Positions 1 to 64,000 of a DNA stretch of 64,000 nt are shown one piece after another. The stretch is from Pseudo-nitzschia pungens (taxonomy: Eukaryota; Bacillariophyta; Bacillariophyceae; Bacillariales; Bacillariaceae): assembly GCA_037355855.1 (NCBI GenBank), contig CM074764.1:868001-932000 (forward strand), written 5' to 3'. The notes beneath the pieces are model-generated. The model saw nothing but the letters and a program-made list of their open reading frames with translations, did not search any database and was not told the origin of the DNA. Numbering within the stretch: position 1 is the first letter of the stretch; the number at the start of each line of letters is the position of its first letter. The translations under genes were made by a program, and so were the position numbers.

Positions 1-171
1 GATCGGACAGCATCTCCATCTCACTCACACTTTAGTCCAATTTCTTTTCCTTCCCCAGAACACATTCCCTTTTCCTTTCATTCCAGACCTCCAATTCGAA
101 ACTCGTTCAGAACCCCGATCATCGTCTCGACTCGAATCGAATCGTGCACACTCTCTTTGGTTTCCGTTCCG

Positions 172-486
172 TTAGCGCCCTCCCGCGAGATCCTTCCGAA
201 CCTCCTTGGCAAAGGCCAGAAAGAATCCCGGAATCCCCCGGAGGGGCCTCTGGGGCGGCTCGAGGGGTCCGCCCGCCGCCGCACTCCCGGCGGTCTTGCC
301 TCCCTGGTTCTTGGCCAGTTCCTCGATCGTCTTGGCGATCTTTTCGGCTCCGTGCTGGTTCAGCTCGTTGTACTGCTGATTGGTCCGGACGGCAAACTTC
401 TGGAAGGTCCGGGAATTGGCGAGTCCCTTGACGAGGATCTCGTTGGCCACGTAGTTGACAACGCGCTGGATGAACTGCTGGGACAT
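172..486 (-). CDS. NCBP2AS2-like small mitochondrial protein
   Basis: A 104-residue ORF opening with ATG at 486 and ending at 172. The N-terminal half is helical and basic (MSQQFIQRVVNYVANEILVK, then SRTFQKFAVRTNQ). It is followed by a Gly/Pro/Ala-rich linker and a C-terminal helix ending FAKEVRKDL. This layout (two short helices, a proline-rich linker and a terminal F-x-x-E-x-R/K-x-x-L helix) is what I recall of the NCBP2AS2 family of small proteins found at mitochondria, whose molecular role is poorly known. The assignment rests on pattern similarity only. Size fits the family, which is about 100 residues. No intron is needed. The upstream 5' region contains a run of TTTGTGTTTG-type sequence and no clear core promoter. 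Confidence 0.55.
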   Translation of the reverse strand: MSQQFIQRVVNYVANEILVKGLANSRTFQKFAVRTNQQYNELNQHGAEKIAKTIEELAKNQGGKTAGSAAAGGPLEPPQRPLRGIPGFFLAFAKEVRKDLAGGR

Positions 487-1242
487 GGTGAATTTGCGTG
501 TTTGTGCTTGTGCTTGTGTTCGTTTTGTGCGAAGTGTTTGTTTTGATTTTGTGTGTTTGTCAGGGTCTTCGGTAATTACCTGGTATGTTTTGTGTCGATT
601 ACCAGTAACTTAGTTGTGTTGTGTCCGGACGGGAATGGCGAATGGCATGTGGCATGTGTTTCGACAACTCTCGTCGTTGTTCTGAACTCTCCGACTTCGT
701 TGGAGGAGACAAGCCGTCGTCCATACTGAGCCATCCTACCTCAACGCCTATGGGTAAGGTACGGAGTACGTGAACTTGTACGGAAAGTTCTGCTGAGTAT
801 GATACTACGTCATATTGTCGTACATATTATACGTACATACATACATACGAATAAACAAGAGAACAGTATTACGGATGACGCACAAATAACGGAAGAATGA
901 CAGACGGGCGAACGAAAAATCCAGATTCCAGATTTCGGAATTTTGGTTTGGATTGTTATCAATCTCAGTCAAAATTTTGGATTTTGGATTCATGCATCCC
1001 AATCAATCGAAGATCGAAGTCAACGGTCAACATCTCTCCCGATTGAGGTCACCAATCGATGGAGATAAAATATGTGTGACGAGTCGAACATCCTTGCTTG
1101 CTCTAAACTATCCCGTAGAAGCAACCAAGCCATCCGTACCGACGCATACGATACAGTAGCATACAACAAAATACCATAGAATTCCATACCGTACCGTACC
1201 AATCCACTCGAGACCAGGGCACCGATCCAAGCAACCGCCACC
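487..1242. other. Intergenic region between divergent genes
   Basis: This 756-base stretch separates the minus-strand gene ending its 5' end at 486 from the plus-strand gene starting at 1243, so it should hold both promoters. I see a short (ATAC)n run near 827-848 and no ORF worth calling. The plus-strand start has the context GCCACCATGA, which is a good eukaryotic initiation context. Confidence 0.5.
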
Positions 1243-2479
1243 ATGACAAAGATTTCCGCGGCGACTGTGTGGTGGGTCTTGTCGATCGCGGCGTTTTTGG
1301 AATCCGGAACGAATGGGGCATGGGGGTTTTCGTCGACTTCTCCTGTGACCACCACCGCGGCAGAAGGTTTGGCTTGTTCGGATCGGTTCCACACCCTATT
1401 TCCGACCTCCCACCGAACCGACATCCTCCTCAACAGAAACTATGTCACCACAAAATCTGCGAGGAATTCGATGGATCTTTCGTTGTTCTCTTCGTCGTCG
1501 TCGTCGGAAAAAGAAGAAGAAGGAACCGATATTCCGACCACCGAGACGAGTACCATCGGTGTGATCGACTCGATCACCATCGAATACTGCCCGGGATGTC
1601 GCTGGATGACCAAGGCCTTTTGGATGGCCACCGAACTCTTGTCGAAATTCGATGGAAGTTTTAACGGCGAAAACAACGGTCGGCTCGCAATCCGCGGCGT
1701 CACCGTCGTCCCGGCGGGGTCCGGAACCTTTCGCATCACGGCGCGCACGGGCTCCAAATCCGTGCAGCTGTGGGATCGGACCGTCGACGGGGGATTTCCT
1801 CCCATCGATCTGGTGGAATTCGAGCGCCGGGTGGCGGGTTCGGTTTCGACGTGCGGGCGAGGCGGCGACGGGGGAGAGCGTTTGGAAGAGAGCGACAACG
1901 GCAACGACAACAACAACGACAACGTCACCGCCCCATCGGATGGCACCACCCACGTGGTGGTTCGTTACTGTCCCGACGGGTCGCAGCTGCTGAAGGCCGT
2001 CTATTACGGACAGGAACTGCTGACGACTTTTTCCGGTGGCGAGCTGGCGTCCGTGGCGCTGGTGCCGGAGACCGGAGACTTTTCGGTCGAATTGCTGGGC
2101 TCGCGGGGCACGAACGCGGACGAAACCAAGAGTGACGGCAGAGCCTTGCGGTGGGACTTTCGGAGAGGCGCGTTTCCCCAGCCCAAGGAACTCAAGCAAT
2201 GGGTGCGCGACTCGGTAAAACCCGACAAGGATCTGGGGCATTCGGACTACAAAAGGCAAAGCCAAGGGCGAAGAGAAGACGACCGCAGCAGCGGATCAAC
2301 TCAGCGGCACGGCAGATGATGCTGGTGAGTGCATTCCCTGCAACGAGGCAAGCGAGGATTCGAACAACGACAACGACAACGACAACGCCGACAAAACGGA
2401 GGGCTCCGAAGAAGGCTGGTTTGAGGAAATGGACGACGATGATGCAGAGGAAGCACGGAGATATTTCGGCGTCATGTAG
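1243..2479 (+). CDS. Tandem SelT/SelW/SelH (Rdx) thioredoxin-like protein, frame break near 2251
   Basis: The ORF runs from ATG 1243 (strong context GCCACCATG) to TGA 2317-2319, 358 residues. Residues 1-27 resemble a signal peptide followed by an aromatic residue, so ER or plastid routing is possible. Residues about 110-200 form one Rdx-fold domain with the redox motif C116-P-G-C119 inside IEYCPGCRWM. Residues about 237-345 form a second domain, RYCPDGSQLL, that keeps only the first Cys and ends KQWVRDSVKPDKDLGHSD, the usual end of bacterial SelW-like proteins. Right after this the +1 frame carries a coherent acidic tail with its own CIPC motif and the end EEARRYFGVM, stopping at TAG 2477-2479. 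A single extra A in the AAAA run at 2251-2254 would explain the switch. The first domain uses Cys, not selenocysteine. The family is thought to act in thiol redox control; the substrate is unknown. Confidence 0.8.
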
Positions 2480-3261
2480 TAGTTTGCAGCATTCGATGGA
2501 GCGCTTCCGCACACAAACCGTCCTTCGAACACCGGATGTGGTGCGCCCAAATGCGATGGAAGGTTCGACCATCCAGTGCACTGTTCGATCCGATCGACAC
2601 GAGATCAATTCCTTCCAATAATATCGAAACATTCCTTTCCTACGAATAACACGATGACGAATGTATATTATTCGTATACGTATAATACGCTTATTCTGAA
2701 ACTCGTATGATACGAATTTGCCTTCTTGCGGCGTATGCTTTTGCATGCACGTTAGATGTTTGCATGCATGCAACCAAGCAATGAAGCGCACGAGCAAGTT
2801 GAATCAATCGGTGGTGCGACACTGGATTGGCGCCACGTTGGTAGTAGCAGTGGTGCGGAGCATATTCCGCAGAAACGATCGGTTCCTTCGAATCAATTAT
2901 GCGAAGTCCCCATCGAACGTCGAGGAGCGTTCAAAACAAATAAAAAGCATGAAGCTGTTGTAGTTTTGGTATCGTGTACCATACGCCACAAAGCAAAGTA
3001 TCGGTACAATATTATATTGAAGTACAGTATTACTAGTAGTATTCGTTGATGTTCCATGACTACACGTAGCTAAACGTTATACAAGCACAGTGCCCACGTA
3101 GTCGATCAATCGTTATCAGTCGCAATCACCTGATTCTTTACTCACAAAATAGGGTAATTATAGGCTTACCGGTGAAACGTCAAAACTATTTCAATAGCAC
3201 TCATGAAGTTTTGGAGTCGTGCAGCATAGCAAAAGATGCAGCATTCGATCGGTAGAATAAG
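2480..3261. other. Intergenic region, no gene seen
   Basis: AT-richer than the flanks, with short repeats of GCATGCATGC near 2745-2770 and GTAT-type runs near 2660-2710 and 3000-3030. Long open frames here are fragmentary and have no protein-like composition. Confidence 0.4.
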
Positions 3262-3843
3262 TTACTGTACTAATTGGTGTATCCTTTTTGCTTCGACGAA
3301 CGAAAAATTCCATCGATTGATAAGTACAATACGTGCAGTACGGTATTTCAAATCATAAAACTCTTTCCGGAGGTAGTAGGCCACAAGGTCCCTGCAGGCC
3401 TCCCGCAGCGAAGGGTCCGAGACCCGGTCATCTCGCACCAGTGTGCCCGGGATCCCGACAACGGTTCGTGCTCGTGTTTGTGTCCGGGCATGGAAGAAGA
3501 GCAGGCGGCGGTCCCCCGGGGTCGCACAGAGGTGCAGGGCGAGGAGCCGGGCGTCACTTCCCTCCAGGGAGGCCTCAGGAGGCGGGACCTCCATTTGATC
3601 GACGGCAAATCGCACCAGTTGCTCGGAGTCGTTGGGGGGGGAGACGAGTCGCTGCAACGGGATCGGCAGAATTTGGTTGCTGATAGACGAGTTGGCACTT
3701 TGTCTCATATCTGGTGTACACTTGAAAGTGGAACGAGGCTGAAGTTGAGGATCCAATGGGGCAAGTGTCTCGGAGACATGCTGGCAAAAGAGTGAGGAGG
3801 AGCTGCTGTAAAGACTTGCGTCCCATGATACCATTGGGTCCAT
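3262..3843 (-). CDS. Hypothetical protein, possibly truncated
   Basis: ATG at 3843, TAA at 3262-3264, 193 residues. The stretch from about residue 60 to 165 has convincing protein composition (for example SEQLVRFAVDQMEV, ARLLALHLCATPGDRRLLFF, then SLREACRDLVAYYLRKEFYD) and GC-rich third positions. The last 27 residues look like read-through into non-coding DNA, so the true 3' end may lie at an intron or a break near 3340-3355. I recognise no family. It could be the remnant of a longer gene. Confidence 0.4.
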   Translation of the reverse strand: MDPMVSWDASLYSSSSSLFCQHVSETLAPLDPQLQPRSTFKCTPDMRQSANSSISNQILPIPLQRLVSPPNDSEQLVRFAVDQMEVPPPEASLEGSDARLLALHLCATPGDRRLLFFHARTQTRARTVVGIPGTLVRDDRVSDPSLREACRDLVAYYLRKEFYDLKYRTARIVLINRWNFSFVEAKRIHQLVQ

Positions 3844-4808
3844 GTTTTTGCGATGAGATTATGCTAGGTTCACACATTTGACCATATATCATCATAGGTG
3901 AACCTGAATACTATTGGTTTACTGTCTAATGCTGCTGGTGGTAGTAGCTTGTTATTTCATATTTCTACAAATCTAACTACTACTACTATCTAACTACTAC
4001 TAGCACTACTACTATAACGTGTAGTCCCTTAAGAATTACTCCCGTTACTAGTAGTAGTAATGGTGGGGGACACCATTCTTCTTCTTGTGGTGATAGCTAC
4101 TAGCAGTAGAAACTCCATCTTGTATCTAGTTGATTTTCTTCTTTTAATTGATAGATACTAAGAAGCAGCCGATGGTATGAAATAATACTACGTACGTCCT
4201 ATAATGAAAAAAGCAGATGCTTTGTTCCATACCAGACGATGTTCATCCGAAGCACAACAAGCTACTACCGTAGAGGAGTTGGGGAACCAGCAGGTGCACC
4301 CAATTGAACCCGTAATGCTTTCGATGGATAACCGTGAGAGAAACTCATGTCAGTGCGCGATACGAGTAAGGTTACCGGTACCAGTACTCTGAACATGAAT
4401 ACACGGGGATAGCAAAGGAGTGTTTGGAGACGCTGTTTTTTAGTATGCAGTTCGAAGAAGTATTTTTTAGACTTTCTGGCGGTGGATCACAAAATCCGAG
4501 ACAACGTGTTGTACAATGACAAGAAGTAAGGATCTTAGGCCTTAGTTACTTCATGTAAAAACATTAGAATTAATTCATACCAATTTATTTATTTTCCATT
4601 TTGATATCATTGTTACCCCGACAAAGCCACAGCAAACCGACATCCGACCCAATCCATGCCATTGAGCCTTCTCTCGGAAGCAAAATCGAAGCACATCCAA
4701 GCGCATCCAAGTCGACTCGAGATATCCCAGCCGACCAAAAAAAGGTGCTCTCCTTCTCATACGGTAGATTGACCAATTGATTGATTCGTGTCCTGTGCTG
4801 AGACCCAC
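3844..4808. other. Intergenic region with CTA/TAG microsatellites
   Basis: Between 3955 and 4100 there are short runs of CTACTA and AGTAGTAGT. Otherwise I see nothing supportable. The end of the stretch is the 5' leader of the gene at 4809. Confidence 0.45.
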
Positions 4809-6284
4809 ATGTCGATACACAACAGCGAGATCGACAGCAACTACTACAGCAGTGGTCATCCTTACAGCGGCGACGGCACGAACAACAGAATGTCTCTCTG
4901 GACGTGGCCGTGGTATCCGAAGTTTGGCAACGGCCGTCGGACGATTCAGCAGAAGCGATCGATCGCCAATAGCAATTTTTCGGCCAGCCCCTCGTCTTCC
5001 CTTCGCCGAGTGGCGAGGTGTCTCCCGGCGTTGGTAATCTGCTTGTACGTGCTCTCGATGCTCGGAATGCGGAGCGCCTATGACATCAGCAAAAGCAATA
5101 TGAACAATAATTCGCTGCGGGAGTCTGATCCACGAACGAAAAAGCCCGGCGAGTTGTCCCTGGCGGTATTGGTGGCCGGATCGACGCAGCGGTTCTTGTT
5201 CGACTCCTTTGTGGAACACGTGGCCAAGGCACCGAGCCGGAGCGAACAATCGAAAGAACAACAGTCCCTCGTTCACATCGATTATTTTGCGGTCCTGACC
5301 ATGAAATCGGGCCCCGCCTTTCGGCAGGATGCCGGATACATGGGACATCTGGCGGGACGCGATCGCATGTTTGACGGGATTGAAGGCCTGAAAGCAACCG
5401 CAACCACCAGCACCGGAGACGACGATGACGATCGCAGTGTCGCTGCCACCCAGCGCGAAATGATGGCGACCATGATCAAGGCCGTACAAGAGGCCTCCGC
5501 GTCCCCCGGGTCGACCAACACCCAGGTGCGGGCCCTGCGGCTGCTGAAGGAACCCATCGAGGACGATCCCATTCTGGATCCGGTGAGGACGAAGGAGCAG
5601 AAAAAACACGAGGAGCGACAAGGCGACGCACCCTTCGACGTCTTTCAGCAATTCCCAATGATGGACCACCGAAGCAAGGCCCTGACCAGGACCCAGGCCG
5701 GGAACAAAAACATGATCCGGCTGTTCCTTGCGCTCGAGTCGCTGTGGAGCACCGAATTCTTGAACCACGAACAACGCAGCGGCACCGCCTACGACTACGT
5801 TTTGATCTTGCGGGACGACGCGCTGTGGCTCGGCGATTTCGATCTGCACGCGGTCGTGGCCACGGACCCGACCGCCGACGCGTACGTTCTGAGCTGCGAC
5901 GCCCGGGAGCCAAAGATGCTCCCACCGGAGATCTGCGACCACGGGATACTGATCCGGCGGAGCAAGGCCGACGTGGTGGGGGCCTACGTTTCGACCATGG
6001 CTCGGCTGGATCTGCAAGAGTGCCACGATTCCGTCACGGAGTGGCTGGGCAAGGAGCGCGGGTGCAACAGCGAAATGATTCTCAAGCACGCGCTGCGTGT
6101 AAACGACGTGAGGGTGAAAGAGGTCCCGCAGTCGGCGTTGCCCTTTGAGCGGGCCGTCCGAATCGAAAGCGGCGACGGCAACTACGGGAGCAATTACTAT
6201 TGCTATCACAAATTCTGTCAGAGCGTCGATGAGCCGCTACAGCTGCCTCCCGAGATACAAAAGTGCAAGGAACTGACTTTTTGA
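4809..6284 (+). CDS. Type II membrane glycosyltransferase-like protein
   Basis: ATG at 4809, TGA ending at 6284, 491 residues, no intron. A cytosolic tail of about 70 residues is followed by one hydrophobic segment (about 71-88, CLPALVICLYVLSMLGM) and a long luminal region, the topology of Golgi glycosyltransferases. The luminal part opens with a beta strand LSLAVLVAGSTQRF. Later it has the core YDYVLILRDDALWLGDFDL, whose acidic pair after a hydrophobic strand resembles the DxD-type site of nucleotide-sugar binding, preceded by an NKNMIRLFLALE helix. Near the end are four Cys residues (ERGCN, NYYCYHKFCQ, QKCKE). Several acidic or Gln/Glu-rich insertions interrupt the domain. The donor sugar cannot be inferred, and the glycosyltransferase call is by fold-like pattern only. 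Confidence 0.6.
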   Translation: MSIHNSEIDSNYYSSGHPYSGDGTNNRMSLWTWPWYPKFGNGRRTIQQKRSIANSNFSASPSSSLRRVARCLPALVICLYVLSMLGMRSAYDISKSNMNNNSLRESDPRTKKPGELSLAVLVAGSTQRFLFDSFVEHVAKAPSRSEQSKEQQSLVHIDYFAVLTMKSGPAFRQDAGYMGHLAGRDRMFDGIEGLKATATTSTGDDDDDRSVAATQREMMATMIKAVQEASASPGSTNTQVRALRLLKEPIEDDPILDPVRTKEQKKHEERQGDAPFDVFQQFPMMDHRSKALTRTQAGNKNMIRLFLALESLWSTEFLNHEQRSGTAYDYVLILRDDALWLGDFDLHAVVATDPTADAYVLSCDAREPKMLPPEICDHGILIRRSKADVVGAYVSTMARLDLQECHDSVTEWLGKERGCNSEMILKHALRVNDVRVKEVPQSALPFERAVRIESGDGNYGSNYYCYHKFCQSVDEPLQLPPEIQKCKELTF

Positions 6285-7246
6285 GAGAGAAAAGTTTTCT
6301 ACGTGTAATAAAACAACTGTAAGACTTTGGAGAGCATCCGCCCATGTGTAACATTGTTGAAATCTAGTCGAGTGACTTGGTTTTCATATTCTTTCATCCG
6401 TACCACAAAGAAAGATGCATTCGGTTCCGTTCGGTTCGTTTTCGTTCCGTCGAGTCTCGTTCCTCTAGGAATACGTTTCGCACGCTGAAGATTTGATTTG
6501 TCGCGTCGTTGCTCTTCGGTCTAACGAACGTCACTAGAGCGAGAAGTCGATTTCTGCCGGTTGCCTAGCAGGAGCTGATCTCGCAACGAGCAGGTTGCTG
6601 AGTTCCGATGTATCCTTCCGAATGCTTTGCCGGGTTTTGCAAGTGCAAGACCGGGCGACTATGGGATCCATGTTATGTTCAGCATCGAAATCTGCACGTC
6701 GGCAGCGAGCAATTAACGCACCACAATTTCGTCCATCAGTTTGTCCGCTGTCTCATCATGCCCACTGTCGCTTTGGTCGGACGACATGGCTGGGAGAGAC
6801 GGGGAAATTGCGGCGAACGACTGGTGTCTCGCTGGGCACTCCCCGTAGTGCCTAAGTAACTGAAACAGATTGAGCAGGTTGCCCGCTCTGGGTTCTGCTT
6901 TCGTTCCTGCGTAAGTCTCTTCGGGAAAAGTCGCGTCGGTTCGCCACGGTGAGTTGGGGTACGGTATTCCGAGAACAATATATCTGTGCTAAATACGTGA
7001 TTCGACCCTGAAACACCTCAAATCCCGAGAGTCTGGCTTATTTTGTTACGTAACCTTACTCGGAAGTTGAAAGTTAAAAGTTCATTTTTTAGTCTTCGTA
7101 TTATTTTTTGATAATTATTTCGAAATTGTTGGTGTCTCTGATAAATATTGGAGACGAAAAAAACAATTCAAAATACTTTGTAATAGCACTTATCGTGTAG
7201 AAAACATACATACATCCACAATGTCAGAATTGAAATCAAATAATGA
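6285..7246. other. Intergenic region, no gene seen
   Basis: This stretch is the shared 3' flank of a plus-strand gene and a minus-strand gene, which converge here. Open frames at about 6600-6980 are antisense to each other and lack protein-like composition. Confidence 0.4.
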
Positions 7247-10227
7247 TTACGAAAAGAAGCCGCCCGCCTTTGTTGGGGTACAGCTGTAGTTAAACACGTC
7301 CTCGTGGTTGGGGCTGGTTAACAAGACGGGTCTCTTGGGCGCAGAAAACAGCGTGATCTTGAGCATGTAGATGAACAGCAAGATGCAGCATACGACGGCA
7401 AAGACAAGGGTCTCGTTAACGAAGTTCAAGAAAGCGAGGGCAGTGATGATGATCATGACCGCAGCATACATAGTAAACATGGCCGTGGCTGGCAATCCCG
7501 GGATTGAGGACGTATCGTACCCCGAAACCGATGTGTCGTAATCGTTTGCATAGAAAAAAGAGTTTTGCTTGCGAACGGACCGGGTGGTCTTGATTCGTTT
7601 GGCTACGACCAACATAACCATGGCAGCCATGAAGGTGCACATGATGCTCAAAAGTACAATATCAGCCCCGGACCACTGATCGGATTTGAAGGCATCGAGG
7701 CTCTGGCATTCTTCGTCGCAATACAATCCGTACTTGTACACCTGCTCGCAAATGTTCCAAGAGTCGACACCTCCGTACTGATTCTCGTACAAAGATCGTT
7801 CTTGATCCTCCAGTTGCTTATCTATTTGTGCCCAAAATTCCGATTCGAATTTCTGTAACCAAACATTCGTTCAGGCGAAAGAAAAAACGTGAGAGTGAGG
7901 CAAAGAAAAAATGGGAGAACCGAAACCGGAAGGTGCTACAATGTTTCGAGCGAAAGTGTCAATACCCAAAAATGTGTTGACGCACCTTTAACTCGGATTG
8001 AACTGGAACCAGCGCAGTGGAATGCTTTGGTTCGTGTAGCCGCCGATTTTTTCCTGGCTGCTGTTGCTGCGATGTTCGTCGCCATCCACCGTTGCCATTG
8101 TAGTAATTGCTGTTAGCCTGGTAGTCATCAACTGCGTTATAGTACGCATCGTCCACGGCCTGAGCGTCGTCGTTGCTGCTAGCATCGTCGTAGTTCTTGT
8201 TGAAGTCGTCGACGTTGTCGTCTGCGCTGTAGTGAAAGTACTGACAATTCTTGCATTCTGCCGCAGCCTGTTCCGCTGCCTCTTCCTCGGCCTTTTCCTG
8301 GAGGTATTTGTTGTAGGCTGATTGGGTCATGCCATACTGGCTGATGTACAAGTCGTCGTAGAAAGTTCCAGAAAACTTGTTGAAGGTCTCACTGATTTGA
8401 GACGGCTTGCACGATTGGCAGCTGTAAAAATTGGGGCGGAAACTGACCTTGGTAGAGAACTGGAGTGTTCGCCTGTCGTCGGGGTAATCCGTATACCGAA
8501 TCTGATTGTTCTGGGCGTCATCGTCGTCGTCCTTGGCATCGTAGTACGTATCAAGATCGATGAGATATCCCTTGCTGGCATGTTGCTGGTCGGTTTGTCC
8601 GTCATCGTACGGGTTTGTGCATTGCGCGTCCGTGTAGACGTGCAACTGGAAAGTGTTGGAACTAAAGGTCTCTTTGTCCAGGCATCCGACCTTGGCATAG
8701 AGAACTGCTTGTTCCTTTTCCTCTCCATTCTCCGCGTCCTGGGCAGCGTCATCTCCATCGGCATTCGCATCGTCGTCTCCGGATGTGGATTCGAAACCAT
8801 ATTTCTCCATTTTCAAGGGAATGCAGTTGAGATATCCAACGTCATCCGGCAAACTGAAAGAATTTCCACGCGTGAGTGCTTGGTAGTTGAAGTATGCCCG
8901 CATGTAATGAGCAATGCTCACCACGAATGTTCCAATTTGAGCAAAATGGCACTGATAGCTGTTCTCTGTCTCGTACAACTCAAACTTGATGAAGTGCCCG
9001 TTGTTGCTGTTATTGTTGAGTATGCAAAGAGGATCTCGAATGGTAAGACAGAGACGGAAAAATGAAAAATGGAGAACGATCACCGGATCACATTCTGGGG
9101 CAAAACGAGTCGCTTGCCGAGCATTTTGGAACTAACGAAAACAAAACTTACAAATTGACACAACTGACGGGAACAATGCTGACGCCATCAAAACCATCCA
9201 CATCCAGATCAATGTTGTCGTCTTCCCATTGCTTGTTATACGCATCGTCGTAAGCGGGTGCCTCGTAATTGTAATCGTAGTTTTGATTGTTGATGGCATC
9301 ATCGCCGCCGTCGTTGTCAGCGTTGTTATTGTTGGCATCATCGTTGTTGGCATCATCGTTGTTGCCGTTGCCGTTGTTTCCATTGTTTCCATTGTTGTAG
9401 TTGCCATTGTAATTGGCATTGTTTCCGTTGTTGTAGTTGCCGTTGTAGTTGCGATTGTTTCCATTGTTTCCATTGTTGTAGTTGCCGTTGTAATTGCCAT
9501 TGTTTCCATTGTTTCCATTGTTGTAATTGCCGTTGTAATTAACATTGTTTCCGTTGTTGTTGTTGCCGTTGTAATTACGATTGTTTCCGTTGTTGTAATT
9601 GCCGTTGTAATTGCCGTTGTAGTTGCGATTGTTTCCATTGTTGTAATTGCCGTTGTAATTGCGATTGTTTCCGTTGTTTCCATTGTTGTTATTGCCATTG
9701 TAATTGCCATTGTTTCCATTGTTGTAACCGCCGTTGTAGTTATTTCCGTTTCGATTGTAGTTATTGTTGTTGTAGTTGTAGTTGCCATTGTAGCCACCGC
9801 CATTGTTGTTGTTGTTGTTGTTGTTGTAATTTCGATTATTGTTTCCAGCGCCATTGTAGTTATTATTGTTATTATTGTAATTATTGTTGTTGTTGCCATT
9901 GCCATTATTGTTGGCAGCAGCGACAGCCGCATCGTCATTGTTATTGTAATCATCGTTGTAACTGTACTGGTTCTTGTTCTTATAGTTGTTGTAATTGTTG
10001 TTGTAGTACATAAACGCATTGTCGCTGCAGGCCACTCTGGCAAACGAAGAACAGAAGCAGACCGCGAGTAAAAGCCACGAGACTACCTTCGAAGATGATG
10101 ATGAGATTCGTGATCGGGTTCGTGCTAAGCGGCAGTCGTTGTTGTTGTCGTCCTCGTCCTCGTCGTCTTCGAAGCGTTCAAGCGGTCGACATCTTGCAAA
10201 CTCGTTCGCAATGAACTTCGTTGACAT
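7247..10227 (-). CDS. Asn-rich three-exon membrane protein with Cys-rich ectodomain
   Basis: I join three exons: 10227-9152, 9006-7986 and 7852-7247, giving 900 residues. Intron 1 (9151-9007, 145 nt) starts GTAAGT and ends AACAG. Intron 2 (7985-7853, 133 nt) starts GTGCGT and ends TACAG. Both keep the frame. ATG is at 10227. After a basic, acidic-patched N-terminus there is a hydrophobic segment (KVVSWLLLAVCFCSSFARVA), then about 200 residues almost wholly of Asn, Gly and Tyr repeats. Next comes a conserved-looking domain (VSCVNF-NNGHFIKFELYE, SIAHYMRAYFNYQAL) with Cys pairs CQSCKP and CKNCQYF, then a Cys-rich ICEQVYKYGLYCDEEC segment. The C-terminus has three hydrophobic segments near 763-783, 822-842 and 847-867. 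I believe this is a diatom-expanded family of unknown function, possibly a cell-surface or secretory-membrane protein. The exon 2 acceptor is the least certain element. Confidence 0.75.
9320..9960 (-). repeat. Asn/Gly/Tyr-coding tandem repeat tract
   Basis: On the minus strand the DNA repeats units such as GGAAACAATGGAAACAAC and TACAACGGCAATTAC, giving protein units of the type NGNYNNGNNGN. About 15 imperfect units are present, with the length of the Asn-Gly steps varying. It lies wholly in exon 1 of the gene at 7247-10227 and keeps the frame throughout, which argues for selection on the protein. Confidence 0.85.
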
Positions 10228-12420
10228 TGTCTGGGTAATCGGTACCACAATTGGCGTGCGCCGGTGCTGCCTCTTCGGCTGCTATCGAAGACACAAGCTC
10301 CCGTTTGAGGCTGCGCCTCCGTTCCTGGCAATTCCACCCGTATTCGTCATTGTTGCTTCGAACGTCGGGAATAGCTGGTTACGTTATTGTTTGCTTGAGT
10401 GACTGATTGGTTGCTTGATTGAAACCCTTAGTATTCTGGATTTGTGATTTGTCCCACCGTCTGTGTTGTTAGTGGGTTTACAACAATGGTTATTGGTTGG
10501 ATGGATGGATGGATGGATGAATCGAATATTCTCGCTCGTTGATGACGATGATTGATTCATTCGTTTAGGAATTGAACTGGTGCAAATCTCGTTGGAAGGA
10601 GATTCGTGCGGCAACAATTCACCCTTTCATTAAGTATTTCAATTTTAATTTATCATTATTGTGATTATTACCGTACTTCTATTATCTTCTATTTGTTCTT
10701 GGATTCGATTCGACTGAGCAGGTCGTCCTGCCTGCCCAGCGCAGCAACGTAAATTGCACTAGCCGGTACCTAACGTTTTTTGACAAGCACGTTGCTAGCT
10801 TGGAAGTTTTCGGTTGTCTGGATCGTGCGGCGTGAGTACAATTGCCAAGCAGTTATATGGGCAGTGGCACGACGGGCGATATGACCGTTATTGCTGAACC
10901 TAACAGCAATGCTGGTCTCCGATAAGAGCATTATCATTATTAGAGTTAGAGTTCAAATGACTAGTAATCCCGCCAACGAACCAACGAAAGGAAAGGTCAT
11001 ACCAGGAGTCATACCGGTACGGTAAGGGTCATACAACATCTACAGTAATATCGTTCGTTTTTCGTTTTCTCAGTCCCCATCTAATGGATGCTCGATGACA
11101 ACAGACTAAGATTACAAGTAAGATTACTGTAAGGCTTACTTACATTAAACTTTCGAAGTGACTTGTACGCATAGCGAATCAATCGCGTTGTGTTTGAGAT
11201 TAAAACGATCTTTCTGGCGTCAGCACTTTTCGCCAGAATCTTTAGTCGACGAATCACGCCCAAACATTCTTAATTGTGCGAGTAAATACTGTTGGGCAAG
11301 ACACAGGTCACCGCAACTGCAGGATGCGGGTGGGGACACGCCCGCACCACCACGCGCACCACCTGTGAACTTGCCGCGCGCCGTGACGAGCACCACGACG
11401 TATGTGAGGAAGGTCCCAATGGTAGGTAGGTAAGTGTCACGAGAGGGCCAACAGCGCCTACCGTAGACGGGCACAATGCGGTGCCCGCACAAGGGACGCA
11501 GCCGCTACCGGGCACGGAGGTGCGGGACGATGCCTTCCCCATCTGCTCACCTCATTGTCCCTTGGCCAACACCAAGCTGACGACAATGAGGAGTGCTGTT
11601 CCCTGTGGGAGCGGATCAACAAAACTCCCGCCCGCCCACCCGGCAAGGACTCTCTGTGCACTGTACTAACCCTACATACCCCTACTACATAGGGGTCCCA
11701 CCCCGATTAGGGTTCGGGTTAGTGACTAGATAGCTACCGCGCACACGCGCGCACGCTATACCACACATTCGCCTAAAGCTTCGTCAATCCGCCATCACTA
11801 CAGAATAGACATAGTGTATACCACGTATGACCTAGTATAGACAAATGTGAGCACAGAGTACGTGCACTCCGAAGTTGACGTACACCCGAGACGGCGCCGG
11901 GGTATCCCATAGGATACTCGCACGTACGTAAATTACTTGAACATACCACTACAAATAGAATTAAAAGATTACTGTATTATTTTGAGAGAGACGATGCATC
12001 AGCTCCCGGGCAAGAAGAACTTTATCCGCCGATATCACGTCATGTTTTGTGGTTCTTGTTCTTCGTACTGCGTTCAAGGTAAGGTTACTTGTAGGGTGTT
12101 TGGTGTTTCAGCAGGAACCAGATCAAAAAATTAATAATAGAAGTACTTCTTAATCATGATAATTACCCCTCAGTGTTCACAAAATCTTAGTCATAAAAGA
12201 TCAAGTTGAAGAAGATCTCACAAAATCGTGATTTCGAAGAACATTGTGTCTCGATAGATTTGCGGTGTCCTGTATCCAACGAAAATCATAATAGTAAGTA
12301 CAGACAAGTTCCAAACAAAATGGAACGCAAGAACCGTCGAATCGAATCGAATTTATATTTTTCGCACCGAAAAAGATTGCTCATCCCGAGCTTTCATGCG
12401 GACCTTGCAACAGAGCCACG
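10228..12420. other. Long intergenic region, no gene recognised
   Basis: It includes a GGAT tetranucleotide run near 10499-10525 and a GC-rich block at about 11290-11690 with several antisense-overlapping open frames that do not resemble proteins. Near 11706 there is an isolated TTAGGG-like pair and near 11738 a CGCGCACACGCGCGCACGC run. The final 100 bases lead into the gene at 12421. Confidence 0.4.
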
Positions 12421-13904
12421 ATGAATAAACTCTCGCTCGCCTTGCTATTTTGCATCGCATCGAGCCGATCCCTGGCTTCGGCTCTCTTCCTCAAACACAA
12501 AGGTCCCTTTGGGGATCTCAAGGTAGGCGTCATCCGCCTCGATGGCTGGGGCAACGAGCTGACGACCGGCACTGGCAATTCCACCTACGTCCCCATTCGC
12601 GGCGACGTGGATGACAATCGCAGCTTCGAAAAGAGCAAGTTCAGCGTGGTGGCCACCATCGCCGAGGACTGCACGTGGGAATCCCTCAAGGACCCAACGC
12701 TATGGGATGACAAGAAACATCTTAACAAGATCCGAGACAGCGTGGCCGATGCCTTTCACACTCTCATGAAGAACGACGTGGACGTGATCTTGTCGAACTG
12801 TGGCCTCTTCATGTGGTTGCACTCTAAGGGGATTGCCACGCCGGCCATGGACATGGCGCTCAAAAGGCAGCGGTTTAGGAAGAAGCCGCGCCCAATAGTC
12901 TCCCTCTCGACGCTGACCACCCTCCCGACCAACCTCGCAATGTACGGACTTGGTGACGACCAGCGAGCGGCAATCGCCAACAGTGAACAGAAGGCATCCA
13001 AAGCGGTCATTAGTTGTCTTCACTTCCAACGAAAAGTCCTGTCTCGCCTATACTGAACAAAACTGAACAACTGAAGGGAACCAACATTTTCGTGCACAGC
13101 GATCCGAAGGCGAAGAAGGCCAATGGCGGTATCCTCGTAGTCGGATTGGACAAAGACGACGTCGTCGGGACTGGAAAGGTCAACGGATTCGAGATCGTCA
13201 GCGACGGCACATCAGCCTTCTACGACGTTCTGAATCCCTCAATCAAAAAAGTTGCAAAAGCTGTCAAGAAACAATACCCCAACGTGGCCCTGGGAATTGT
13301 GGAATGCACCGAGGTAGGGGCCTACACGGACACGATTCGCGAAGAACTCGAGGTGCCCGTCCTCGATCCCATCATCATGGCAACCAACCTGATGAACAAG
13401 TTCATCGACCATGATTACCAGCAGCTCAGCCACGCCGAACGCCAGGACTACATCTCGGATGCCCTGTCGATCCCCGTCAATCCTCAAAGATCCTTGTATC
13501 GTTACATTGCCATGATTATATACTATACCGAGAAGAGACTCGAAAAGAAAACCTATCCCTGGCCATTTAGCAAAGCTCAAAAAAAGTACCACGACTTGCT
13601 CGATGGCAGCCTCAAGGGCGAGATCGTGAAGGAAGTGCTGAGGAAGGTTGTGAAGAGAGCAAAAGTCAAGGCGAAGGAAAAAATGATTGCCGATTTGAAG
13701 AGGACGTCCAGGTTCCAAGCAATTCTTTCCATTCTCGACCGCGCGAAAATGGCCTCCAAGATGAAAATGTATGAACGCGTAGAACACCTCATCGACGAGG
13801 AGGCGCCAGAAGTCCTCGAGAAGATCGTGAAGGAAGTGCTGGAGAATAAAGAAGAATTTGAGCTGGAGCGAGAAATCAAGGATAGCATGCTGGAACTGGT
13901 TTGA
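12421..13904 (+). CDS. Asp/Glu-racemase-fold protein with C-terminal helical extension, frame broken at 13012-13066
   Basis: The 5' part runs from ATG 12421 in one frame to about 13012 (198 residues). The 3' part runs in another frame to TGA 13902-13904. Residues 1-21 are a signal peptide ending LASA before LFL, which could also be a plastid-type site. The first part has the strand DVDVILSNCGLFMWL and the second the motif GIVECTEVGAYTDTIREELE followed by VPVLDPI. These match the two catalytic-Cys regions of the Asp/Glu/hydantoin racemase superfamily (one Cys in each half). Between the halves, a short middle-frame segment reads VFTSNEKS, which fits the expected strand, so two single extra bases (near 13012-13015 and 13037-13066) are the simplest repair. 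One missing base is the alternative. The last 140 residues are Lys/Glu-rich helices not found in bacterial racemases. The substrate is unknown. Confidence 0.65.
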
Positions 13905-15334
13905 TTCCATGTCCTTACCCTCTTTAAAAGGAAAAAAAATACCGTGCTACTTTGCGATCCATATAGAAAGCCAAAAACCAAAGAAAGTATCTCGCGTACT
14001 CACTTGTCAACGCCATCTATCACTAATTTGAGCTGCATTGCAACCCAAATCCTCTGCAATAATGTGCTTTGCCATTCACAACGTTACTTCAGTATTTGCG
14101 AAAAAAAAGTGTCATTGATAAGGCTTTAAGAGTACGGCTTTAAGACTATGACTCGTTTCTTCTCGATAAATGATTTCACAGAAACGTAGTTTGGTTTCGG
14201 TTTCTTTTCATCTGACAAATTTACATTTTCTATTGGGGTTGCTTTGCAACTTCGAACAAGCTGTTCGTGATATTATACCGTGACTAGTACTGGATTGTTT
14301 TTGTATAAAGTGGATAGTAAACATTATTTGTTTGGGGCAGTAGTAATTACTCTGAATAAATTCGTTTCTTTCTCTCTTTCTACAAGCATTTCCAAAGACG
14401 GAATCTCTGTTGTTCTTCCTCGTCATCTTTTTTCAATCAATCTGGAGGAAGCCAGCAGAAAACTCTGATTGAACCAGGGGCCTTTGATGAAACCCTGTGA
14501 TCCTCCCACATCAAACTCTCACTGTGTTTGGTATTATTCTAGATTCTAATTTCCTAATAGTTGTTGCTTTTGTAGGTGGAGACACAAGAATCGACTTGCA
14601 CAGTAACAAGAAGGGTTTTCAGCTGGAGTCACCCAGGAACTTACCATCATCACCGTTTGAATTGTATTTCACCTGTCACAATTCATGATGTAGATGTTGT
14701 TATTGCTCATATTGCTACTATTGCCATCACGGGCGCTGCCGTGGCTGCTGCTATGCTACTTTGACTGTTAGACGTCACGCGAGACTTTCTTTAAAAAAAC
14801 CAATGGGTGTTGTTGTTTGTAAAAATTAACCCAAGTGAGGCGAGTTGAAAATTGTAGAGAGAAGAGTCCTCTCGTCTTTCAATAAGGATTGCACCAGCTG
14901 GTGTTCCTCTACTATTTTCTTGTTGCTATCTTAGTTGTGTTTGTTTCCCGAAAAACTTGGTTCTGGTGATGCTGTTTTGTTGAGCATGTTCATATTATTG
15001 TCAATAGTATAGTCATAACTAACCCTGCAAACCTGTACTGATTATGGCCAACCTCAAGCATAGGAGCTAGTTGAAGTACCCTCCATGAATTGATAAGAAT
15101 CTGATTCACCAATGAAAAGAACTACGTAGGATTACAGAATGTGAAATTGGACGAGAGTGCAATGTTGGGCACAACGTTCTAGTAGTTCGAATGGTTTTAC
15201 TGTTATCCGAGATCATCGAAAAGTGTTGTCGTCACTACTTGGTTTAAGTTTTAAAACAGTTGTCAGCCCATCCGAATTGAGTTGAACAAGTAATATAAAC
15301 CATATTCGCGTTGTGGTAGTAACGAAGGTAGAAT
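13905..15334. other. Intergenic region, no protein gene seen
   Basis: AT-rich with no ORF of convincing composition. The last 50 bases upstream of the tRNA halves contain TAATATAAACC near 15290, a possible TATA-like element for RNA polymerase III, and the leader sequence GGTAGAAT discussed with the tRNA. Confidence 0.4.
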
Positions 15335-15411
15335 ATCAGAAGATTCCGGGTTCGATTCCCGGGAGGGTTTGTGACGACCCTTTGGCCCAACGGAAAGGCG
15401 TCTGACTACGA
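15335..15411 (+). tRNA. Candidate circularly permuted tRNA-Arg(ACG)
   Basis: The two halves of a tRNA-Arg are present in reversed order. The 3' half comes first: A38 at 15335, anticodon-stem strand TCAGA 15336-15340, variable region 15341-15345, T arm CCGGG-TTCGATT-CCCGG 15346-15362 and acceptor strand GAGGGTT 15363-15369. After a six-base spacer (15370-15375) comes the 5' half: acceptor GACCCTT 15376-15382, TG, D arm GCCC...GGC, then TCTGA and the loop CTACGA ending at 15411, anticodon ACG at 15408-15410. All seven acceptor pairs form (two are G-U), and the anticodon stem pairs perfectly across the halves. The leader GTAG at 15328-15331 can pair with CTAC of the anticodon loop, as intron bases do in pre-tRNA. 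No ordinary 5' half upstream or 3' half downstream was found. Maturation would need circularisation at the anticodon loop and removal of the spacer. Confidence 0.75.
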
Positions 15412-16176
15412 AAGGTCGACTTTCCGACAGAACGGAACATTTTGCTTCGAAATCATTTCCAACCTGCATTATTTTTTTTGTTCTCCTCAGAATCGATTCT
15501 GGAAAGCGAGATTTTACTGTGCACCGGAACATCGCTACCCACTCGTGCGCCACAGATTGTGCCAAGTAGGATAAGGAGTCAAACTAATGCACTAATTCAA
15601 GACAACCAATCAAAGTGCCAATCCCACTGACCGTCGTCATCACACAACCCTTTTCCTCTCTACAACGGTTACGGTCCCTGTCCTCCCACAGATACTTTAC
15701 TCAGACCGACTGGGGCAGCCTTCATATACCAGCGGTGTGCCATCGCTGTAGCGGGCAAGATCTATTTCAACCAAGGTAGTCACCTTTCGTCCAATCGCTA
15801 GGAGAACGTCCTGTTGTGTTGAAAGCCATTGCTGGTAACAGAGAAAACGAAGTCGACTGCATCTCACACTGCACCGGGCACTGGCACTGAGGAAAACAAC
15901 CGAACAAGAATAGTTCTGCAATGAAAAGCCTTCGAGACGGGACTCTAGGTGAATACCGAGTGGTTGGGCTCCTTCAAATCTGCCTTCTGCTCTGGGAACA
16001 TCCGATCGTACACTATGCAATATTCCTCTTACGTACTGCAACGTTGACAAACCAGCGATTGCGATGGTTAGCATCCGTCTAAAACGCGTTCATTCGGACC
16101 CCTTTAATGTTCCTTTGCGCCATATCAATCGTGAGCGAGCAAGACAAAATTCAGAATCTCATCTTTGTAGCATGTA
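15412..16176. other. Intergenic region with T-run; one weak open frame
   Basis: The bases after 15411 form a hairpin (GAAAG, loop, CTTTC at 15410-15424). T-runs follow at 15440 and 15473-15480 that could end an RNA polymerase III transcript. A minus-strand frame with ATG at 16074 and length 125 codons has some protein-like stretches, but I could not tie it to any family. Confidence 0.4.
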
Positions 16177-16249
16177 GGGGGTTTGGCGCAGTTGGTAGCG
16201 CGTGTGCTTAGCATGCACAAGGTCGCCGGTTCGATTCCGGCAATCTCCA
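16177..16249 (+). tRNA. tRNA-Ala(AGC)
   Basis: The cloverleaf is complete, 73 nt with discriminator A. The acceptor GGGGGTT pairs with AATCTCC using two G-U pairs. Anticodon loop TTAGCAT, T arm GCCGG-TTCGATT-CCGGC. A near-identical copy lies at 56302. Confidence 0.95.
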
Positions 16250-16531
16250 TTTTGAATTGTGTTTGGTTTTCCTTTTCCTTTTTGGAGTATCATGGTGAAC
16301 CGTAGGGCAAGGGAAATAACCGTACTCCCGGAAGCTCTGATGCCCTCTGATGCTCGCTGACGCCGTTATTTCGATAACATATCTTAAGCATGCCACCGTT
16401 TCGGCCTGTTTGGTATGACTATTCACGTTACTGTACGGTACTTCGGAAAAACGTACACTGAGGACAAACACTAAATTTTCGCCGGCGGCACGGAGACTTC
16501 TGTCAACAAAGAAAATCTTGGTGCAAAAAGC

Positions 16532-16604
16532 TTCCGATACAGGGACTCGAACCCTGGTATCCTGCGTGAAAGGCAAGTATGCTAACCACCTACATCATAT
16601 CGGA
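16532..16604 (-). tRNA. tRNA-Glu(UUC)
   Basis: On the minus strand the acceptor TCCGATA (16604-16598) pairs with TATCGGA. The anticodon loop is CTTTCAC and the T arm is CAGGG-TTCGAGT-CCCTG. It is 73 nt without intron and followed by AAGC. Confidence 0.93.
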
Positions 16605-16617
16605 GAAGCATGGGGCA

Positions 16618-16663
16618 TGCCTTGACTGTGAATCGAACACAGGACCTTCAGATCGCTAAGTTG

Positions 16664-16696
<33 letters not shown>

Positions 16697-16701
16697 AAGG
16701 C
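16618..16701 (-). tRNA. tRNA-Phe(GAA) with 11-nt intron
   Basis: The minus strand reads acceptor GCCTTGA at 16701 and TCAAGGC at the end, anticodon stem CAGA/TCTG and loop CTGAAG-A. Eleven bases (16654-16664) are inserted between positions 37 and 38, the canonical eukaryotic tRNA intron site. Without them the molecule is a normal 73-nt tRNA-Phe. Confidence 0.93.
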
Positions 16702-18938
16702 ACTACTCCGTTGACCGAAGCAGAGCAACCAACAAGTTAAATACTCATCCAACAGGTTGGGATGTCTCAACCGAAATGCCTACCACTGATTGTTGCAAAG
16801 AAAACTCGACTTTCGACCGGGTTTCTACTTGCGCTAAAATGATAGCGTTTCCATAGGAGCCAAGGCAATGCCCTCGTCATCATTCCTGTCTGCCTTGTTC
16901 TCTTCTTGCATCCATTGGATGTTCAAAGCGAAAAAAGACGAAACAACGCGGACAATTGTGCGTCTTGTTCAGAGTTCCTTCTCTAAATCTGTGATATTCA
17001 CGAGCACGGACTTGGTGTGTTCGCCGAGTTTTCTGGGATTCTTACTATTCGCAAGGCGATCGCCGACTTTGTTTGTTTTCGACCCAATTACATATTGGAG
17101 TGACTTGCTTCGTTTCAGTCGACGTCGTTTCCTCTCCGGATTTGTTTGACGCACTGGTGACTTTTCTTTTGCTCGCGATCGTCTTCGCATCGGTTCACCT
17201 GATACGGCATCTTGTTATTTCCTCATTGTGGACCGAAGATCCAGTGGATGAAGTCGTTGCACTCGGAATGGTAACATGACAGTATGATCGTGGGACAATG
17301 ACTTTTACCACAGAAGTTGAGTCATACCAATATTCTACCTACAAGTAAGGGTAGTACGAGGTAAACCTTACTTGTATTCTGAATTCTGAGTTGTTTCTCG
17401 ACAATTCAAAATGTCACAATACAGTAATTACGGTAAGATTTACCGTAATCTTACGCGTACCGTATTGGTCGAAGCTGTGCGATGAGTAAGGGTACGGTAA
17501 GGTTACTGAGTAAGGTTATGACCGTATTGAGTACTCGTATGAGTATGGGATCGTTTTTCGCGCGCGTCATGGCTGTGAGCCTCCTGGGTACACTGATACG
17601 TACTCGTCCTACTAGTACTAGGACTACCGTGCTACTACTACTAGTACTCCTACGGTACTAATAGTTGATGGTCCTCAAGCTCCTTCTTGAGAGCTCATCA
17701 ACAAAACCAACCTGGTTCAAATGAAAAGTCGCATTTTGATATGTATGACAATGAATGAGAGTCTCTTTATGATGATGAGTGCTCTTCTTTGCACGTAAAG
17801 TAGTACTAGTACCAGGAACACCAGCAGATCCGTAGAAGTAGTTAATAAAATGTACTGCTACTACTAGTAGTAGTAGTACCACTAGTACTAGTACCATCCT
17901 AGAGACAGAAAGATTTTCCATTGAAGAGTGTTCTTCTTCTTCTTCTTTCCTCACGTTACTCACGTTATTATTGTGAAAAGGTTTTGCATTTTTCCCGTTC
18001 TGGCACGCACCGAAGTAACATGGCACCAAATTAACCTGAAGCAGAGGAAATTGGATATATGAAGTACTAGAAAATAAGACACAGCATAGTACTAGTGCTC
18101 CTGTCCACCCTGCTATCTAAATTATTGAACATAGCAAGAACCTCAAAGTTGCCATGGTTAGTACTGTTAGGAGGCAATTCAAGTTTTCTTGTCTAGTACT
18201 ATGATGGTGGTTACGCAATTCAGTTTTCTTCTCTAATTTGCAAATGGCTTTCAGATGATCCTAGTGGTACTTTTCATTTTGTCTAGTACCACACAGAGCC
18301 CAATAGCGTTGTAACTTTTTTGTTGCCTCCAGAATTCAACCAGAAAACGCAATTTGAATTATTTTACTAGTAGTACTACTAGTAGGGGGGGAGCGGTATT
18401 TCTTGGTTAGCGGTTGTTCCCTGTTCGAAAAAAGAAAAAGAATGAATCACTGGATGGATCTGTCTCATTTCTGCTCACCTACTTGTAGTTCTCTCTTTCA
18501 ACACTATGGTTAGATAAAGAAGAACGCAGCTGCATCGATTTTTGCTTGTTCTTCCCTACACGCACTACTTTTAATAGCTACTAGTAGTCGTCAATATTTA
18601 TCAAAATACGATACAAAGAGAAGGAGAAGATAAAAGATGACGCGGAATTCATACCGGTATGATACACAACATCTCTCTATCACCATCACAGCCTTTTGTA
18701 TTCCAAATTATTCGCTAGTACTATACCAGGTATGCACAAGCAGGAGGAAGATCAATCGATGAAACTCCAAACTCGCTCTTTTTGTATGCCTTCGTCGTGC
18801 CTCGAAGATCCGTCTTCGCGGTCCATGCCACCAGCACACAATACACAACGTCCGAGCGTTTGATGCTCCCGCGGGATATGGTAAATCTTCGGGACGGTGC
18901 CAGTACCAAGCCGTGCTGATGTATCGAGTTTGCTCCTT
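16702..18938. other. Long intergenic region rich in ACTAGT/TAC microsatellites
   Basis: It contains dense short palindromic TAGTAGTACTAG-type runs (17600-17660, 17805-17895, 18360-18385) and several GTAAGGTTAC words (17345-17520). Between 16868 and 17279 two overlapping plus-strand frames together resemble a small membrane protein, but neither alone convinces me. Confidence 0.45.
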
Positions 18939-19862
18939 CTAGCAGCTCTCGTAGCTTGCGGCCGATTCGACCCGGCAGACGGATTCAGAATTTTTGCCGC
19001 GGCTCGCGTTACCGTGGACTTCGTTTTCGTTTTCGACATCGTCGTTGTCGTCGTCGTCGTCATCGTCGTCGTCGCTCTCGTCGGTATCGCGGTCCGAAGC
19101 GCACGGTGTCGCGCTTCGGTTTCCCCACAAAACTGCGGTGCCCACTGCCAGCAACGCGTATGCCACGGCCGAAGCCAGCGAGCAAATCCCACCGGCGTCC
19201 AGGGAGCACCGGAACCTCCCGGAACGGCAGAATTGCTGCTTCTGGTCGTCCGACGACGTCGAGTACATGACCGGCGATGCCAGCACCACGCAAAACGTCC
19301 CGCACTGCAGGAGCGCCGCCACCGTCCAGGCAGCGGAAGCGGCCGAGCGTCGGAATCGCCGACATCTCGGCAACACCGCGAGCAGGAAAACCGCCAGCAA
19401 GCCGAACCCCGGTGCCAGGATGGAGCAATACCGGGCCACGACCCACACATCGACATTTCCGTGCGCGGTTCCTTCGAGGGGATCCTTGTTGTTGCTGGAG
19501 AGCCACTGGTAATCCGTGTACTCGTCGCAGTAGCTGAAACACAGGGGATCCTTCTTCAGGATGCCGTTCCCGGTGGGATTCCCCATGGAATAGCGAAACA
19601 GTCCGACGCCCGCTCGTGGAAAATACTCGAACGGGTTGCAGAATACCGTTGCAACGGCCGCTGTTTCGCCCTCCAGAATGAATTCCTCGTCCGCGATATC
19701 CAGTTCTTGGTACGAAAAGAATGCACACGAGAATATCGACAGGACCGAAGAGGCAATAGCGACGGCCGCGACCAGGAGCAGCAGCCACTTATAGAAGGTA
19801 CGATTGCTCCCTGATCGGGAGACTCTCTTCTTGCAGCCGATCGTTGGTTTGCTTTCCATCAT
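18939..19862 (-). CDS. Four-pass (tetraspan-like) membrane protein with acidic tail
   Basis: ATG at 19862, TAG at 18939-18941, 307 residues, no intron. Hydrophobic segments lie near residues 25-47 (WLLLLVAAVAIASSVLSIFSCAF), then YCSILAPGFGLLAVFLLAVLP, AAWTVAALLQCGTFCVVLASPV and GGICSLASAVAYALLAVGTAVLW. The first extracellular loop has Cys residues (FCNPFEYFP, CFSYCDEY) and the second FCRSGRFRCSL, a claudin/tetraspan-like arrangement. The tail after the last helix is an Asp/Glu run (about 16 acidic residues) followed by a Ser/Asn-rich end. I believe diatoms have expanded families of such four-pass proteins. The function is unknown. The neighbours on both sides are long gene-poor stretches. Confidence 0.7.
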   Translation of the reverse strand: MMESKPTIGCKKRVSRSGSNRTFYKWLLLLVAAVAIASSVLSIFSCAFFSYQELDIADEEFILEGETAAVATVFCNPFEYFPRAGVGLFRYSMGNPTGNGILKKDPLCFSYCDEYTDYQWLSSNNKDPLEGTAHGNVDVWVVARYCSILAPGFGLLAVFLLAVLPRCRRFRRSAASAAWTVAALLQCGTFCVVLASPVMYSTSSDDQKQQFCRSGRFRCSLDAGGICSLASAVAYALLAVGTAVLWGNRSATPCASDRDTDESDDDDDDDDDNDDVENENEVHGNASRGKNSESVCRVESAASYESC

Positions 19863-21428
19863 GGTTGTTGGTATGGTAGGAAGGTTTTTCTCTCCAATCA
19901 ATCGATACCGTTGCGAATAATTCTGTTGTTTCCTTTTGTTTTTCGTATCCGATCGTGTCCTGTTCGGGTATTGGCTACTATTCTGAGATGCGGCGTATAT
20001 TAATTTACTCTATCGGCTATGCATGTTGATTTGGAAGAGCATTGAGATATATCCCTCCGAGCTCCAATCTCAATTATTGTGTTCTTCGACGCTGTGATGG
20101 ATGACAGATCCCTTCCGTTTTTCTTTTGGTGTCTCAAAAGTGGCGATGAAACTTGTCGTCCGACGCGCGCCCAGGCACCCGCAATTTTACAATAACTCGA
20201 ACGCTATTACAATACATACGACGAAGTAAGTACTATTAGTACTAGTAATTAACCTTACTTCAAAATATTGTGCAGTACGATTACTACCGTAGTACTTCGC
20301 ATCGTAAGAGAATGGGTGTGCAGCAACACCACAAAAAAGTATGAGGCAAGAAACAACAGGAGGCACCAGTCAGTCTGCTCCCACTATTTGCCCACCCATT
20401 GTCCTTGTTGGCCAACCCCAAGCCATAGCAAAAGGGTGGATGTACTACACAAGGAGGAGATGGAATCACAAGAAGCTAACAACAAGCATCACCACCACCA
20501 GCACTCCTCACTTGTTGGGATGAGGAGCCATCAATACTAGTAGTACTAGTAGTACTAGTAGTAGTAGTAGCAAGAAGGCAAGCAACAAGAATAAATTCTT
20601 GATGGTGGGAAAGGAGGTGCCTCGTCAGAGCTGCAGCAGGATATCATGATGATGTTGGTTTTCTTCTTGCCTGAAAATCGATTGTGATTTTGACTTTTTG
20701 AATTTTTTTTGAAATCAATCAGCGAATCTTTGACGTTAACTTACTGGTACGTAAACCGAAGGGTAATAATATTACTTCACGTGACGGTTTCATCTCTAAG
20801 ATCTTACTCACACTAATCTTAGTTTTGAAACTGCGAACCAAGTTCGAAGAGCTAACTCGTGAGACCGGGAGAGCGGCGATTAACGATCGTCGGTTGGTTC
20901 TGCACTTCATGGAACATTTTTTCTTTCTGCTTCTGGACATTACATAAACCTTACAGTGTAGTCCCAGTTGGTGGGATACTTGGTATCAAAGAACAGTAAT
21001 CTTATTGATTCGTACTAATATTATAAATAAATAAGCAGTATTTACAGTATTTCATTATTTCTTCACCAGTATGAATAAGTTCAACGGAGTTTCGCAAAGA
21101 TTGATTCATAGGAGAAGAATGGTTGCAACCCACATTGAAGTTGCAGTACAATTTGAAGACTAATTACTAATTATCGGTAGGTACCGCGTATATGTTTTAT
21201 TTTGGCCAAGTAATTATGAATAAGCCATTGCAATCTCAAGAAAAAAGTGAGAATATTACTTAATGCTCTCTGCATTCGAATTCGACCTACACAATAAATC
21301 GAACAAATATTCGAAATACAAGAAAATCGGCGCGACTTATAAGTAACGATCTGGAAAAACATTCGCTGTAATCGAATTACGATTCTGTAGAGATAAACTC
21401 ACCTTTTTCTCATCAATCAAAAAAGACC
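19863..21428. other. Intergenic region, microsatellite-rich
   Basis: A run of ACTAGTAGTACTAGT lies at 20535-20570. Around 20230-20290 and 20740-20830 are GTAAGG/CCTTAC words. I see no gene. The last 60 bases hold an ATCAATC-type leader before the start at 21429. Confidence 0.4.
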
Positions 21429-22339
21429 ATGAAATCGTTGAATCTCAATCTATCAATATCAATATCAATATCAATATCAATATCCATGTCATCCGGCCCA
21501 GGGATGCATCAGAACTCACAACTCGCAAACACTTTGGGTCACCATTCACAATACGGTAATGCACAGCCCGCAACTCAAAATCTAATCTTTTTCAGAATCC
21601 TTAAGGTAAACCAGCAACTGCAACTGCCTCTACAACTACAACTGCCTCTACAACTACAACCCATGCCTACCAATTCCTCCGCAAACCACTCCCACCAAGC
21701 AGCCATGACACAGCCCCTTCACCAGGAACAACCGGGACAGGACCGCCCCAACAAGTGCTGCCGGTGTGGCTCCTGGCGTTGCGACGGCAGCGAATCCAAT
21801 CACCACGGCAGCGAAAAATCCGAACCCGGCGGAACCGATTCCACCTGGACGGTCTACGGCCTCAACAATCGGGGATGCGTTTCGGTGCTGGGTGGCAATT
21901 TTGCGACCGCGAACCACTGCTTCGAAATGGCCCTGGAGGAACACAAGCACATCGGAGAGCGGGAAGCAGCTGCGGAAGCGGCATCACTGCGTTGCCCGTG
22001 TCACTGCCATTTCGAAAGCACCGGTCTCTCGGCACGGGACGACGAAGGCGACGTTTGTTCCATGGCGGATGGCGACGCGCAATGGTCCCACCGCAGCGAC
22101 TTCGGCGACGACTACAACGATTCCGATTTCGATTTCGACTACGACTACGACTACGAGAACGATAACGATCACGACGATTACGACTACGATAACGACTACG
22201 ACTACGACATGGACGTGGAGTATTCGTTCCACGAGGCATTCTCCACCGATTCTGTCTCGCTCGACCAGGTTCGAATCCAGCGATTGACCACCACGTCGAC
22301 CGTGAGGATCCCTTCCTTTGCCGGGAAGGAGGACTACCG

Positions 22340-22378
<39 letters not shown>

Positions 22379-22920
22379 CCCGACACGACACTCCCAATCA
22401 CTACAGGTACCGGACGATCCCGATTTCTTCCACCAGATCTACTGCTTGCCAATCGTGCTAGACCACGAGGAATGGAAACTGGCCTCCATGCAAGACAAGT
22501 CCTTTGTTCTGATCTTCAACACGGCACTCTCGCACCACCTGTGGGGAATGCGGATTCTGGCAGCACAGCAACAACAGCAACAGCGGCAAAAGCAAAACCA
22601 CCACCACGACCACCAGTGCCCCGAACCAACTCTCTCGTCGTCCCGGAACCAGGAGGAGTGCCTCGATGATGACCTGTGCCGAAGGTTGCTCTGGACGGCA
22701 CGCACGCTCTACCGCCTCGCCCTGGGAAGCCTCTCGACCTTTGTTCCGGGAGTCGACAAGCTGTGTTATCTGGCCGTCTTCAACAATCTCTCCCACGTCT
22801 GCAAGACACTCGATGGACCGCGGTCCGTTGATGCCTACTGCTTGGACCACCTGTTGCTCAAGTCGATCTTTTGGTGGAGGGAGACCACCAAATCCGCGAG
22901 GCCAACAGCAACAGCAACAG

Positions 22921-22954
<34 letters not shown>

Positions 22955-23111
22955 GAACTTGCAACTGCCGTCGGCACGATCACGGCCGGAGACATCCGCG
23001 GGACAGCATTCGTACCGCGATGAGGATTCTCAGGTCGTCGATTCCTTTCTCGAAAACGTTTTTTATCTGATTGGTGCGCCGGAGACCGCGGTGCCGGCTG
23101 CGGCGGCGTAG
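21429..23111 (+). CDS. TPR-like protein with Asp/Tyr and poly-Gln tracts
   Basis: ATG at 21429, TAG ending at 23111, 560 residues. Around residues 138-170 the segment VYGLNNRGCVSVLGGNFATANHCFEMALEEH has the A/G-pattern of a tetratricopeptide helix pair. Another array spans SFVLIFNTALSHHLWGMRIL, then a gap, then ARTLYRLALGSL and LCYLAVFNNLSHVCKTLDG. These fit a diatom-expanded TPR family, likely a protein-interaction scaffold. Between the helix pairs are an Asp/Tyr-rich tract (about 225-265), a Gln run encoded by CAG repeats (22345-22375), a second Gln/His tract and an Ala/Thr run (AACAGC repeats, 22905-22950). The first 75 residues are Ile/Ser and Gln/Leu repeats and may not be translated; a later ATG at 21663 is an alternative start. 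A short GT-AG intron at about 21557-21595 cannot be excluded. Confidence 0.7.
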
Positions 23112-25531
23112 CGTGCGAAAGCACCGTGCTGCACCGCACCGCACCGCACTCCCCAATCCATCCATCCTCCCATACATTCCACCGACCGACCGACCGACCG
23201 ACCGACTCACCTTACGAATTACTTCCTACTAGTAATTACTACTAGACGAATTTTGTGCACGATTTATTTACGATGACCTCCAACCGATGAACCAACCAAC
23301 TGCATACAGTACTCGCAGACAAAAACATCAAGAGATAAAGGGTAATTAATTTTTGTTTTAATGATAAAACTATGTTAAATTTTGGTTTTGTAAGCGCGGT
23401 ATATCCAAACCCTTCTGTTTGGTAGTCGTCCTTTTGCAGCGGGGAACGAAACGCTTCGATGAGATGTTTCTCTTTTTTATTGTACCATTGCACACCAACC
23501 CATCGAAAACGTTCCAAAGATTCACCCACATTGCTCCGTTTTACTTCGTACTCCACTTTGCTTCGCTTCGCTTCGCAGTGGATCGTATCGTATCGTATCG
23601 TTTGCTATTTGGATCGATGATTCATTCGTCACAACGCTTTCGGAAAAAAGGACGAGAGCGGTTCGGCTCGTCCCAAAACAGAACAGTTTCTGCGCAAAAG
23701 CAATGCACACCGCACGGAGAAAGTTGGAAAGACCCTTAGAAATCGAATCGCGGGTTCTCGAAGCCATCGGGCATGTTTGTGTTGCCGACGAAGAGAACCG
23801 CATCGTTAAACTCAAATCACTGAATCAAAACGCGTTGTTTGACCTCTACGGTAAGTTACGGTAAGGCTTACGTAGGACCTTAATTGCTTCGTTCGTTCTC
23901 GATCGAATGAATCCATCGGGGGCCACCCCCGCGGACAGAAGCTTTTCGTCGCCACCATTTCCATGAAACAGCATGGATTCTCTTTTCGATATTGGAAGTA
24001 CGAAGTAAGGTTCCGAAGTATTCGTACTACGTGTAGTTCTTTTTATTGGTACCGTTTCTTTTATTCATTATTCCAATTCGGAAAGATGAGAGATCTAACA
24101 ATTTTGCAAATCTGACCACCAGGAGAATATCTTCGAGACAAATCCATCCCGTTGGGAATGGGTGAGAACACACTTTCATTGTTCTCTTAACGTACGATTT
24201 AGAGTCATTAAAAGGGCGACATTGCGTATGATAGAGGGAAATTTTGCGCTTTGTCGACTCACTTAATTAAACAATACCTTGTAACATCTTCGAGACAAAT
24301 AATCCATCCCGTTGGGAATGGGTGAGACCACACTTTCATTGTTCTTTCACCTTCTTTCCGAAAACGGTTCAAAAAAGGTATCGAAAGTAACCTTACCTAC
24401 CGTACCTGTAAACGTACACTACTTCGAACCAGTCATTTAACGGGCGACATTGCGTATGATAGCGGGAAATTTTGCGCTTTGTAGACTTACTTAAACAATA
24501 CCTTGTAACGTTACTGGTACCGATGATGGCACCGAACCGTTGTGATACTTCTTCGGTTCGTACCGTAAGATTACCTCATCACCCGTCATGTGCTGCTCAA
24601 CAAGTGCAGTGCTAATACAATCAGCTGGACAATTTATTTTCTATTGCCTCCTACCATTTACATAGATAAGCCCTTAGAGTACTCATAAGAGTATCATAAA
24701 AAATCCTCGTACTGGTACTTGTAGCCTTACTGTAACCTTACCGTAAGGCTTACTCTGTTGAGAGAGAAATTGTATTGTTCCTTCTACGAACAGAGTGACT
24801 AGATACTGGTTCTGCGAGCAGAGTGACTAATTACGGGTACTCCTACTCTCACTGGGGTACTGTACCGTACCGTTCGGTGTTTTGTACGTAGTACTTTATT
24901 TTTTGAACACAGACGTTGTTTTTTGACAAGTAAGACTTACTTGTACGTAGTAGAGGTAATACTCATACCTTGTAATTACCGTAACCTTACCTTGTACTCG
25001 TAAGGTTACTCGTACCGTAACTTACTCCTGAATTTTGTGATCGACGTCCATTTCACGATTTTAGTGACGACTCATTGGACTAAAAGTTGGAATTTCACGG
25101 TTGCAACGTCAATGGCGATGCCGCCAGGCTCGATCGATGGGACATCTTGCTCTCGGATCGCCAAACGCATTCTCAGGTTTTTTTCTTCCTCTTCGTTCAG
25201 ATCGTTGGATGATCACAGAATTTCATGCTCATCGTACAGATATCGGTAACCTTACGCGCTCGTACGGTAACCTTAGTTGTATCCTGTTTGACATCACCTC
25301 TCCAGCCCGTGTAAAGCAGATCAATCTCAATTGCAGAGCACAAATAAATCAACAATAATAATTATTTCAATAATGATAGTAATCAATGGAGTAAACAACA
25401 ACAATAATACTTCATTCTTGTTTCGTCCGCACGATAGTTGTCGACGCACGGCAGGGACTACATACAACAACGCCATTCTCCGTCCAGTGATGGGACAAGA
25501 CTATACAACAACATAATACGAAGCAACAAAC
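23112..25531. other. Long intergenic region with tandem duplication
   Basis: GACC tetranucleotides occur at 23182-23206, TATCG repeats at 23586-23602, a two-copy tandem duplication at 24129-24509, and dense GTAACCTTAC/GTAAGG words between 24720 and 25275. I see no convincing ORF. Confidence 0.5.
24129..24509 (+). repeat. Two-copy tandem repeat, 157-bp unit, second copy enlarged
   Basis: Copy 1 (24129-24285) and copy 2 (24286-24509) both begin ATCTTCGAGACAAAT and end ACAATACCTTGTAAC. They share the blocks CCCGTTGGGAATGGGTGAGA and GGGCGACATTGCGTATGATA. Copy 2 holds about 66 extra bases in its middle, which carry the window-wide GTAACCTTACC word. Confidence 0.85.
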
Positions 25532-27468
25532 ATGACATCCTTTTTCAAAAGCATCCGGAGAAGGATGCAGTCCGTTCCGAGAACGATTCGAAAAACGCAG
25601 AGGGGAAAGCAAACCAATGCGGCGACGACCAAAAATTCTCCGTCGTCAACGCACGGATCGATTCTCGCTCGCAGACAGTCCCGTGGCCTTCGACACCACG
25701 GATACAGCAAGATAGAAGACGCCCCCGTGCGGAATTCGCCGCATAGCAGTCCCGACCTGCACTGCATCCATGCGATTGTCACCGGGGATGATTCCTCCGA
25801 CCCGAAGACTCCAAACCCCACACCACTACCCTCGTCGGACATTTGTGTCGGCGTCGGCGTCCCGGACCACCACGAATCATCCCCCTCGAGGGCCGGCACA
25901 ATTTCTCCGGTCAGCGTTCTGAAATTCTTCGAACCCGAATCGGGGAAGACGGAACCCGGCCACGGAATCACCATCACATCCGAAGAATCCGATGCGGTCG
26001 AAAGCGCCCCGAGGGACGGAACCGAAGCGGTGTTTTGCGAGAGTGACCCAGTCCGCGGCATGCACGACAACGAATCCTTGTCCCACTGCAATGTCGCGTT
26101 TGACGGTTGCAACAGGAACGGCCGGGTTGCAAAGGAACACGACGACGGTCGTCCGAACGACACGATACCATTCGGCACGTGTAGCGAGGAATGTTCGAGC
26201 CCGATCGCTCCGAAAATCATCCTCTTGCCGGTCACCACAGAGCAAACCAGTTGCGACGAGTGGACTGCACCTGCCGAAACTTAAATCTCGAAACACGGAA
26301 GAGACTGCCCAACCAAACAATCGAGACAATATTGCAGCGGAGAATATTGAAAGGAATCTTCAGAATTTCTCGGACGATATCGATAATGGGACGTGTCGCC
26401 AAACCCAACAGATGTCGTCTGCGCGAAATGAGCTCGCAATCGATGAGGCAGGCCACGATGACACCGACGAAACGCGAGAATCAACCTCCCATAGTGCGAG
26501 TTGTAGCAACGACGAAGGATGATGGTTCCTTTCTTCCCAGCCGAGGCAGTCTCGTACAAATCAGCAAGGGCGCCAACCGAGGAAACTCCGGCACGGATCA
26601 TCGACTGGCGGGACAAACGGACTGTGCGGGTTCGGATCGCGCCGGGAAAAATTGTGGGCGTGCGATTGAGCAGCATCGAACCCTTTGTCCCACGCGAGAA
26701 ACCAAAAAAAGATCCGTTGCGGGTGTCTCGACCTACCACCGAGACGACAGCTTCGGTCGAGACTCCGGCACAGAAGTCCCCGTTGCTGTGACAACAGCAG
26801 TACTAGTCGCAGCAAAGACGGGGGCGGCTTTCCAAAATCGGAACAAAAAGTTCGCATCGTGGCCGGTGTGCACAAGGGCAAGGTTGGCGTATTCGAAAAA
26901 CCAAAAACCAAGAACACCTGTTGGATACTGCTGCTGCCACTTTGTGGTTCACGCGATCCGCGCTGGCGGAATGGCGAGTGCAAAAACATCAAACTCGAAG
27001 AGCGCGTTGCTGTCCGACGCTCCTAGCATCAAAATTTTTGACCACCATTGCACCAATCTTAGTAGTATGGGCCAAGAGGCCGACGAGAACGACAACCAAT
27101 GTCCCCAGGACCAAATCCATCGACGTTGCCATCGTATACCACCATCCACAACAAACTCGAAACCATCGATAACGCAAGCAAGAGATACGCCAGCACCAAC
27201 ACTTTCAAAACAGAACAACAACTCGGTTCGCATCGTCCGGGGAAAACACAAGGGGAAATTTGGCGTGCTTTGCGGGAAATCAAGGACGGGACTCTATGAA
27301 ATTCTTCTGGGCAGTAGTTCTAGTACTACTACTAGTACTAGTAGTAATAATAGTAGTAGTCTTTCTAGTAGTCGCGGTGATGGTGGCGATGACAATTCGA
27401 TATCCCCGGCCGGAGAGCAGCGTGTTCGAGTTCAGAAAGCAAGTGTAGTATTTATTTGTAAAGAATAG
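25532..27468 (+). CDS. KOW-repeat protein, reading frame broken several times
   Basis: ATG at 25532 opens a 250-codon frame of basic then Ser/Asp-rich sequence ending at TAA 26282-26284. Coherent protein then continues in other frames to TAG/TAA-bounded ends, the last stop at 27466-27468. Three KOW-like modules are visible. The first reads LVQISKGANRGNSGT, then after a frame change IIDWRDKRTVRVRI...VRLSSIEPF (about 26550-26690). The second is KVRIVAGVHKGKVGVF (about 26850-26900). The third is SVRIVRGKHKGKFGVL, closing with VRVQKASVVFI (27220-27460). KOW domains bind RNA or proteins in ribosomal and transcription factors; the partner here is unknown. The frame order is 2, 0, 1, 2, 0, 1 (position modulo 3), i.e. 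up to five successive +1 changes. The first two could instead be one -1 change. The linker near 27315-27375 is made of AGTACTAGT repeats. This may be a pseudogene or a poorly resolved assembly segment. Confidence 0.6.
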
Positions 27469-28316
27469 AAGTAGCGAATAACGGCAATGCTCAGCTCAAA
27501 ATTCATTATTTCTTGCGAAAAAAGATACTAGTACTACGTCTCTCAAGCTATTACAATGCATAATGCATGAGTCAACATCTTCACATTGGTACGGTAGTAC
27601 CGTACGGTACGGGAGTACTAACACTAGAAAAAACTTCGAAAGCCTTACTAATACAAAACACCACCAGGGGAGCCACACGACCAGACTGAATAAAAATAGC
27701 ACGAAGAGATGATTACGTGTACCGTAACCTTAACCTTACTTCTACTAGTTCGTATAATGTAGAAATCTCACGAGGTACAAGTAAGATTTAATTAACCTTA
27801 CTAAATTGGCCACACGTAACCTTACGTGCTTCGTACGTACGTTCTAAAGATCGTACGAAGTAAGATTACTTCGTAACGTAACTTACTTCGTAAAAGATAC
27901 TTCGTACTTCGTACTTCGGAATTGCAGGTACACTATTAGTCCTAATTTACACGACCTAGATCGATCTTGCATGCAAATATCAATGTCACATGGACGTCAC
28001 GGTGCCAGTAATTACAACTACGCACTCTACGCTCAATATGGATTTGCTTAAATAATAGAGACCCTATGTGACAGTTATACCTATAATTTGAGTATCGTGT
28101 TCTTTGTACTCGTAACTTACAGAATACAAGATAGTAATCTGCATCTTTCTCATCAAGACGGTCACCACGAACGAATCTTGCCTCCTATCCAAAGCACACT
28201 CTTCGACGCCGAACTGCACAACAATCTCTCCATCTTCGTGTTCCCATAAAATCAAAATCATAAAGCTTCCAAACGGAAACCAACCATCCGACCAAACCTA
28301 AGTTCACATTCTCAAA
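27469..28316. other. Intergenic region dense in GTAACCTTAC-type words
   Basis: Between 27715 and 27925 the sequence is almost wholly built from TACGTA, CTTCGTA, GTAACCTTAC and their complements. The final 100 bases form the leader of the gene at 28317. Confidence 0.5.
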
Positions 28317-28910
28317 ATGAACTTCACCAACTTTCTTCTTTCCATGCTCATCGTCAGCACCGCTTGTGCCGCGGATGACATCCCTCGGTCAAATCTCAGA
28401 GGCTTGGCCTCCGACATGAAATCCTACAGAGGTACCGCCATCCAGCTTGGCCCTCCCACTAGCATGGCCAATTGTCCAGGTGATCCCCTCGATACAGGTG
28501 ACTATTGTTCTAAAATGAATGAGCAATGCCTTTACCCCGTCGTTGGGGTAACGAGTGGTGCGATTCTTGCACCGTCTTTCTGGGGTTGCAACTGCAACCA
28601 CAAGGCGAACCAATACGTTTGCGACGTTAGATGCGTTGGAGGTGAGTGCATTAGTGCCTCTCCACCAACACAGGCGCCATTACCACCCAAAAAAGGGTAC
28701 GGTGGAGCCATACCGCAGCCTCCTAATTACTCTTGGTGTCCTACAAACCATCCTGGACACCATCAGACTTGCGAATATGTGGGTGTGGAGTGTTCGTATA
28801 GCTTTGGTACTACTGTAGAGAAATGTGAATGCGACATCGTGTCGTACGGGGCTGGGCGCGAAAATTGGGATTATCTATGGATCTGCGATCACGATCCCGA
28901 CTATATGTAA
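28317..28910 (+). CDS. Small secreted protein with two Cys-rich repeats
   Basis: ATG at 28317 (context CAAAATGA), TAA ending at 28910, 197 residues, no intron. Residues 1-18 are a signal peptide (FLLSMLIVSTACA before ADD). Two similar Cys modules follow. The first is CPGDPLDTGDYCSKMNEQCLY with CNCNHKANQYVCD. The second is CPTNHPGHHQTCEYVGVECSY with KCECDIVSY and ending WICD. Each has the spacing C-x9-12-C-x5-C then C-x-C and a final Cys, a pattern I associate with stramenopile secreted proteins. The modules are separated by a Pro/Lys-rich hinge (PPTQAPLPPKKGYGG). It is probably extracellular or cell-wall associated; no catalytic motif is visible. Confidence 0.75.
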   Translation: MNFTNFLLSMLIVSTACAADDIPRSNLRGLASDMKSYRGTAIQLGPPTSMANCPGDPLDTGDYCSKMNEQCLYPVVGVTSGAILAPSFWGCNCNHKANQYVCDVRCVGGECISASPPTQAPLPPKKGYGGAIPQPPNYSWCPTNHPGHHQTCEYVGVECSYSFGTTVEKCECDIVSYGAGRENWDYLWICDHDPDYM

Positions 28911-29916
28911 GCGAGACTTCTCAATCAAGAAATCCGTGACGCTCTAGTGGGGACTTCGGTTCAAGTTCGAGCGTTGCGAAGGATGATCCCGAAATTCCCG
29001 TTGGGGAGCTCCACTGTTCAAGATCCAAGAGCGGTGCTTTCCGCCCCTCCTGCACCAGGCAACAACACTCCACTCTTCAAGATCCAAAACGTCATCGATA
29101 TTCGTGCATGAGATGACACAAAAATTATGCGTAACACCTATCGTATGTTCCAAGAGCATATTACATTATCTTCAATTCCATGTCAATAATATTAATAATA
29201 ATACAAGTGCAACATTAATTTTCCATCACTTTCATTGGCACCACCTTACTCTTCAAACGTAGTCCATGGGTTTGGAACGAAAAGATGAGCGAGCAGATAC
29301 TAGGTCGACATGCACGAACGGCATTCCCCACTGCCACGTTCAATGTCAATCGTGAACAAACACAGGAACTTCGCCCCGGAATCGTATCGATTTCGATTAT
29401 GGATGGTTCCATACCCCAATCACGACCGAGTGAATTCATGCTCTGCAATGCGCTGTATCGACTGGCTTATTATTGGTGCGTGTCGGAATCGAAACTGGTG
29501 GTGTGCGGATGGCGGGCGAGACGAGACGAGACGAGACAGAATGAATCGATCGGGATCCGGACGAATCGGTTCGTTTGTTGATTGAGCGGAGGGGATGATC
29601 ATGTTGCCGGTGACAAACAATCGCGGAATGGGATGGTCTGTCCGGACGGGACCGAAGGGTAGCCTCCGCTGTACTTCGCTCAATTCGTTCGCCACATCCT
29701 TCGAACATGCTGCTGCACTGCGGAAGGACCCAATCCACCACAACCACTACTAGCCTAGCCATACTCTCCGATCCGCTGTTTCCACCCACAACACCGACAA
29801 TCGACTCGAATCAAATCAAATCAAATCAAATCAAATCAAATCAAATCAAATCGAATCATCCCCTCTATTTCGTTTCATTTCATTTCATATCGTGTCGTCC
29901 TTTCGATCCTTCCCGC
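28911..29916. other. Intergenic region with pentanucleotide microsatellites
   Basis: Convergent 3' flank of a plus-strand and a minus-strand gene. It contains GAGAC repeats at 29517-29537 and an (AATCA)n run of about nine units at 29809-29852. A CATTT run follows at 29872-29888. No gene is seen. Confidence 0.5.
29809..29852 (+). repeat. (AATCA)n microsatellite
   Basis: About nine uninterrupted 5-bp units, flanked by AATCG variants. Confidence 0.9.
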
Positions 29917-31950
29917 TCACGCTCGAGGAGGAGCGCCACAGGCGTCCCCGTAGTTGGTCTTGTGGCAGCAGGTCCATTCCCCAACGGAATCCTCGATCGC
30001 GTCCGAGTCCAGAACGAACCGGAGCTCTTCCCGCACCCGGGCCAGTCGTTTTTGCTTCTCGGCCCGCAATGCCTCCTTGGCGTCCTCCGGATACGCCCAA
30101 AAGGCGACGGAATCGGGGCTGGGTTGCCAGGTGCCGGTGTGGGGACGACGATCGAGAGCTGCCGCGGTGTTGGTGGAAGGAGACCGGGACGGAGGTTGTT
30201 GTTGCGGTGTTGGTGGTGGTGGTTCCCGAGGGGGTTGTTGTTGCTGTTGCTGTTGTTGTTCTTGTTGCTGTTGCTGTTTTTGTTGTTGCTGTTTTTGTTG
30301 CTGCTGCTTGTGCCAGAAGGTTCGAATGTGATCTTGTGCGACGTCCCTCTCCGAGCGCAGGCGTGCGTTCTCGCTCGTGAGGCGCGACACGCACTCCCAG
30401 CTTTTCTGGAGCCGGACCGTGAGCTTCCGAATCGTCTGCGGTTGGTTGGTTGTCGCTGTCGCCGTCGCTGTCGCCGTCGCTCTCGCTGTCATTGGAGTTC
30501 CGTTGTTCCCGTCTTCTGGGAGCAGCACGGCCAGGTCGTTGGCCAGGACCTCCAGCTGGTTCCAAAACCGAGCCGTCGATCGAGCGCGGTGCTTTTCGTA
30601 GAGGAGACTCCAGAGACTTTCCCAAAAAACGTGTTCCTTCAGTTTTCCGGGCACCAGTTTTTGTCGCACCCTCGACAGAGAGGAGAGGCCGGAAGGAGCC
30701 CCGCCGCCGCTTCCCGCCGCCTGCCGAGGAGGATGCCGCGAGGATCCGCTCGCAGAGCTCGATGAGGGGATCGGACTCTCCGCCGGGTTCGGACGGTGTT
30801 TGCGCCGAACGCGTGCCGGGGTGCGGCCGGGACGAACTGTAGAAGCAGAAGCGTGCTTTTGTTGACCGGGGGAAGGTCCGCTTCCGCTTCCGCTTGAGAT
30901 TCGGCGTTTGCTTTTGCTTTTGCTTCCGACGAGAGAAATGCTTGGAGGCTTCGGTGGTCCTTGATTCGGACGGCCTGAGCCCGGATCTGATCGTAGAGGG
31001 GTTGGAGGTCGTGTTGGTTTTGGTTTTGGTGGTGTTGTTCGCTGCTGCTCTTGGAATCCGGGAGCAGCAGATCCATCAGTTCCACGTCCGAAAAGGTTCG
31101 AAAGGTAGCAATCCATTGTGCGGGAGTCGATAGGGTTAGCATCAGTGCTTGATCAGGTGTATTTTGTGCCGCCCGTGATGATGGTTTGGTCTTGTTGCTG
31201 CTGTCGTGGTTGCTTTCTTTCATTTCCATTTCCCTTTCGCTTCCCGCTACAACGGTCGATGGTAACCGATGCCCGTTTCCGGATTCTGGAGACGACGCCG
31301 AAGACGAAGACGAGGAGCTGTTCGACGAGGAACTAGACGATGAGGACGAAGCGTCATCATTGTCCGCGGTACTCTCGCTGCAGCTGCTGCTGCTACTGCT
31401 TTCGTTTTCGGTGCTCACGTCGCTGCAGGTATCGTTGCAAATGTTGCTATCGCTATTGCTATCACTATCACTATCGCTATTGCTATCGCTAGTATCGAAA
31501 TCGCTATCGATGTTGGCATTGCCACTGCCATTTTCATCGCTGTCGCTGTCGATCGTGGCCATGTCGCACCAACTGCTCGTGGGACTCCGCGAAGCATGAG
31601 GACGATGATGATCTTGTTGATGTTGTTGTTGCTGCTGCTGCTGCTTGCTGCAGTTGCTGATGGCTGCTCCGTTCGGAACCCGAAGCAATGACAGCTGTCA
31701 CGGTTGCGCTTGGATCTATAGTATCTCCACCTAGCAAGCGGTCGTAGTTCGATCCGGAATGGCTGCTGCTGCTGCTGCTATCATCATCATCATCATCATC
31801 ATCGAGGCTGTTGGCATTGTGGTACACGTGCTTGTAGTTGCTGTCGTACTCCTCCTCCTCCTCTGTGAGGACCGAAGCGAGCGATGCTTCGTTCCCCGTT
31901 GTTGTGGCGGTGGCGGATGTCGTTGTCTCTATCGATGCGGACTGGCCCAT
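29917..31950 (-). CDS. Gln/Ser-rich protein with N-myristoylation signal, frame broken
   Basis: ATG at 31950 gives MGQSAS, a typical N-myristoylation start (Gly2, Ser6). Stop TGA is at 29917-29919. The first frame (31950 to about 31600) has acidic and Ser tracts. A second frame (about 31610-30850) carries Asp/Ser runs and helices ATFRTFSDVELMDLLLP and LQPLYDQIRAQAVRIKDHRSLQ. A third seems used for ESDPLIELCERILAASS (about 30775-30720). The last (about 30700-29917) has KLKEHVFWESLWSLLYEKH, FWNQLEVLANDLAVLLP, a coiled coil RLQKSWECVSRLTSENARLR, a Gln run and an end VGEWTCCHKTNYGD. Each step is a +1 change, about 31640-31575, 30850-30800 and 30740-30660. If the third frame is not used, the last two become one -1 change. 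I recognise no family. The lipid-anchor signal, coiled coil and Gln tract suggest a membrane-peripheral scaffold, which is inference. Confidence 0.55.
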
Positions 31951-32721
31951 CGTCGGCGGTTTGTTGTTGTGTTTGATTGATGACTCCTCTGTTGTGTTTA
32001 TTGTTTGTAAGATTTAGTGCACGTTGTAGCCTGCTGGTTTCGAGTGAACCATTCGCAAAATAAGCAGCATCCACAGCAGCAGCAACCATTGAAGTTGCTC
32101 TGTCCTCTATCGTACTTCAAGGTAACTTACTGGTAACTGGTAACCTTAATTTTACTACCGTACCTGCGCTTCCATCCGACTTTCTCGGACCAACAAGAAT
32201 TTCACTCAACAATCTATGACCTTTTCGTTGACATTTTCTCAAAAACCGAACGGCACCGAAGAAGAATGGCAAAGCGCGAGTTTCCATCCATCCATCAACA
32301 AGTCCGGGGAACTCAATGTTTGTATCCTTCTCGCACGGTATTTAACGGTTCGTAAGTATGTGCTAACGGTAGGCTTTTCAACTGGAACGGAAAACGAGAA
32401 CGGAGAAAAAAATCCAAAATCCAAAATTCTACTACCGTACCGGTGTCAAAACGGATGAATTTACGGAAAACAGCTTTCTCATCGGAAAAAAGAAGGACCG
32501 ACAGTAGATTCCAAAAAATAAATAATATTACGTAGTATATTGTTAACAATACTGTATTATCTTCTAAAGATCTACTCGATCTCTGACTGGAATGAAACTT
32601 TCTTCCACAAGGTCTTTGGCCCCGTGACAGTATCGTTTGGCACCGTTTTCCTGGAAAAGGTACGAATATCACGTGCATCACCACAGCAATACTAATTGTT
32701 TCTAGTGTTGTTTTCCTTCTG
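31951..32721. other. Intergenic region between two co-oriented minus-strand genes
   Basis: It holds the promoter of the gene starting at 31950 and the 3' end of the gene ending at 32722. GTAACTTAC/GTAACCTTA words lie at 32122-32150. No gene is seen. Confidence 0.4.
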
Positions 32722-34943
32722 CTACTCGCATGGATCCTTGTTGTTGTTGCTGTTGCTGTTGTTGCAAACAACAAGCTCCGGATGGAGGCGGACCAGACCG
32801 CAGTCGACGCAGACGTACGTTCCGTGCTTGCGGCCGCGCCTCTGGCGTGCGAATCTGGCTTTCTGCTCGTTTCTGGCCCGCAACCGCTCGGAGCGCTGCA
32901 TCCGTTGCTCTTGCCTCTGCCGCTGCCGCAGTTGTTTCCACCGAATCGCCGCCGCCGGGGATCGAGCGAGGCGGGTCGAAGAATCTTCGCCGCGGCGATG
33001 GAAGGAGGCGTTGTCGTTGTCGATATTGTCGTTGTCGATATTGTCGTTGTCGACATTGCTGTCCGTGTCGTTGTCCGTGCCGCCGCGGGGAATCGCGTCG
33101 TGACAATTGGTTTTGCATTCGGGACGGTCCACGGGCAGCATGATCTCGCGACAGTGCGGGCAACCCTTTCTCCGGAGAAGCCACTCCCGGACGCAATCGT
33201 GGTGAAAGAAGTGGTTGCAGCTTCCTTCCAGGGGAGAATACGAAACCTCGTCCCCAGCCTCGAATCCTTCCATGCAGATGCTGCAGACGCCGCCGTCGAG
33301 GGGTCCGGATGTCTCCTCCTCGTCCTCGTCGATGTTATCGTTATCGCCATCGCCATCGCCGTCTTTGCTCTCCAAGGGAGGCGATTCTGCGGAACACGTG
33401 GCATGTTCTTCACCGGGAGCAACCCTCGTCGTCGCCGTCGCCTCGAATGCCACAACATCTCTCGCGGTTTGGACCAGACCGATCTTTTCCAACAGCTGCA
33501 TCCGGTCGAGCCGTTGGCACCCAACCCGTATCGATGCCGAAGCCGACTCCGACTCCGACGATGCCTCCGACGGCGACGGCGGCGGGCCCCCGAACGCGCG
33601 GTGGTTGGCGGAAACCGAACCCGAAACCGACCGTTGGTCGTCGCTCGTCGTCGAACGGTCGTCGGTAGAATTCGGAACCAACGATTTGGACGTCGTCGTC
33701 GTCGTCGTCGACGACGACGTGCTGCTGCTGCTGCTGCTGTCGGATCCGCTGCGGGTCGTTTCCGTTTCGAAACTCTCGGCAACGCACAGGGGAGGAACGG
33801 GAACCGGGTCTCGCGGACGCTGCTGGTATTTGTCGCAGCAGCGGTGGTGACAATCGTCGTCGTCGTCGTCGTTGCTGTTGTTGTTGAGATGATTGGGGCA
33901 TCGATAGACGCTGCAGTGGTTGTTGGCGTCATGGCCGTTGCCATTGCCATTGCTGCCATTCCCATCGCGGTAGTCCGGATTGGTGACGAAAGCGGCGAGC
34001 GGACTAACTCCGTTGGGTTGTCGGGCATAGTTTTGGATTCCCTCGCAGAGCGCATCGTGCGGCTGAATGGTCTGCATTAGTAGTGTGACATACCGATGAT
34101 GGCAGCAGGATTCACGATTTTGTATCGAGAATTGCATTGTGGTATTATAGAGTAGCGTACAGGAATGGAATAGAATGGAATGGAATGGAGTGGAGGGGAG
34201 TAAATTTGAGTCCAGTGTTTCAGCAGTCAAAAGGACTCCAATCTGCGCGCGCAACCAACTGAACAGCACCCCAGAGGAAGCCAGTCCCTGCTTGGACGGC
34301 ACTCGATGGGTTGATCTGTTGCTGCATACCGCAAGGGTGTTCCCTCCCTTTCTCAGTCAGTCAGTCACTCACTCACTCAGTCACTCACCTTTCGAATCAT
34401 CCACTTGTCGATGGTCTTGTAGCGCCGCTCCATCAGCTCTTTTTGCTCGGAATCGTAGATCCCCAGTTTTCGCCGACAGTATTCGGTAACCGGCCGATAC
34501 AACAGAACCATCATGTTGAGGCTCAGCACCACGATCATGGCGATCAGGATGCCGATCACGACGACGTTGTAGTCCGTGGTGTGCATGTTTTTTGGGCCGG
34601 GGATACCGACGGGAATGTTGCTGCTCTGGTGAGTGTTGTTGTTGCTGCTGCTGCTGCTACTACTCAGAAGGCCGCTGTTGTCCGGAACCACGGGCACCGA
34701 CGGCACCGCCGAGATCCTCCACGGTGGAAGAACGGATCCCCCGTCGGGAAGCTTGTCGTTTTTTTGTTGCTTGCGATCGAGCGAGTATTCATCGCGGGGC
34801 TCGTGTTCTTCTCGGCCGGGGGTGGAGGAGGGATCACCTCTGCCGCGGCGCAGAAAAAGCCGGGACGGTTGGGGCTCGCTGTGGGTCCGAGACCGCGCAG
34901 AGTTTTCGCCCGCTCCCGCCGAGGAGAGTGCGCGTGGATTCAT
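32722..34943 (-). CDS. Membrane-anchored RING-H2 E3 ubiquitin ligase
   Basis: Two exons, 34943-34389 and 34071-32722, give 634 residues. The intron of 317 nt starts GTGAGT right after codon 185 and ends AATGCAG, phase 0. ATG is at 34943. One transmembrane segment lies near residues 126-148 (NVVVIGILIAMIVVLSLNMMVLL), followed by a juxtamembrane segment RRKLGIYDSEQKELMERRYKTIDKW that spans the splice site. A long Asn/Asp/Ser/Thr-rich region leads to the RING-H2 finger at about 448-492: CSIC, then CNHFFHHDC and CPHC, with the consensus C3H2C3 spacing and the typical tail CREIMLPVD. The C-terminus has a CVDC pair. This is the common diatom arrangement of membrane RING ligases, which hand ubiquitin from an E2 to membrane or secretory-pathway targets; targets are unknown. 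Confidence 0.85.
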
Positions 34944-37055
34944 GGCGTGGTGGCGGTGGCGGTGTTTTCTGAAATGGAGAGGGGATTCTTTTGTTCTTCT
35001 GTGGATGAATGGATGGATGGATTCGATCGTGATGGATGAGCGAGTTAGAAACCGGATGGAATGGATCCCTCGCGTTGTTATTTTGATCGGATAGATGGTT
35101 TCCGGTGAACCACAGGCTCGTCGTGTATGAGACAAGACGTTAGTTGGTTCGTCCGAACGTTGTTAGAACCAATCCGTGGTGTACCTGGTAGGGTACTGGT
35201 ACTCGCAATCGCTGATAACACCTTTGACCGAATTGCAATTTATTCTGTATCCCATTATTATTTCGAAACCGTTGTAAGATTACGCTCTTGTGCAAGAACC
35301 AGTAATCTTACGCACCCCTAGCTAGGTTCCCATGACGAAATAGGTTGCGCTGCCAGTACGAGTCTACATGGGTCCAACGCAAGGAGTGAGTATGTCCCGT
35401 ACCTCTACCGTCAGTGAGTAGTTGCTCGTACCGGTAGGTGAGTGATTGAGTTTGTTGCTCGCTAGGAAGGAATCCTTCGTGTCACCCGTACAGAGGGATG
35501 GACGATCCGGGACATTCACTCCGCACTCGTGGATCGCACCCTCGATCTGTGACTCCTTCCACGATTCTAGGCGCGGATGGCTCGGGAATCGTTGGAATCC
35601 TCGTAGTGAACCGGGGTCCAATTAATAGTATTTATGACCTCTTTGTTAAAGCGTGATACAGTTCAAAAATAGCGCTCCAGCTACTATGGAAAGGAGATCG
35701 TACTAGAAAATTGCACCCGATGCGCGCCATGGGGACAAACTGGACAGTATCTTTGGTTTGCAAGGGGAAAACTCTGTAGCACGTAAGGTTAATTACCCGT
35801 GCTTGTACTTTCAATATACGTGATACTACTTGTACGTTGTACCTATTTCCAATCCAGAGGTCATCATTCTCCATCCAACGATCATTCACAAGATGTCGCG
35901 ACCCTTCTACTCCGATTTTCGAGTGGGTTACGAAGTACGGACGAAGTACACGTACTACTCGCACTATTGTTTTTTTCGATGTTTCAAAAAAGATCGACAT
36001 TCTCGGTATTTTGTACAGGTACAACGTAAGGTACTTCCGAAGTACGAAGTATTTTGGAATACCGGTACATAATTTACCGGTAGGAACCTAAAACGACTAA
36101 TTTACTTAGTAGGTAACCTTATCATGTACGGTGTTGGTATGAATACAATATGCAACTAAAAGAATGAGTACCAGAAAACACGTACAAATCCTACGTGAGC
36201 TCAAAAGGCGCGCGACTAATTTACTTAGTAGGTAACCTTATCATGTAATCTTACGGTAACCTTACCGGTACGTACCTGCGTCAGAAAATTTCAAACCTCT
36301 AATAATAGTACGAGTAACCTTACGTACCAGTAAGTACTGCTAGTGCACTTTATACCTGTACTCTAAAACCGCTGGATCCCATTCCCTTACCAAAAATCAA
36401 TTGGTCCCACCTGCCGATTGATTTTTGCATGATTTTTTTCGGTGTGCACACGCGCTTCAGGACTAATACGGTAGGAATGGACCATACGGTAAGGCTATTC
36501 AGATAGGTTACAGACGACAAGTCTTCGTGTCGGACGCCCGGCAGCAACCTTTCTCGAACGGAGCCCCTGTTCCTTCCTTGATCAATGGGTCCAACCTACT
36601 AGGACCCACGCTCCGCACAAGCTCTTTGGTTCCTTGGGGATCGCTTTGAGTGCTGTTTTCCCGGGAAAGAAGCAGAGAAATTGAATTTGGTGTCGTCCAC
36701 AGCATTCCTTCCGTTTGGCGTTTGTTTTGTTGTTGTTGCCCACCTTTTCGACACCACCAATGAAAACTGACCTGCTGCGTGTGACCAAAACACATTCTTC
36801 CGTGCGAAACGTCTGTAAACTACCTGCAAAAGTCGCTGCGCCTCCGGTCCAAAGAGAAGAGATTGAACACTGATGGAATGCCATGCGGAGATATCAATGC
36901 CGATACAAAGTAGGAAATTCCGACACGAACCCGGGATCGACAACAGACGAGCAAGAGATGGAGCTGGATACGAAATGCAAATCAAAACAAGAGGATCGTG
37001 GTGATTATTGGTAGCGATGTTCGGTGGGTGCTTGATTCCTGTCAATATTACTAAC
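34944..37055. other. Long intergenic region, microsatellites and a direct repeat
   Basis: It includes the promoter of the RING gene and a 35-bp direct repeat at 36094-36128 and 36213-36247, plus GTAACC/GGTAAG words near 36105, 36250 and 36310. Minus-strand open frames at about 36600-36880 contain a short stretch (LLFGPEAQRLLQVVYRRFARKNVFW) that may be a further exon of the gene called at 37056-37210. Confidence 0.4.
36094..36247 (+). repeat. 35-bp direct repeat, two copies 119 bp apart
   Basis: The same 35 bases, beginning CGACTAATTTACTTAGTAGG and ending TATCATGTA, occur at 36094-36128 and 36213-36247 without mismatch. Both contain GGTAACCTTA. Confidence 0.9.
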
Positions 37056-37210
37056 CTAGTAGAATTTTGCTGGCTGAGACATGATTGGGCTCGGCTGAGG
37101 TTCGACCACCGTGGGGATTCATTGGGCCAACGCTTGACCTTGTACACATGACGATCAAACAAGGGTTGATTTTCGCGATCCGGATCCAACCCGTCGAGCT
37201 CGTACCGCAT
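37056..37210 (-). CDS. Candidate first exon of an unidentified multi-exon gene
   Basis: ATG at 37210 opens a stretch with protein-like composition, MRYELDGLDPDRENQPLFDR, then a basic-aromatic segment (VYKVKRWPNESPRW). It ends at a good donor AG/GTTAGT after 37056, 51 codons plus two bases. A possible later exon with RLLQVVYRRFARKNVFW lies near 36860-36790, before another donor-like AG/GTCAGT. I could not build a complete in-frame model, so this is a partial call of an unknown gene. Confidence 0.3.
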
Positions 37211-37664
37211 CGTTTGGTGCAACTTTAGACCAATACGTACCTAGTACCATAGGTTTGCACGCTGCCAGGCATTTGGAGACAGTTCACGGTGGAGAAAAAA
37301 CAAGATGAGCGTGGACAAGGTGGGGTAAGGAGAAAGGCCATCAGATTTCGAAACAAAACAGGTTAACTCTACGCTTTTGTCATTGAGAAGCGCGATAACG
37401 ATGTTTGTTCGTGAATATACTGAGAAGCCGTTCCCAGAACTGAATATTTTAAGGTAAGTTGAAACACGTACACTATGCAATTCAAATGGAAACAGAGATG
37501 TCGGGGGTTCTTGTAATGATGCTACCTACTGTAGTTCTTTTTTATATGAGCGATTTATTTCTTCTCAACAATACGTTGACTTCTGACATGGATTGTATTC
37601 ATGACTCGTGGTCCGTGCAGTCCGTCTTCAGTCTGTCGCACGTCGAACACTTCATTTCGTTATG
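37211..37664. other. Intergenic region, no gene seen
   Basis: Short spacer upstream of the candidate exon and downstream of the P450 stop. Nothing else is visible. Confidence 0.35.
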
Positions 37665-39875
37665 TCATTGAACATGATTGCGGGCTCTCACTTTCATTGG
37701 CAGAAGGTCCGAGGGATTCTGCACGACGGCCACGATTGATGGAGATACTTCGTAGTCCTCGGAGATTAGTTCGAACGACAACTTATGAATGAGGCAAGCC
37801 AGCAAGATGACACCTTCTTCTATTGCCAGCTTCTTTCCGACGCAATTTCGAGCGCCAGCCGCGAATGCAAGGAAGGCATCGCGGTTAGCCGGTGGGATGG
37901 CCTCGTCCTGTAGTTCTTTCTCGTCCTTGATGCCGTTGCTGCCTGTTCTTTCCCGACAATAATTGGTAGTTCTGTGTTCCGGATTTTGGTCCTCGCCCCC
38001 GTAGCTTGCGTGCGCCGGTCGTACTTCCCATCGACTCGTACTGGAATCACAGTTGCTATTTTCGTTCTGTTCGCTACCCGCGCCTTTCTGTCGCTTTCGT
38101 CGCACCCATCGCTCCGGAATCATGTCATTGGGGCGAGGATAATTGAGCTCGGATCGTTGGATGCTCCAAATGGGCAACACGACCATTTGTCCCTCACCAA
38201 ATGTAACGGTCTTTGAGTTGGTGTTACTTTTGCTCATGGTTTCATTGTCTGCAGAACCACACGAGTCCCTGTTGCTTCCATTGATGCTTATCGCCACGGG
38301 TTTCTCTATCGTCCGAAACGTTGAAGGTGCCGGCGGGAAAAGGCGCAAGGATTCGAGCATCACTGCCTTTGTGTAGGGCAACTCGTCCAGTCCCGGCGGT
38401 AGTTGACCTCCTACCTTCTCGTAATTGCCCAGCACAGCATCCACTTCGGCGAGGCACTTTGCTCGTTTGGATGGATTCTTAGCCAGTAAATATAGGCCAT
38501 AGCTAACAGCGATGCTCGTAGTGTCGTAGCCGCCAAACAAAATGGTCATCAAAACGTCTCCCAGTGCCTCATCGTGGTACGAATCAGCGAACTTTTCATC
38601 TCCGGCCTGCCTGGCCTTGGCGTTTTCGGAATCTGCAGCGTTGACGAGATTTGTCAACAAATCATGTTCGTCGTGGTTGGAACTCTCGCCGACATCATCT
38701 CCCAACCGGTTTTCTTGCTTTCTCGCAATTCGTGCCCGAGTTTGGGAAATTTGCGTTGAGATGAAGGTCCGGATGAGTTTTCGTTGTTTGTTGTAATTTC
38801 GATTGGTCCTCGTCGGTATGCCGTACAGAAACGAAAAGGGATCCCAAGGCCGCTTGAGACGACGGGTGAATTCCATTGTAAGTCCGTCAAAGGCGGACGC
38901 AATGGGAGACAGTTCCAAATTGCGGGTGCAGCCAAAGTCGACTCCGTTGCTGCGGAGGGCAACCGCTGCAAAGATATCAATCGCGGCCATCTTCAGAAGG
39001 GGTAAGACCAGAACGGTACGATCAGTATTAGAGCCTTCTTGCACAACAGATGATTGGGCGATGGGAGGACTGCACATTTTTATAGAGCTGATGTTGCGCT
39101 TGTCGCCATTGTATCCGTCGTCGTCATCATCGCTAATGCTGCTTTCGTCTTCTACAAGAGGAGTTCTTGCTCTTGCAAAACTTTGCGACTCTAAACACGA
39201 AGGCTCTGGCTGGTTTTGCAGCCGAATCAGGGACTCGACTAGCGTGTTTCCGATTAGATAAATGTGAGGCCTGGATTGTTTGATGATTTCCAATGTGAAG
39301 GATTTGTGAACGGCGTTGCGATAATGGCGCCAATCCTTTTTCATGAGGGACAATAGGGTTCTGGATCCCAGAAACATTCGAGTGTGCTTGTTGACAAGCC
39401 AGGTCTGCCTACGGTAGCTGCTTGATAGCATGATCTTCTTGGCATCCCTGCCTCTCAAAAGAGAAACCACGGGAATGTTGAAAAACCAATAGGAAGCCAT
39501 GCCCGTCTCGCGGTCGGCGTATTCGCAGTGAACCAGCCGGTATCCGCGCACAAAATCGAAATCTCTACCGCCCCGCAATATTGAAAGATGGCCCACCAAC
39601 CAGTGCGCGCCAGGGCATGACGGGAACCCGGGTACGACTTCCGTCCGACTCGTATTCTCCAGGATAGCTCTTATCGTTTGACGAACCTTTTGGTACAGGC
39701 ACAGAGCAAGCCCGACGAATATTGCCCATCGGATGGTGGCTGCTCGATCAATTGCTCCTGACTTGACGGCGTCGATCCCATCGTTCGAGCACTCGCCACT
39801 GTTAGAGAGTAAATTGCAAGCAGTGACTGATAGGGTTGCCGACACTGCGACGATGAATGCTATCCTGCCAATCAT
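37665..39875 (-). CDS. Cytochrome P450 monooxygenase
   Basis: ATG at 39875, stop at 37665, 736 residues with no intron. The N-terminus has hydrophobic segments (IAFIVAVSATLSVTAC and WAIFVGLALCLY) for ER or plastid-envelope membrane insertion, then a proline-containing start of the catalytic domain (VVPGFPSCPGAHWLVGHL). Diagnostic P450 motifs occur in order: I-helix GGYDTTS, K-helix ESLRLFPP (ExxR), PERW, and the heme-binding loop FAAGARNCVGKKLAIEE with the axial Cys at about 678. The protein is longer than the usual 500 residues because of Ser/Asn/Asp-rich insertions after the F/G region and before the PERW and heme motifs. The pattern is nearest to CYP4/CYP97-type sequences, which hydroxylate fatty acids or carotenoids, but I would not assign a subfamily or substrate from motif alone. 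Confidence 0.93.
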   Translation of the reverse strand: MIGRIAFIVAVSATLSVTACNLLSNSGECSNDGIDAVKSGAIDRAATIRWAIFVGLALCLYQKVRQTIRAILENTSRTEVVPGFPSCPGAHWLVGHLSILRGGRDFDFVRGYRLVHCEYADRETGMASYWFFNIPVVSLLRGRDAKKIMLSSSYRRQTWLVNKHTRMFLGSRTLLSLMKKDWRHYRNAVHKSFTLEIIKQSRPHIYLIGNTLVESLIRLQNQPEPSCLESQSFARARTPLVEDESSISDDDDDGYNGDKRNISSIKMCSPPIAQSSVVQEGSNTDRTVLVLPLLKMAAIDIFAAVALRSNGVDFGCTRNLELSPIASAFDGLTMEFTRRLKRPWDPFSFLYGIPTRTNRNYNKQRKLIRTFISTQISQTRARIARKQENRLGDDVGESSNHDEHDLLTNLVNAADSENAKARQAGDEKFADSYHDEALGDVLMTILFGGYDTTSIAVSYGLYLLAKNPSKRAKCLAEVDAVLGNYEKVGGQLPPGLDELPYTKAVMLESLRLFPPAPSTFRTIEKPVAISINGSNRDSCGSADNETMSKSNTNSKTVTFGEGQMVVLPIWSIQRSELNYPRPNDMIPERWVRRKRQKGAGSEQNENSNCDSSTSRWEVRPAHASYGGEDQNPEHRTTNYCRERTGSNGIKDEKELQDEAIPPANRDAFLAFAAGARNCVGKKLAIEEGVILLACLIHKLSFELISEDYEVSPSIVAVVQNPSDLLPMKVRARNHVQ

Positions 39876-41477
39876 TTCCTTCCCACTCAGAAGTCAATTT
39901 GTGGTATCAGGGCTCTTCTGTTTGCTTTGAAGATGATGTGCGCTGTCTCAATCGCAACTAAACGTATAATAATCGGTGACAGAAAAACTACTGTAAACAA
40001 TGAGGAGCTTCACAGAAGAGAAGTGCTGAAGCGTCGAAAAATTTGAAATCAGGCGAAAATAACACGAACAGATCCCACACTTCGGGTTTCCATGCAATAT
40101 GCAATACCTGAAATAATGTACCAACAAAATGAGAGAGAAGGAAGTTATGGAAAACAACACGGATCAATCAGGTCTCCGGAAAGAAAGAATGATTGGAAGG
40201 AAAATTGGATGAAGAATACGTGTTGTCATTTATTAAGCCTTTTAGAAATAAGAAGAACAAAATTCATCGATGGGCTTTGAATTAGTCATCCCAATTATTT
40301 TGCAATCTTGGCGTTGAACCATAAAGAAGGATGTGATTGAAAATGGGAGATACATACAATTCGTACTTTCAAATTTGTTTAACGCACGCTCCTTTTTTGA
40401 CATAACAGGAGCTGATGAAAAGAACGGAAGACTGCATTATATCAACAGAACCCGTACGGTATTTTCTTCTTAACCCTCTTAAAAATTAAAAGTCGTGTGA
40501 AAATATGCTACTAGACATAATGTTTTTCCATCTTTTTAGTTTGATAAAGTGTCATTGAGCATCGCACGCAGCAAATACGATCGAAAACACACATTGTTGA
40601 TATAACTGGAAAACTGAGATACATTGTATCATCCCATTCGATCTGTACGATTCCTTTTCAAAGTACAAAACGAGACAAGATATGGGTGAGGCTTACTTCG
40701 AGTATTTCCTAAAACAATGAGTTTCACGATTACGAGTTCCCGTGTAGTACTATAGTCTTTCTATTTACGGTAAGGTTATTCAGCTTTTCGTGCGCACGAG
40801 GCATCCAATACCGTTCTGTAAACTTACGTAAAGCTTATGAGTAAGGTTAACTTAAGGCTTACTTGTACCGGTACGTATTATCCTCATTATTCATTATCTT
40901 CTCTCATCGCTCGTCACCAGTCATTTTTTTAATCTCAAGAATCAATCATACATATGGCTATCGGTATGTAAGTAGTACGGTAAGAATACGTTCAATGTTG
41001 TACGAAGTAAGTAGTGAGTAACCTTCCGGTTCCTACCGGTAACCTTAGTTGTCACGAAGCATGATTAAAATCTTACGCATGTGAGTCCTGGAACTCGTAG
41101 TCCCGGGTACGTACCTGTACGGTACCGATAGGCACTGGCGGTTCGCCGTGAATTACTCCGTACGCACTACTGTACTAGTATTAGTAGTACGTAGTACCTC
41201 ACAAAATTCGACAAACTCTCTGGAAGCGGTAACCTTACTTGTAGATAAAATACTACGAAGTAGTAATTAACCTTACTCGTAATACAAGTAAATTTACCTT
41301 ACCGGCACGACGTAAACAATCAACGTATCGCATTATTATTGCTGTCGGCAACCAAGTGGGTTTCCTGTTTCCTGTTTCCATCGACCTTCTGCCGAGTTGT
41401 TACAACTTTGTTTTGATTTCGCATGATTTCGTGCGAAAGAACACGAAGGAGAATCATTACTTTTGACAACTACAAGG
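39876..41477. other. Long intergenic region, no gene seen
   Basis: The first 600 bases are AT-rich and featureless. From about 40740 to 41310 the sequence is dense in GGTAAGGTTA/GTAACCTTA, TACCGGTA and TACGTA words. The last bases form the leader of the gene at 41478. Confidence 0.45.
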
Positions 41478-43214
41478 ATGGACATCCACGAGGACGAGCA
41501 TACCTCCGCACAGATTCACCGAATCGACATCGATTTTCTGGAGAAGGAATCTGCAACGGTAACGGAGACTTCGGCCTCCTGTAGCAGCATCAGCGGCAGC
41601 AGTGATGACCCCAGCACGGGAAGCACGTGCAGCAGCGATCTGGCCCTCTGCGACGTTTTGGGTTTGCCGTCGCTGGCCGGAATGGTCATGGACGAAGAAG
41701 AAGAGGAGGAGGAGGATTGCCACGGCAGCAACAGCAGCAACCACAACATCAACATCAACATCAACATCAACAACACCCGTGAAATCCAACGACACCGACA
41801 TCCTTGGAAACAGCGAATATCAATTCCTCGCCGCATCGATCTGCCCGCTACCAACGGGGTGTCCCGAAAAGGCTATGCCCCCGAGGATTGCCTGGCGTAC
41901 GAGATTCCCAACATCTTGTCGCGGGACGAATGCCTGGAATTGATATCGGTGGCGGCCAACTCGCACCTGCGGCCGAATGAAAATGCGAATTCTAATTCGA
42001 ATTCGTCGCCATCGGCAGAGGGATCCGAACAGTCACCTTCTTCTTCTTCCGACGCCTTTCGGTACATTACGCACGCGGTGCACACGGCCCCGGACGGTCG
42101 CACCAAATTCCGAGTAAAGCTGGACCGCCCCAATCCGCACAAACTCGCCGTCTTTCGGCACGAATCCTGGGTGAAAACCCTCTGGGATCGACTGCGCCCG
42201 CTGTTGCTCTCGCCGCGACGCGAACCATTGTCGACATCCTCGTCGCCGTCGTCCTCGTCGTCTTCCCCGGGTCTCTCGGACGCCCTTCGAAACCTTGTGC
42301 GCCGCGAGTCGCTGCTGGCACCCCCCGTGGGCCTCAATCCGCGGCTTCGGGTCCTCCGGTATGACGCCTCGGACAAGGACGAATTCAAGGGCCATTTCGA
42401 TGCCACAACCGAAGTCCATCCGGATCCGGGAGGAGTCGGTCGGTCCAAGACCAGCTTCCTGACGGTCCTGTTGTACCTGAACGACGGCGGCGGGGAATGC
42501 TTCGATGGGGGTGAAACGGAGTTTTTGTCCCAGCACGACGAGAAGGTGCACCTGCCTTCCGCGACGCGGGAAGCAGCAATAGCAACAGCACCATTGGGAA
42601 AAAGTGGCGCCAGCACCAACATCACCACCACCACCAGCAGCCACCGGCAACACCAAAGAACCACGCTCGTCAGTCCCCGTGCCGGATCGGTGGTCGTCTT
42701 CGAGCACGATCTCTTTCATCGCGGCCGACCCCTGGAATGGGGAACCAAGTACGTCCTGCGGACCGACGTCCTCTTTACGGACCACGATCCGGACGCCGCT
42801 CGGCAGACACCCGCGAAAGGAGCGCAGCGTGCCTCGGACAAGGGGGCCACGAAGAAGACGAACGGTGCGTTGTTGCTTTCGACCGTCGAGGACGTCCTCC
42901 TTCGCACACGCGAGGAATGGCCGGACGGCGATAGCGACGGCGATGGTGATTTTGCAAAAATCGGCCTCCTTGACAAGGTGCTCCGCAGGGCCCTGACGGA
43001 CGGGATGGGATTCGGGGACGATCTCCACGACGTGACCATCGAGTGCCTTTGCGCTGCCGGGCGTTCCGCGCTGTCCGTCATGCTGAACGAACACATCGGG
43101 AATGATGCCGATTGTCGTGGTCGGCAACAGCAAGAAAAGAAGAACGATGCCCCAACGAGGATCGTGGATCGGTTTTTGGACGTTGCCTTTGAGGCGCTCC
43201 GACAGGCACAATGA
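41478..43214 (+). CDS. 2-oxoglutarate/Fe(II)-dependent oxygenase, prolyl-4-hydroxylase-like
   Basis: ATG at 41478, TGA ending at 43214, 578 residues, no intron. After an acidic, Ser/Asn-rich N-terminus the domain begins AYEIPNILSRDECLELISVA, typical of the P4H-alpha/2OG-oxygenase fold. The iron ligands are visible: H306-x-D308 in FKGHFDATTEVHP and a distal His at 414 in VVVFEHDLFHRGRPL. A following basic Arg in YVLRTDVLF should bind 2-oxoglutarate. Strand LTVLLYLND and FDGGETEFL lie between. Insertions of Ser/Asn and Thr/His repeats split the fold. The C-terminal 150 residues form an extra mostly helical region. The reaction would be hydroxylation of a protein or small molecule with release of succinate and CO2; the substrate is unknown. 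A second oxygenase of this superfamily lies at 46515-48043. Confidence 0.85.
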   Translation: MDIHEDEHTSAQIHRIDIDFLEKESATVTETSASCSSISGSSDDPSTGSTCSSDLALCDVLGLPSLAGMVMDEEEEEEEDCHGSNSSNHNININININNTREIQRHRHPWKQRISIPRRIDLPATNGVSRKGYAPEDCLAYEIPNILSRDECLELISVAANSHLRPNENANSNSNSSPSAEGSEQSPSSSSDAFRYITHAVHTAPDGRTKFRVKLDRPNPHKLAVFRHESWVKTLWDRLRPLLLSPRREPLSTSSSPSSSSSSPGLSDALRNLVRRESLLAPPVGLNPRLRVLRYDASDKDEFKGHFDATTEVHPDPGGVGRSKTSFLTVLLYLNDGGGECFDGGETEFLSQHDEKVHLPSATREAAIATAPLGKSGASTNITTTTSSHRQHQRTTLVSPRAGSVVVFEHDLFHRGRPLEWGTKYVLRTDVLFTDHDPDAARQTPAKGAQRASDKGATKKTNGALLLSTVEDVLLRTREEWPDGDSDGDGDFAKIGLLDKVLRRALTDGMGFGDDLHDVTIECLCAAGRSALSVMLNEHIGNDADCRGRQQQEKKNDAPTRIVDRFLDVAFEALRQAQ

Positions 43215-43989
43215 GCGAGGTCAGGCAAGGCATGGCGAGGCGAGGGCGAGGCGAGACAATGCACGACACTACGGTTTTGTGCGTACGTGCCTAAGTGCGT
43301 GCATGGAATCTCCCAAAACCCATCGAGATGGCGAGGGATCGAGTGGAGAAACGGAAGAGAGGACCACTCTATCCCCCTCCCCCCGACGCATGCTTTGCGT
43401 TGCGAGGTCAGCGTCTTTCGCGCGAATGAAACGAATTGTCTTTCCCTGCGTACCGTCCATCTAGACTCGCGTACTCATCGTCGGACTCTCCAGGAAATAG
43501 GCGTTTTTTTTTTTTCGGACCAATGGATGGATTGTGTTACTGTCTTCCCCAACGCCTTTTGTTCGTGGAGGAATTCGACAACGAACCTTCTTACACTGCT
43601 ACCGGGCGGAAGTGACTTGCCACAGCACTCTTTGTCACTCTTTGGAACACTGTCAACGATCGATCGAACAAAGGAACGAACAAAATGAGCCCATCCATCC
43701 ATGCTGTGAACCAAGGTGACGGTTGCGGATTGATTTTGCGTAGGCCTCCGCCTTCTTGTGCTGGAGCAAGTGCCATACCTCAAGGTTTGGGCAATCCCCG
43801 GAAGGGTGAAACGTGATAGTAGTGACTATGATATTAAAAACTAGGAATCCATGGGAAGAATCGCTAGCTCTGATTTCATCTCCTTGATCCAACGGACAGT
43901 AAGCTATGTTGGTGAAAAAAGAACTTTCATCGGATGCATTTGTCTGTATGCATAGCGAGCTTGTGGAGTGCTTCCAAACCAAGAAAAAA
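43215..43989. other. Intergenic region before tRNA-Gly
   Basis: GGCGAGGCGAGG repeats follow the stop codon, and a T11 run occurs at 43505. No gene is seen. Confidence 0.4.
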
Positions 43990-44060
43990 TGCTTTGTCTG
44001 GGAATCGAACCCAGGACATCTGCTTGGAAGGCAGATATTTTACCACTAAACTAACAAAGC
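43990..44060 (-). tRNA. tRNA-Gly(UCC)
   Basis: On the minus strand the acceptor GCTTTGT pairs with ACAAAGC. The anticodon loop is CTTCCAA, and the T arm is CTGGG-TTCGATT-CCCAG. It is 71 nt, with no intron. Confidence 0.95.
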
Positions 44061-45088
44061 TGTGCTTCGCTGACAATCGCGACGTGAATTAGCATTTTTG
44101 AATCAGTAATTTGTTTGATCGCATTGTCCATTCTTTGCCTAATACTTCGACAAAATTCCTAAACAATATGAATCCCTGCGCAACATGGCTCTCGACCTCT
44201 CTATAAACTACTTTGTTGCATGTTGAAGTTATCACTGTGTTGTTTCCAATCTAGATTTCAAATATGTCTCAGGAATTTCAGTGCATGATGATGTTGTTCT
44301 CAAACATCTTTCTCTCCTTGTTCACCAGCAGTTTCAGTAGGACTGGTAATTGCACTGTAGCCCAGGACCATGATGTTGTTACTTTCTTTTCTCATCTGCC
44401 TTGCAGTTGTTTCTCTGTTGGATCCTCTGTACTTCAAACTAGATTAATTTTCCAACACATCTTAATAGTTCCACAAAGAAGTTGCAGCCCCATAGTTTCT
44501 ATCTCATACAACACCAAAATTTAAAAGCATGGCAATGTCACTATTGCAATAAGCTTGGGAAACCCTCAGGACACAGTACTTCTGTGTTGTAGTAGTAGGA
44601 AGTGATTGAAGGAGAAGGGGAAAAATAAAAAATGCAAATAATATGCCCACCACTCCTTAACAATCAGAGTCGATAGCTCTGCAAAATCCCTGAAGCTTTG
44701 GTATGCAAGTCACCAGAACTTTAAATTGAGAACCACAGCAATTATGCTGTATTGACAAAGCACTAGTACAATTAGTAGTATATTGAATTTAACATCTCAA
44801 TCTCCATGATGGTTCAAAACGATCAAAAGAACGGACATGGTGGCACCCGGCTGAGAGATGAACAAAATGCAAACATCATCAAACCTACTAGCTATGTTTC
44901 AGAGCTATTTACCTAGACATGACTTATGATTCCAATCACGTCGCGACATGTTGATGGGAACTATTGAAAAAGAATCAAATACAGTGCGAGTAACTTACCT
45001 GTACTCCAACTACTAGTCATTATTCACACGATTAAAAAATGTTGCTCCTACTGTATTACGTATTTTCTCAGCAAAATGTAAAGCAGAC
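44061..45088. other. Intergenic region, no gene seen
   Basis: AT-rich sequence between two minus-strand tRNA genes. The open frames have no protein-like character. Confidence 0.4.
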
Positions 45089-45160
45089 TGGAGATTGGGG
45101 GAATCGAACCCCCGACTTGTCGCATGCGAAGCGACCACTCTACCCCTGAGTTAAATCCCC
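45089..45160 (-). tRNA. tRNA-Ala(CGC)
   Basis: On the minus strand the acceptor GGGGATT pairs with AATCTCC. The anticodon stem/loop is GTCGC-TTCGCAT-GCGAC, the T arm CGGGGG-TTCGATT-CCCCC. It is 72 nt with discriminator A. Confidence 0.94.
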
Positions 45161-46514
45161 TTTGCTTGTTGTTCTGCACTCTGACTTTTCAATGTCATAA
45201 TGTGCTGACCGTGCCATTTGGTGACAACTCTTACGGAGATTTCGAGACCACGAATTAATAAGGTTACCGGTAAGGTACCGTAGTCGTAAGGTTTACTGGT
45301 AATCATTTTCTGCGCTGAAATCAAACAATCCACAATTAGTATCTCGATGAATGATGAATCAATCCTTCCTGACCAATCACAGACGCGATCGAACGAAGCC
45401 ACAATCATCTTATCATAACTAAGGTTACCCCATGCGCAAAGGTCGGAATGAGGTAGATCAGCAAATCGTTTCTTCTTCCAGTGCCTAGACTTGAACAAGA
45501 ACGGTGCTATTTCTCTCGCTGCAGTCCTGGTCGTGAATGGTGGATTGCATACTAGGGTGATACGATTGATGAGATACTACTAGTAAGATAGTGTTATCAG
45601 ATCCTTTTTATAGCGACGTACGGTAGGCGGTCTCGACGGCCGCAAACCACGGAGCTTGCATTGCGGCAGGTAATTTGCTTGCGCATAGTTTCGGCCGAGA
45701 AAACTGTCCACTCGGATCCATCGGGACGAGTTGGAACCCCGACCGCCCTCCGGAACGGACCGGGAGTTCCATCGTTGTTCCGGTACTGGTGGTGTCCGTC
45801 TCGTCACACGTCACGTCACGTCACGTTGCGGTTGCGACCTGCTGCGGTTCGACGCACCATTATTTCTGTCCGATGCAACGGGACGGGACGCGACGCAATT
45901 TGATGCACCACGACGCGCGCATTGGCATGTACGGTACCGCAGATGATTAGGTTTCGATCTTATCTTATCTTATCCCATCTGATCTTCGTGTCTGCCCGCA
46001 TTCCCGTCTTTGCCACCGGTTCGCAGCAACACTTGCGCCGCGCATTGCGATTCCATCGAGGCAAAGAGACGAAGCCAACCTCCTCGTCATTGCGGTTTTG
46101 TTCTCGCAGATTCCAACGAGCGCCATGCTCCGAAAATGCACTTTTTCGTTTTCATTCCATAGCAGCACGCAATGGTTGACTCGTCTAGAATCCAATCGCC
46201 CCACCAGCCATGCTCCTTCGGTGCCAAGAGGTAGATGACTGCCATCCTCGGAGATCAAGCAACAGAGCTGGGTAGGCACCGAGCTAGCTAGCTAGCTACC
46301 TACTAGCTAGCTCGCCACGTGATCCCTTCGTTGTTGTGCGGTGCTGACGGTCCCTCCGGCTACGCCGACGCCGACGCCGACAGTTCACTCCCGGTTTCTT
46401 TGCGTTCCTGTCGTGTTGGTTTGGTTCTCGTTATGGTAGCCACCAATGCATGCATGCATCCATCCATCCGTGAACGACTGAACGAATGAATGAATCAACG
46501 AATCCATCCACCAA
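45161..46514. other. Intergenic region, no gene recognised
   Basis: It holds CACGTCACGT repeats at 45808-45825, TCTTATCTTATC at 45958-45974, and an (AGCT)n tract at 46281-46313. GTAAGG words lie near 45260-45300. Open frames are not protein-like. Confidence 0.4.
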
Positions 46515-48043
46515 TCAACCAACACTTTGCTCGAGCCGCGCCCGGAGCTCATCGATGTGTTTTTGGGCATCTCCGTGGCGGTTCACCCCCCTTCCAAAGA
46601 CCACGGGTGTGTGCGGTGCCGAGTGTATCCAGAGCTGGGCAATGTGCTTGGTGGCAAGGCTGCGATCGGAACCGGTAGCACCACCGTCATTGACATTGAC
46701 ATTGACACTGCCGTCGTGGAAAGTGCCATTCGCATTCGCATTCGCATTGTTCGTCGAACCAGCACCAGCACCAGCAACTCCGCGACCCCTGCGGTGGATC
46801 CCGGGCGGTTCCCCCGCGTGCACCGTCCGTCGATCGCTCCGGGTGTTGTCCCAGGCATGGGCCGGCCCGAACGCGGTGCGGTCGGTGGCGGTCCCCAGAG
46901 CGGTCTCTCCCTGGATCGCCGGAAAGAAGAGCAATGCTCGTCCCCGCTTGGGATCCACCGCCAGTGGCTCGCCGTTGGGACCCAGGAGGTCCCGGAAGAG
47001 GGTCCTCCCGCTGCCGGAGGACTGTGACGACGATGATTCGCCACCATTGCCTTCCGTCTTGCTTTTGATTTTGCTGTCGCTGTTTCTGTTTTCGTCGCTC
47101 TCGCTGTCTCGGACGACGACGTCGTCCAGGTAGACCAGCACGGTCGCGACGCGTTGTCCCCCCGCCTCGGGAGTCGCGGTGGCTTCGTCGAGTGAGTCCT
47201 CGTGCCAGGCAAAGCCCTGGGAGTCCCCCGCGTACCGGACCAGCTGGACCTCCTCGATGCGGTTCCGGTCCAGGGCCGGCAGGAGTCCCTCCAGGTTGTG
47301 AAAGAGCGGGGCCAGGGCCCCGCAGCCGTACCGAACGTACCAGGTGGTGGAGTGGCGCTGGGAGAGGTTGCGCTTTTTGCCGCTGCTGTTGCTGCTTGGA
47401 GCTTGGACCGGAATCGGGACCGGAGCCGCGCGCACCCGAGGCGGAAGATCCCCCGACCTGGCTCTGGATCTTGATGACCCGGCCGGCATCCGGGGGGAGC
47501 CGGTCCCCCGTCAGCGCCAGGACGTTTTCGCATTCCCCGGGGGTCAGAAAGTCGTCGACCACCAGCACGGGGGGATCGACGTGGAGCCACCGCACCGCGC
47601 GGTCCCCACCGCCAAAGGCCAGGTCGACGTCGACGCGTCCGGCGAGGGCGGGGGGATCCGGTCCCTCCATGGCCGCCCTGGAGCGGGACGCCGTGCCCTC
47701 GTCGGGGGCGTGCTCCGGGAGGGGGAGCAACGAGGTCCAGCGCTTTCGGGACGACATGCCGTTGTCCATGTTCACGGCGTTGCCGTTTTGTTCGTGATTG
47801 TGGCTGTGGCTTGTGATTGTGGTTGTTCGAGGCGCGCAGCAGCGCGAACGAGGCAGATCTCCGGGGATTTTGGCCGGCGATGCCGAAACGCGAGGGAAGC
47901 GGACCGTAGGCGGTGACGGTTCCGGGAGCGTCGAGGGCGGCGGAGAACATCCGGATCGCACCAACAACGAGGATCCAGAACGAGAAGAGCGGGGGACCCG
48001 AGACGATGCGCTCGCGCCGTGCCGAAGAACGATGCATCTCCAT
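46515..48043 (-). CDS. Prolyl-4-hydroxylase-like 2OG/Fe(II) oxygenase, frame broken twice
   Basis: ATG at 48043, TGA at 46515-46517. The N-terminus has a basic start and a hydrophobic anchor (PLFSFWILVVGAIRMFSAAL) as in secretory-pathway P4H enzymes. After about 70 residues coding sense moves to the +1 frame within the His/Asn-coding repeat at about 47825-47785. This frame carries VLVVDDFLTPGECENVLAL and VIKIQSQVGG. Within the Ser/Gln-coding stretch at about 47410-47365 it moves +1 again to KKRNLSQRHSTTWYVRYG, the Fe-binding FAWHEDSL (H-x-D), VATVLVYLDDV, the distal-His region RRTVHAGEP and QLWIHSAPHTPVVFGRG. All parts are those of one P4H-type oxygenase, so this is one gene with two extra bases in low-complexity segments. 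It may be functional if these are sequence errors. Substrate unknown. Confidence 0.75.
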
Positions 48044-49407
48044 GTTGAAAGTCTTGGAAAGTATCGTGCTACTAACTTACTTACTACTACTACTACTACT
48101 ACTACTACTACACGTAGTGAGTGATCGTGATCCAAGGAAGGGATGGGATCGATTGGTCCGATGCAGCAAAGAGTGTTTTTTTCTTTTTTTCCTTTCTTTT
48201 CTTTTCTTTTCGAAAGAACAGATACGGTACTGTACAGTGCGTTGTTGGCTAGGTGTGTGCGACGCCATTCAACCATTCCGCATTCATCCGGCATTCGAAT
48301 GGATTGTCGTGATCCATGCGACGGAACAAAGTCGTAAGTTAACTAACCTTACTGTACGGTAAGCCTTACTTTCTACCACTCGCAAACGCAACATTCTACA
48401 TATTTCGTGTCACTACTACGTGTTTCGTCAGATCGTCGGAAGTTGAGCCGAGCGAAGCACAGCAAATCACAGCACAGCAGAATAACCTTACTTAACAATC
48501 ATAATAATATTGTTATTCCTCCCTTTCTCCCTACGACGTCTCTCATCGTCCGTGGAAAGAGTCTCGTTCAAATTCGGTTCTTATTCCGAAGCACGAAGCA
48601 CGAAGTAACTTACGATTATTTTCGTCGTTTGCTCGCCCAGCGTCTCTCCTCGTCGGTGTTTTTTCCATTCGGCCGCCCGGATTGATGTCGATTTTGGATT
48701 TTCCTTGAAAACCGTCTTCGAAACTGCAACATCATGACTGACTTTGCCACGATAGGAATTTTAATACTGGTACGAGTGCTTGCACGAGCAAGTAAAGTAC
48801 GTACGGTAACCTTACCGTAAGGTACAGTAACTTACAACGAGCTTATTATTTTTTGGACGTAACTTACAAGCATGTTCTGCAGGGGGATTGCCGCGGCAGT
48901 CGAAGTCTCGACGTGTTCGTACTCTACCGGTACTCTACCGGTACTCTACCGGTACTAACATACTTTGGATAACCTTACTTTCATGTACGGTAAACCTTAC
49001 TTTCATCAAGTACTACGTATCTTGGTATGGATAAGGTCTAACCCCCCCTACGGTAGGGGGAGGACTCACTCAATAAATCTTACGGCAAAGAACAGTGAGA
49101 AAACACATGATGTCCGTTACGATAAGATTTACCACCAGCACGAGTACACCACCGGTACAATGACAAGCAAGATTTTTTTGAAAAGTGAAGAAGTAAGGTC
49201 ACCTTAATTACCGTAATTACCGTAGACGCCAACAAACCAGAAGCAATAGAACGATAACACGTGACATTCGCAATCTACTCACGACTCTTGTGCATCCGCT
49301 CTCGGTCCTTCTCGATACCATCACCATCGCACTGGCGCAACACGGACACGCCTCGCTTTGAGTCTAGCAACAGCAGCAGCAGCAGCAAGAACGATACGGG
49401 GACTGCA
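48044..49407. other. Divergent intergenic region
   Basis: This is the promoter region for the two flanking divergent genes. It has a (TAC)n run at 48082-48110, a GGTACTCTACC triple repeat at 48925-48955, and a short perfect palindrome CCCCCCTACGGTAGGGGG at 49043-49060. GTAACCTTAC words occur near 48340, 48480, 48806 and 48970. Confidence 0.45.
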
Positions 49408-51498
49408 ATGGCACCCAGCAAACGCCTCCCGCAACACAAGCTGCTCGCTGGGGAGAATCCGACACTGGCAAAGAACGGATGGATCGAAGGTGACGAAAAA
49501 GGCCTCGCCCACATCAACATCAACAGCAGCAACAGCAGCAACAGCAGCAACAGCAGCAGCAGCATGAAAAGCAGCAACGCTGGTGTCAGCTCCCGGGCGG
49601 AGCCATTCGAGGTCGAACCCGATGGGTGGGATCCGCTGCTGTCGAGCGCAAACGCAAACGCAAACGCAAACGCAAACAATGGTGCGACCACGAGCACGAA
49701 CACGATCACGAGCACGATCCGCCGGAAGCTCCTCGTCGCCACCTTCCTGAACACCATGGATGGATTGCGTTGTTCCTCGAGAAGGCCGATCCGCCGCCGC
49801 CAAACGATGGGACTCGTGACCATCCTCGCCATGTCGAGTGTGAGCCTCGGGATCGTTGCGGCCATCTACAAGGGCCTCGCACCCCTCAACACGCCGGAGC
49901 CCCTCGTGGTGGATGTCGGTGCCGGCACAGCCAACCGGCAAGATGCGTACGATCCCTCAACAACAAACCGGTCCCCCACCGTCGCCAACAACAACAACTA
50001 CAACTACTACTACCACTACCACTACGAACCATCGTCCATCGAACGATTCGTGCTGGACAATAGCGGGCGACTGGGCCTGGATCGCGCGATCGTGGGCCCG
50101 TCCATCGTCACCAACGGTGCCGACAACGATTCGACGCCGATCGCCCTGTACAAAATTCCTCCCCCGCTGCTCCCCCTCACCCTGGTGGTTTGGCTGGCGG
50201 GAGGCAGGGGCAACCGGGAACGGAGGCGTCCCGACTACGACAACCCCGAGACGGTAAGAGAACTGCCGAGCGGTTGCGACCTTTGGATGCCCGAGACCGC
50301 CGCTTCCGCGGTGGTGCCGGCGGACGTCTTTCAACAGTTCCACCGCTATCGAAAAGCTCTGGAGGCCTATGGGAATCTCCTCGAGACCTGGAGATGGACG
50401 TGGCAGACGAAAAGAAGTAATCAAAACAACGATCCGAACAACGATTCGAACAACGATTCGAACAACGATTCGAACATCATACCCAAACCATCGATGGACA
50501 AACCATCCAAGACCCCAGATTTGCGGGAGTATCTCACCGAACAACAAGACGAAAAAGGCGACGACGGTGACGCAAAACACGACGTCTGCGCGTCACTGGA
50601 GGTCCACAGCCTCGGCTTGGCGAACGTCCTTGGTGAGGCCTCCCTGCTGTCGAAACTCTCACGGAAAACCCGGGAGGATGCCCCGGGGTCGCCCGGTGGC
50701 AGCGGTGTGACCACCCAAAATAACCAAGACCACGGACAACCAATCTACATCGAACCCACACTGCCACCCCTGAGGCATCCGGATTCGTGTTTTGGCGGGG
50801 TGACAAAAAAGGGGGCGCGCTTCGATCGGGGCTATCTGGTGCACGACTTTGCGGCCCTCTGCCGACACGGCCTGCGGAAACACGGGCGGACCATCCTGGT
50901 CGACGTCTCGGGCCGCGACCAATCGTCCTCGGAATCACCGGCGGCCTCGCTGTCGCTGTCCCGATTGGCAGAGCTCTACCAGCGATTCGGGTTTGTCTTT
51001 GACGACGTTCACGAGTACGAATTGGCGGCAGACGGGGAGGATCCCTCCGTCGCGAGTCTTCGCAGAAAGCACGCCCCCGGCAGCCACGTCGCTTCGGCAT
51101 CCGAATCGGCGTCATCACCAACACCAACACCAACACCAACACCAACACCACCACCGGAGGATGCGGACGATGCTTACTACCCCCTCCTCCATCCCCTCGA
51201 GGCACTCGTCGCCGACAAGTACACACCGGACGATTTCGTCGTGGTCCGGATCGCACCCGAAACCGCGGGCACCCGGTCGTCCTTCCGTGCGACGGAACAG
51301 CTGGCCGAACGGTTGCTCGGGGATTCCGAGCTGGCGGCGATCGTCGACGTCCTGTACCTGGGTTATCCCGTCACGATGCGGGAGTTGGCACCGGTCTACC
51401 GAGACTCCATGGCCCACCGCTCGATGAAGGATGCCATCGATCTGCTGACCGCTTTGCGGAAGCGAGGGATCGCCGCCCACTACTGGTTCGAACGATGA
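49408..51498 (+). CDS. Type II membrane protein, possible FkbM-methyltransferase-like C-terminus
   Basis: ATG at 49408, TGA ending at 51498, 696 residues, no intron. The cytosolic side (about 133 residues) carries Asn/Ser repeats from AACAGC and an Ala-Asn run from GCAAAC repeats. One transmembrane segment follows at about 134-155 (GLVTILAMSSVSLGIVAAIYKG). The luminal part contains ARFDRGYLVHDFAALCRHGL, GRTILVDVSGRD, a strand-acid pair GFVFDDVHEYE, and an end with DDFVVVRIAPE, LAAIVDVLYLGYPV and DLLTALRKRGIAAHYWFE. The last block (a directly bonded strand, a partner-chain strand and a closing R-K-R-G-I-x-A-H-x-W) resembles diatom proteins with a degenerate FkbM/SAM-methyltransferase-like domain. 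Catalytic residues are not evident, so function is open. It is probably Golgi located. Earlier in-frame codons before 49408 lack an ATG. Confidence 0.6.
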   Translation: MAPSKRLPQHKLLAGENPTLAKNGWIEGDEKGLAHININSSNSSNSSNSSSSMKSSNAGVSSRAEPFEVEPDGWDPLLSSANANANANANNGATTSTNTITSTIRRKLLVATFLNTMDGLRCSSRRPIRRRQTMGLVTILAMSSVSLGIVAAIYKGLAPLNTPEPLVVDVGAGTANRQDAYDPSTTNRSPTVANNNNYNYYYHYHYEPSSIERFVLDNSGRLGLDRAIVGPSIVTNGADNDSTPIALYKIPPPLLPLTLVVWLAGGRGNRERRRPDYDNPETVRELPSGCDLWMPETAASAVVPADVFQQFHRYRKALEAYGNLLETWRWTWQTKRSNQNNDPNNDSNNDSNNDSNIIPKPSMDKPSKTPDLREYLTEQQDEKGDDGDAKHDVCASLEVHSLGLANVLGEASLLSKLSRKTREDAPGSPGGSGVTTQNNQDHGQPIYIEPTLPPLRHPDSCFGGVTKKGARFDRGYLVHDFAALCRHGLRKHGRTILVDVSGRDQSSSESPAASLSLSRLAELYQRFGFVFDDVHEYELAADGEDPSVASLRRKHAPGSHVASASESASSPTPTPTPTPTPPPEDADDAYYPLLHPLEALVADKYTPDDFVVVRIAPETAGTRSSFRATEQLAERLLGDSELAAIVDVLYLGYPVTMRELAPVYRDSMAHRSMKDAIDLLTALRKRGIAAHYWFER

Positions 51499-51960
51499 TG
51501 GTGGTGGACGGGACCGATTGCGGAGGAAGGAGTCGCGACACAAGTTTCTGCGTATCGTTGCGCTGCGTTGCGTATCGTTGCGTGGGGCTGGGATTGGCTG
51601 CCCCAGCTCACGAGAAGCACAAACCAGCAACGGACGAAAGGAAAGGAAAGGAAAGGAAAGGAAAGGAAACGCAATGGAATGGATGACACGAATCCATCGC
51701 CCTACAAGATCCAATTTAGTACCCGACGATTGAAACCCATATAGTTTGCTCGCAAAAGCAGAAACGGTTGGAATTGTAATAACATGTTTTTATATCCTTC
51801 TGGTCTCATCCGCAAGATACGGTACACTGGTAATAGTACTAAAAGATGAGTAAGCCTTAGTCCGGAACTTACTGTGAAAGATAAAGAGAACGAGAACGGA
51901 TTGTAGCAATATACGATATAAGGGAGAAGAAATCACTCACCTATACAGCTTCGAGAGCTT
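51499..51960. other. Short intergenic region with GGAAA microsatellite
   Basis: (GGAAA)n at 51636-51669, and TTGCGTATCGTTGCG repeats at 51548-51582. No gene is seen. Confidence 0.45.
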
Positions 51961-52044
51961 CTCGCGATAGCTCAGTTGGTAGAGCGGTGGACTGTAGAGG
52001 AAACTGATATCCATCGGTCGCTGGTTCGATTCCGGCTCGCGAGA
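51961..52044 (+). tRNA. tRNA-Tyr(GUA) with 11-nt intron
   Basis: The acceptor CTCGCGA pairs with TCGCGAG (C1-G72 as in eukaryotic tRNA-Tyr). The anticodon stem is GTGGA/TCCAT, loop CTGTAG-A, with 11 intron bases at 51998-52008 between positions 37 and 38. A TTTTT terminator follows at 52046. Confidence 0.95.
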
Positions 52045-52312
52045 CTTTTTGTCGACATTTATATCACCTTTCGACTCACTCGTGAACGTTGCCGATGTCT
52101 TTTGCAAGCCATTAACAATGTCTCCCATCAATACTGTACATAATTATACTAGCATCACACCAGTACGTAATACGAATTGTCAATGATGATGTTATTACTA
52201 ACAGGAATTCTGTTCTTCTAATTTTCTGCTCTAATTATGAAATGAATTCTATCTATTTTCTTGGTTTCGCATCGCAGCGTTCCCCCCCTTTGTGCCCCGA
52301 GTACTAGGATCA

Positions 52313-52900
52313 TCACCGAATCGATGGTTCCGAGTAGTGTCCATTGTCGTCGGCTTCACATCCAGCCAAGTCGCATTCCTCTGTGTCTCGGTTGGCGATG
52401 CAGCGGTAGAGCCGGATGGATCGCAGGATGGGTCCGGCGCTGGAACCGATAAGAAACAGCTGGACAACTACTTCTTCCGCCGGGAATTCGTGGTGGGGAA
52501 GAAAGCCCACCGAAAAGGCCAACAGCCGGCCCGCAAATTGAGCGTACTGGGCCCTGAGGTCGACCTTCGGGGATGATTTCCGTTTCTGCTGAAGGGAGGG
52601 AAGCAGGCCGATCGCGTTGGATCCATCGCTGAGAATACGAGCCGCAAAATCGGTGGACCTGCTGGTGGTTGGGCTGGTTATTTCGGCTGCTGCAGTGGAG
52701 AGGACTTCTTTCTTGGCCAGAAGGATCGAGGAAGAATCGAGTAATTCCATGGGCGTCATGGGAGCAAAGGATAGAGCACTTGAGGTTCTGCGGCTAGGGG
52801 CGTGGCCGGCTGGGTTCCGTGTCGTGAACGCGTAGACTGAGCACTGACTTAGGGCAGAAAGGGCGAGGATAGACAGAGAAAAGAAAGTGACCGGGTTCAT
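52313..52900 (-). CDS. Small plastid-targeted protein of unknown function
   Basis: ATG at 52900, stop at 52313, 195 residues. The N-terminus is a signal peptide (FFSLSILALSALSQCSVYA) followed at once by F-T-T-R-N-P, matching the diatom A-F bipartite plastid presequence. The transit part is Ser/Arg/Pro-rich. The mature part has FAARILSDGSNAIGLLPSLQ and LRAQYAQFAGRLLAFSVGFLPHHEFPAEEVVVQLFLIGSSAGPILRSI, the latter perhaps membrane associated. I recognise no enzyme motif. The next ATG in frame is downstream of the presequence, so this start is well supported by targeting. Confidence 0.7.
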   Translation of the reverse strand: MNPVTFFSLSILALSALSQCSVYAFTTRNPAGHAPSRRTSSALSFAPMTPMELLDSSSILLAKKEVLSTAAAEITSPTTSRSTDFAARILSDGSNAIGLLPSLQQKRKSSPKVDLRAQYAQFAGRLLAFSVGFLPHHEFPAEEVVVQLFLIGSSAGPILRSIRLYRCIANRDTEECDLAGCEADDNGHYSEPSIR

Positions 52901-53274
52901 GGTTGAGGCAAAGCGTGGTTGAATTTGTTTTGGCTCGTTATTGGGAATTCTGAATCGAAGCGAGAAAGTGCTTGGCATCCTGTTTGTGTAGAGGAATTTT
53001 TGAAATTATGAGCACATGAACAATTGACCCGACAAACGGTGACCCTGTGCGAGCAGGAAAGCATTCTTGTCAACAAGATTTTAATTTTATCGAGGGCATA
53101 GTCCAATTTCATTCGACGAAGAAACGGGTCGCGAAGATAACATTGCCCTAATCAAATCATGCCCAAGAGCCATTCGAAAACCTATGCACTACCGGTACGA
53201 AGTAAGGTTACGTTGTAATACTTTTCACAGAATTATTTTTCGCGCTCAGTTCGTTATATAATAATACGTACCGG

Positions 53275-53429
53275 TATCGGAGACCATGAAAGTGACTAAA
53301 GGGGAAGCTTATTTGGTCTCTTCATTTCATTCGTGATCCATAAACAATATGTACCGGTACTTATCGGAGACCATGAAAGTGACGAAAGTGGAAGCTTATT
53401 TGGTCTCTTCATTTCATTCGTGATCCATA
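53275..53429 (+). repeat. 68-bp direct repeat, two copies
   Basis: Copies at 53275-53342 and 53362-53429 begin TATCGGAGACCATGAAAGTG and end GTGATCCATA. They differ at about three positions. Each is preceded by GTACCGGTA. Confidence 0.9.
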
Positions 53430-53432
53430 CAC

Positions 53433-53532
53433 TACTACGGAATTCCTATCAGCTGTCCCCCGGCTTCCGTACCGTAGAAATGAGTAGTTGGGGATGTAGA
53501 ACCGGGGGACAGCTGATAGGAATTTCGTAGTA
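53433..53532. repeat. Inverted repeat, 31-bp arms, 38-bp spacer
   Basis: Left arm 53433-53463 and right arm 53502-53532 are reverse complements except for one base. The arms run from TACTACG through AATTCCTATCAGCTG to TCCCCCGG. The spacer is 53464-53501. This could fold as a long hairpin. It lies immediately after the 68-bp direct repeat. Confidence 0.92.
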
Positions 53533-54514
53533 TGCATAGGAGAAATAAAGGGCATTTCTTTCCATTCACGCTTCCCTTTCATCGGTGTCTGATTAGAAGA
53601 ACCAAAACGGAAAGTGCTTCACAATAGATGAGAAGAGAAGCTCAAACTTTACCGGTCCCCAAAATTATGGAGCAAAACGAAGGCATAGTGAATATAAAAA
53701 CCAAAAAGAAACTTGCCGTACTGGTACCTGTACACCACACGAAGAGATAAGCTTACACTTTACTGTACAAGTCTGTTCATTTAGTGTGAATTGTTCTTAA
53801 AAATAGCATGTGCCTGACGTGGCAGAATCGTCAAAACTTGATAGAAATTACGGATACAGTAACGTAATTACTAATTTATTGCAATAAACATTTCTTGTTC
53901 TGTAATTCGAATTTCGTCTCTTCGAGAATTGAGAGTAGATGTAAATAAAATAAGTTACTGTATGAAGAGATAATGATCCACTCATTCTGAATGACTTCGC
54001 ACTGATACTTCGAAGTAATATTTTTTTTTCCTCTGAAGAACAGTAGAATTCTTCGCTGCAAGACAGAAGAACTAAGACAGTTTCGGAGATAGTGAGGAAC
54101 ATTCTTGTTCGAGACACCGAATAAGATTACTCAATACATGATCCAGACAGGCAACCGGTAAGGGGTTCCTCAAACTACTTAAAGCTACCTTCTTTTTTTT
54201 AAATCACCGATCGAATCGTTTCAGGTCTCACAACTCCGATCTAACTGTATAGCTCACCTGGATAGCATATCGATGCATCACCGATTCTTAAGCCACCTAA
54301 ATCTTTGTTCGACAAACATGTATGCATGGTTTGGTACGGTGCGTGATCTGAGACCCGCCTTTTTGTCAGGATGATGCCGGGTCCGACGATTGCAACGGAT
54401 GCACACTTCGACCATCGGCAATCGTGAAATGCGAGGTCGATCCCGATCCAGTCGAATAACAACAGTGGAGTTCTGCCATGGCATCGTACTCACTGGTCAC
54501 ACTGCAAGGGAACG

Positions 54515-54945
54515 ACTCCAATCACTCCCAAAATTCCACGTCCAAGTTCCGTGTGCTGGATAGAATGTGCGACTGTTTGTCGAACATGACAGGAAACAGA
54601 GTGTCGACACACCGTCAGCGCGATGTGTGTGAGCAGCTTCACTGTATGCCGTTGCCACCCGTCGCCAGTAACAGCATTGAAACGTCTGAAGGGTTCAATC
54701 CTTGAGAATGGTGAAAGACTCCAATCACCCAAGTCCACGTCCGATTTACCACGTCCAAGTTCCGTTTGCTGGATACGGTACTATCTGCATTTTGAACACG
54801 ACGACGGGAAGCAAGTTGTCGTCACACGGGCAACCCTTCAACACGACAACTCGAAGCGAATTGTCGGCACATGGCTCATGGGCACATTCAACAAAACACG
54901 ACAACGGGAAGCTGGAAGCTCAGAGCACAGAGTCGGGACACTGTC
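54515..54945 (+). repeat. Degenerate repeats with CACGTCCAAGTTCCGT and AACACGACAAC units
   Basis: The block GACTCCAATCAC ... CCACGTCCAAGTTCCGTG/TTGCTGGATA occurs at about 54515-54565 and 54718-54776. Then three diverged units of 45-52 bp begin AACACGACGACGGGAAGC (54796), AACACGACAACTCGAAGC (54841) and AACACGACAACGGGAAGC (54894). A plus-strand frame stays open across them, but it gives low-complexity sequence only. Confidence 0.7.
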
Positions 54946-55032
54946 ACACTTTCGGTACGACCCATGCAAAAACCGCGAGTAATAAGTCGGCCAGATTCGG
55001 CGGCATGCAACAACACAACCAATTACCTCCAA

Positions 55033-55104
55033 TCCGTCATAGTATAGTGGCTAGTATCCCCGCCTGTCACGCGGGAGACCGGGGTTCGATTCCCCGTGAC
55101 GGAA
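55033..55104 (+). tRNA. tRNA-Asp(GUC)
   Basis: The acceptor TCCGTCA pairs with TGACGGA. The anticodon arm is CCCGC-CTGTCAC-GCGGG, the T arm CGGGG-TTCGATT-CCCCG. It is 72 nt. First of five plus-strand tRNA genes within 1.5 kb. Confidence 0.96.
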
Positions 55105-55115
55105 CATTGGTTGGT

Positions 55116-55189
55116 GCTTGTTTAGCTCAGTTGGTTAGAGCACTTCATTAGTAATGAAGAGGTCCGTGGTTCGAATCCGCGATCAAGCT
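55116..55189 (+). tRNA. tRNA-Thr(AGU)
   Basis: The acceptor GCTTGTT pairs with ATCAAGC with one U-U mismatch at 6-67. The anticodon arm is CTTCA-TTAGTAA-TGAAG, the T arm CGTGG-TTCGAAT-CCGCG. It starts only 11 bases after tRNA-Asp and is followed by a T-run. Confidence 0.92.
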
Positions 55190-56301
55190 TTTTGGTGCTG
55201 TTTCGATTGATGCTCTGTCCGGAAAGGCGGGAGTGAAATCATATCGGGTAACCTTACCCAAAAGGTACCTGTAGTACAAATCCATTTGCTACAGGCGAAA
55301 GTGAGGAGCCATGACTACAAGGATAGGTTAATTGTCAGTACTGGATGTGCTAGTTGCAGTACAAAAGTCTTTTGCTATTGTTACTATTTTCTTCCAGCAG
55401 TATAGGACTCTCTGCGTAATGTCTGGTGACTGTTTTGCTTACAAAACAAGATTCTACTGCTGTCTTGGGTTCTGTTTGGATCTCCTCATCTAAGCATTTG
55501 TTGTTGTACTTATGAAATGAGTTCTGTAGTTTTGTTTCCCGTGATCACTTTGTGGAAGGATATCCAGCACTTATGCCAGAATTGGTGTGGATTTAACATC
55601 AGTACTAGTAGTAGCACCACAGGGGACTGTTTGAACTAAACTTTTTGAGCTGCCAACTACTACTACTACTACTACTACTACTAGTACTAGTGCTACTAAT
55701 AGTATGAAGGGAAATGTGATAATATTCCCAGCAGTTGAAGATGATTATTGCAACTTCTTGTGGTGTCTATCTAAAACCAATCTAATCTGTGACTTGCTGT
55801 CAGGAAGTAAGAGATCTTAGTAGGGTAATACTAGTACTAGTAATAGTAGTATACTACTACCACAACGTACGAGATATACTCCCAAAGCAGTCTTGGCACC
55901 CTGATTCTTGACCGAGAGTTCCGAAACGGTTGGGCCGTTGGGGTCTTATTCTTCTTGCTGCTGTAAGGTTTACCCGTATTGTTTCATCATTACTACTAGT
56001 TCCGGTACGGTAGTAAACCTTACTAATAAAGAAGTACAGTTTTTGTTTCTCGTTTTCCGGTAATTACTACCAGTTGGCATCCACATACCTGTACTCGTCA
56101 GAGAACAGAGTTCTTCTAAGCAAGATGCGACGACGACACATTCTTATTTCGACTCTACTGCACGGTATTACTTCGTAATTAATTACCGTAACCTTATCGG
56201 CGTGTGTTCGCAGTTCTTTCTCTTGTCCAGCACCGGGAGCTGCGTGGCGGTCAGGGAATGTGGAGCGGATCCGTCTCGGGATGTGGCACGCGGGAGCATC
56301 A
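55190..56301. other. Intergenic region inside the tRNA cluster
   Basis: A TAC/ACTAGT run lies at 55660-55700, and GTAACCTTACC words at 55247 and 56186. No gene is seen. Confidence 0.4.
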
Positions 56302-56374
56302 GGGGGTTTGGCGCAGTTGGCAGCGCGTGTGCTTAGCATGCACAAGGTCGCCGGTTCGATTCCGGCAATCTCCA
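56302..56374 (+). tRNA. tRNA-Ala(AGC), second copy
   Basis: Identical to the gene at 16177-16249 except C for T at the D loop (GTTGGCAGCG versus GTTGGTAGCG). Complete cloverleaf. Confidence 0.95.
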
Positions 56375-56394
56375 CCATGATCGTGAAGACTTCC

Positions 56395-56466
56395 AGCTCA
56401 GTAGCTCAGAGGTAGAGTGTTGGGCTCATAACCCAAAGGTCCGTGGATCGAAACCACGCTGAGCTA
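56395..56466 (+). tRNA. Initiator tRNA-Met(CAU)
   Basis: The acceptor AGCTCAG pairs with CTGAGCT, so the first pair is A1-U72. The anticodon stem ends GGG/CCC around CTCATAA. The T loop is ATCGAAA in place of TTCGA. These three traits are hallmarks of eukaryotic initiator tRNA. Confidence 0.95.
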
Positions 56467-56477
56467 GTACATCCGTT

Positions 56478-56484
56478 GACATCG

Positions 56485-56523
<39 letters not shown>

Positions 56524-56557
56524 TTCGTTGGCGCAGGTTCGAATCCTGCCGATGTCA
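56478..56557 (+). tRNA. tRNA-Leu(UAG)
   Basis: Class II tRNA, 80 nt. The acceptor GACATCG pairs with CGATGTC, anticodon arm CCAGA-TTTAGGC-TCTGG, long variable arm, T arm GCAGG-TTCGAAT-CCTGC. Starts 11 bases after initiator Met. Confidence 0.95.
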
Positions 56558-57697
56558 CGTTTTGCCTCAGACAAGACCACAGTCTCCAAAGTCCCCGCGA
56601 CTTCGCACTTCGTAGCGCCACGAGCACAGGATGCGATTCTCTAGTCGTACGGAGTAACTGTACGATACTTCGAACCCGTACGGCATTATGATTACAGTGT
56701 TGCAATTACTGTGTTTTCAAAGTGTCAGGCTGCATCTAAGACGTTTGGGCGTGACGATCCATCGCACTCTGCAAGTTCCGTTCATGCCGAAAGCAGAAGC
56801 GAACGGAACATCACCCACTCCGCAACGAAGGTTCGTTCCGTACGTGTAAGGTTTACCAACGAGTAACTGAATTAATTATCCATCCAGCACGACCGAATTC
56901 AGAACTCCCTTCTCTGTCTGCTATCGTACAGAAACGTAAGACTTACCGTAACCTTAGGGGAAGAATCAATGGAATCAAAATTCATCAATCATCGAGCCCA
57001 ACCAGCTTTTCCATTGGTCAATGACGTGTCAATAAATACCGGTACGATTCAAACCGGAGTGCTATTGTTTCTCGGATTCTCCGGGACAACACACGAAACC
57101 CGAACAATTTTGCTGCCAATCAAATCACTCGAAGATTCGAACGTCGGATGATCGATGTCCTCTTCCAAGAAGGATTATTTTGAAATACCGTACGGTAAGG
57201 AATTTGCAGTCGATGTTGTACGGTTTCGTACATTCCAAAGAAGGCTTACTGCAGAAAAATAGGTGTACAGTACAGTAACTTACTGAAGCTACGCAAACAA
57301 CGTTGAAGTCTTTCGTTTCACCAACGTTCAACGTAGTAACTACTCTAAATTCAATCACGGCACCGGGAACCAACGCCGAAACATCCCAATCGAATGATGA
57401 AATTCCTCCTTGCTCCTTGACTCACTCATTCGTTCCCCAACTCAAAACTCGGATAAAACACCACTTCTTATTGCACCACTATCACTCTCACTTTCAACGT
57501 TTGAATGAGTGAGTGTCTTCGAATCCAACACAACTTGCAATCACCAAGCCAATAAGCCAACAAACTGGCTGTACCATACCACTTAAATTCAACCGTCTAC
57601 TTCCCACTCGACTCGTCTCGACTCGACTCGACTCGACTCGTTTCGACTCGTTTCGACTCGACTCGACTCACCGCAGAGCCATCCTTCGCTCGTCGCC
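56558..57697. other. Intergenic region with CTCGA microsatellite
   Basis: GTAACCTTA words lie at 56845 and 56947, and (CTCGA)n at 57606-57668 lies in the 5' leader of the multicopper oxidase. No other gene is seen. Confidence 0.45.
57606..57668 (+). repeat. (CTCGA)n microsatellite in 5' leader
   Basis: About 12 units of ACTCG with TTTCG variants, ending 30 bases before the ATG at 57698. Confidence 0.85.
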
Positions 57698-59578
57698 ATG
57701 CAGAGCCTCACAGTCTCCGGGACTGCCACCACCACCACCGCCGCTCTGTGGCTCTGGTTGTGGATCGCCCTAGCCTTTGCTTCTGCTTCTGCTTCTGCTT
57801 CTGCTTCTGCCTACCAATCCTCGTATTCGGTTCCCCGGTCCACCGATTTCATCGACTGCAACGATCCCTGCAACGGCGGCGATGCCAACTACGAGCTGAT
57901 CGCCAGCGTCCAGACCATCCGGATGGGTTTCGGAGGCCACACGTACCGAGGGAGAACCTTCGCCCGCCCCGATCCAAACACCGGCCGCGTTCCCGACGGC
58001 GAGCACATGGGACCCACCATGACCGTCGAACCCGGCCAGTCCCTGTGGATCAAGTTCCGCAACGAGTTGTTCTGGGAAACCACCAAGGACCTCTATCCGC
58101 TGAACGTCACCACGCACGACTACTGGTCCCGTCTCGTCACGCCCGGCGAGAAAATCAAGTACAAGTACTACAAACCGCCGGTGGCCTCCCCCGAACTCAT
58201 GGAGGTGGACGTTCCCAACGTGCCCAAGAACTTTGACGTTACCAATCTCCACCTGCACGGACTGGACGTCCAGGTCCACATGTTCGATCCGGTCGGGACG
58301 CACGATCCGGACGCCCCCCACGTGGCCATAAAACCGGGCGAGTGCTACTGCTACCGCTTCGATCTGCCGGAGGACCATCCCGACGGCCTGTACTGGTACC
58401 ACCCGCACCTGCACGGATCGTCCGCCGTCCAGCTGTGGGGGGGCATGATGGGTCTGGTGAACGTGGTGGGGAGCTTTTCGAAGGAATTGAGGGAGACCTA
58501 CAACGTGCTCGACACGCGGGACTTCGTGGTGTGGGATCCGGCCTTTCAGGACGTGTCGGATCGCAAGCCGGGCGCCGAGCACGACATCGAGGTCGACGAG
58601 TTTTTGCTGGGACAGACGACGCTGTCCAAGATCCATCCGTTTCTGGTCAACGGGGAAATCGATCCGGAGTTTGCAAACGTGGGCGTCGGGGAGGTCCTGC
58701 ACCTGCGGGTCCTCTGCGGAACCATCGAAAACGAGCACACGTTCATTGTGTACAAGGCGCCGCCGGAAAGCGAAAGCGAAACCGAAACCGAAACCGTCGG
58801 GGTCGATTATTCCAAGTACGATTGGAAGGAGCGCGCGATTCCCTTTTACGTCGTGGCCAGCGACGGCGTCGCCTACCCCGAGCCCATCCGGCGCGACGTG
58901 GTGGTCTTGGCGGGCGGACAGCGCGAGGAATTCTTGCTGCAATTCGACGAACCCGGCACCTACGTGGTTTCCCAGCAGGGCATCCAGGGACTCCAGTTCT
59001 TCGACATGTACGGCCATCCCCACGACCAGGTTCTGGCGACCTTCCGCGTGATCGACAAGGGCGTCGCCGGCACCCAACTCCCGACCGTGCCGATTCCGGA
59101 AATGAGATTCCGGCCGGGGTACGCACCGGAGGAAACCATTCGGTACGAAGAGATTGCCCGGACGGAAACCATCGTCTTTAGCATGGGGGCCAACCGCAAC
59201 ATGGCGCCCTTTCCGCAGTACTACATCAACGGAAAGGCGTTTTCGCCGGACCGGCTCGATTTCCGGGCCAATCCCGGGGAGGCCGTCGAATACATACTGG
59301 TCAACGCCAATCACAACTACCACCCGGTGAGTCGAGTGCGAATGCGAATGCGAATGCGAATGCGAATACAAATGCGAATGCGAAAATATGAAAGTGCTAG
59401 CATTGTTACGAAACGAAACGAAACGAAACGACGCTGAATGGCTCGATACTAGGAGGGAATGATAGCTGTTTGTTGTTCCAATAAACTCAACTCTTTTTCT
59501 CGAAAAGCAACTCGTCTCACCCATTTGCGATCTCTTGTCTTCGATTGTTGGAACGTTACTCTTCTGCTCCCGCTGTAA

Positions 59579-59609
<31 letters not shown>

Positions 59610-60077
59610 ACATTGAAACAGTTCCACATCCACGTCAACCGCTTCCAGGTCCAGGAGATGGGTTCCGAGCTGTCGACCGAAAAATACCCCATCCTCGAGG
59701 AAATGATCCGCTTCAATTCCACGATCTGGAGGGACACCATTGCCGTTCCGCCCAACGGACGGACCCGCATCTGGGTCCGCTACAAAAACTACACCGGAAA
59801 AACCGTCCTGCACTGCCACTTTTTGGCGCACGAGGACACGGGCATGATGGCCACGCTCTTCATCGGCCCTCCCGACGTCAAGTGGTGGAAGGAACACCAG
59901 CACCTGGTTGTCGCGTGCGGCATCGGGGCGCTGGTGGGAAGCGCTCTCCTGCTCCTTCTGGTGGTGGCCTGTGGATGGTGCCTCGGGGGAGCCGGTCGGA
60001 ACGACGCCGAGCACTATTATTCCCTGGTTCGCATGAACGAATACAAGACCAACGCGAGGACCAAGACACTGGATTGA
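57698..60077 (+). CDS. Membrane-anchored multicopper oxidase
   Basis: Two exons, 57698-59326 and 59622-60077, give 694 residues. The intron of 295 nt starts GTGAGT and ends AAACAG, phase 0, and contains a GCGAAT repeat and an (AC)12 run. The signal peptide (LWLWLWIALAFA) runs into an Ala-Ser repeat from TCTGCT units. All four copper-binding blocks are present: NLHLHGLDV, YWYHPHLHGSS, HPFHIHVNRF (split by the intron after HP) and HCHFLAHEDTGM, including the type 1 Cys-His pair. A Cys-rich start (CNDPCNGG) precedes the first cupredoxin domain. A C-terminal transmembrane helix (VVACGIGALVGSALLLLLVVACGW) leaves a short cytosolic tail, so the enzyme should sit on the outer or luminal face. It oxidises a substrate at the type 1 copper and reduces oxygen to water. 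Whether it acts on iron (as in Fet3-type uptake) or on organic compounds cannot be told. Confidence 0.92.
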
Positions 60078-61533
60078 AACAGAGGGACACGGACGGCACG
60101 AAGAAATCGAGTGAATGAATTCAGTCGTTCCTTCACCCGTTCCGTCGATGCCATGTCGTTTGCGGAACCAACCCCAACCAACAAACCCCAGAACCAGAGA
60201 TCACTGGGAGACACCATGCATCCACCCACCGGAGTAGAACGAGTGGGACCCAATGCCGGGTTTCCACCATTGCAAAGCCCCGGACATGGTCGCTCACCCA
60301 ACACACAAAACACACACACACACACACACACATACACACGCTCCCATTCTTTGTACATAAATACCACCAACCACTGTGATGAGAGGATCGACCGACCGGA
60401 CGCCTTCGGTTTTTCAATTGAAAAAAAAAAGCTTACAAAAAACTACCAAAAAATCCGAAAGTACAATCACCCAAACACTTTCTGGGCCCTGTGATGAGAG
60501 GATCGACGGACTGAACGCCTTCAGCCAAACTTTATTCTTGACGCAACAACCAACAATTGCGTACGTACGTACGTACGAACATGCGTGCGCACGGATTCTA
60601 TCCCTTGCCGCAGCCGGTTGAGGACCATCGCGCAAACAAGCGCACAACCCCGGACGACAACGCCGTCGTCCTTTCGGTCTGTGCAACCATGGTTAAGGAA
60701 TTCCACCGCGATTGCGCATGGATGGAGTGTGCCGCACCGAATCGAATCGAACCGAACCAGATTTCTTTGAGGTTTCCGACGCACTCTTCTAGTGCTGCAC
60801 GGATTTGCTGCCTTGGGGATGTTCACGATAGTATCATAGTGCTCCTCGATGAAGGTTTCATGCAACCGATATTGCAAAGACAGTTAGAATAGTACGTATC
60901 GTTGAAAGGTTAGACAGTTGCAGTTATGTTATCATTATTATTTTGTTCTATGGAAGAAATTATTTTGAATTTTGAACATACCGTAAAAACCTTATCTCTC
61001 GTAGTATCACTACTAGAATCGAAGAAGATAGAACATCATCGTCATGCTTTTTCGGTTCCGTCGCGAACGATTCTGACGAGCAGACCCCTGCTGACGAGTA
61101 CGGTTTGTTTACGGAACGTACGTAATGTTTATTTCATTAGGTATGATAGTTATGATGCTGCAAATCGTACGAAAAACGAAAGATTGTTTTTCCTCACACA
61201 AACTGTTAGATTCAGTAGCAGATGACTACGAAACCTTAAAGAATATTGATAATCCTATTGGTTAGATACAAGTAATTAAAATATGAGGTAACTGGCTTGG
61301 CGCCTGATTGCCCCACAATCTTGATGGTTGACAACAACACTTGTCAGCATGTTGTCACCATCATTGTCACCATTATTGAGTGGTCAGTATGCTTCCTCCC
61401 GTGACACGTCACCCGGCGACCATTGTGTATTCATCACACATACATAACATGGGTACGCTCGTGACTGCGCGCTCACCAGCAATAGTCCAACACACTCCTG
61501 TTGTTCTTGGTGTATTTCCACCAACGAGCAAAC
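60078..61533. other. Intergenic region next to the retrotransposon
   Basis: It contains (CA)n at 60309-60341, a 34-bp imperfect direct repeat (60374-60407 and 60489-60522) and ACGTACGTACGT at 60561-60576. Its right part, roughly 61300-61533, should hold the 3' untranslated end and LTR of the copia element. Confidence 0.45.
61350..61492 (-). mobile_element. Possible 3' LTR start of the copia element
   Basis: On the minus strand TGTTGGACTATTGC begins at 61492, 42 bases beyond the pol stop, after a weakly purine-rich AACAGGAG. TGTTGGA is a common copia LTR start. A matching CAACA end could be at 61350-61354, but the LTR would then be only 143 bp, so its extent is unresolved. The 5' LTR is outside the window. 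Confidence 0.3.
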
Positions 61534-64000
61534 CTAAAGTCCAGTCTTCTGGGCGGCATATTGCTGTTGATATTGGGTGTACTCCGACTCACTAACACCC
61601 ATTATGATATTTCTAAACTTCCGGAATTGCGATCCCTGCAGTGGCTTGGTGAAGTAATCGGCAATCATGTCCCCGGTGGGGCAATACTCGATCGACACTT
61701 CCCCTTTCTTTACCCGATCGGTAATTAGGAAGTACCTGATATTAATATGTCTTGTCCGCTTGGTGCTGGATGCCTTTCCATTCATTTCCAGTTTCATCGC
61801 GCTCGTGTTATCCTGGTGGAGGATATTCTGCTTGCCGAACGTGCTCGGCTCCATTTCCTTGCCGACCCGGGCTGCGTACCCCTGCCACTCCAGGAAGTAG
61901 TAGCACCATAAATTATATGGCAACGTGTCATCGACGCCCACCAATTCGGCCTCAGTTGAGCTTCTGGTGTTTAGCTTTTGTTTGGTCGACACGGCAATCA
62001 CAGCCCCTTGACCAAACGTCAAGACGCCCCCAGTGTGGCTCTTCATATCGGAATGGACTGCGAAGGACGCATCCACATACCAGTGTGCGGCCCCTGTACT
62101 ATCCCATCCCAAAACCAGTGGTAGGAACACGGTATCCCGCACATAAGCGAGCACTCGCTTGAGTTTCTTCCAATCGTCCATGTCTGGATTAGCCACTCGC
62201 GTGCAGAGAAACGCGATTGCTGTTTGGATGTCCGGTCGCGCCCTTTTACTTGCGAACAGTAGTTGGGCCACGTGCTTGTGGAACGTCTCCGCGTCTCTTG
62301 CTGATAACTTGTCCCCTTCTTGGTTCACCTTGAATAGATGGTCTGACGCTGGGGTTGGTATAATTTGCGTCTCCCGCAGAGTTTCCGGGATCTCCTCGAC
62401 AATGCCCTCCAGATAATCAAACATGCTGAACTTCACCCTTCCGGCTTCGCTGTAGTCAATCGTCATCCCAACGTAATCGTGGACCTTTCCCCGGGTGACT
62501 GTCAGCGGAGACTCGATTCCAAACACCGTGTTTAGATCGTCAAGCACACCGGTCACTACTGCTGGATCGACGTGCGAGATCTTGAGATCGTCGACATGCC
62601 ATACGATGGTACACTGTGCTCCGTTGATGGTCTTGTTTGCCGTACACTTATCGTAGGGATTCAGCTCAAAGCCCCACTTGGACAGCTGTCCTGACAACCG
62701 CTCCCAGAAGAGGAGGGCAGCTCGCAGTGTCCCGTATATGGCCTTGTCCGCTTGGGCGTACAGTCGCTTGCCAAATTTGCCTTCCAGCATGTATTTCTCG
62801 TAGGTGCTGGGATCAATCTTTGCCAGCAGTTCTGCCATTGGTCCATCAAAACGGATGTGCACAATCTCTCCTTCCGGCATTGGGGTCTGCAGAAAAGCCC
62901 CAGGTATGTCGGCCGTTGCAACATCCCTCCCTTCGATGGCGTCAATAAGACAGGTCAACATCAGCCCGTGTAGGGACACGGTGGGGGAGTAGGTGTCTTC
63001 CCTTGATATGAAATCTCGTTGCGTTCTCCCATCAGCACAGCCCCTGGCTTTGATCTTTCCACAGCGCTTGCGCTTCAGGAACATGAGGTATGGGAGGGCT
63101 CGCTTCACCTCCTCTCGAGTCATTTGTTTTATACCGACTGGGTGCACCACTTTTCTGTCGTGTAACTGTTGCAGCTCCGTCAACACCGCCTCCACTCCTG
63201 CTGTTCCGAAGAGTTTGAGCCCTGCCTTGATTCCGTACTGTTTTGTTACCAGTGAGGCATCGATATTGTTGTACGAGGCAATGGCGTTGGAGATGAATAC
63301 AAACTGTTCGTGGTCCTTCTCGATCTTGCTCACAGCTCGCTTGAACCCACCGGTAAAGTGGTCGGTGTGGACCGCGGTGAGGGCTCTGTGATGAACACCA
63401 GACTCGAAACCATCGTCAGCCCCATATTTGTTGTGGCCCCGGACCACTCGTGGGCGTAACACCATTCGATCTGGTGCATCACTGTAGTCCTGGGCGTTGC
63501 TGTCCACCGCTTCGTCCTCGTTGGTACTGTTAGTGTCTTCGCTGTTGATGCTTGTATCGTCGCCGGCGGCCTCGCTGGTGGCATCACCCGGCTCGCCGTT
63601 GTTACGCGACCCATCAGCATTGTCATCGCTAGTGGTCCACCCATCAGCATTGTTGTCTAAATCAATGTGGGACTCGGACGTGCCGTCGCCGACGGCCGGC
63701 TCAACGGACCCGTCATCCGAGCCATCTGTGGTCCCGTGGCTCGCTACTTCTGCCTGGTCATCCTCATCGTTCTCCAGTTCATCCTCGCTAATAGGGTATG
63801 GACCATGGACCACAGGGTCCTCAAGGGGCATCCCCTCACCCGCCGGCTCCATGGCATCGACGTCCCTTGCGATGGGATTGTCGTCCACGGGATTCCCGGC
63901 TGCGCCCTCCTGCGCTTCTGCTTCGAGGTTGTCCAGCTCATCTGGCTCGACGTCGCCAACGTCTTCATTGGTATCGATAGATAGATCATCAGGATGAAAC
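61534..64000 (-). mobile_element. Ty1/copia retrotransposon pol (3' part), continuing past window edge
   Basis: One frame is open from the window edge at 64000 down to the stop at 61534, over 820 codons. It starts inside an acidic linker (Asp/Glu/Ser-rich, after the integrase). Reverse transcriptase follows: RYK-like KIKARGCADGRTQ, DIPGAFLQTPMPEGE, the catalytic VWHVDDLK at about 62606-62583 and a YVGM box. RNase H carries YVDASFAVH, KSHTGGVLTFG, STEAELVGVDD and HINIRYFLI. The Asp and Glu residues of both domains are present and no stop or shift interrupts them, so the copy may be recent. The order (integrase before RT) and motifs are those of copia, not gypsy, elements. Diatom CoDi lineages are the likely relatives. 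Gag, protease and integrase lie beyond the window. Confidence 0.92.

Follow-up and report, generated by a model that had tools for sequence, protein, structure and literature searches.

Sequence comparison indicates that a diatom-like nuclear genome has at least eight dispersed tRNA-Arg(ACG) genes in circularly permuted form (type II, junction 37/38), one of them in the window, a stretch of 64,000 nucleotides, and we put the probability that these genes are functional and are matured through a circular intermediate at about 0.93. The evidence for this reading comes from the conservation of the two gene halves among unrelated flanks, from a helix predicted between leader and anticodon loop, from TATA boxes upstream of the units and from searches for an ordinary gene of the same anticodon.

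The permuted locus in the window

In the window, the 3' half of the gene was found directly upstream of the 5' half on the same strand, as the initial annotation had proposed, and the order of the halves is the same in all eight units. The 5' half kept its assigned limits as positions 1-37 of the tRNA, the position numbers being our assignment from the standard scheme. The 3' half, previously ended at 15369, was extended by one base to 15370, since all eight copies have T there but differ in the four bases that follow, and this T was counted as the discriminator U73; the separation of the halves thus shrinks from six bases to a linker of five. The acceptor, anticodon and T stems of the earlier proposal, including two G-U pairs in the acceptor stem, are common to the eight copies with one exception in the T stem of copy L007, where U-G replaces a C-G pair. 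The A and B boxes stand in reversed order as claimed, with the B box in the upstream 3' half and the A box in the downstream 5' half. The two oddities already remarked upon, the discriminator U73 and the first pair G1-U72, are fixed in 8/8 copies and are unusual. The proposed pairing of the leader GTAG with CTAC of the anticodon loop was likewise borne out, the same bases standing at the same distance in six of the eight copies, the window copy among them.

Table 1. Positions of the parts of the permuted tRNA-Arg(ACG) gene in the window and of ordinary tRNA-Arg(TCG) sequences in the genome
Feature	Position	Strand	Remarks
TATA box TATAA, presumed external Pol III promoter element	15294..15298	+	41 nt upstream of 3' half; TATAW in 7/8 copies
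Leader GTAG, partner of anticodon-loop CUAC (positions 32-35), central helix of splice motif	15328..15331	+	Exact in 6/8 copies; RNAalifold consensus
3' half, tRNA-Arg(ACG) positions 38-73, with B box and discriminator U73	15335..15370	+	Identical in 7/8 copies; one substitution in L007
Linker GTGAC between 3' and 5' acceptor ends	15371..15375	+	Exactly 5 nt in 8/8 copies
5' half, tRNA-Arg(ACG) positions 1-37, with A box and anticodon ACG	15376..15411	+	A20 in window copy; U20 in 6/8 copies, C20 in 1/8
TTTT, presumed Pol III terminator	15440..15443	+	28 nt past 5' half; 3-10 nt past 5' half in other seven copies
tRNA-Arg(TCG) matches	G000:C1:565703, C1:9496171, C5:3963575, C6:908032, C6:4911322, C8:1404258, C11:2342308		Dispersed like the permuted family

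Standard gene finders passed over the locus: ARAGORN in linear mode did not list it as a tRNA in the window, and the Rfam tRNA model at its gathering score listed 11 other tRNAs there and not this one. Applied to the eight units, ARAGORN reported tRNA-Arg(ACG) in every circularised unit and in every joined mature sequence (8/8 each) and in none of the linear ones (0/8). Across the eight copies, conservation ends after A37 and begins at A38, which places the junction at 37/38 as in type II permuted genes. All testable parts of the original proposal of a circularly permuted tRNA-Arg(ACG) with this junction thus held, and we rate it as supported. A chance arrangement was rejected, since seven further full units are present in the genome and the observed leader-loop pairing was reached by 0/20000 random leaders.

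The identity of the tRNA was also considered at position 20. According to Igloi (2022, PMC8975779), nuclear tRNA-Arg of diatoms carries C20 and/or U20 and that of other algae A20, and Table 2 of that paper gives A beside C or U in two species. Of the eight permuted copies, seven have one of the two diatom bases (U in six, C in L006), the window copy being the one with A20, and this fits a diatom nuclear tRNA-Arg.

A dispersed family of permuted units

A search of the 66.9-Mb genome (28 contigs) with 151 bases around the window unit located permuted units in at least eight separate places on six contigs (two each on C5 and C10, one each on C6, C7, C9 and C12). The mature sequences fall into four distinct forms that differ at 2/72 columns; besides position 20, the first T-stem base is C in 7/8 copies and T in L007. 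Mean pairwise identity was 0.99 over the 72 mature bases, 0.31 in the linkers and 0.27 in the leaders (-40 to -9), with a random expectation of about 0.26. The flanks are unrelated, homology stopping within about 20 nt of the unit in 28/28 pairs of 3-kb loci (BLAST, plus strand, E≤0.01), and the same comparison gave two short weak matches elsewhere, of 33 and 42 nt. No stray tRNA halves beyond the unit itself were detected in about 3 kb around each of the eight loci at E up to 0.1. The sequences suggest either that the copies are so old that their flanks and linkers have become random, or that each was inserted on its own, with the halves under selection; with near-identical halves amid near-random linkers and unrelated flanks, they do not resemble decaying remnants. 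At the last position of the linker (15375 in the window) only pyrimidines occur, C in six copies and T in two, the other four bases being variable, and this base may have a role in end processing.

We also built a permuted-tRNA model (R1) from seven training sequences; Glu, Gly and Asp were omitted for their short variable loops and Leu was not aligned. It scored the eight units at 69.6-74.2 bits and other tRNA stretches from 12 sources at no more than 39.9 bits, a match that is partly by construction because the arginine unit belonged to the training set. Scans of viral and of prokaryote contigs, which may omit records of this or a very near genome, gave 0 matches to the permuted unit in each.

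Predicted fold and splice motif

The RNAalifold consensus, computed with no structure supplied, contains the acceptor, D, anticodon and T stems together with the leader-loop helix GUAG:CUAC. The leader GTAG occupies -7 to -4 in 6/8 copies, where the helix has four base pairs; it has three in L006 and two in L008. The pairs C32-G and U33-A form in all eight copies, shifted one base closer in L006 and L008. Contiguous leader-loop pairs total 29 over the family; among 20000 random leader sets matched in composition, the average was 3.7 and the highest value 15. In the alignment, 98.4% of 192 cells were paired under this structure, against 32-54% when it was slid along. The eight-copy alignment holds no compensatory changes in support of the stems and a shuffle control was uninformative, 500/500 shuffles reaching the observed values, both because the halves hardly vary. 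Minimum-energy folding of single sequences returned the full motif in four of the eight copies (L002-L005); the window copy came out without it, its leader and trailer folding otherwise. With a 3' bulge of 4 nt in six copies, the predicted junction motif is of the relaxed hBH kind rather than the strict form, the bulge being one base longer than in the cis-introns of the window.

Two such cis-introns were observed in the window. A tRNA-Phe(GAA) gene at 16618-16701 (minus strand) has a short 37/38 intron and was missed by ARAGORN run without introns, and a presumed tRNA-Tyr(GTA) gene at 51961-52044 (plus strand), also with a short 37/38 intron, was called Ser by ARAGORN without introns and Ile with introns; introns at 37/38 thus occur in this genome. 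By our reading, both have G at -3 opposite C32 and a 3' bulge of 3 nt.

Promoter and terminator

In seven copies a TATAW motif precedes the 3' half by 34-44 nt, L006 being the one without it, while the background in the flanks of the permuted loci is 3.5% of 4060 windows of 45 nt. Among the 11 ordinary tRNA genes of the window, only one, the presumed Tyr gene, has a TATA box within 50 nt upstream (7/8 against 1/11, Fisher 0.0012). Four of these ordinary genes are preceded so closely by another tRNA that it takes up part of the 50 nt examined; without them the comparison is 7/8 against 1/7 (0.010). A TATA box was also present in one of the five ordinary tRNA-Arg(TCG) loci that were read. Downstream, TTTT follows within 20 nt in 7/8 permuted copies and within 40 nt in all eight; it also follows 7/11 ordinary tRNA genes of the window, so the T run is not special and shows only that a terminator is present. 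The 5-nt linkers contain neither a TATA-like element nor a T stretch that would lie between the halves. Judged from these motifs, transcription of the permuted genes seems to depend on a TATA promoter outside the gene.

Search for an ordinary tRNA-Arg(ACG) gene

Sequence and pattern searches found no complete ordinary tRNA-Arg(ACG) gene elsewhere, a full set of which was part of the counter-evidence named by the initial annotation. All 16 matches of the joined mature sequence in the genome are halves inside the eight units, and two anticodon-arm patterns run over the genome found no contiguous tRNA-Arg(ACG). A pattern combining the ACG loop with the B box gave two matches, against one in the control, neither of them a tRNA; a plastid ACG gene, if there is one, also escaped this pattern. 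ARAGORN recognised no tRNA in the ACG-pattern candidates L039, L040, L062, L063, L064 and L065, the last being the same place as L040. The B box used is, by our reading, present in 9/11 ordinary tRNAs of the window, and the ACG searches, in which only the best candidates were scored, would miss a gene that contains an intron or whose B box is atypical.

The same pattern design for TCG yielded eight matches, with none in the control, and seven of the eight are one identical sequence. Five of these seven, obtained as loci, were confirmed by ARAGORN as tRNA-Arg(TCG), the same 72-base gene in each case. Since one design found the TCG genes and no ACG gene, an ordinary ACG gene with the usual B box appears unlikely in this genome. 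By the decoding rules, tRNA-Arg(TCG) could read CGA and CGG, and decoding of CGU and CGC would then depend on the permuted genes. These are probably the main, and possibly the sole, nuclear source of tRNA-Arg(ACG). We go further and consider it likely, with less assurance than for the genes themselves, that the entire nuclear supply of tRNA for CGU and CGC (and CGA) comes from this amplified, TATA-driven permuted family; cleavage and circularisation of the precursor would then be essential for the main arginine codons, and the state might extend to a whole lineage of diatoms, where standard annotation would report the tRNA as missing.

Proposed maturation pathway

From the arrangement of these elements, Pol III would be directed by the upstream TATA box, not by the reversed A and B boxes, and would transcribe each unit from the leader through the trailer to the T run. 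According to the predicted consensus fold, the transcript would form a cloverleaf closed at its acceptor end by the linker, with the open-ended anticodon stem continued by the helix of leader and loop. The tRNA splicing endonuclease would cleave on the 3' side of A37 and on the 5' side of A38; a ligase would join the ends into a circle, from which RNase P and tRNase Z, as in the pathway of other algae, would excise the 5-nt linker before CCA addition. Conversion of A34 to inosine would allow the tRNA to read CGU, CGC and CGA. The permuted RNA thus probably needs a cut, a joining into a circle and a second cut before use in translation.

With respect to the machinery, a splicing-endonuclease domain (tRNA_int_endo) is encoded at C2:1561023-1561238. 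Exon-wise searches of the genome, which do not prove absence, gave no match to the TFIIIC B-block and no ligase for the circularisation step, neither RtcB (control positive in 9/14 genomes) nor the Trl1-type ligase PF09511 (no match in the control genomes either).

Alternative explanations

The units might be remnants of tandem tRNA arrays whose outer halves have decayed, leaving an inactive inner pair of 3' and 5' halves, a possibility that the initial annotation had also raised. Permuted genes have indeed been proposed to originate when a tandem duplication loses its outer halves (Soma 2014, PMC3978253), and the first unit here may have arisen in this way; as an account of the present copies, decay of an array is very unlikely, since there are eight near-identical units with unrelated flanks and no stray halves nearby, and a dead remnant would not keep a constant 5-nt linker and near-identical halves while the linker sequences drift to near randomness. 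The dispersal of the copies and the confinement of their homology to about 77-105 nt would also suit a tRNA-derived, SINE-like mobile element or non-functional retroposed copies of a circular pre-tRNA, and reverse transcription of a circular or permuted pre-tRNA is another proposed origin (PMC3978253). Retroposition could account for the spread of the units but not for their lasting conservation. Against both versions, the TATA box stands at much the same distance in 7/8 copies despite their unrelated flanks, a T run is near in 7/8, every copy keeps at least two leader-loop pairs and the halves are 99% identical; we regard both as very improbable.

It is also conceivable that the circular precursor is itself the functional product and that no tRNA is made from it. 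The fixed length of the linker would agree with a conserved circle, for which we found no direct support, but the linker sequence is nearly free while the stems, the anticodon and 70/72 tRNA positions are fixed, and the genome searches found no other ACG tRNA, so that this alternative is very improbable as well. Functional permuted tRNA-Arg(ACG) genes remain the reading that we adopt.

Other features of the window and the genome

A long frame with an RVT_2 domain at 61534-63888 of the window (minus strand) belongs to a copia-like retrotransposon, and a conserved frame of 296 amino acids at 13014-13901 (plus strand), with no Pfam match, has 12 homologues, which include a Pseudo-nitzschia arenysensis protein (taxid 697910). 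Elsewhere in the genome, the ends of contigs C5 and C7 hold plastid-like sequence and C2 has a dense tRNA cluster at 7.117-7.157 Mb that is perhaps mitochondrial; the organelle-like sequence at contig ends contains repeated tRNAs of identical score and frames for photosystem II reaction-centre proteins. Such sequence near the ends of chromosome-size contigs could reflect either assembly joins or large insertions. Locus L044 (G000:C7:1264433-1265314, minus strand) stands apart from the plastid-like psbA copies; it is an open psbA frame (photosystem II D1) whose N-terminal presequence contains an ASAF-like motif, and it looks like a nuclear-encoded D1 from its sequence. Its N-terminal region has relatives in Pseudo-nitzschia australis, Nitzschia inconspicua and Amphora coffeiformis. 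The homologues of these two proteins, the 296-residue frame and the D1-like one, support a diatom affinity and make a pennate diatom the likely source.

Relation to known permuted tRNA genes

By 2014, 34 permuted tRNA genes had been counted in six unicellular algae and one archaeon (Soma 2014, PMC3978253), the groups in Table 1 of that paper being red algae, green algae, a single nucleomorph and a single archaeon; Auxenochlorella and the nucleomorph of a second chlorarachniophyte, Amorphochlora, were later added in print. Among the papers listed in our literature searches, mostly ones outside subscription, we found no permuted tRNA gene from a diatom or other stramenopile; where "permuted" occurred in the accessible text of stramenopile or organelle papers, it concerned 5S rRNA or stood in reference lists. 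Further literature was compared (PMC8450103, PMC12633428, PMC4090602, PMC8007984, PMC13353863, PMC4494063, PMC4929541, PMC11528492, PMC8707768, PMC8024477, PMC4033280, PMC7194472).

The closest likeness is to the type II genes of Ostreococcus, Micromonas and the Bigelowiella natans nucleomorph (Soma 2014, PMC3978253), which also place the 3' half first, have the junction at 37/38 and a relaxed bulge-helix-bulge, are mostly intronless and have a short linker (5 nt in B. natans, as in the diatom). They differ in isotype or anticodon and in lineage, and some of them have an ambiguous AT-rich region where the diatom genes have a distinct TATA box. The genes in the table of that paper are mostly one per anticodon, in contrast to eight dispersed, near-identical diatom genes of a single anticodon. 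Cyanidioschyzon merolae shares the TATA box within 50 bp upstream, the downstream T run, the reversed A and B boxes and, in some genes, type II; an external TATA promoter has been proposed for its permuted genes, and its TATA boxes also accompany non-permuted tRNA genes (PMC3978253), while most ordinary genes examined in the diatom show none. Its junctions range over types I-IV, and each anticodon has a single gene apart from Gly(CCC), which has two (PMC3978253), whereas the diatom has one type in eight copies.

Ordinary eukaryotic tRNAs with 37/38 introns are cut at the same sites and share the C32-G pair, formed there with the intron and here with the leader; their halves are not in reversed order, and by our reading the pairing G of the window's Phe and presumed Tyr genes is at -3, compared with -4 in 6/8 permuted leaders. 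The ordinary tRNA-Arg(TCG) genes of the same genome likewise specify arginine and are multi-copy and dispersed, but they are contiguous, differ in body sequence and have a TATA box at only 1/5 loci.

The family is a known gene type in a new major lineage, with an unusual amplification to eight copies. If our reading is right, permuted tRNA genes gain a major eukaryotic group, and the failure of linear finders such as ARAGORN and the Rfam tRNA model to report this tRNA would be accounted for. The eight copies are a natural replicate series in which linkers and leaders are free and the splice signals fixed, so that the needs of the splice motif, the promoter switch and the tolerance of the linker become directly testable. 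It would also follow that a permuted gene can be amplified and retained in a genome where it probably provides most or all of a given tRNA.
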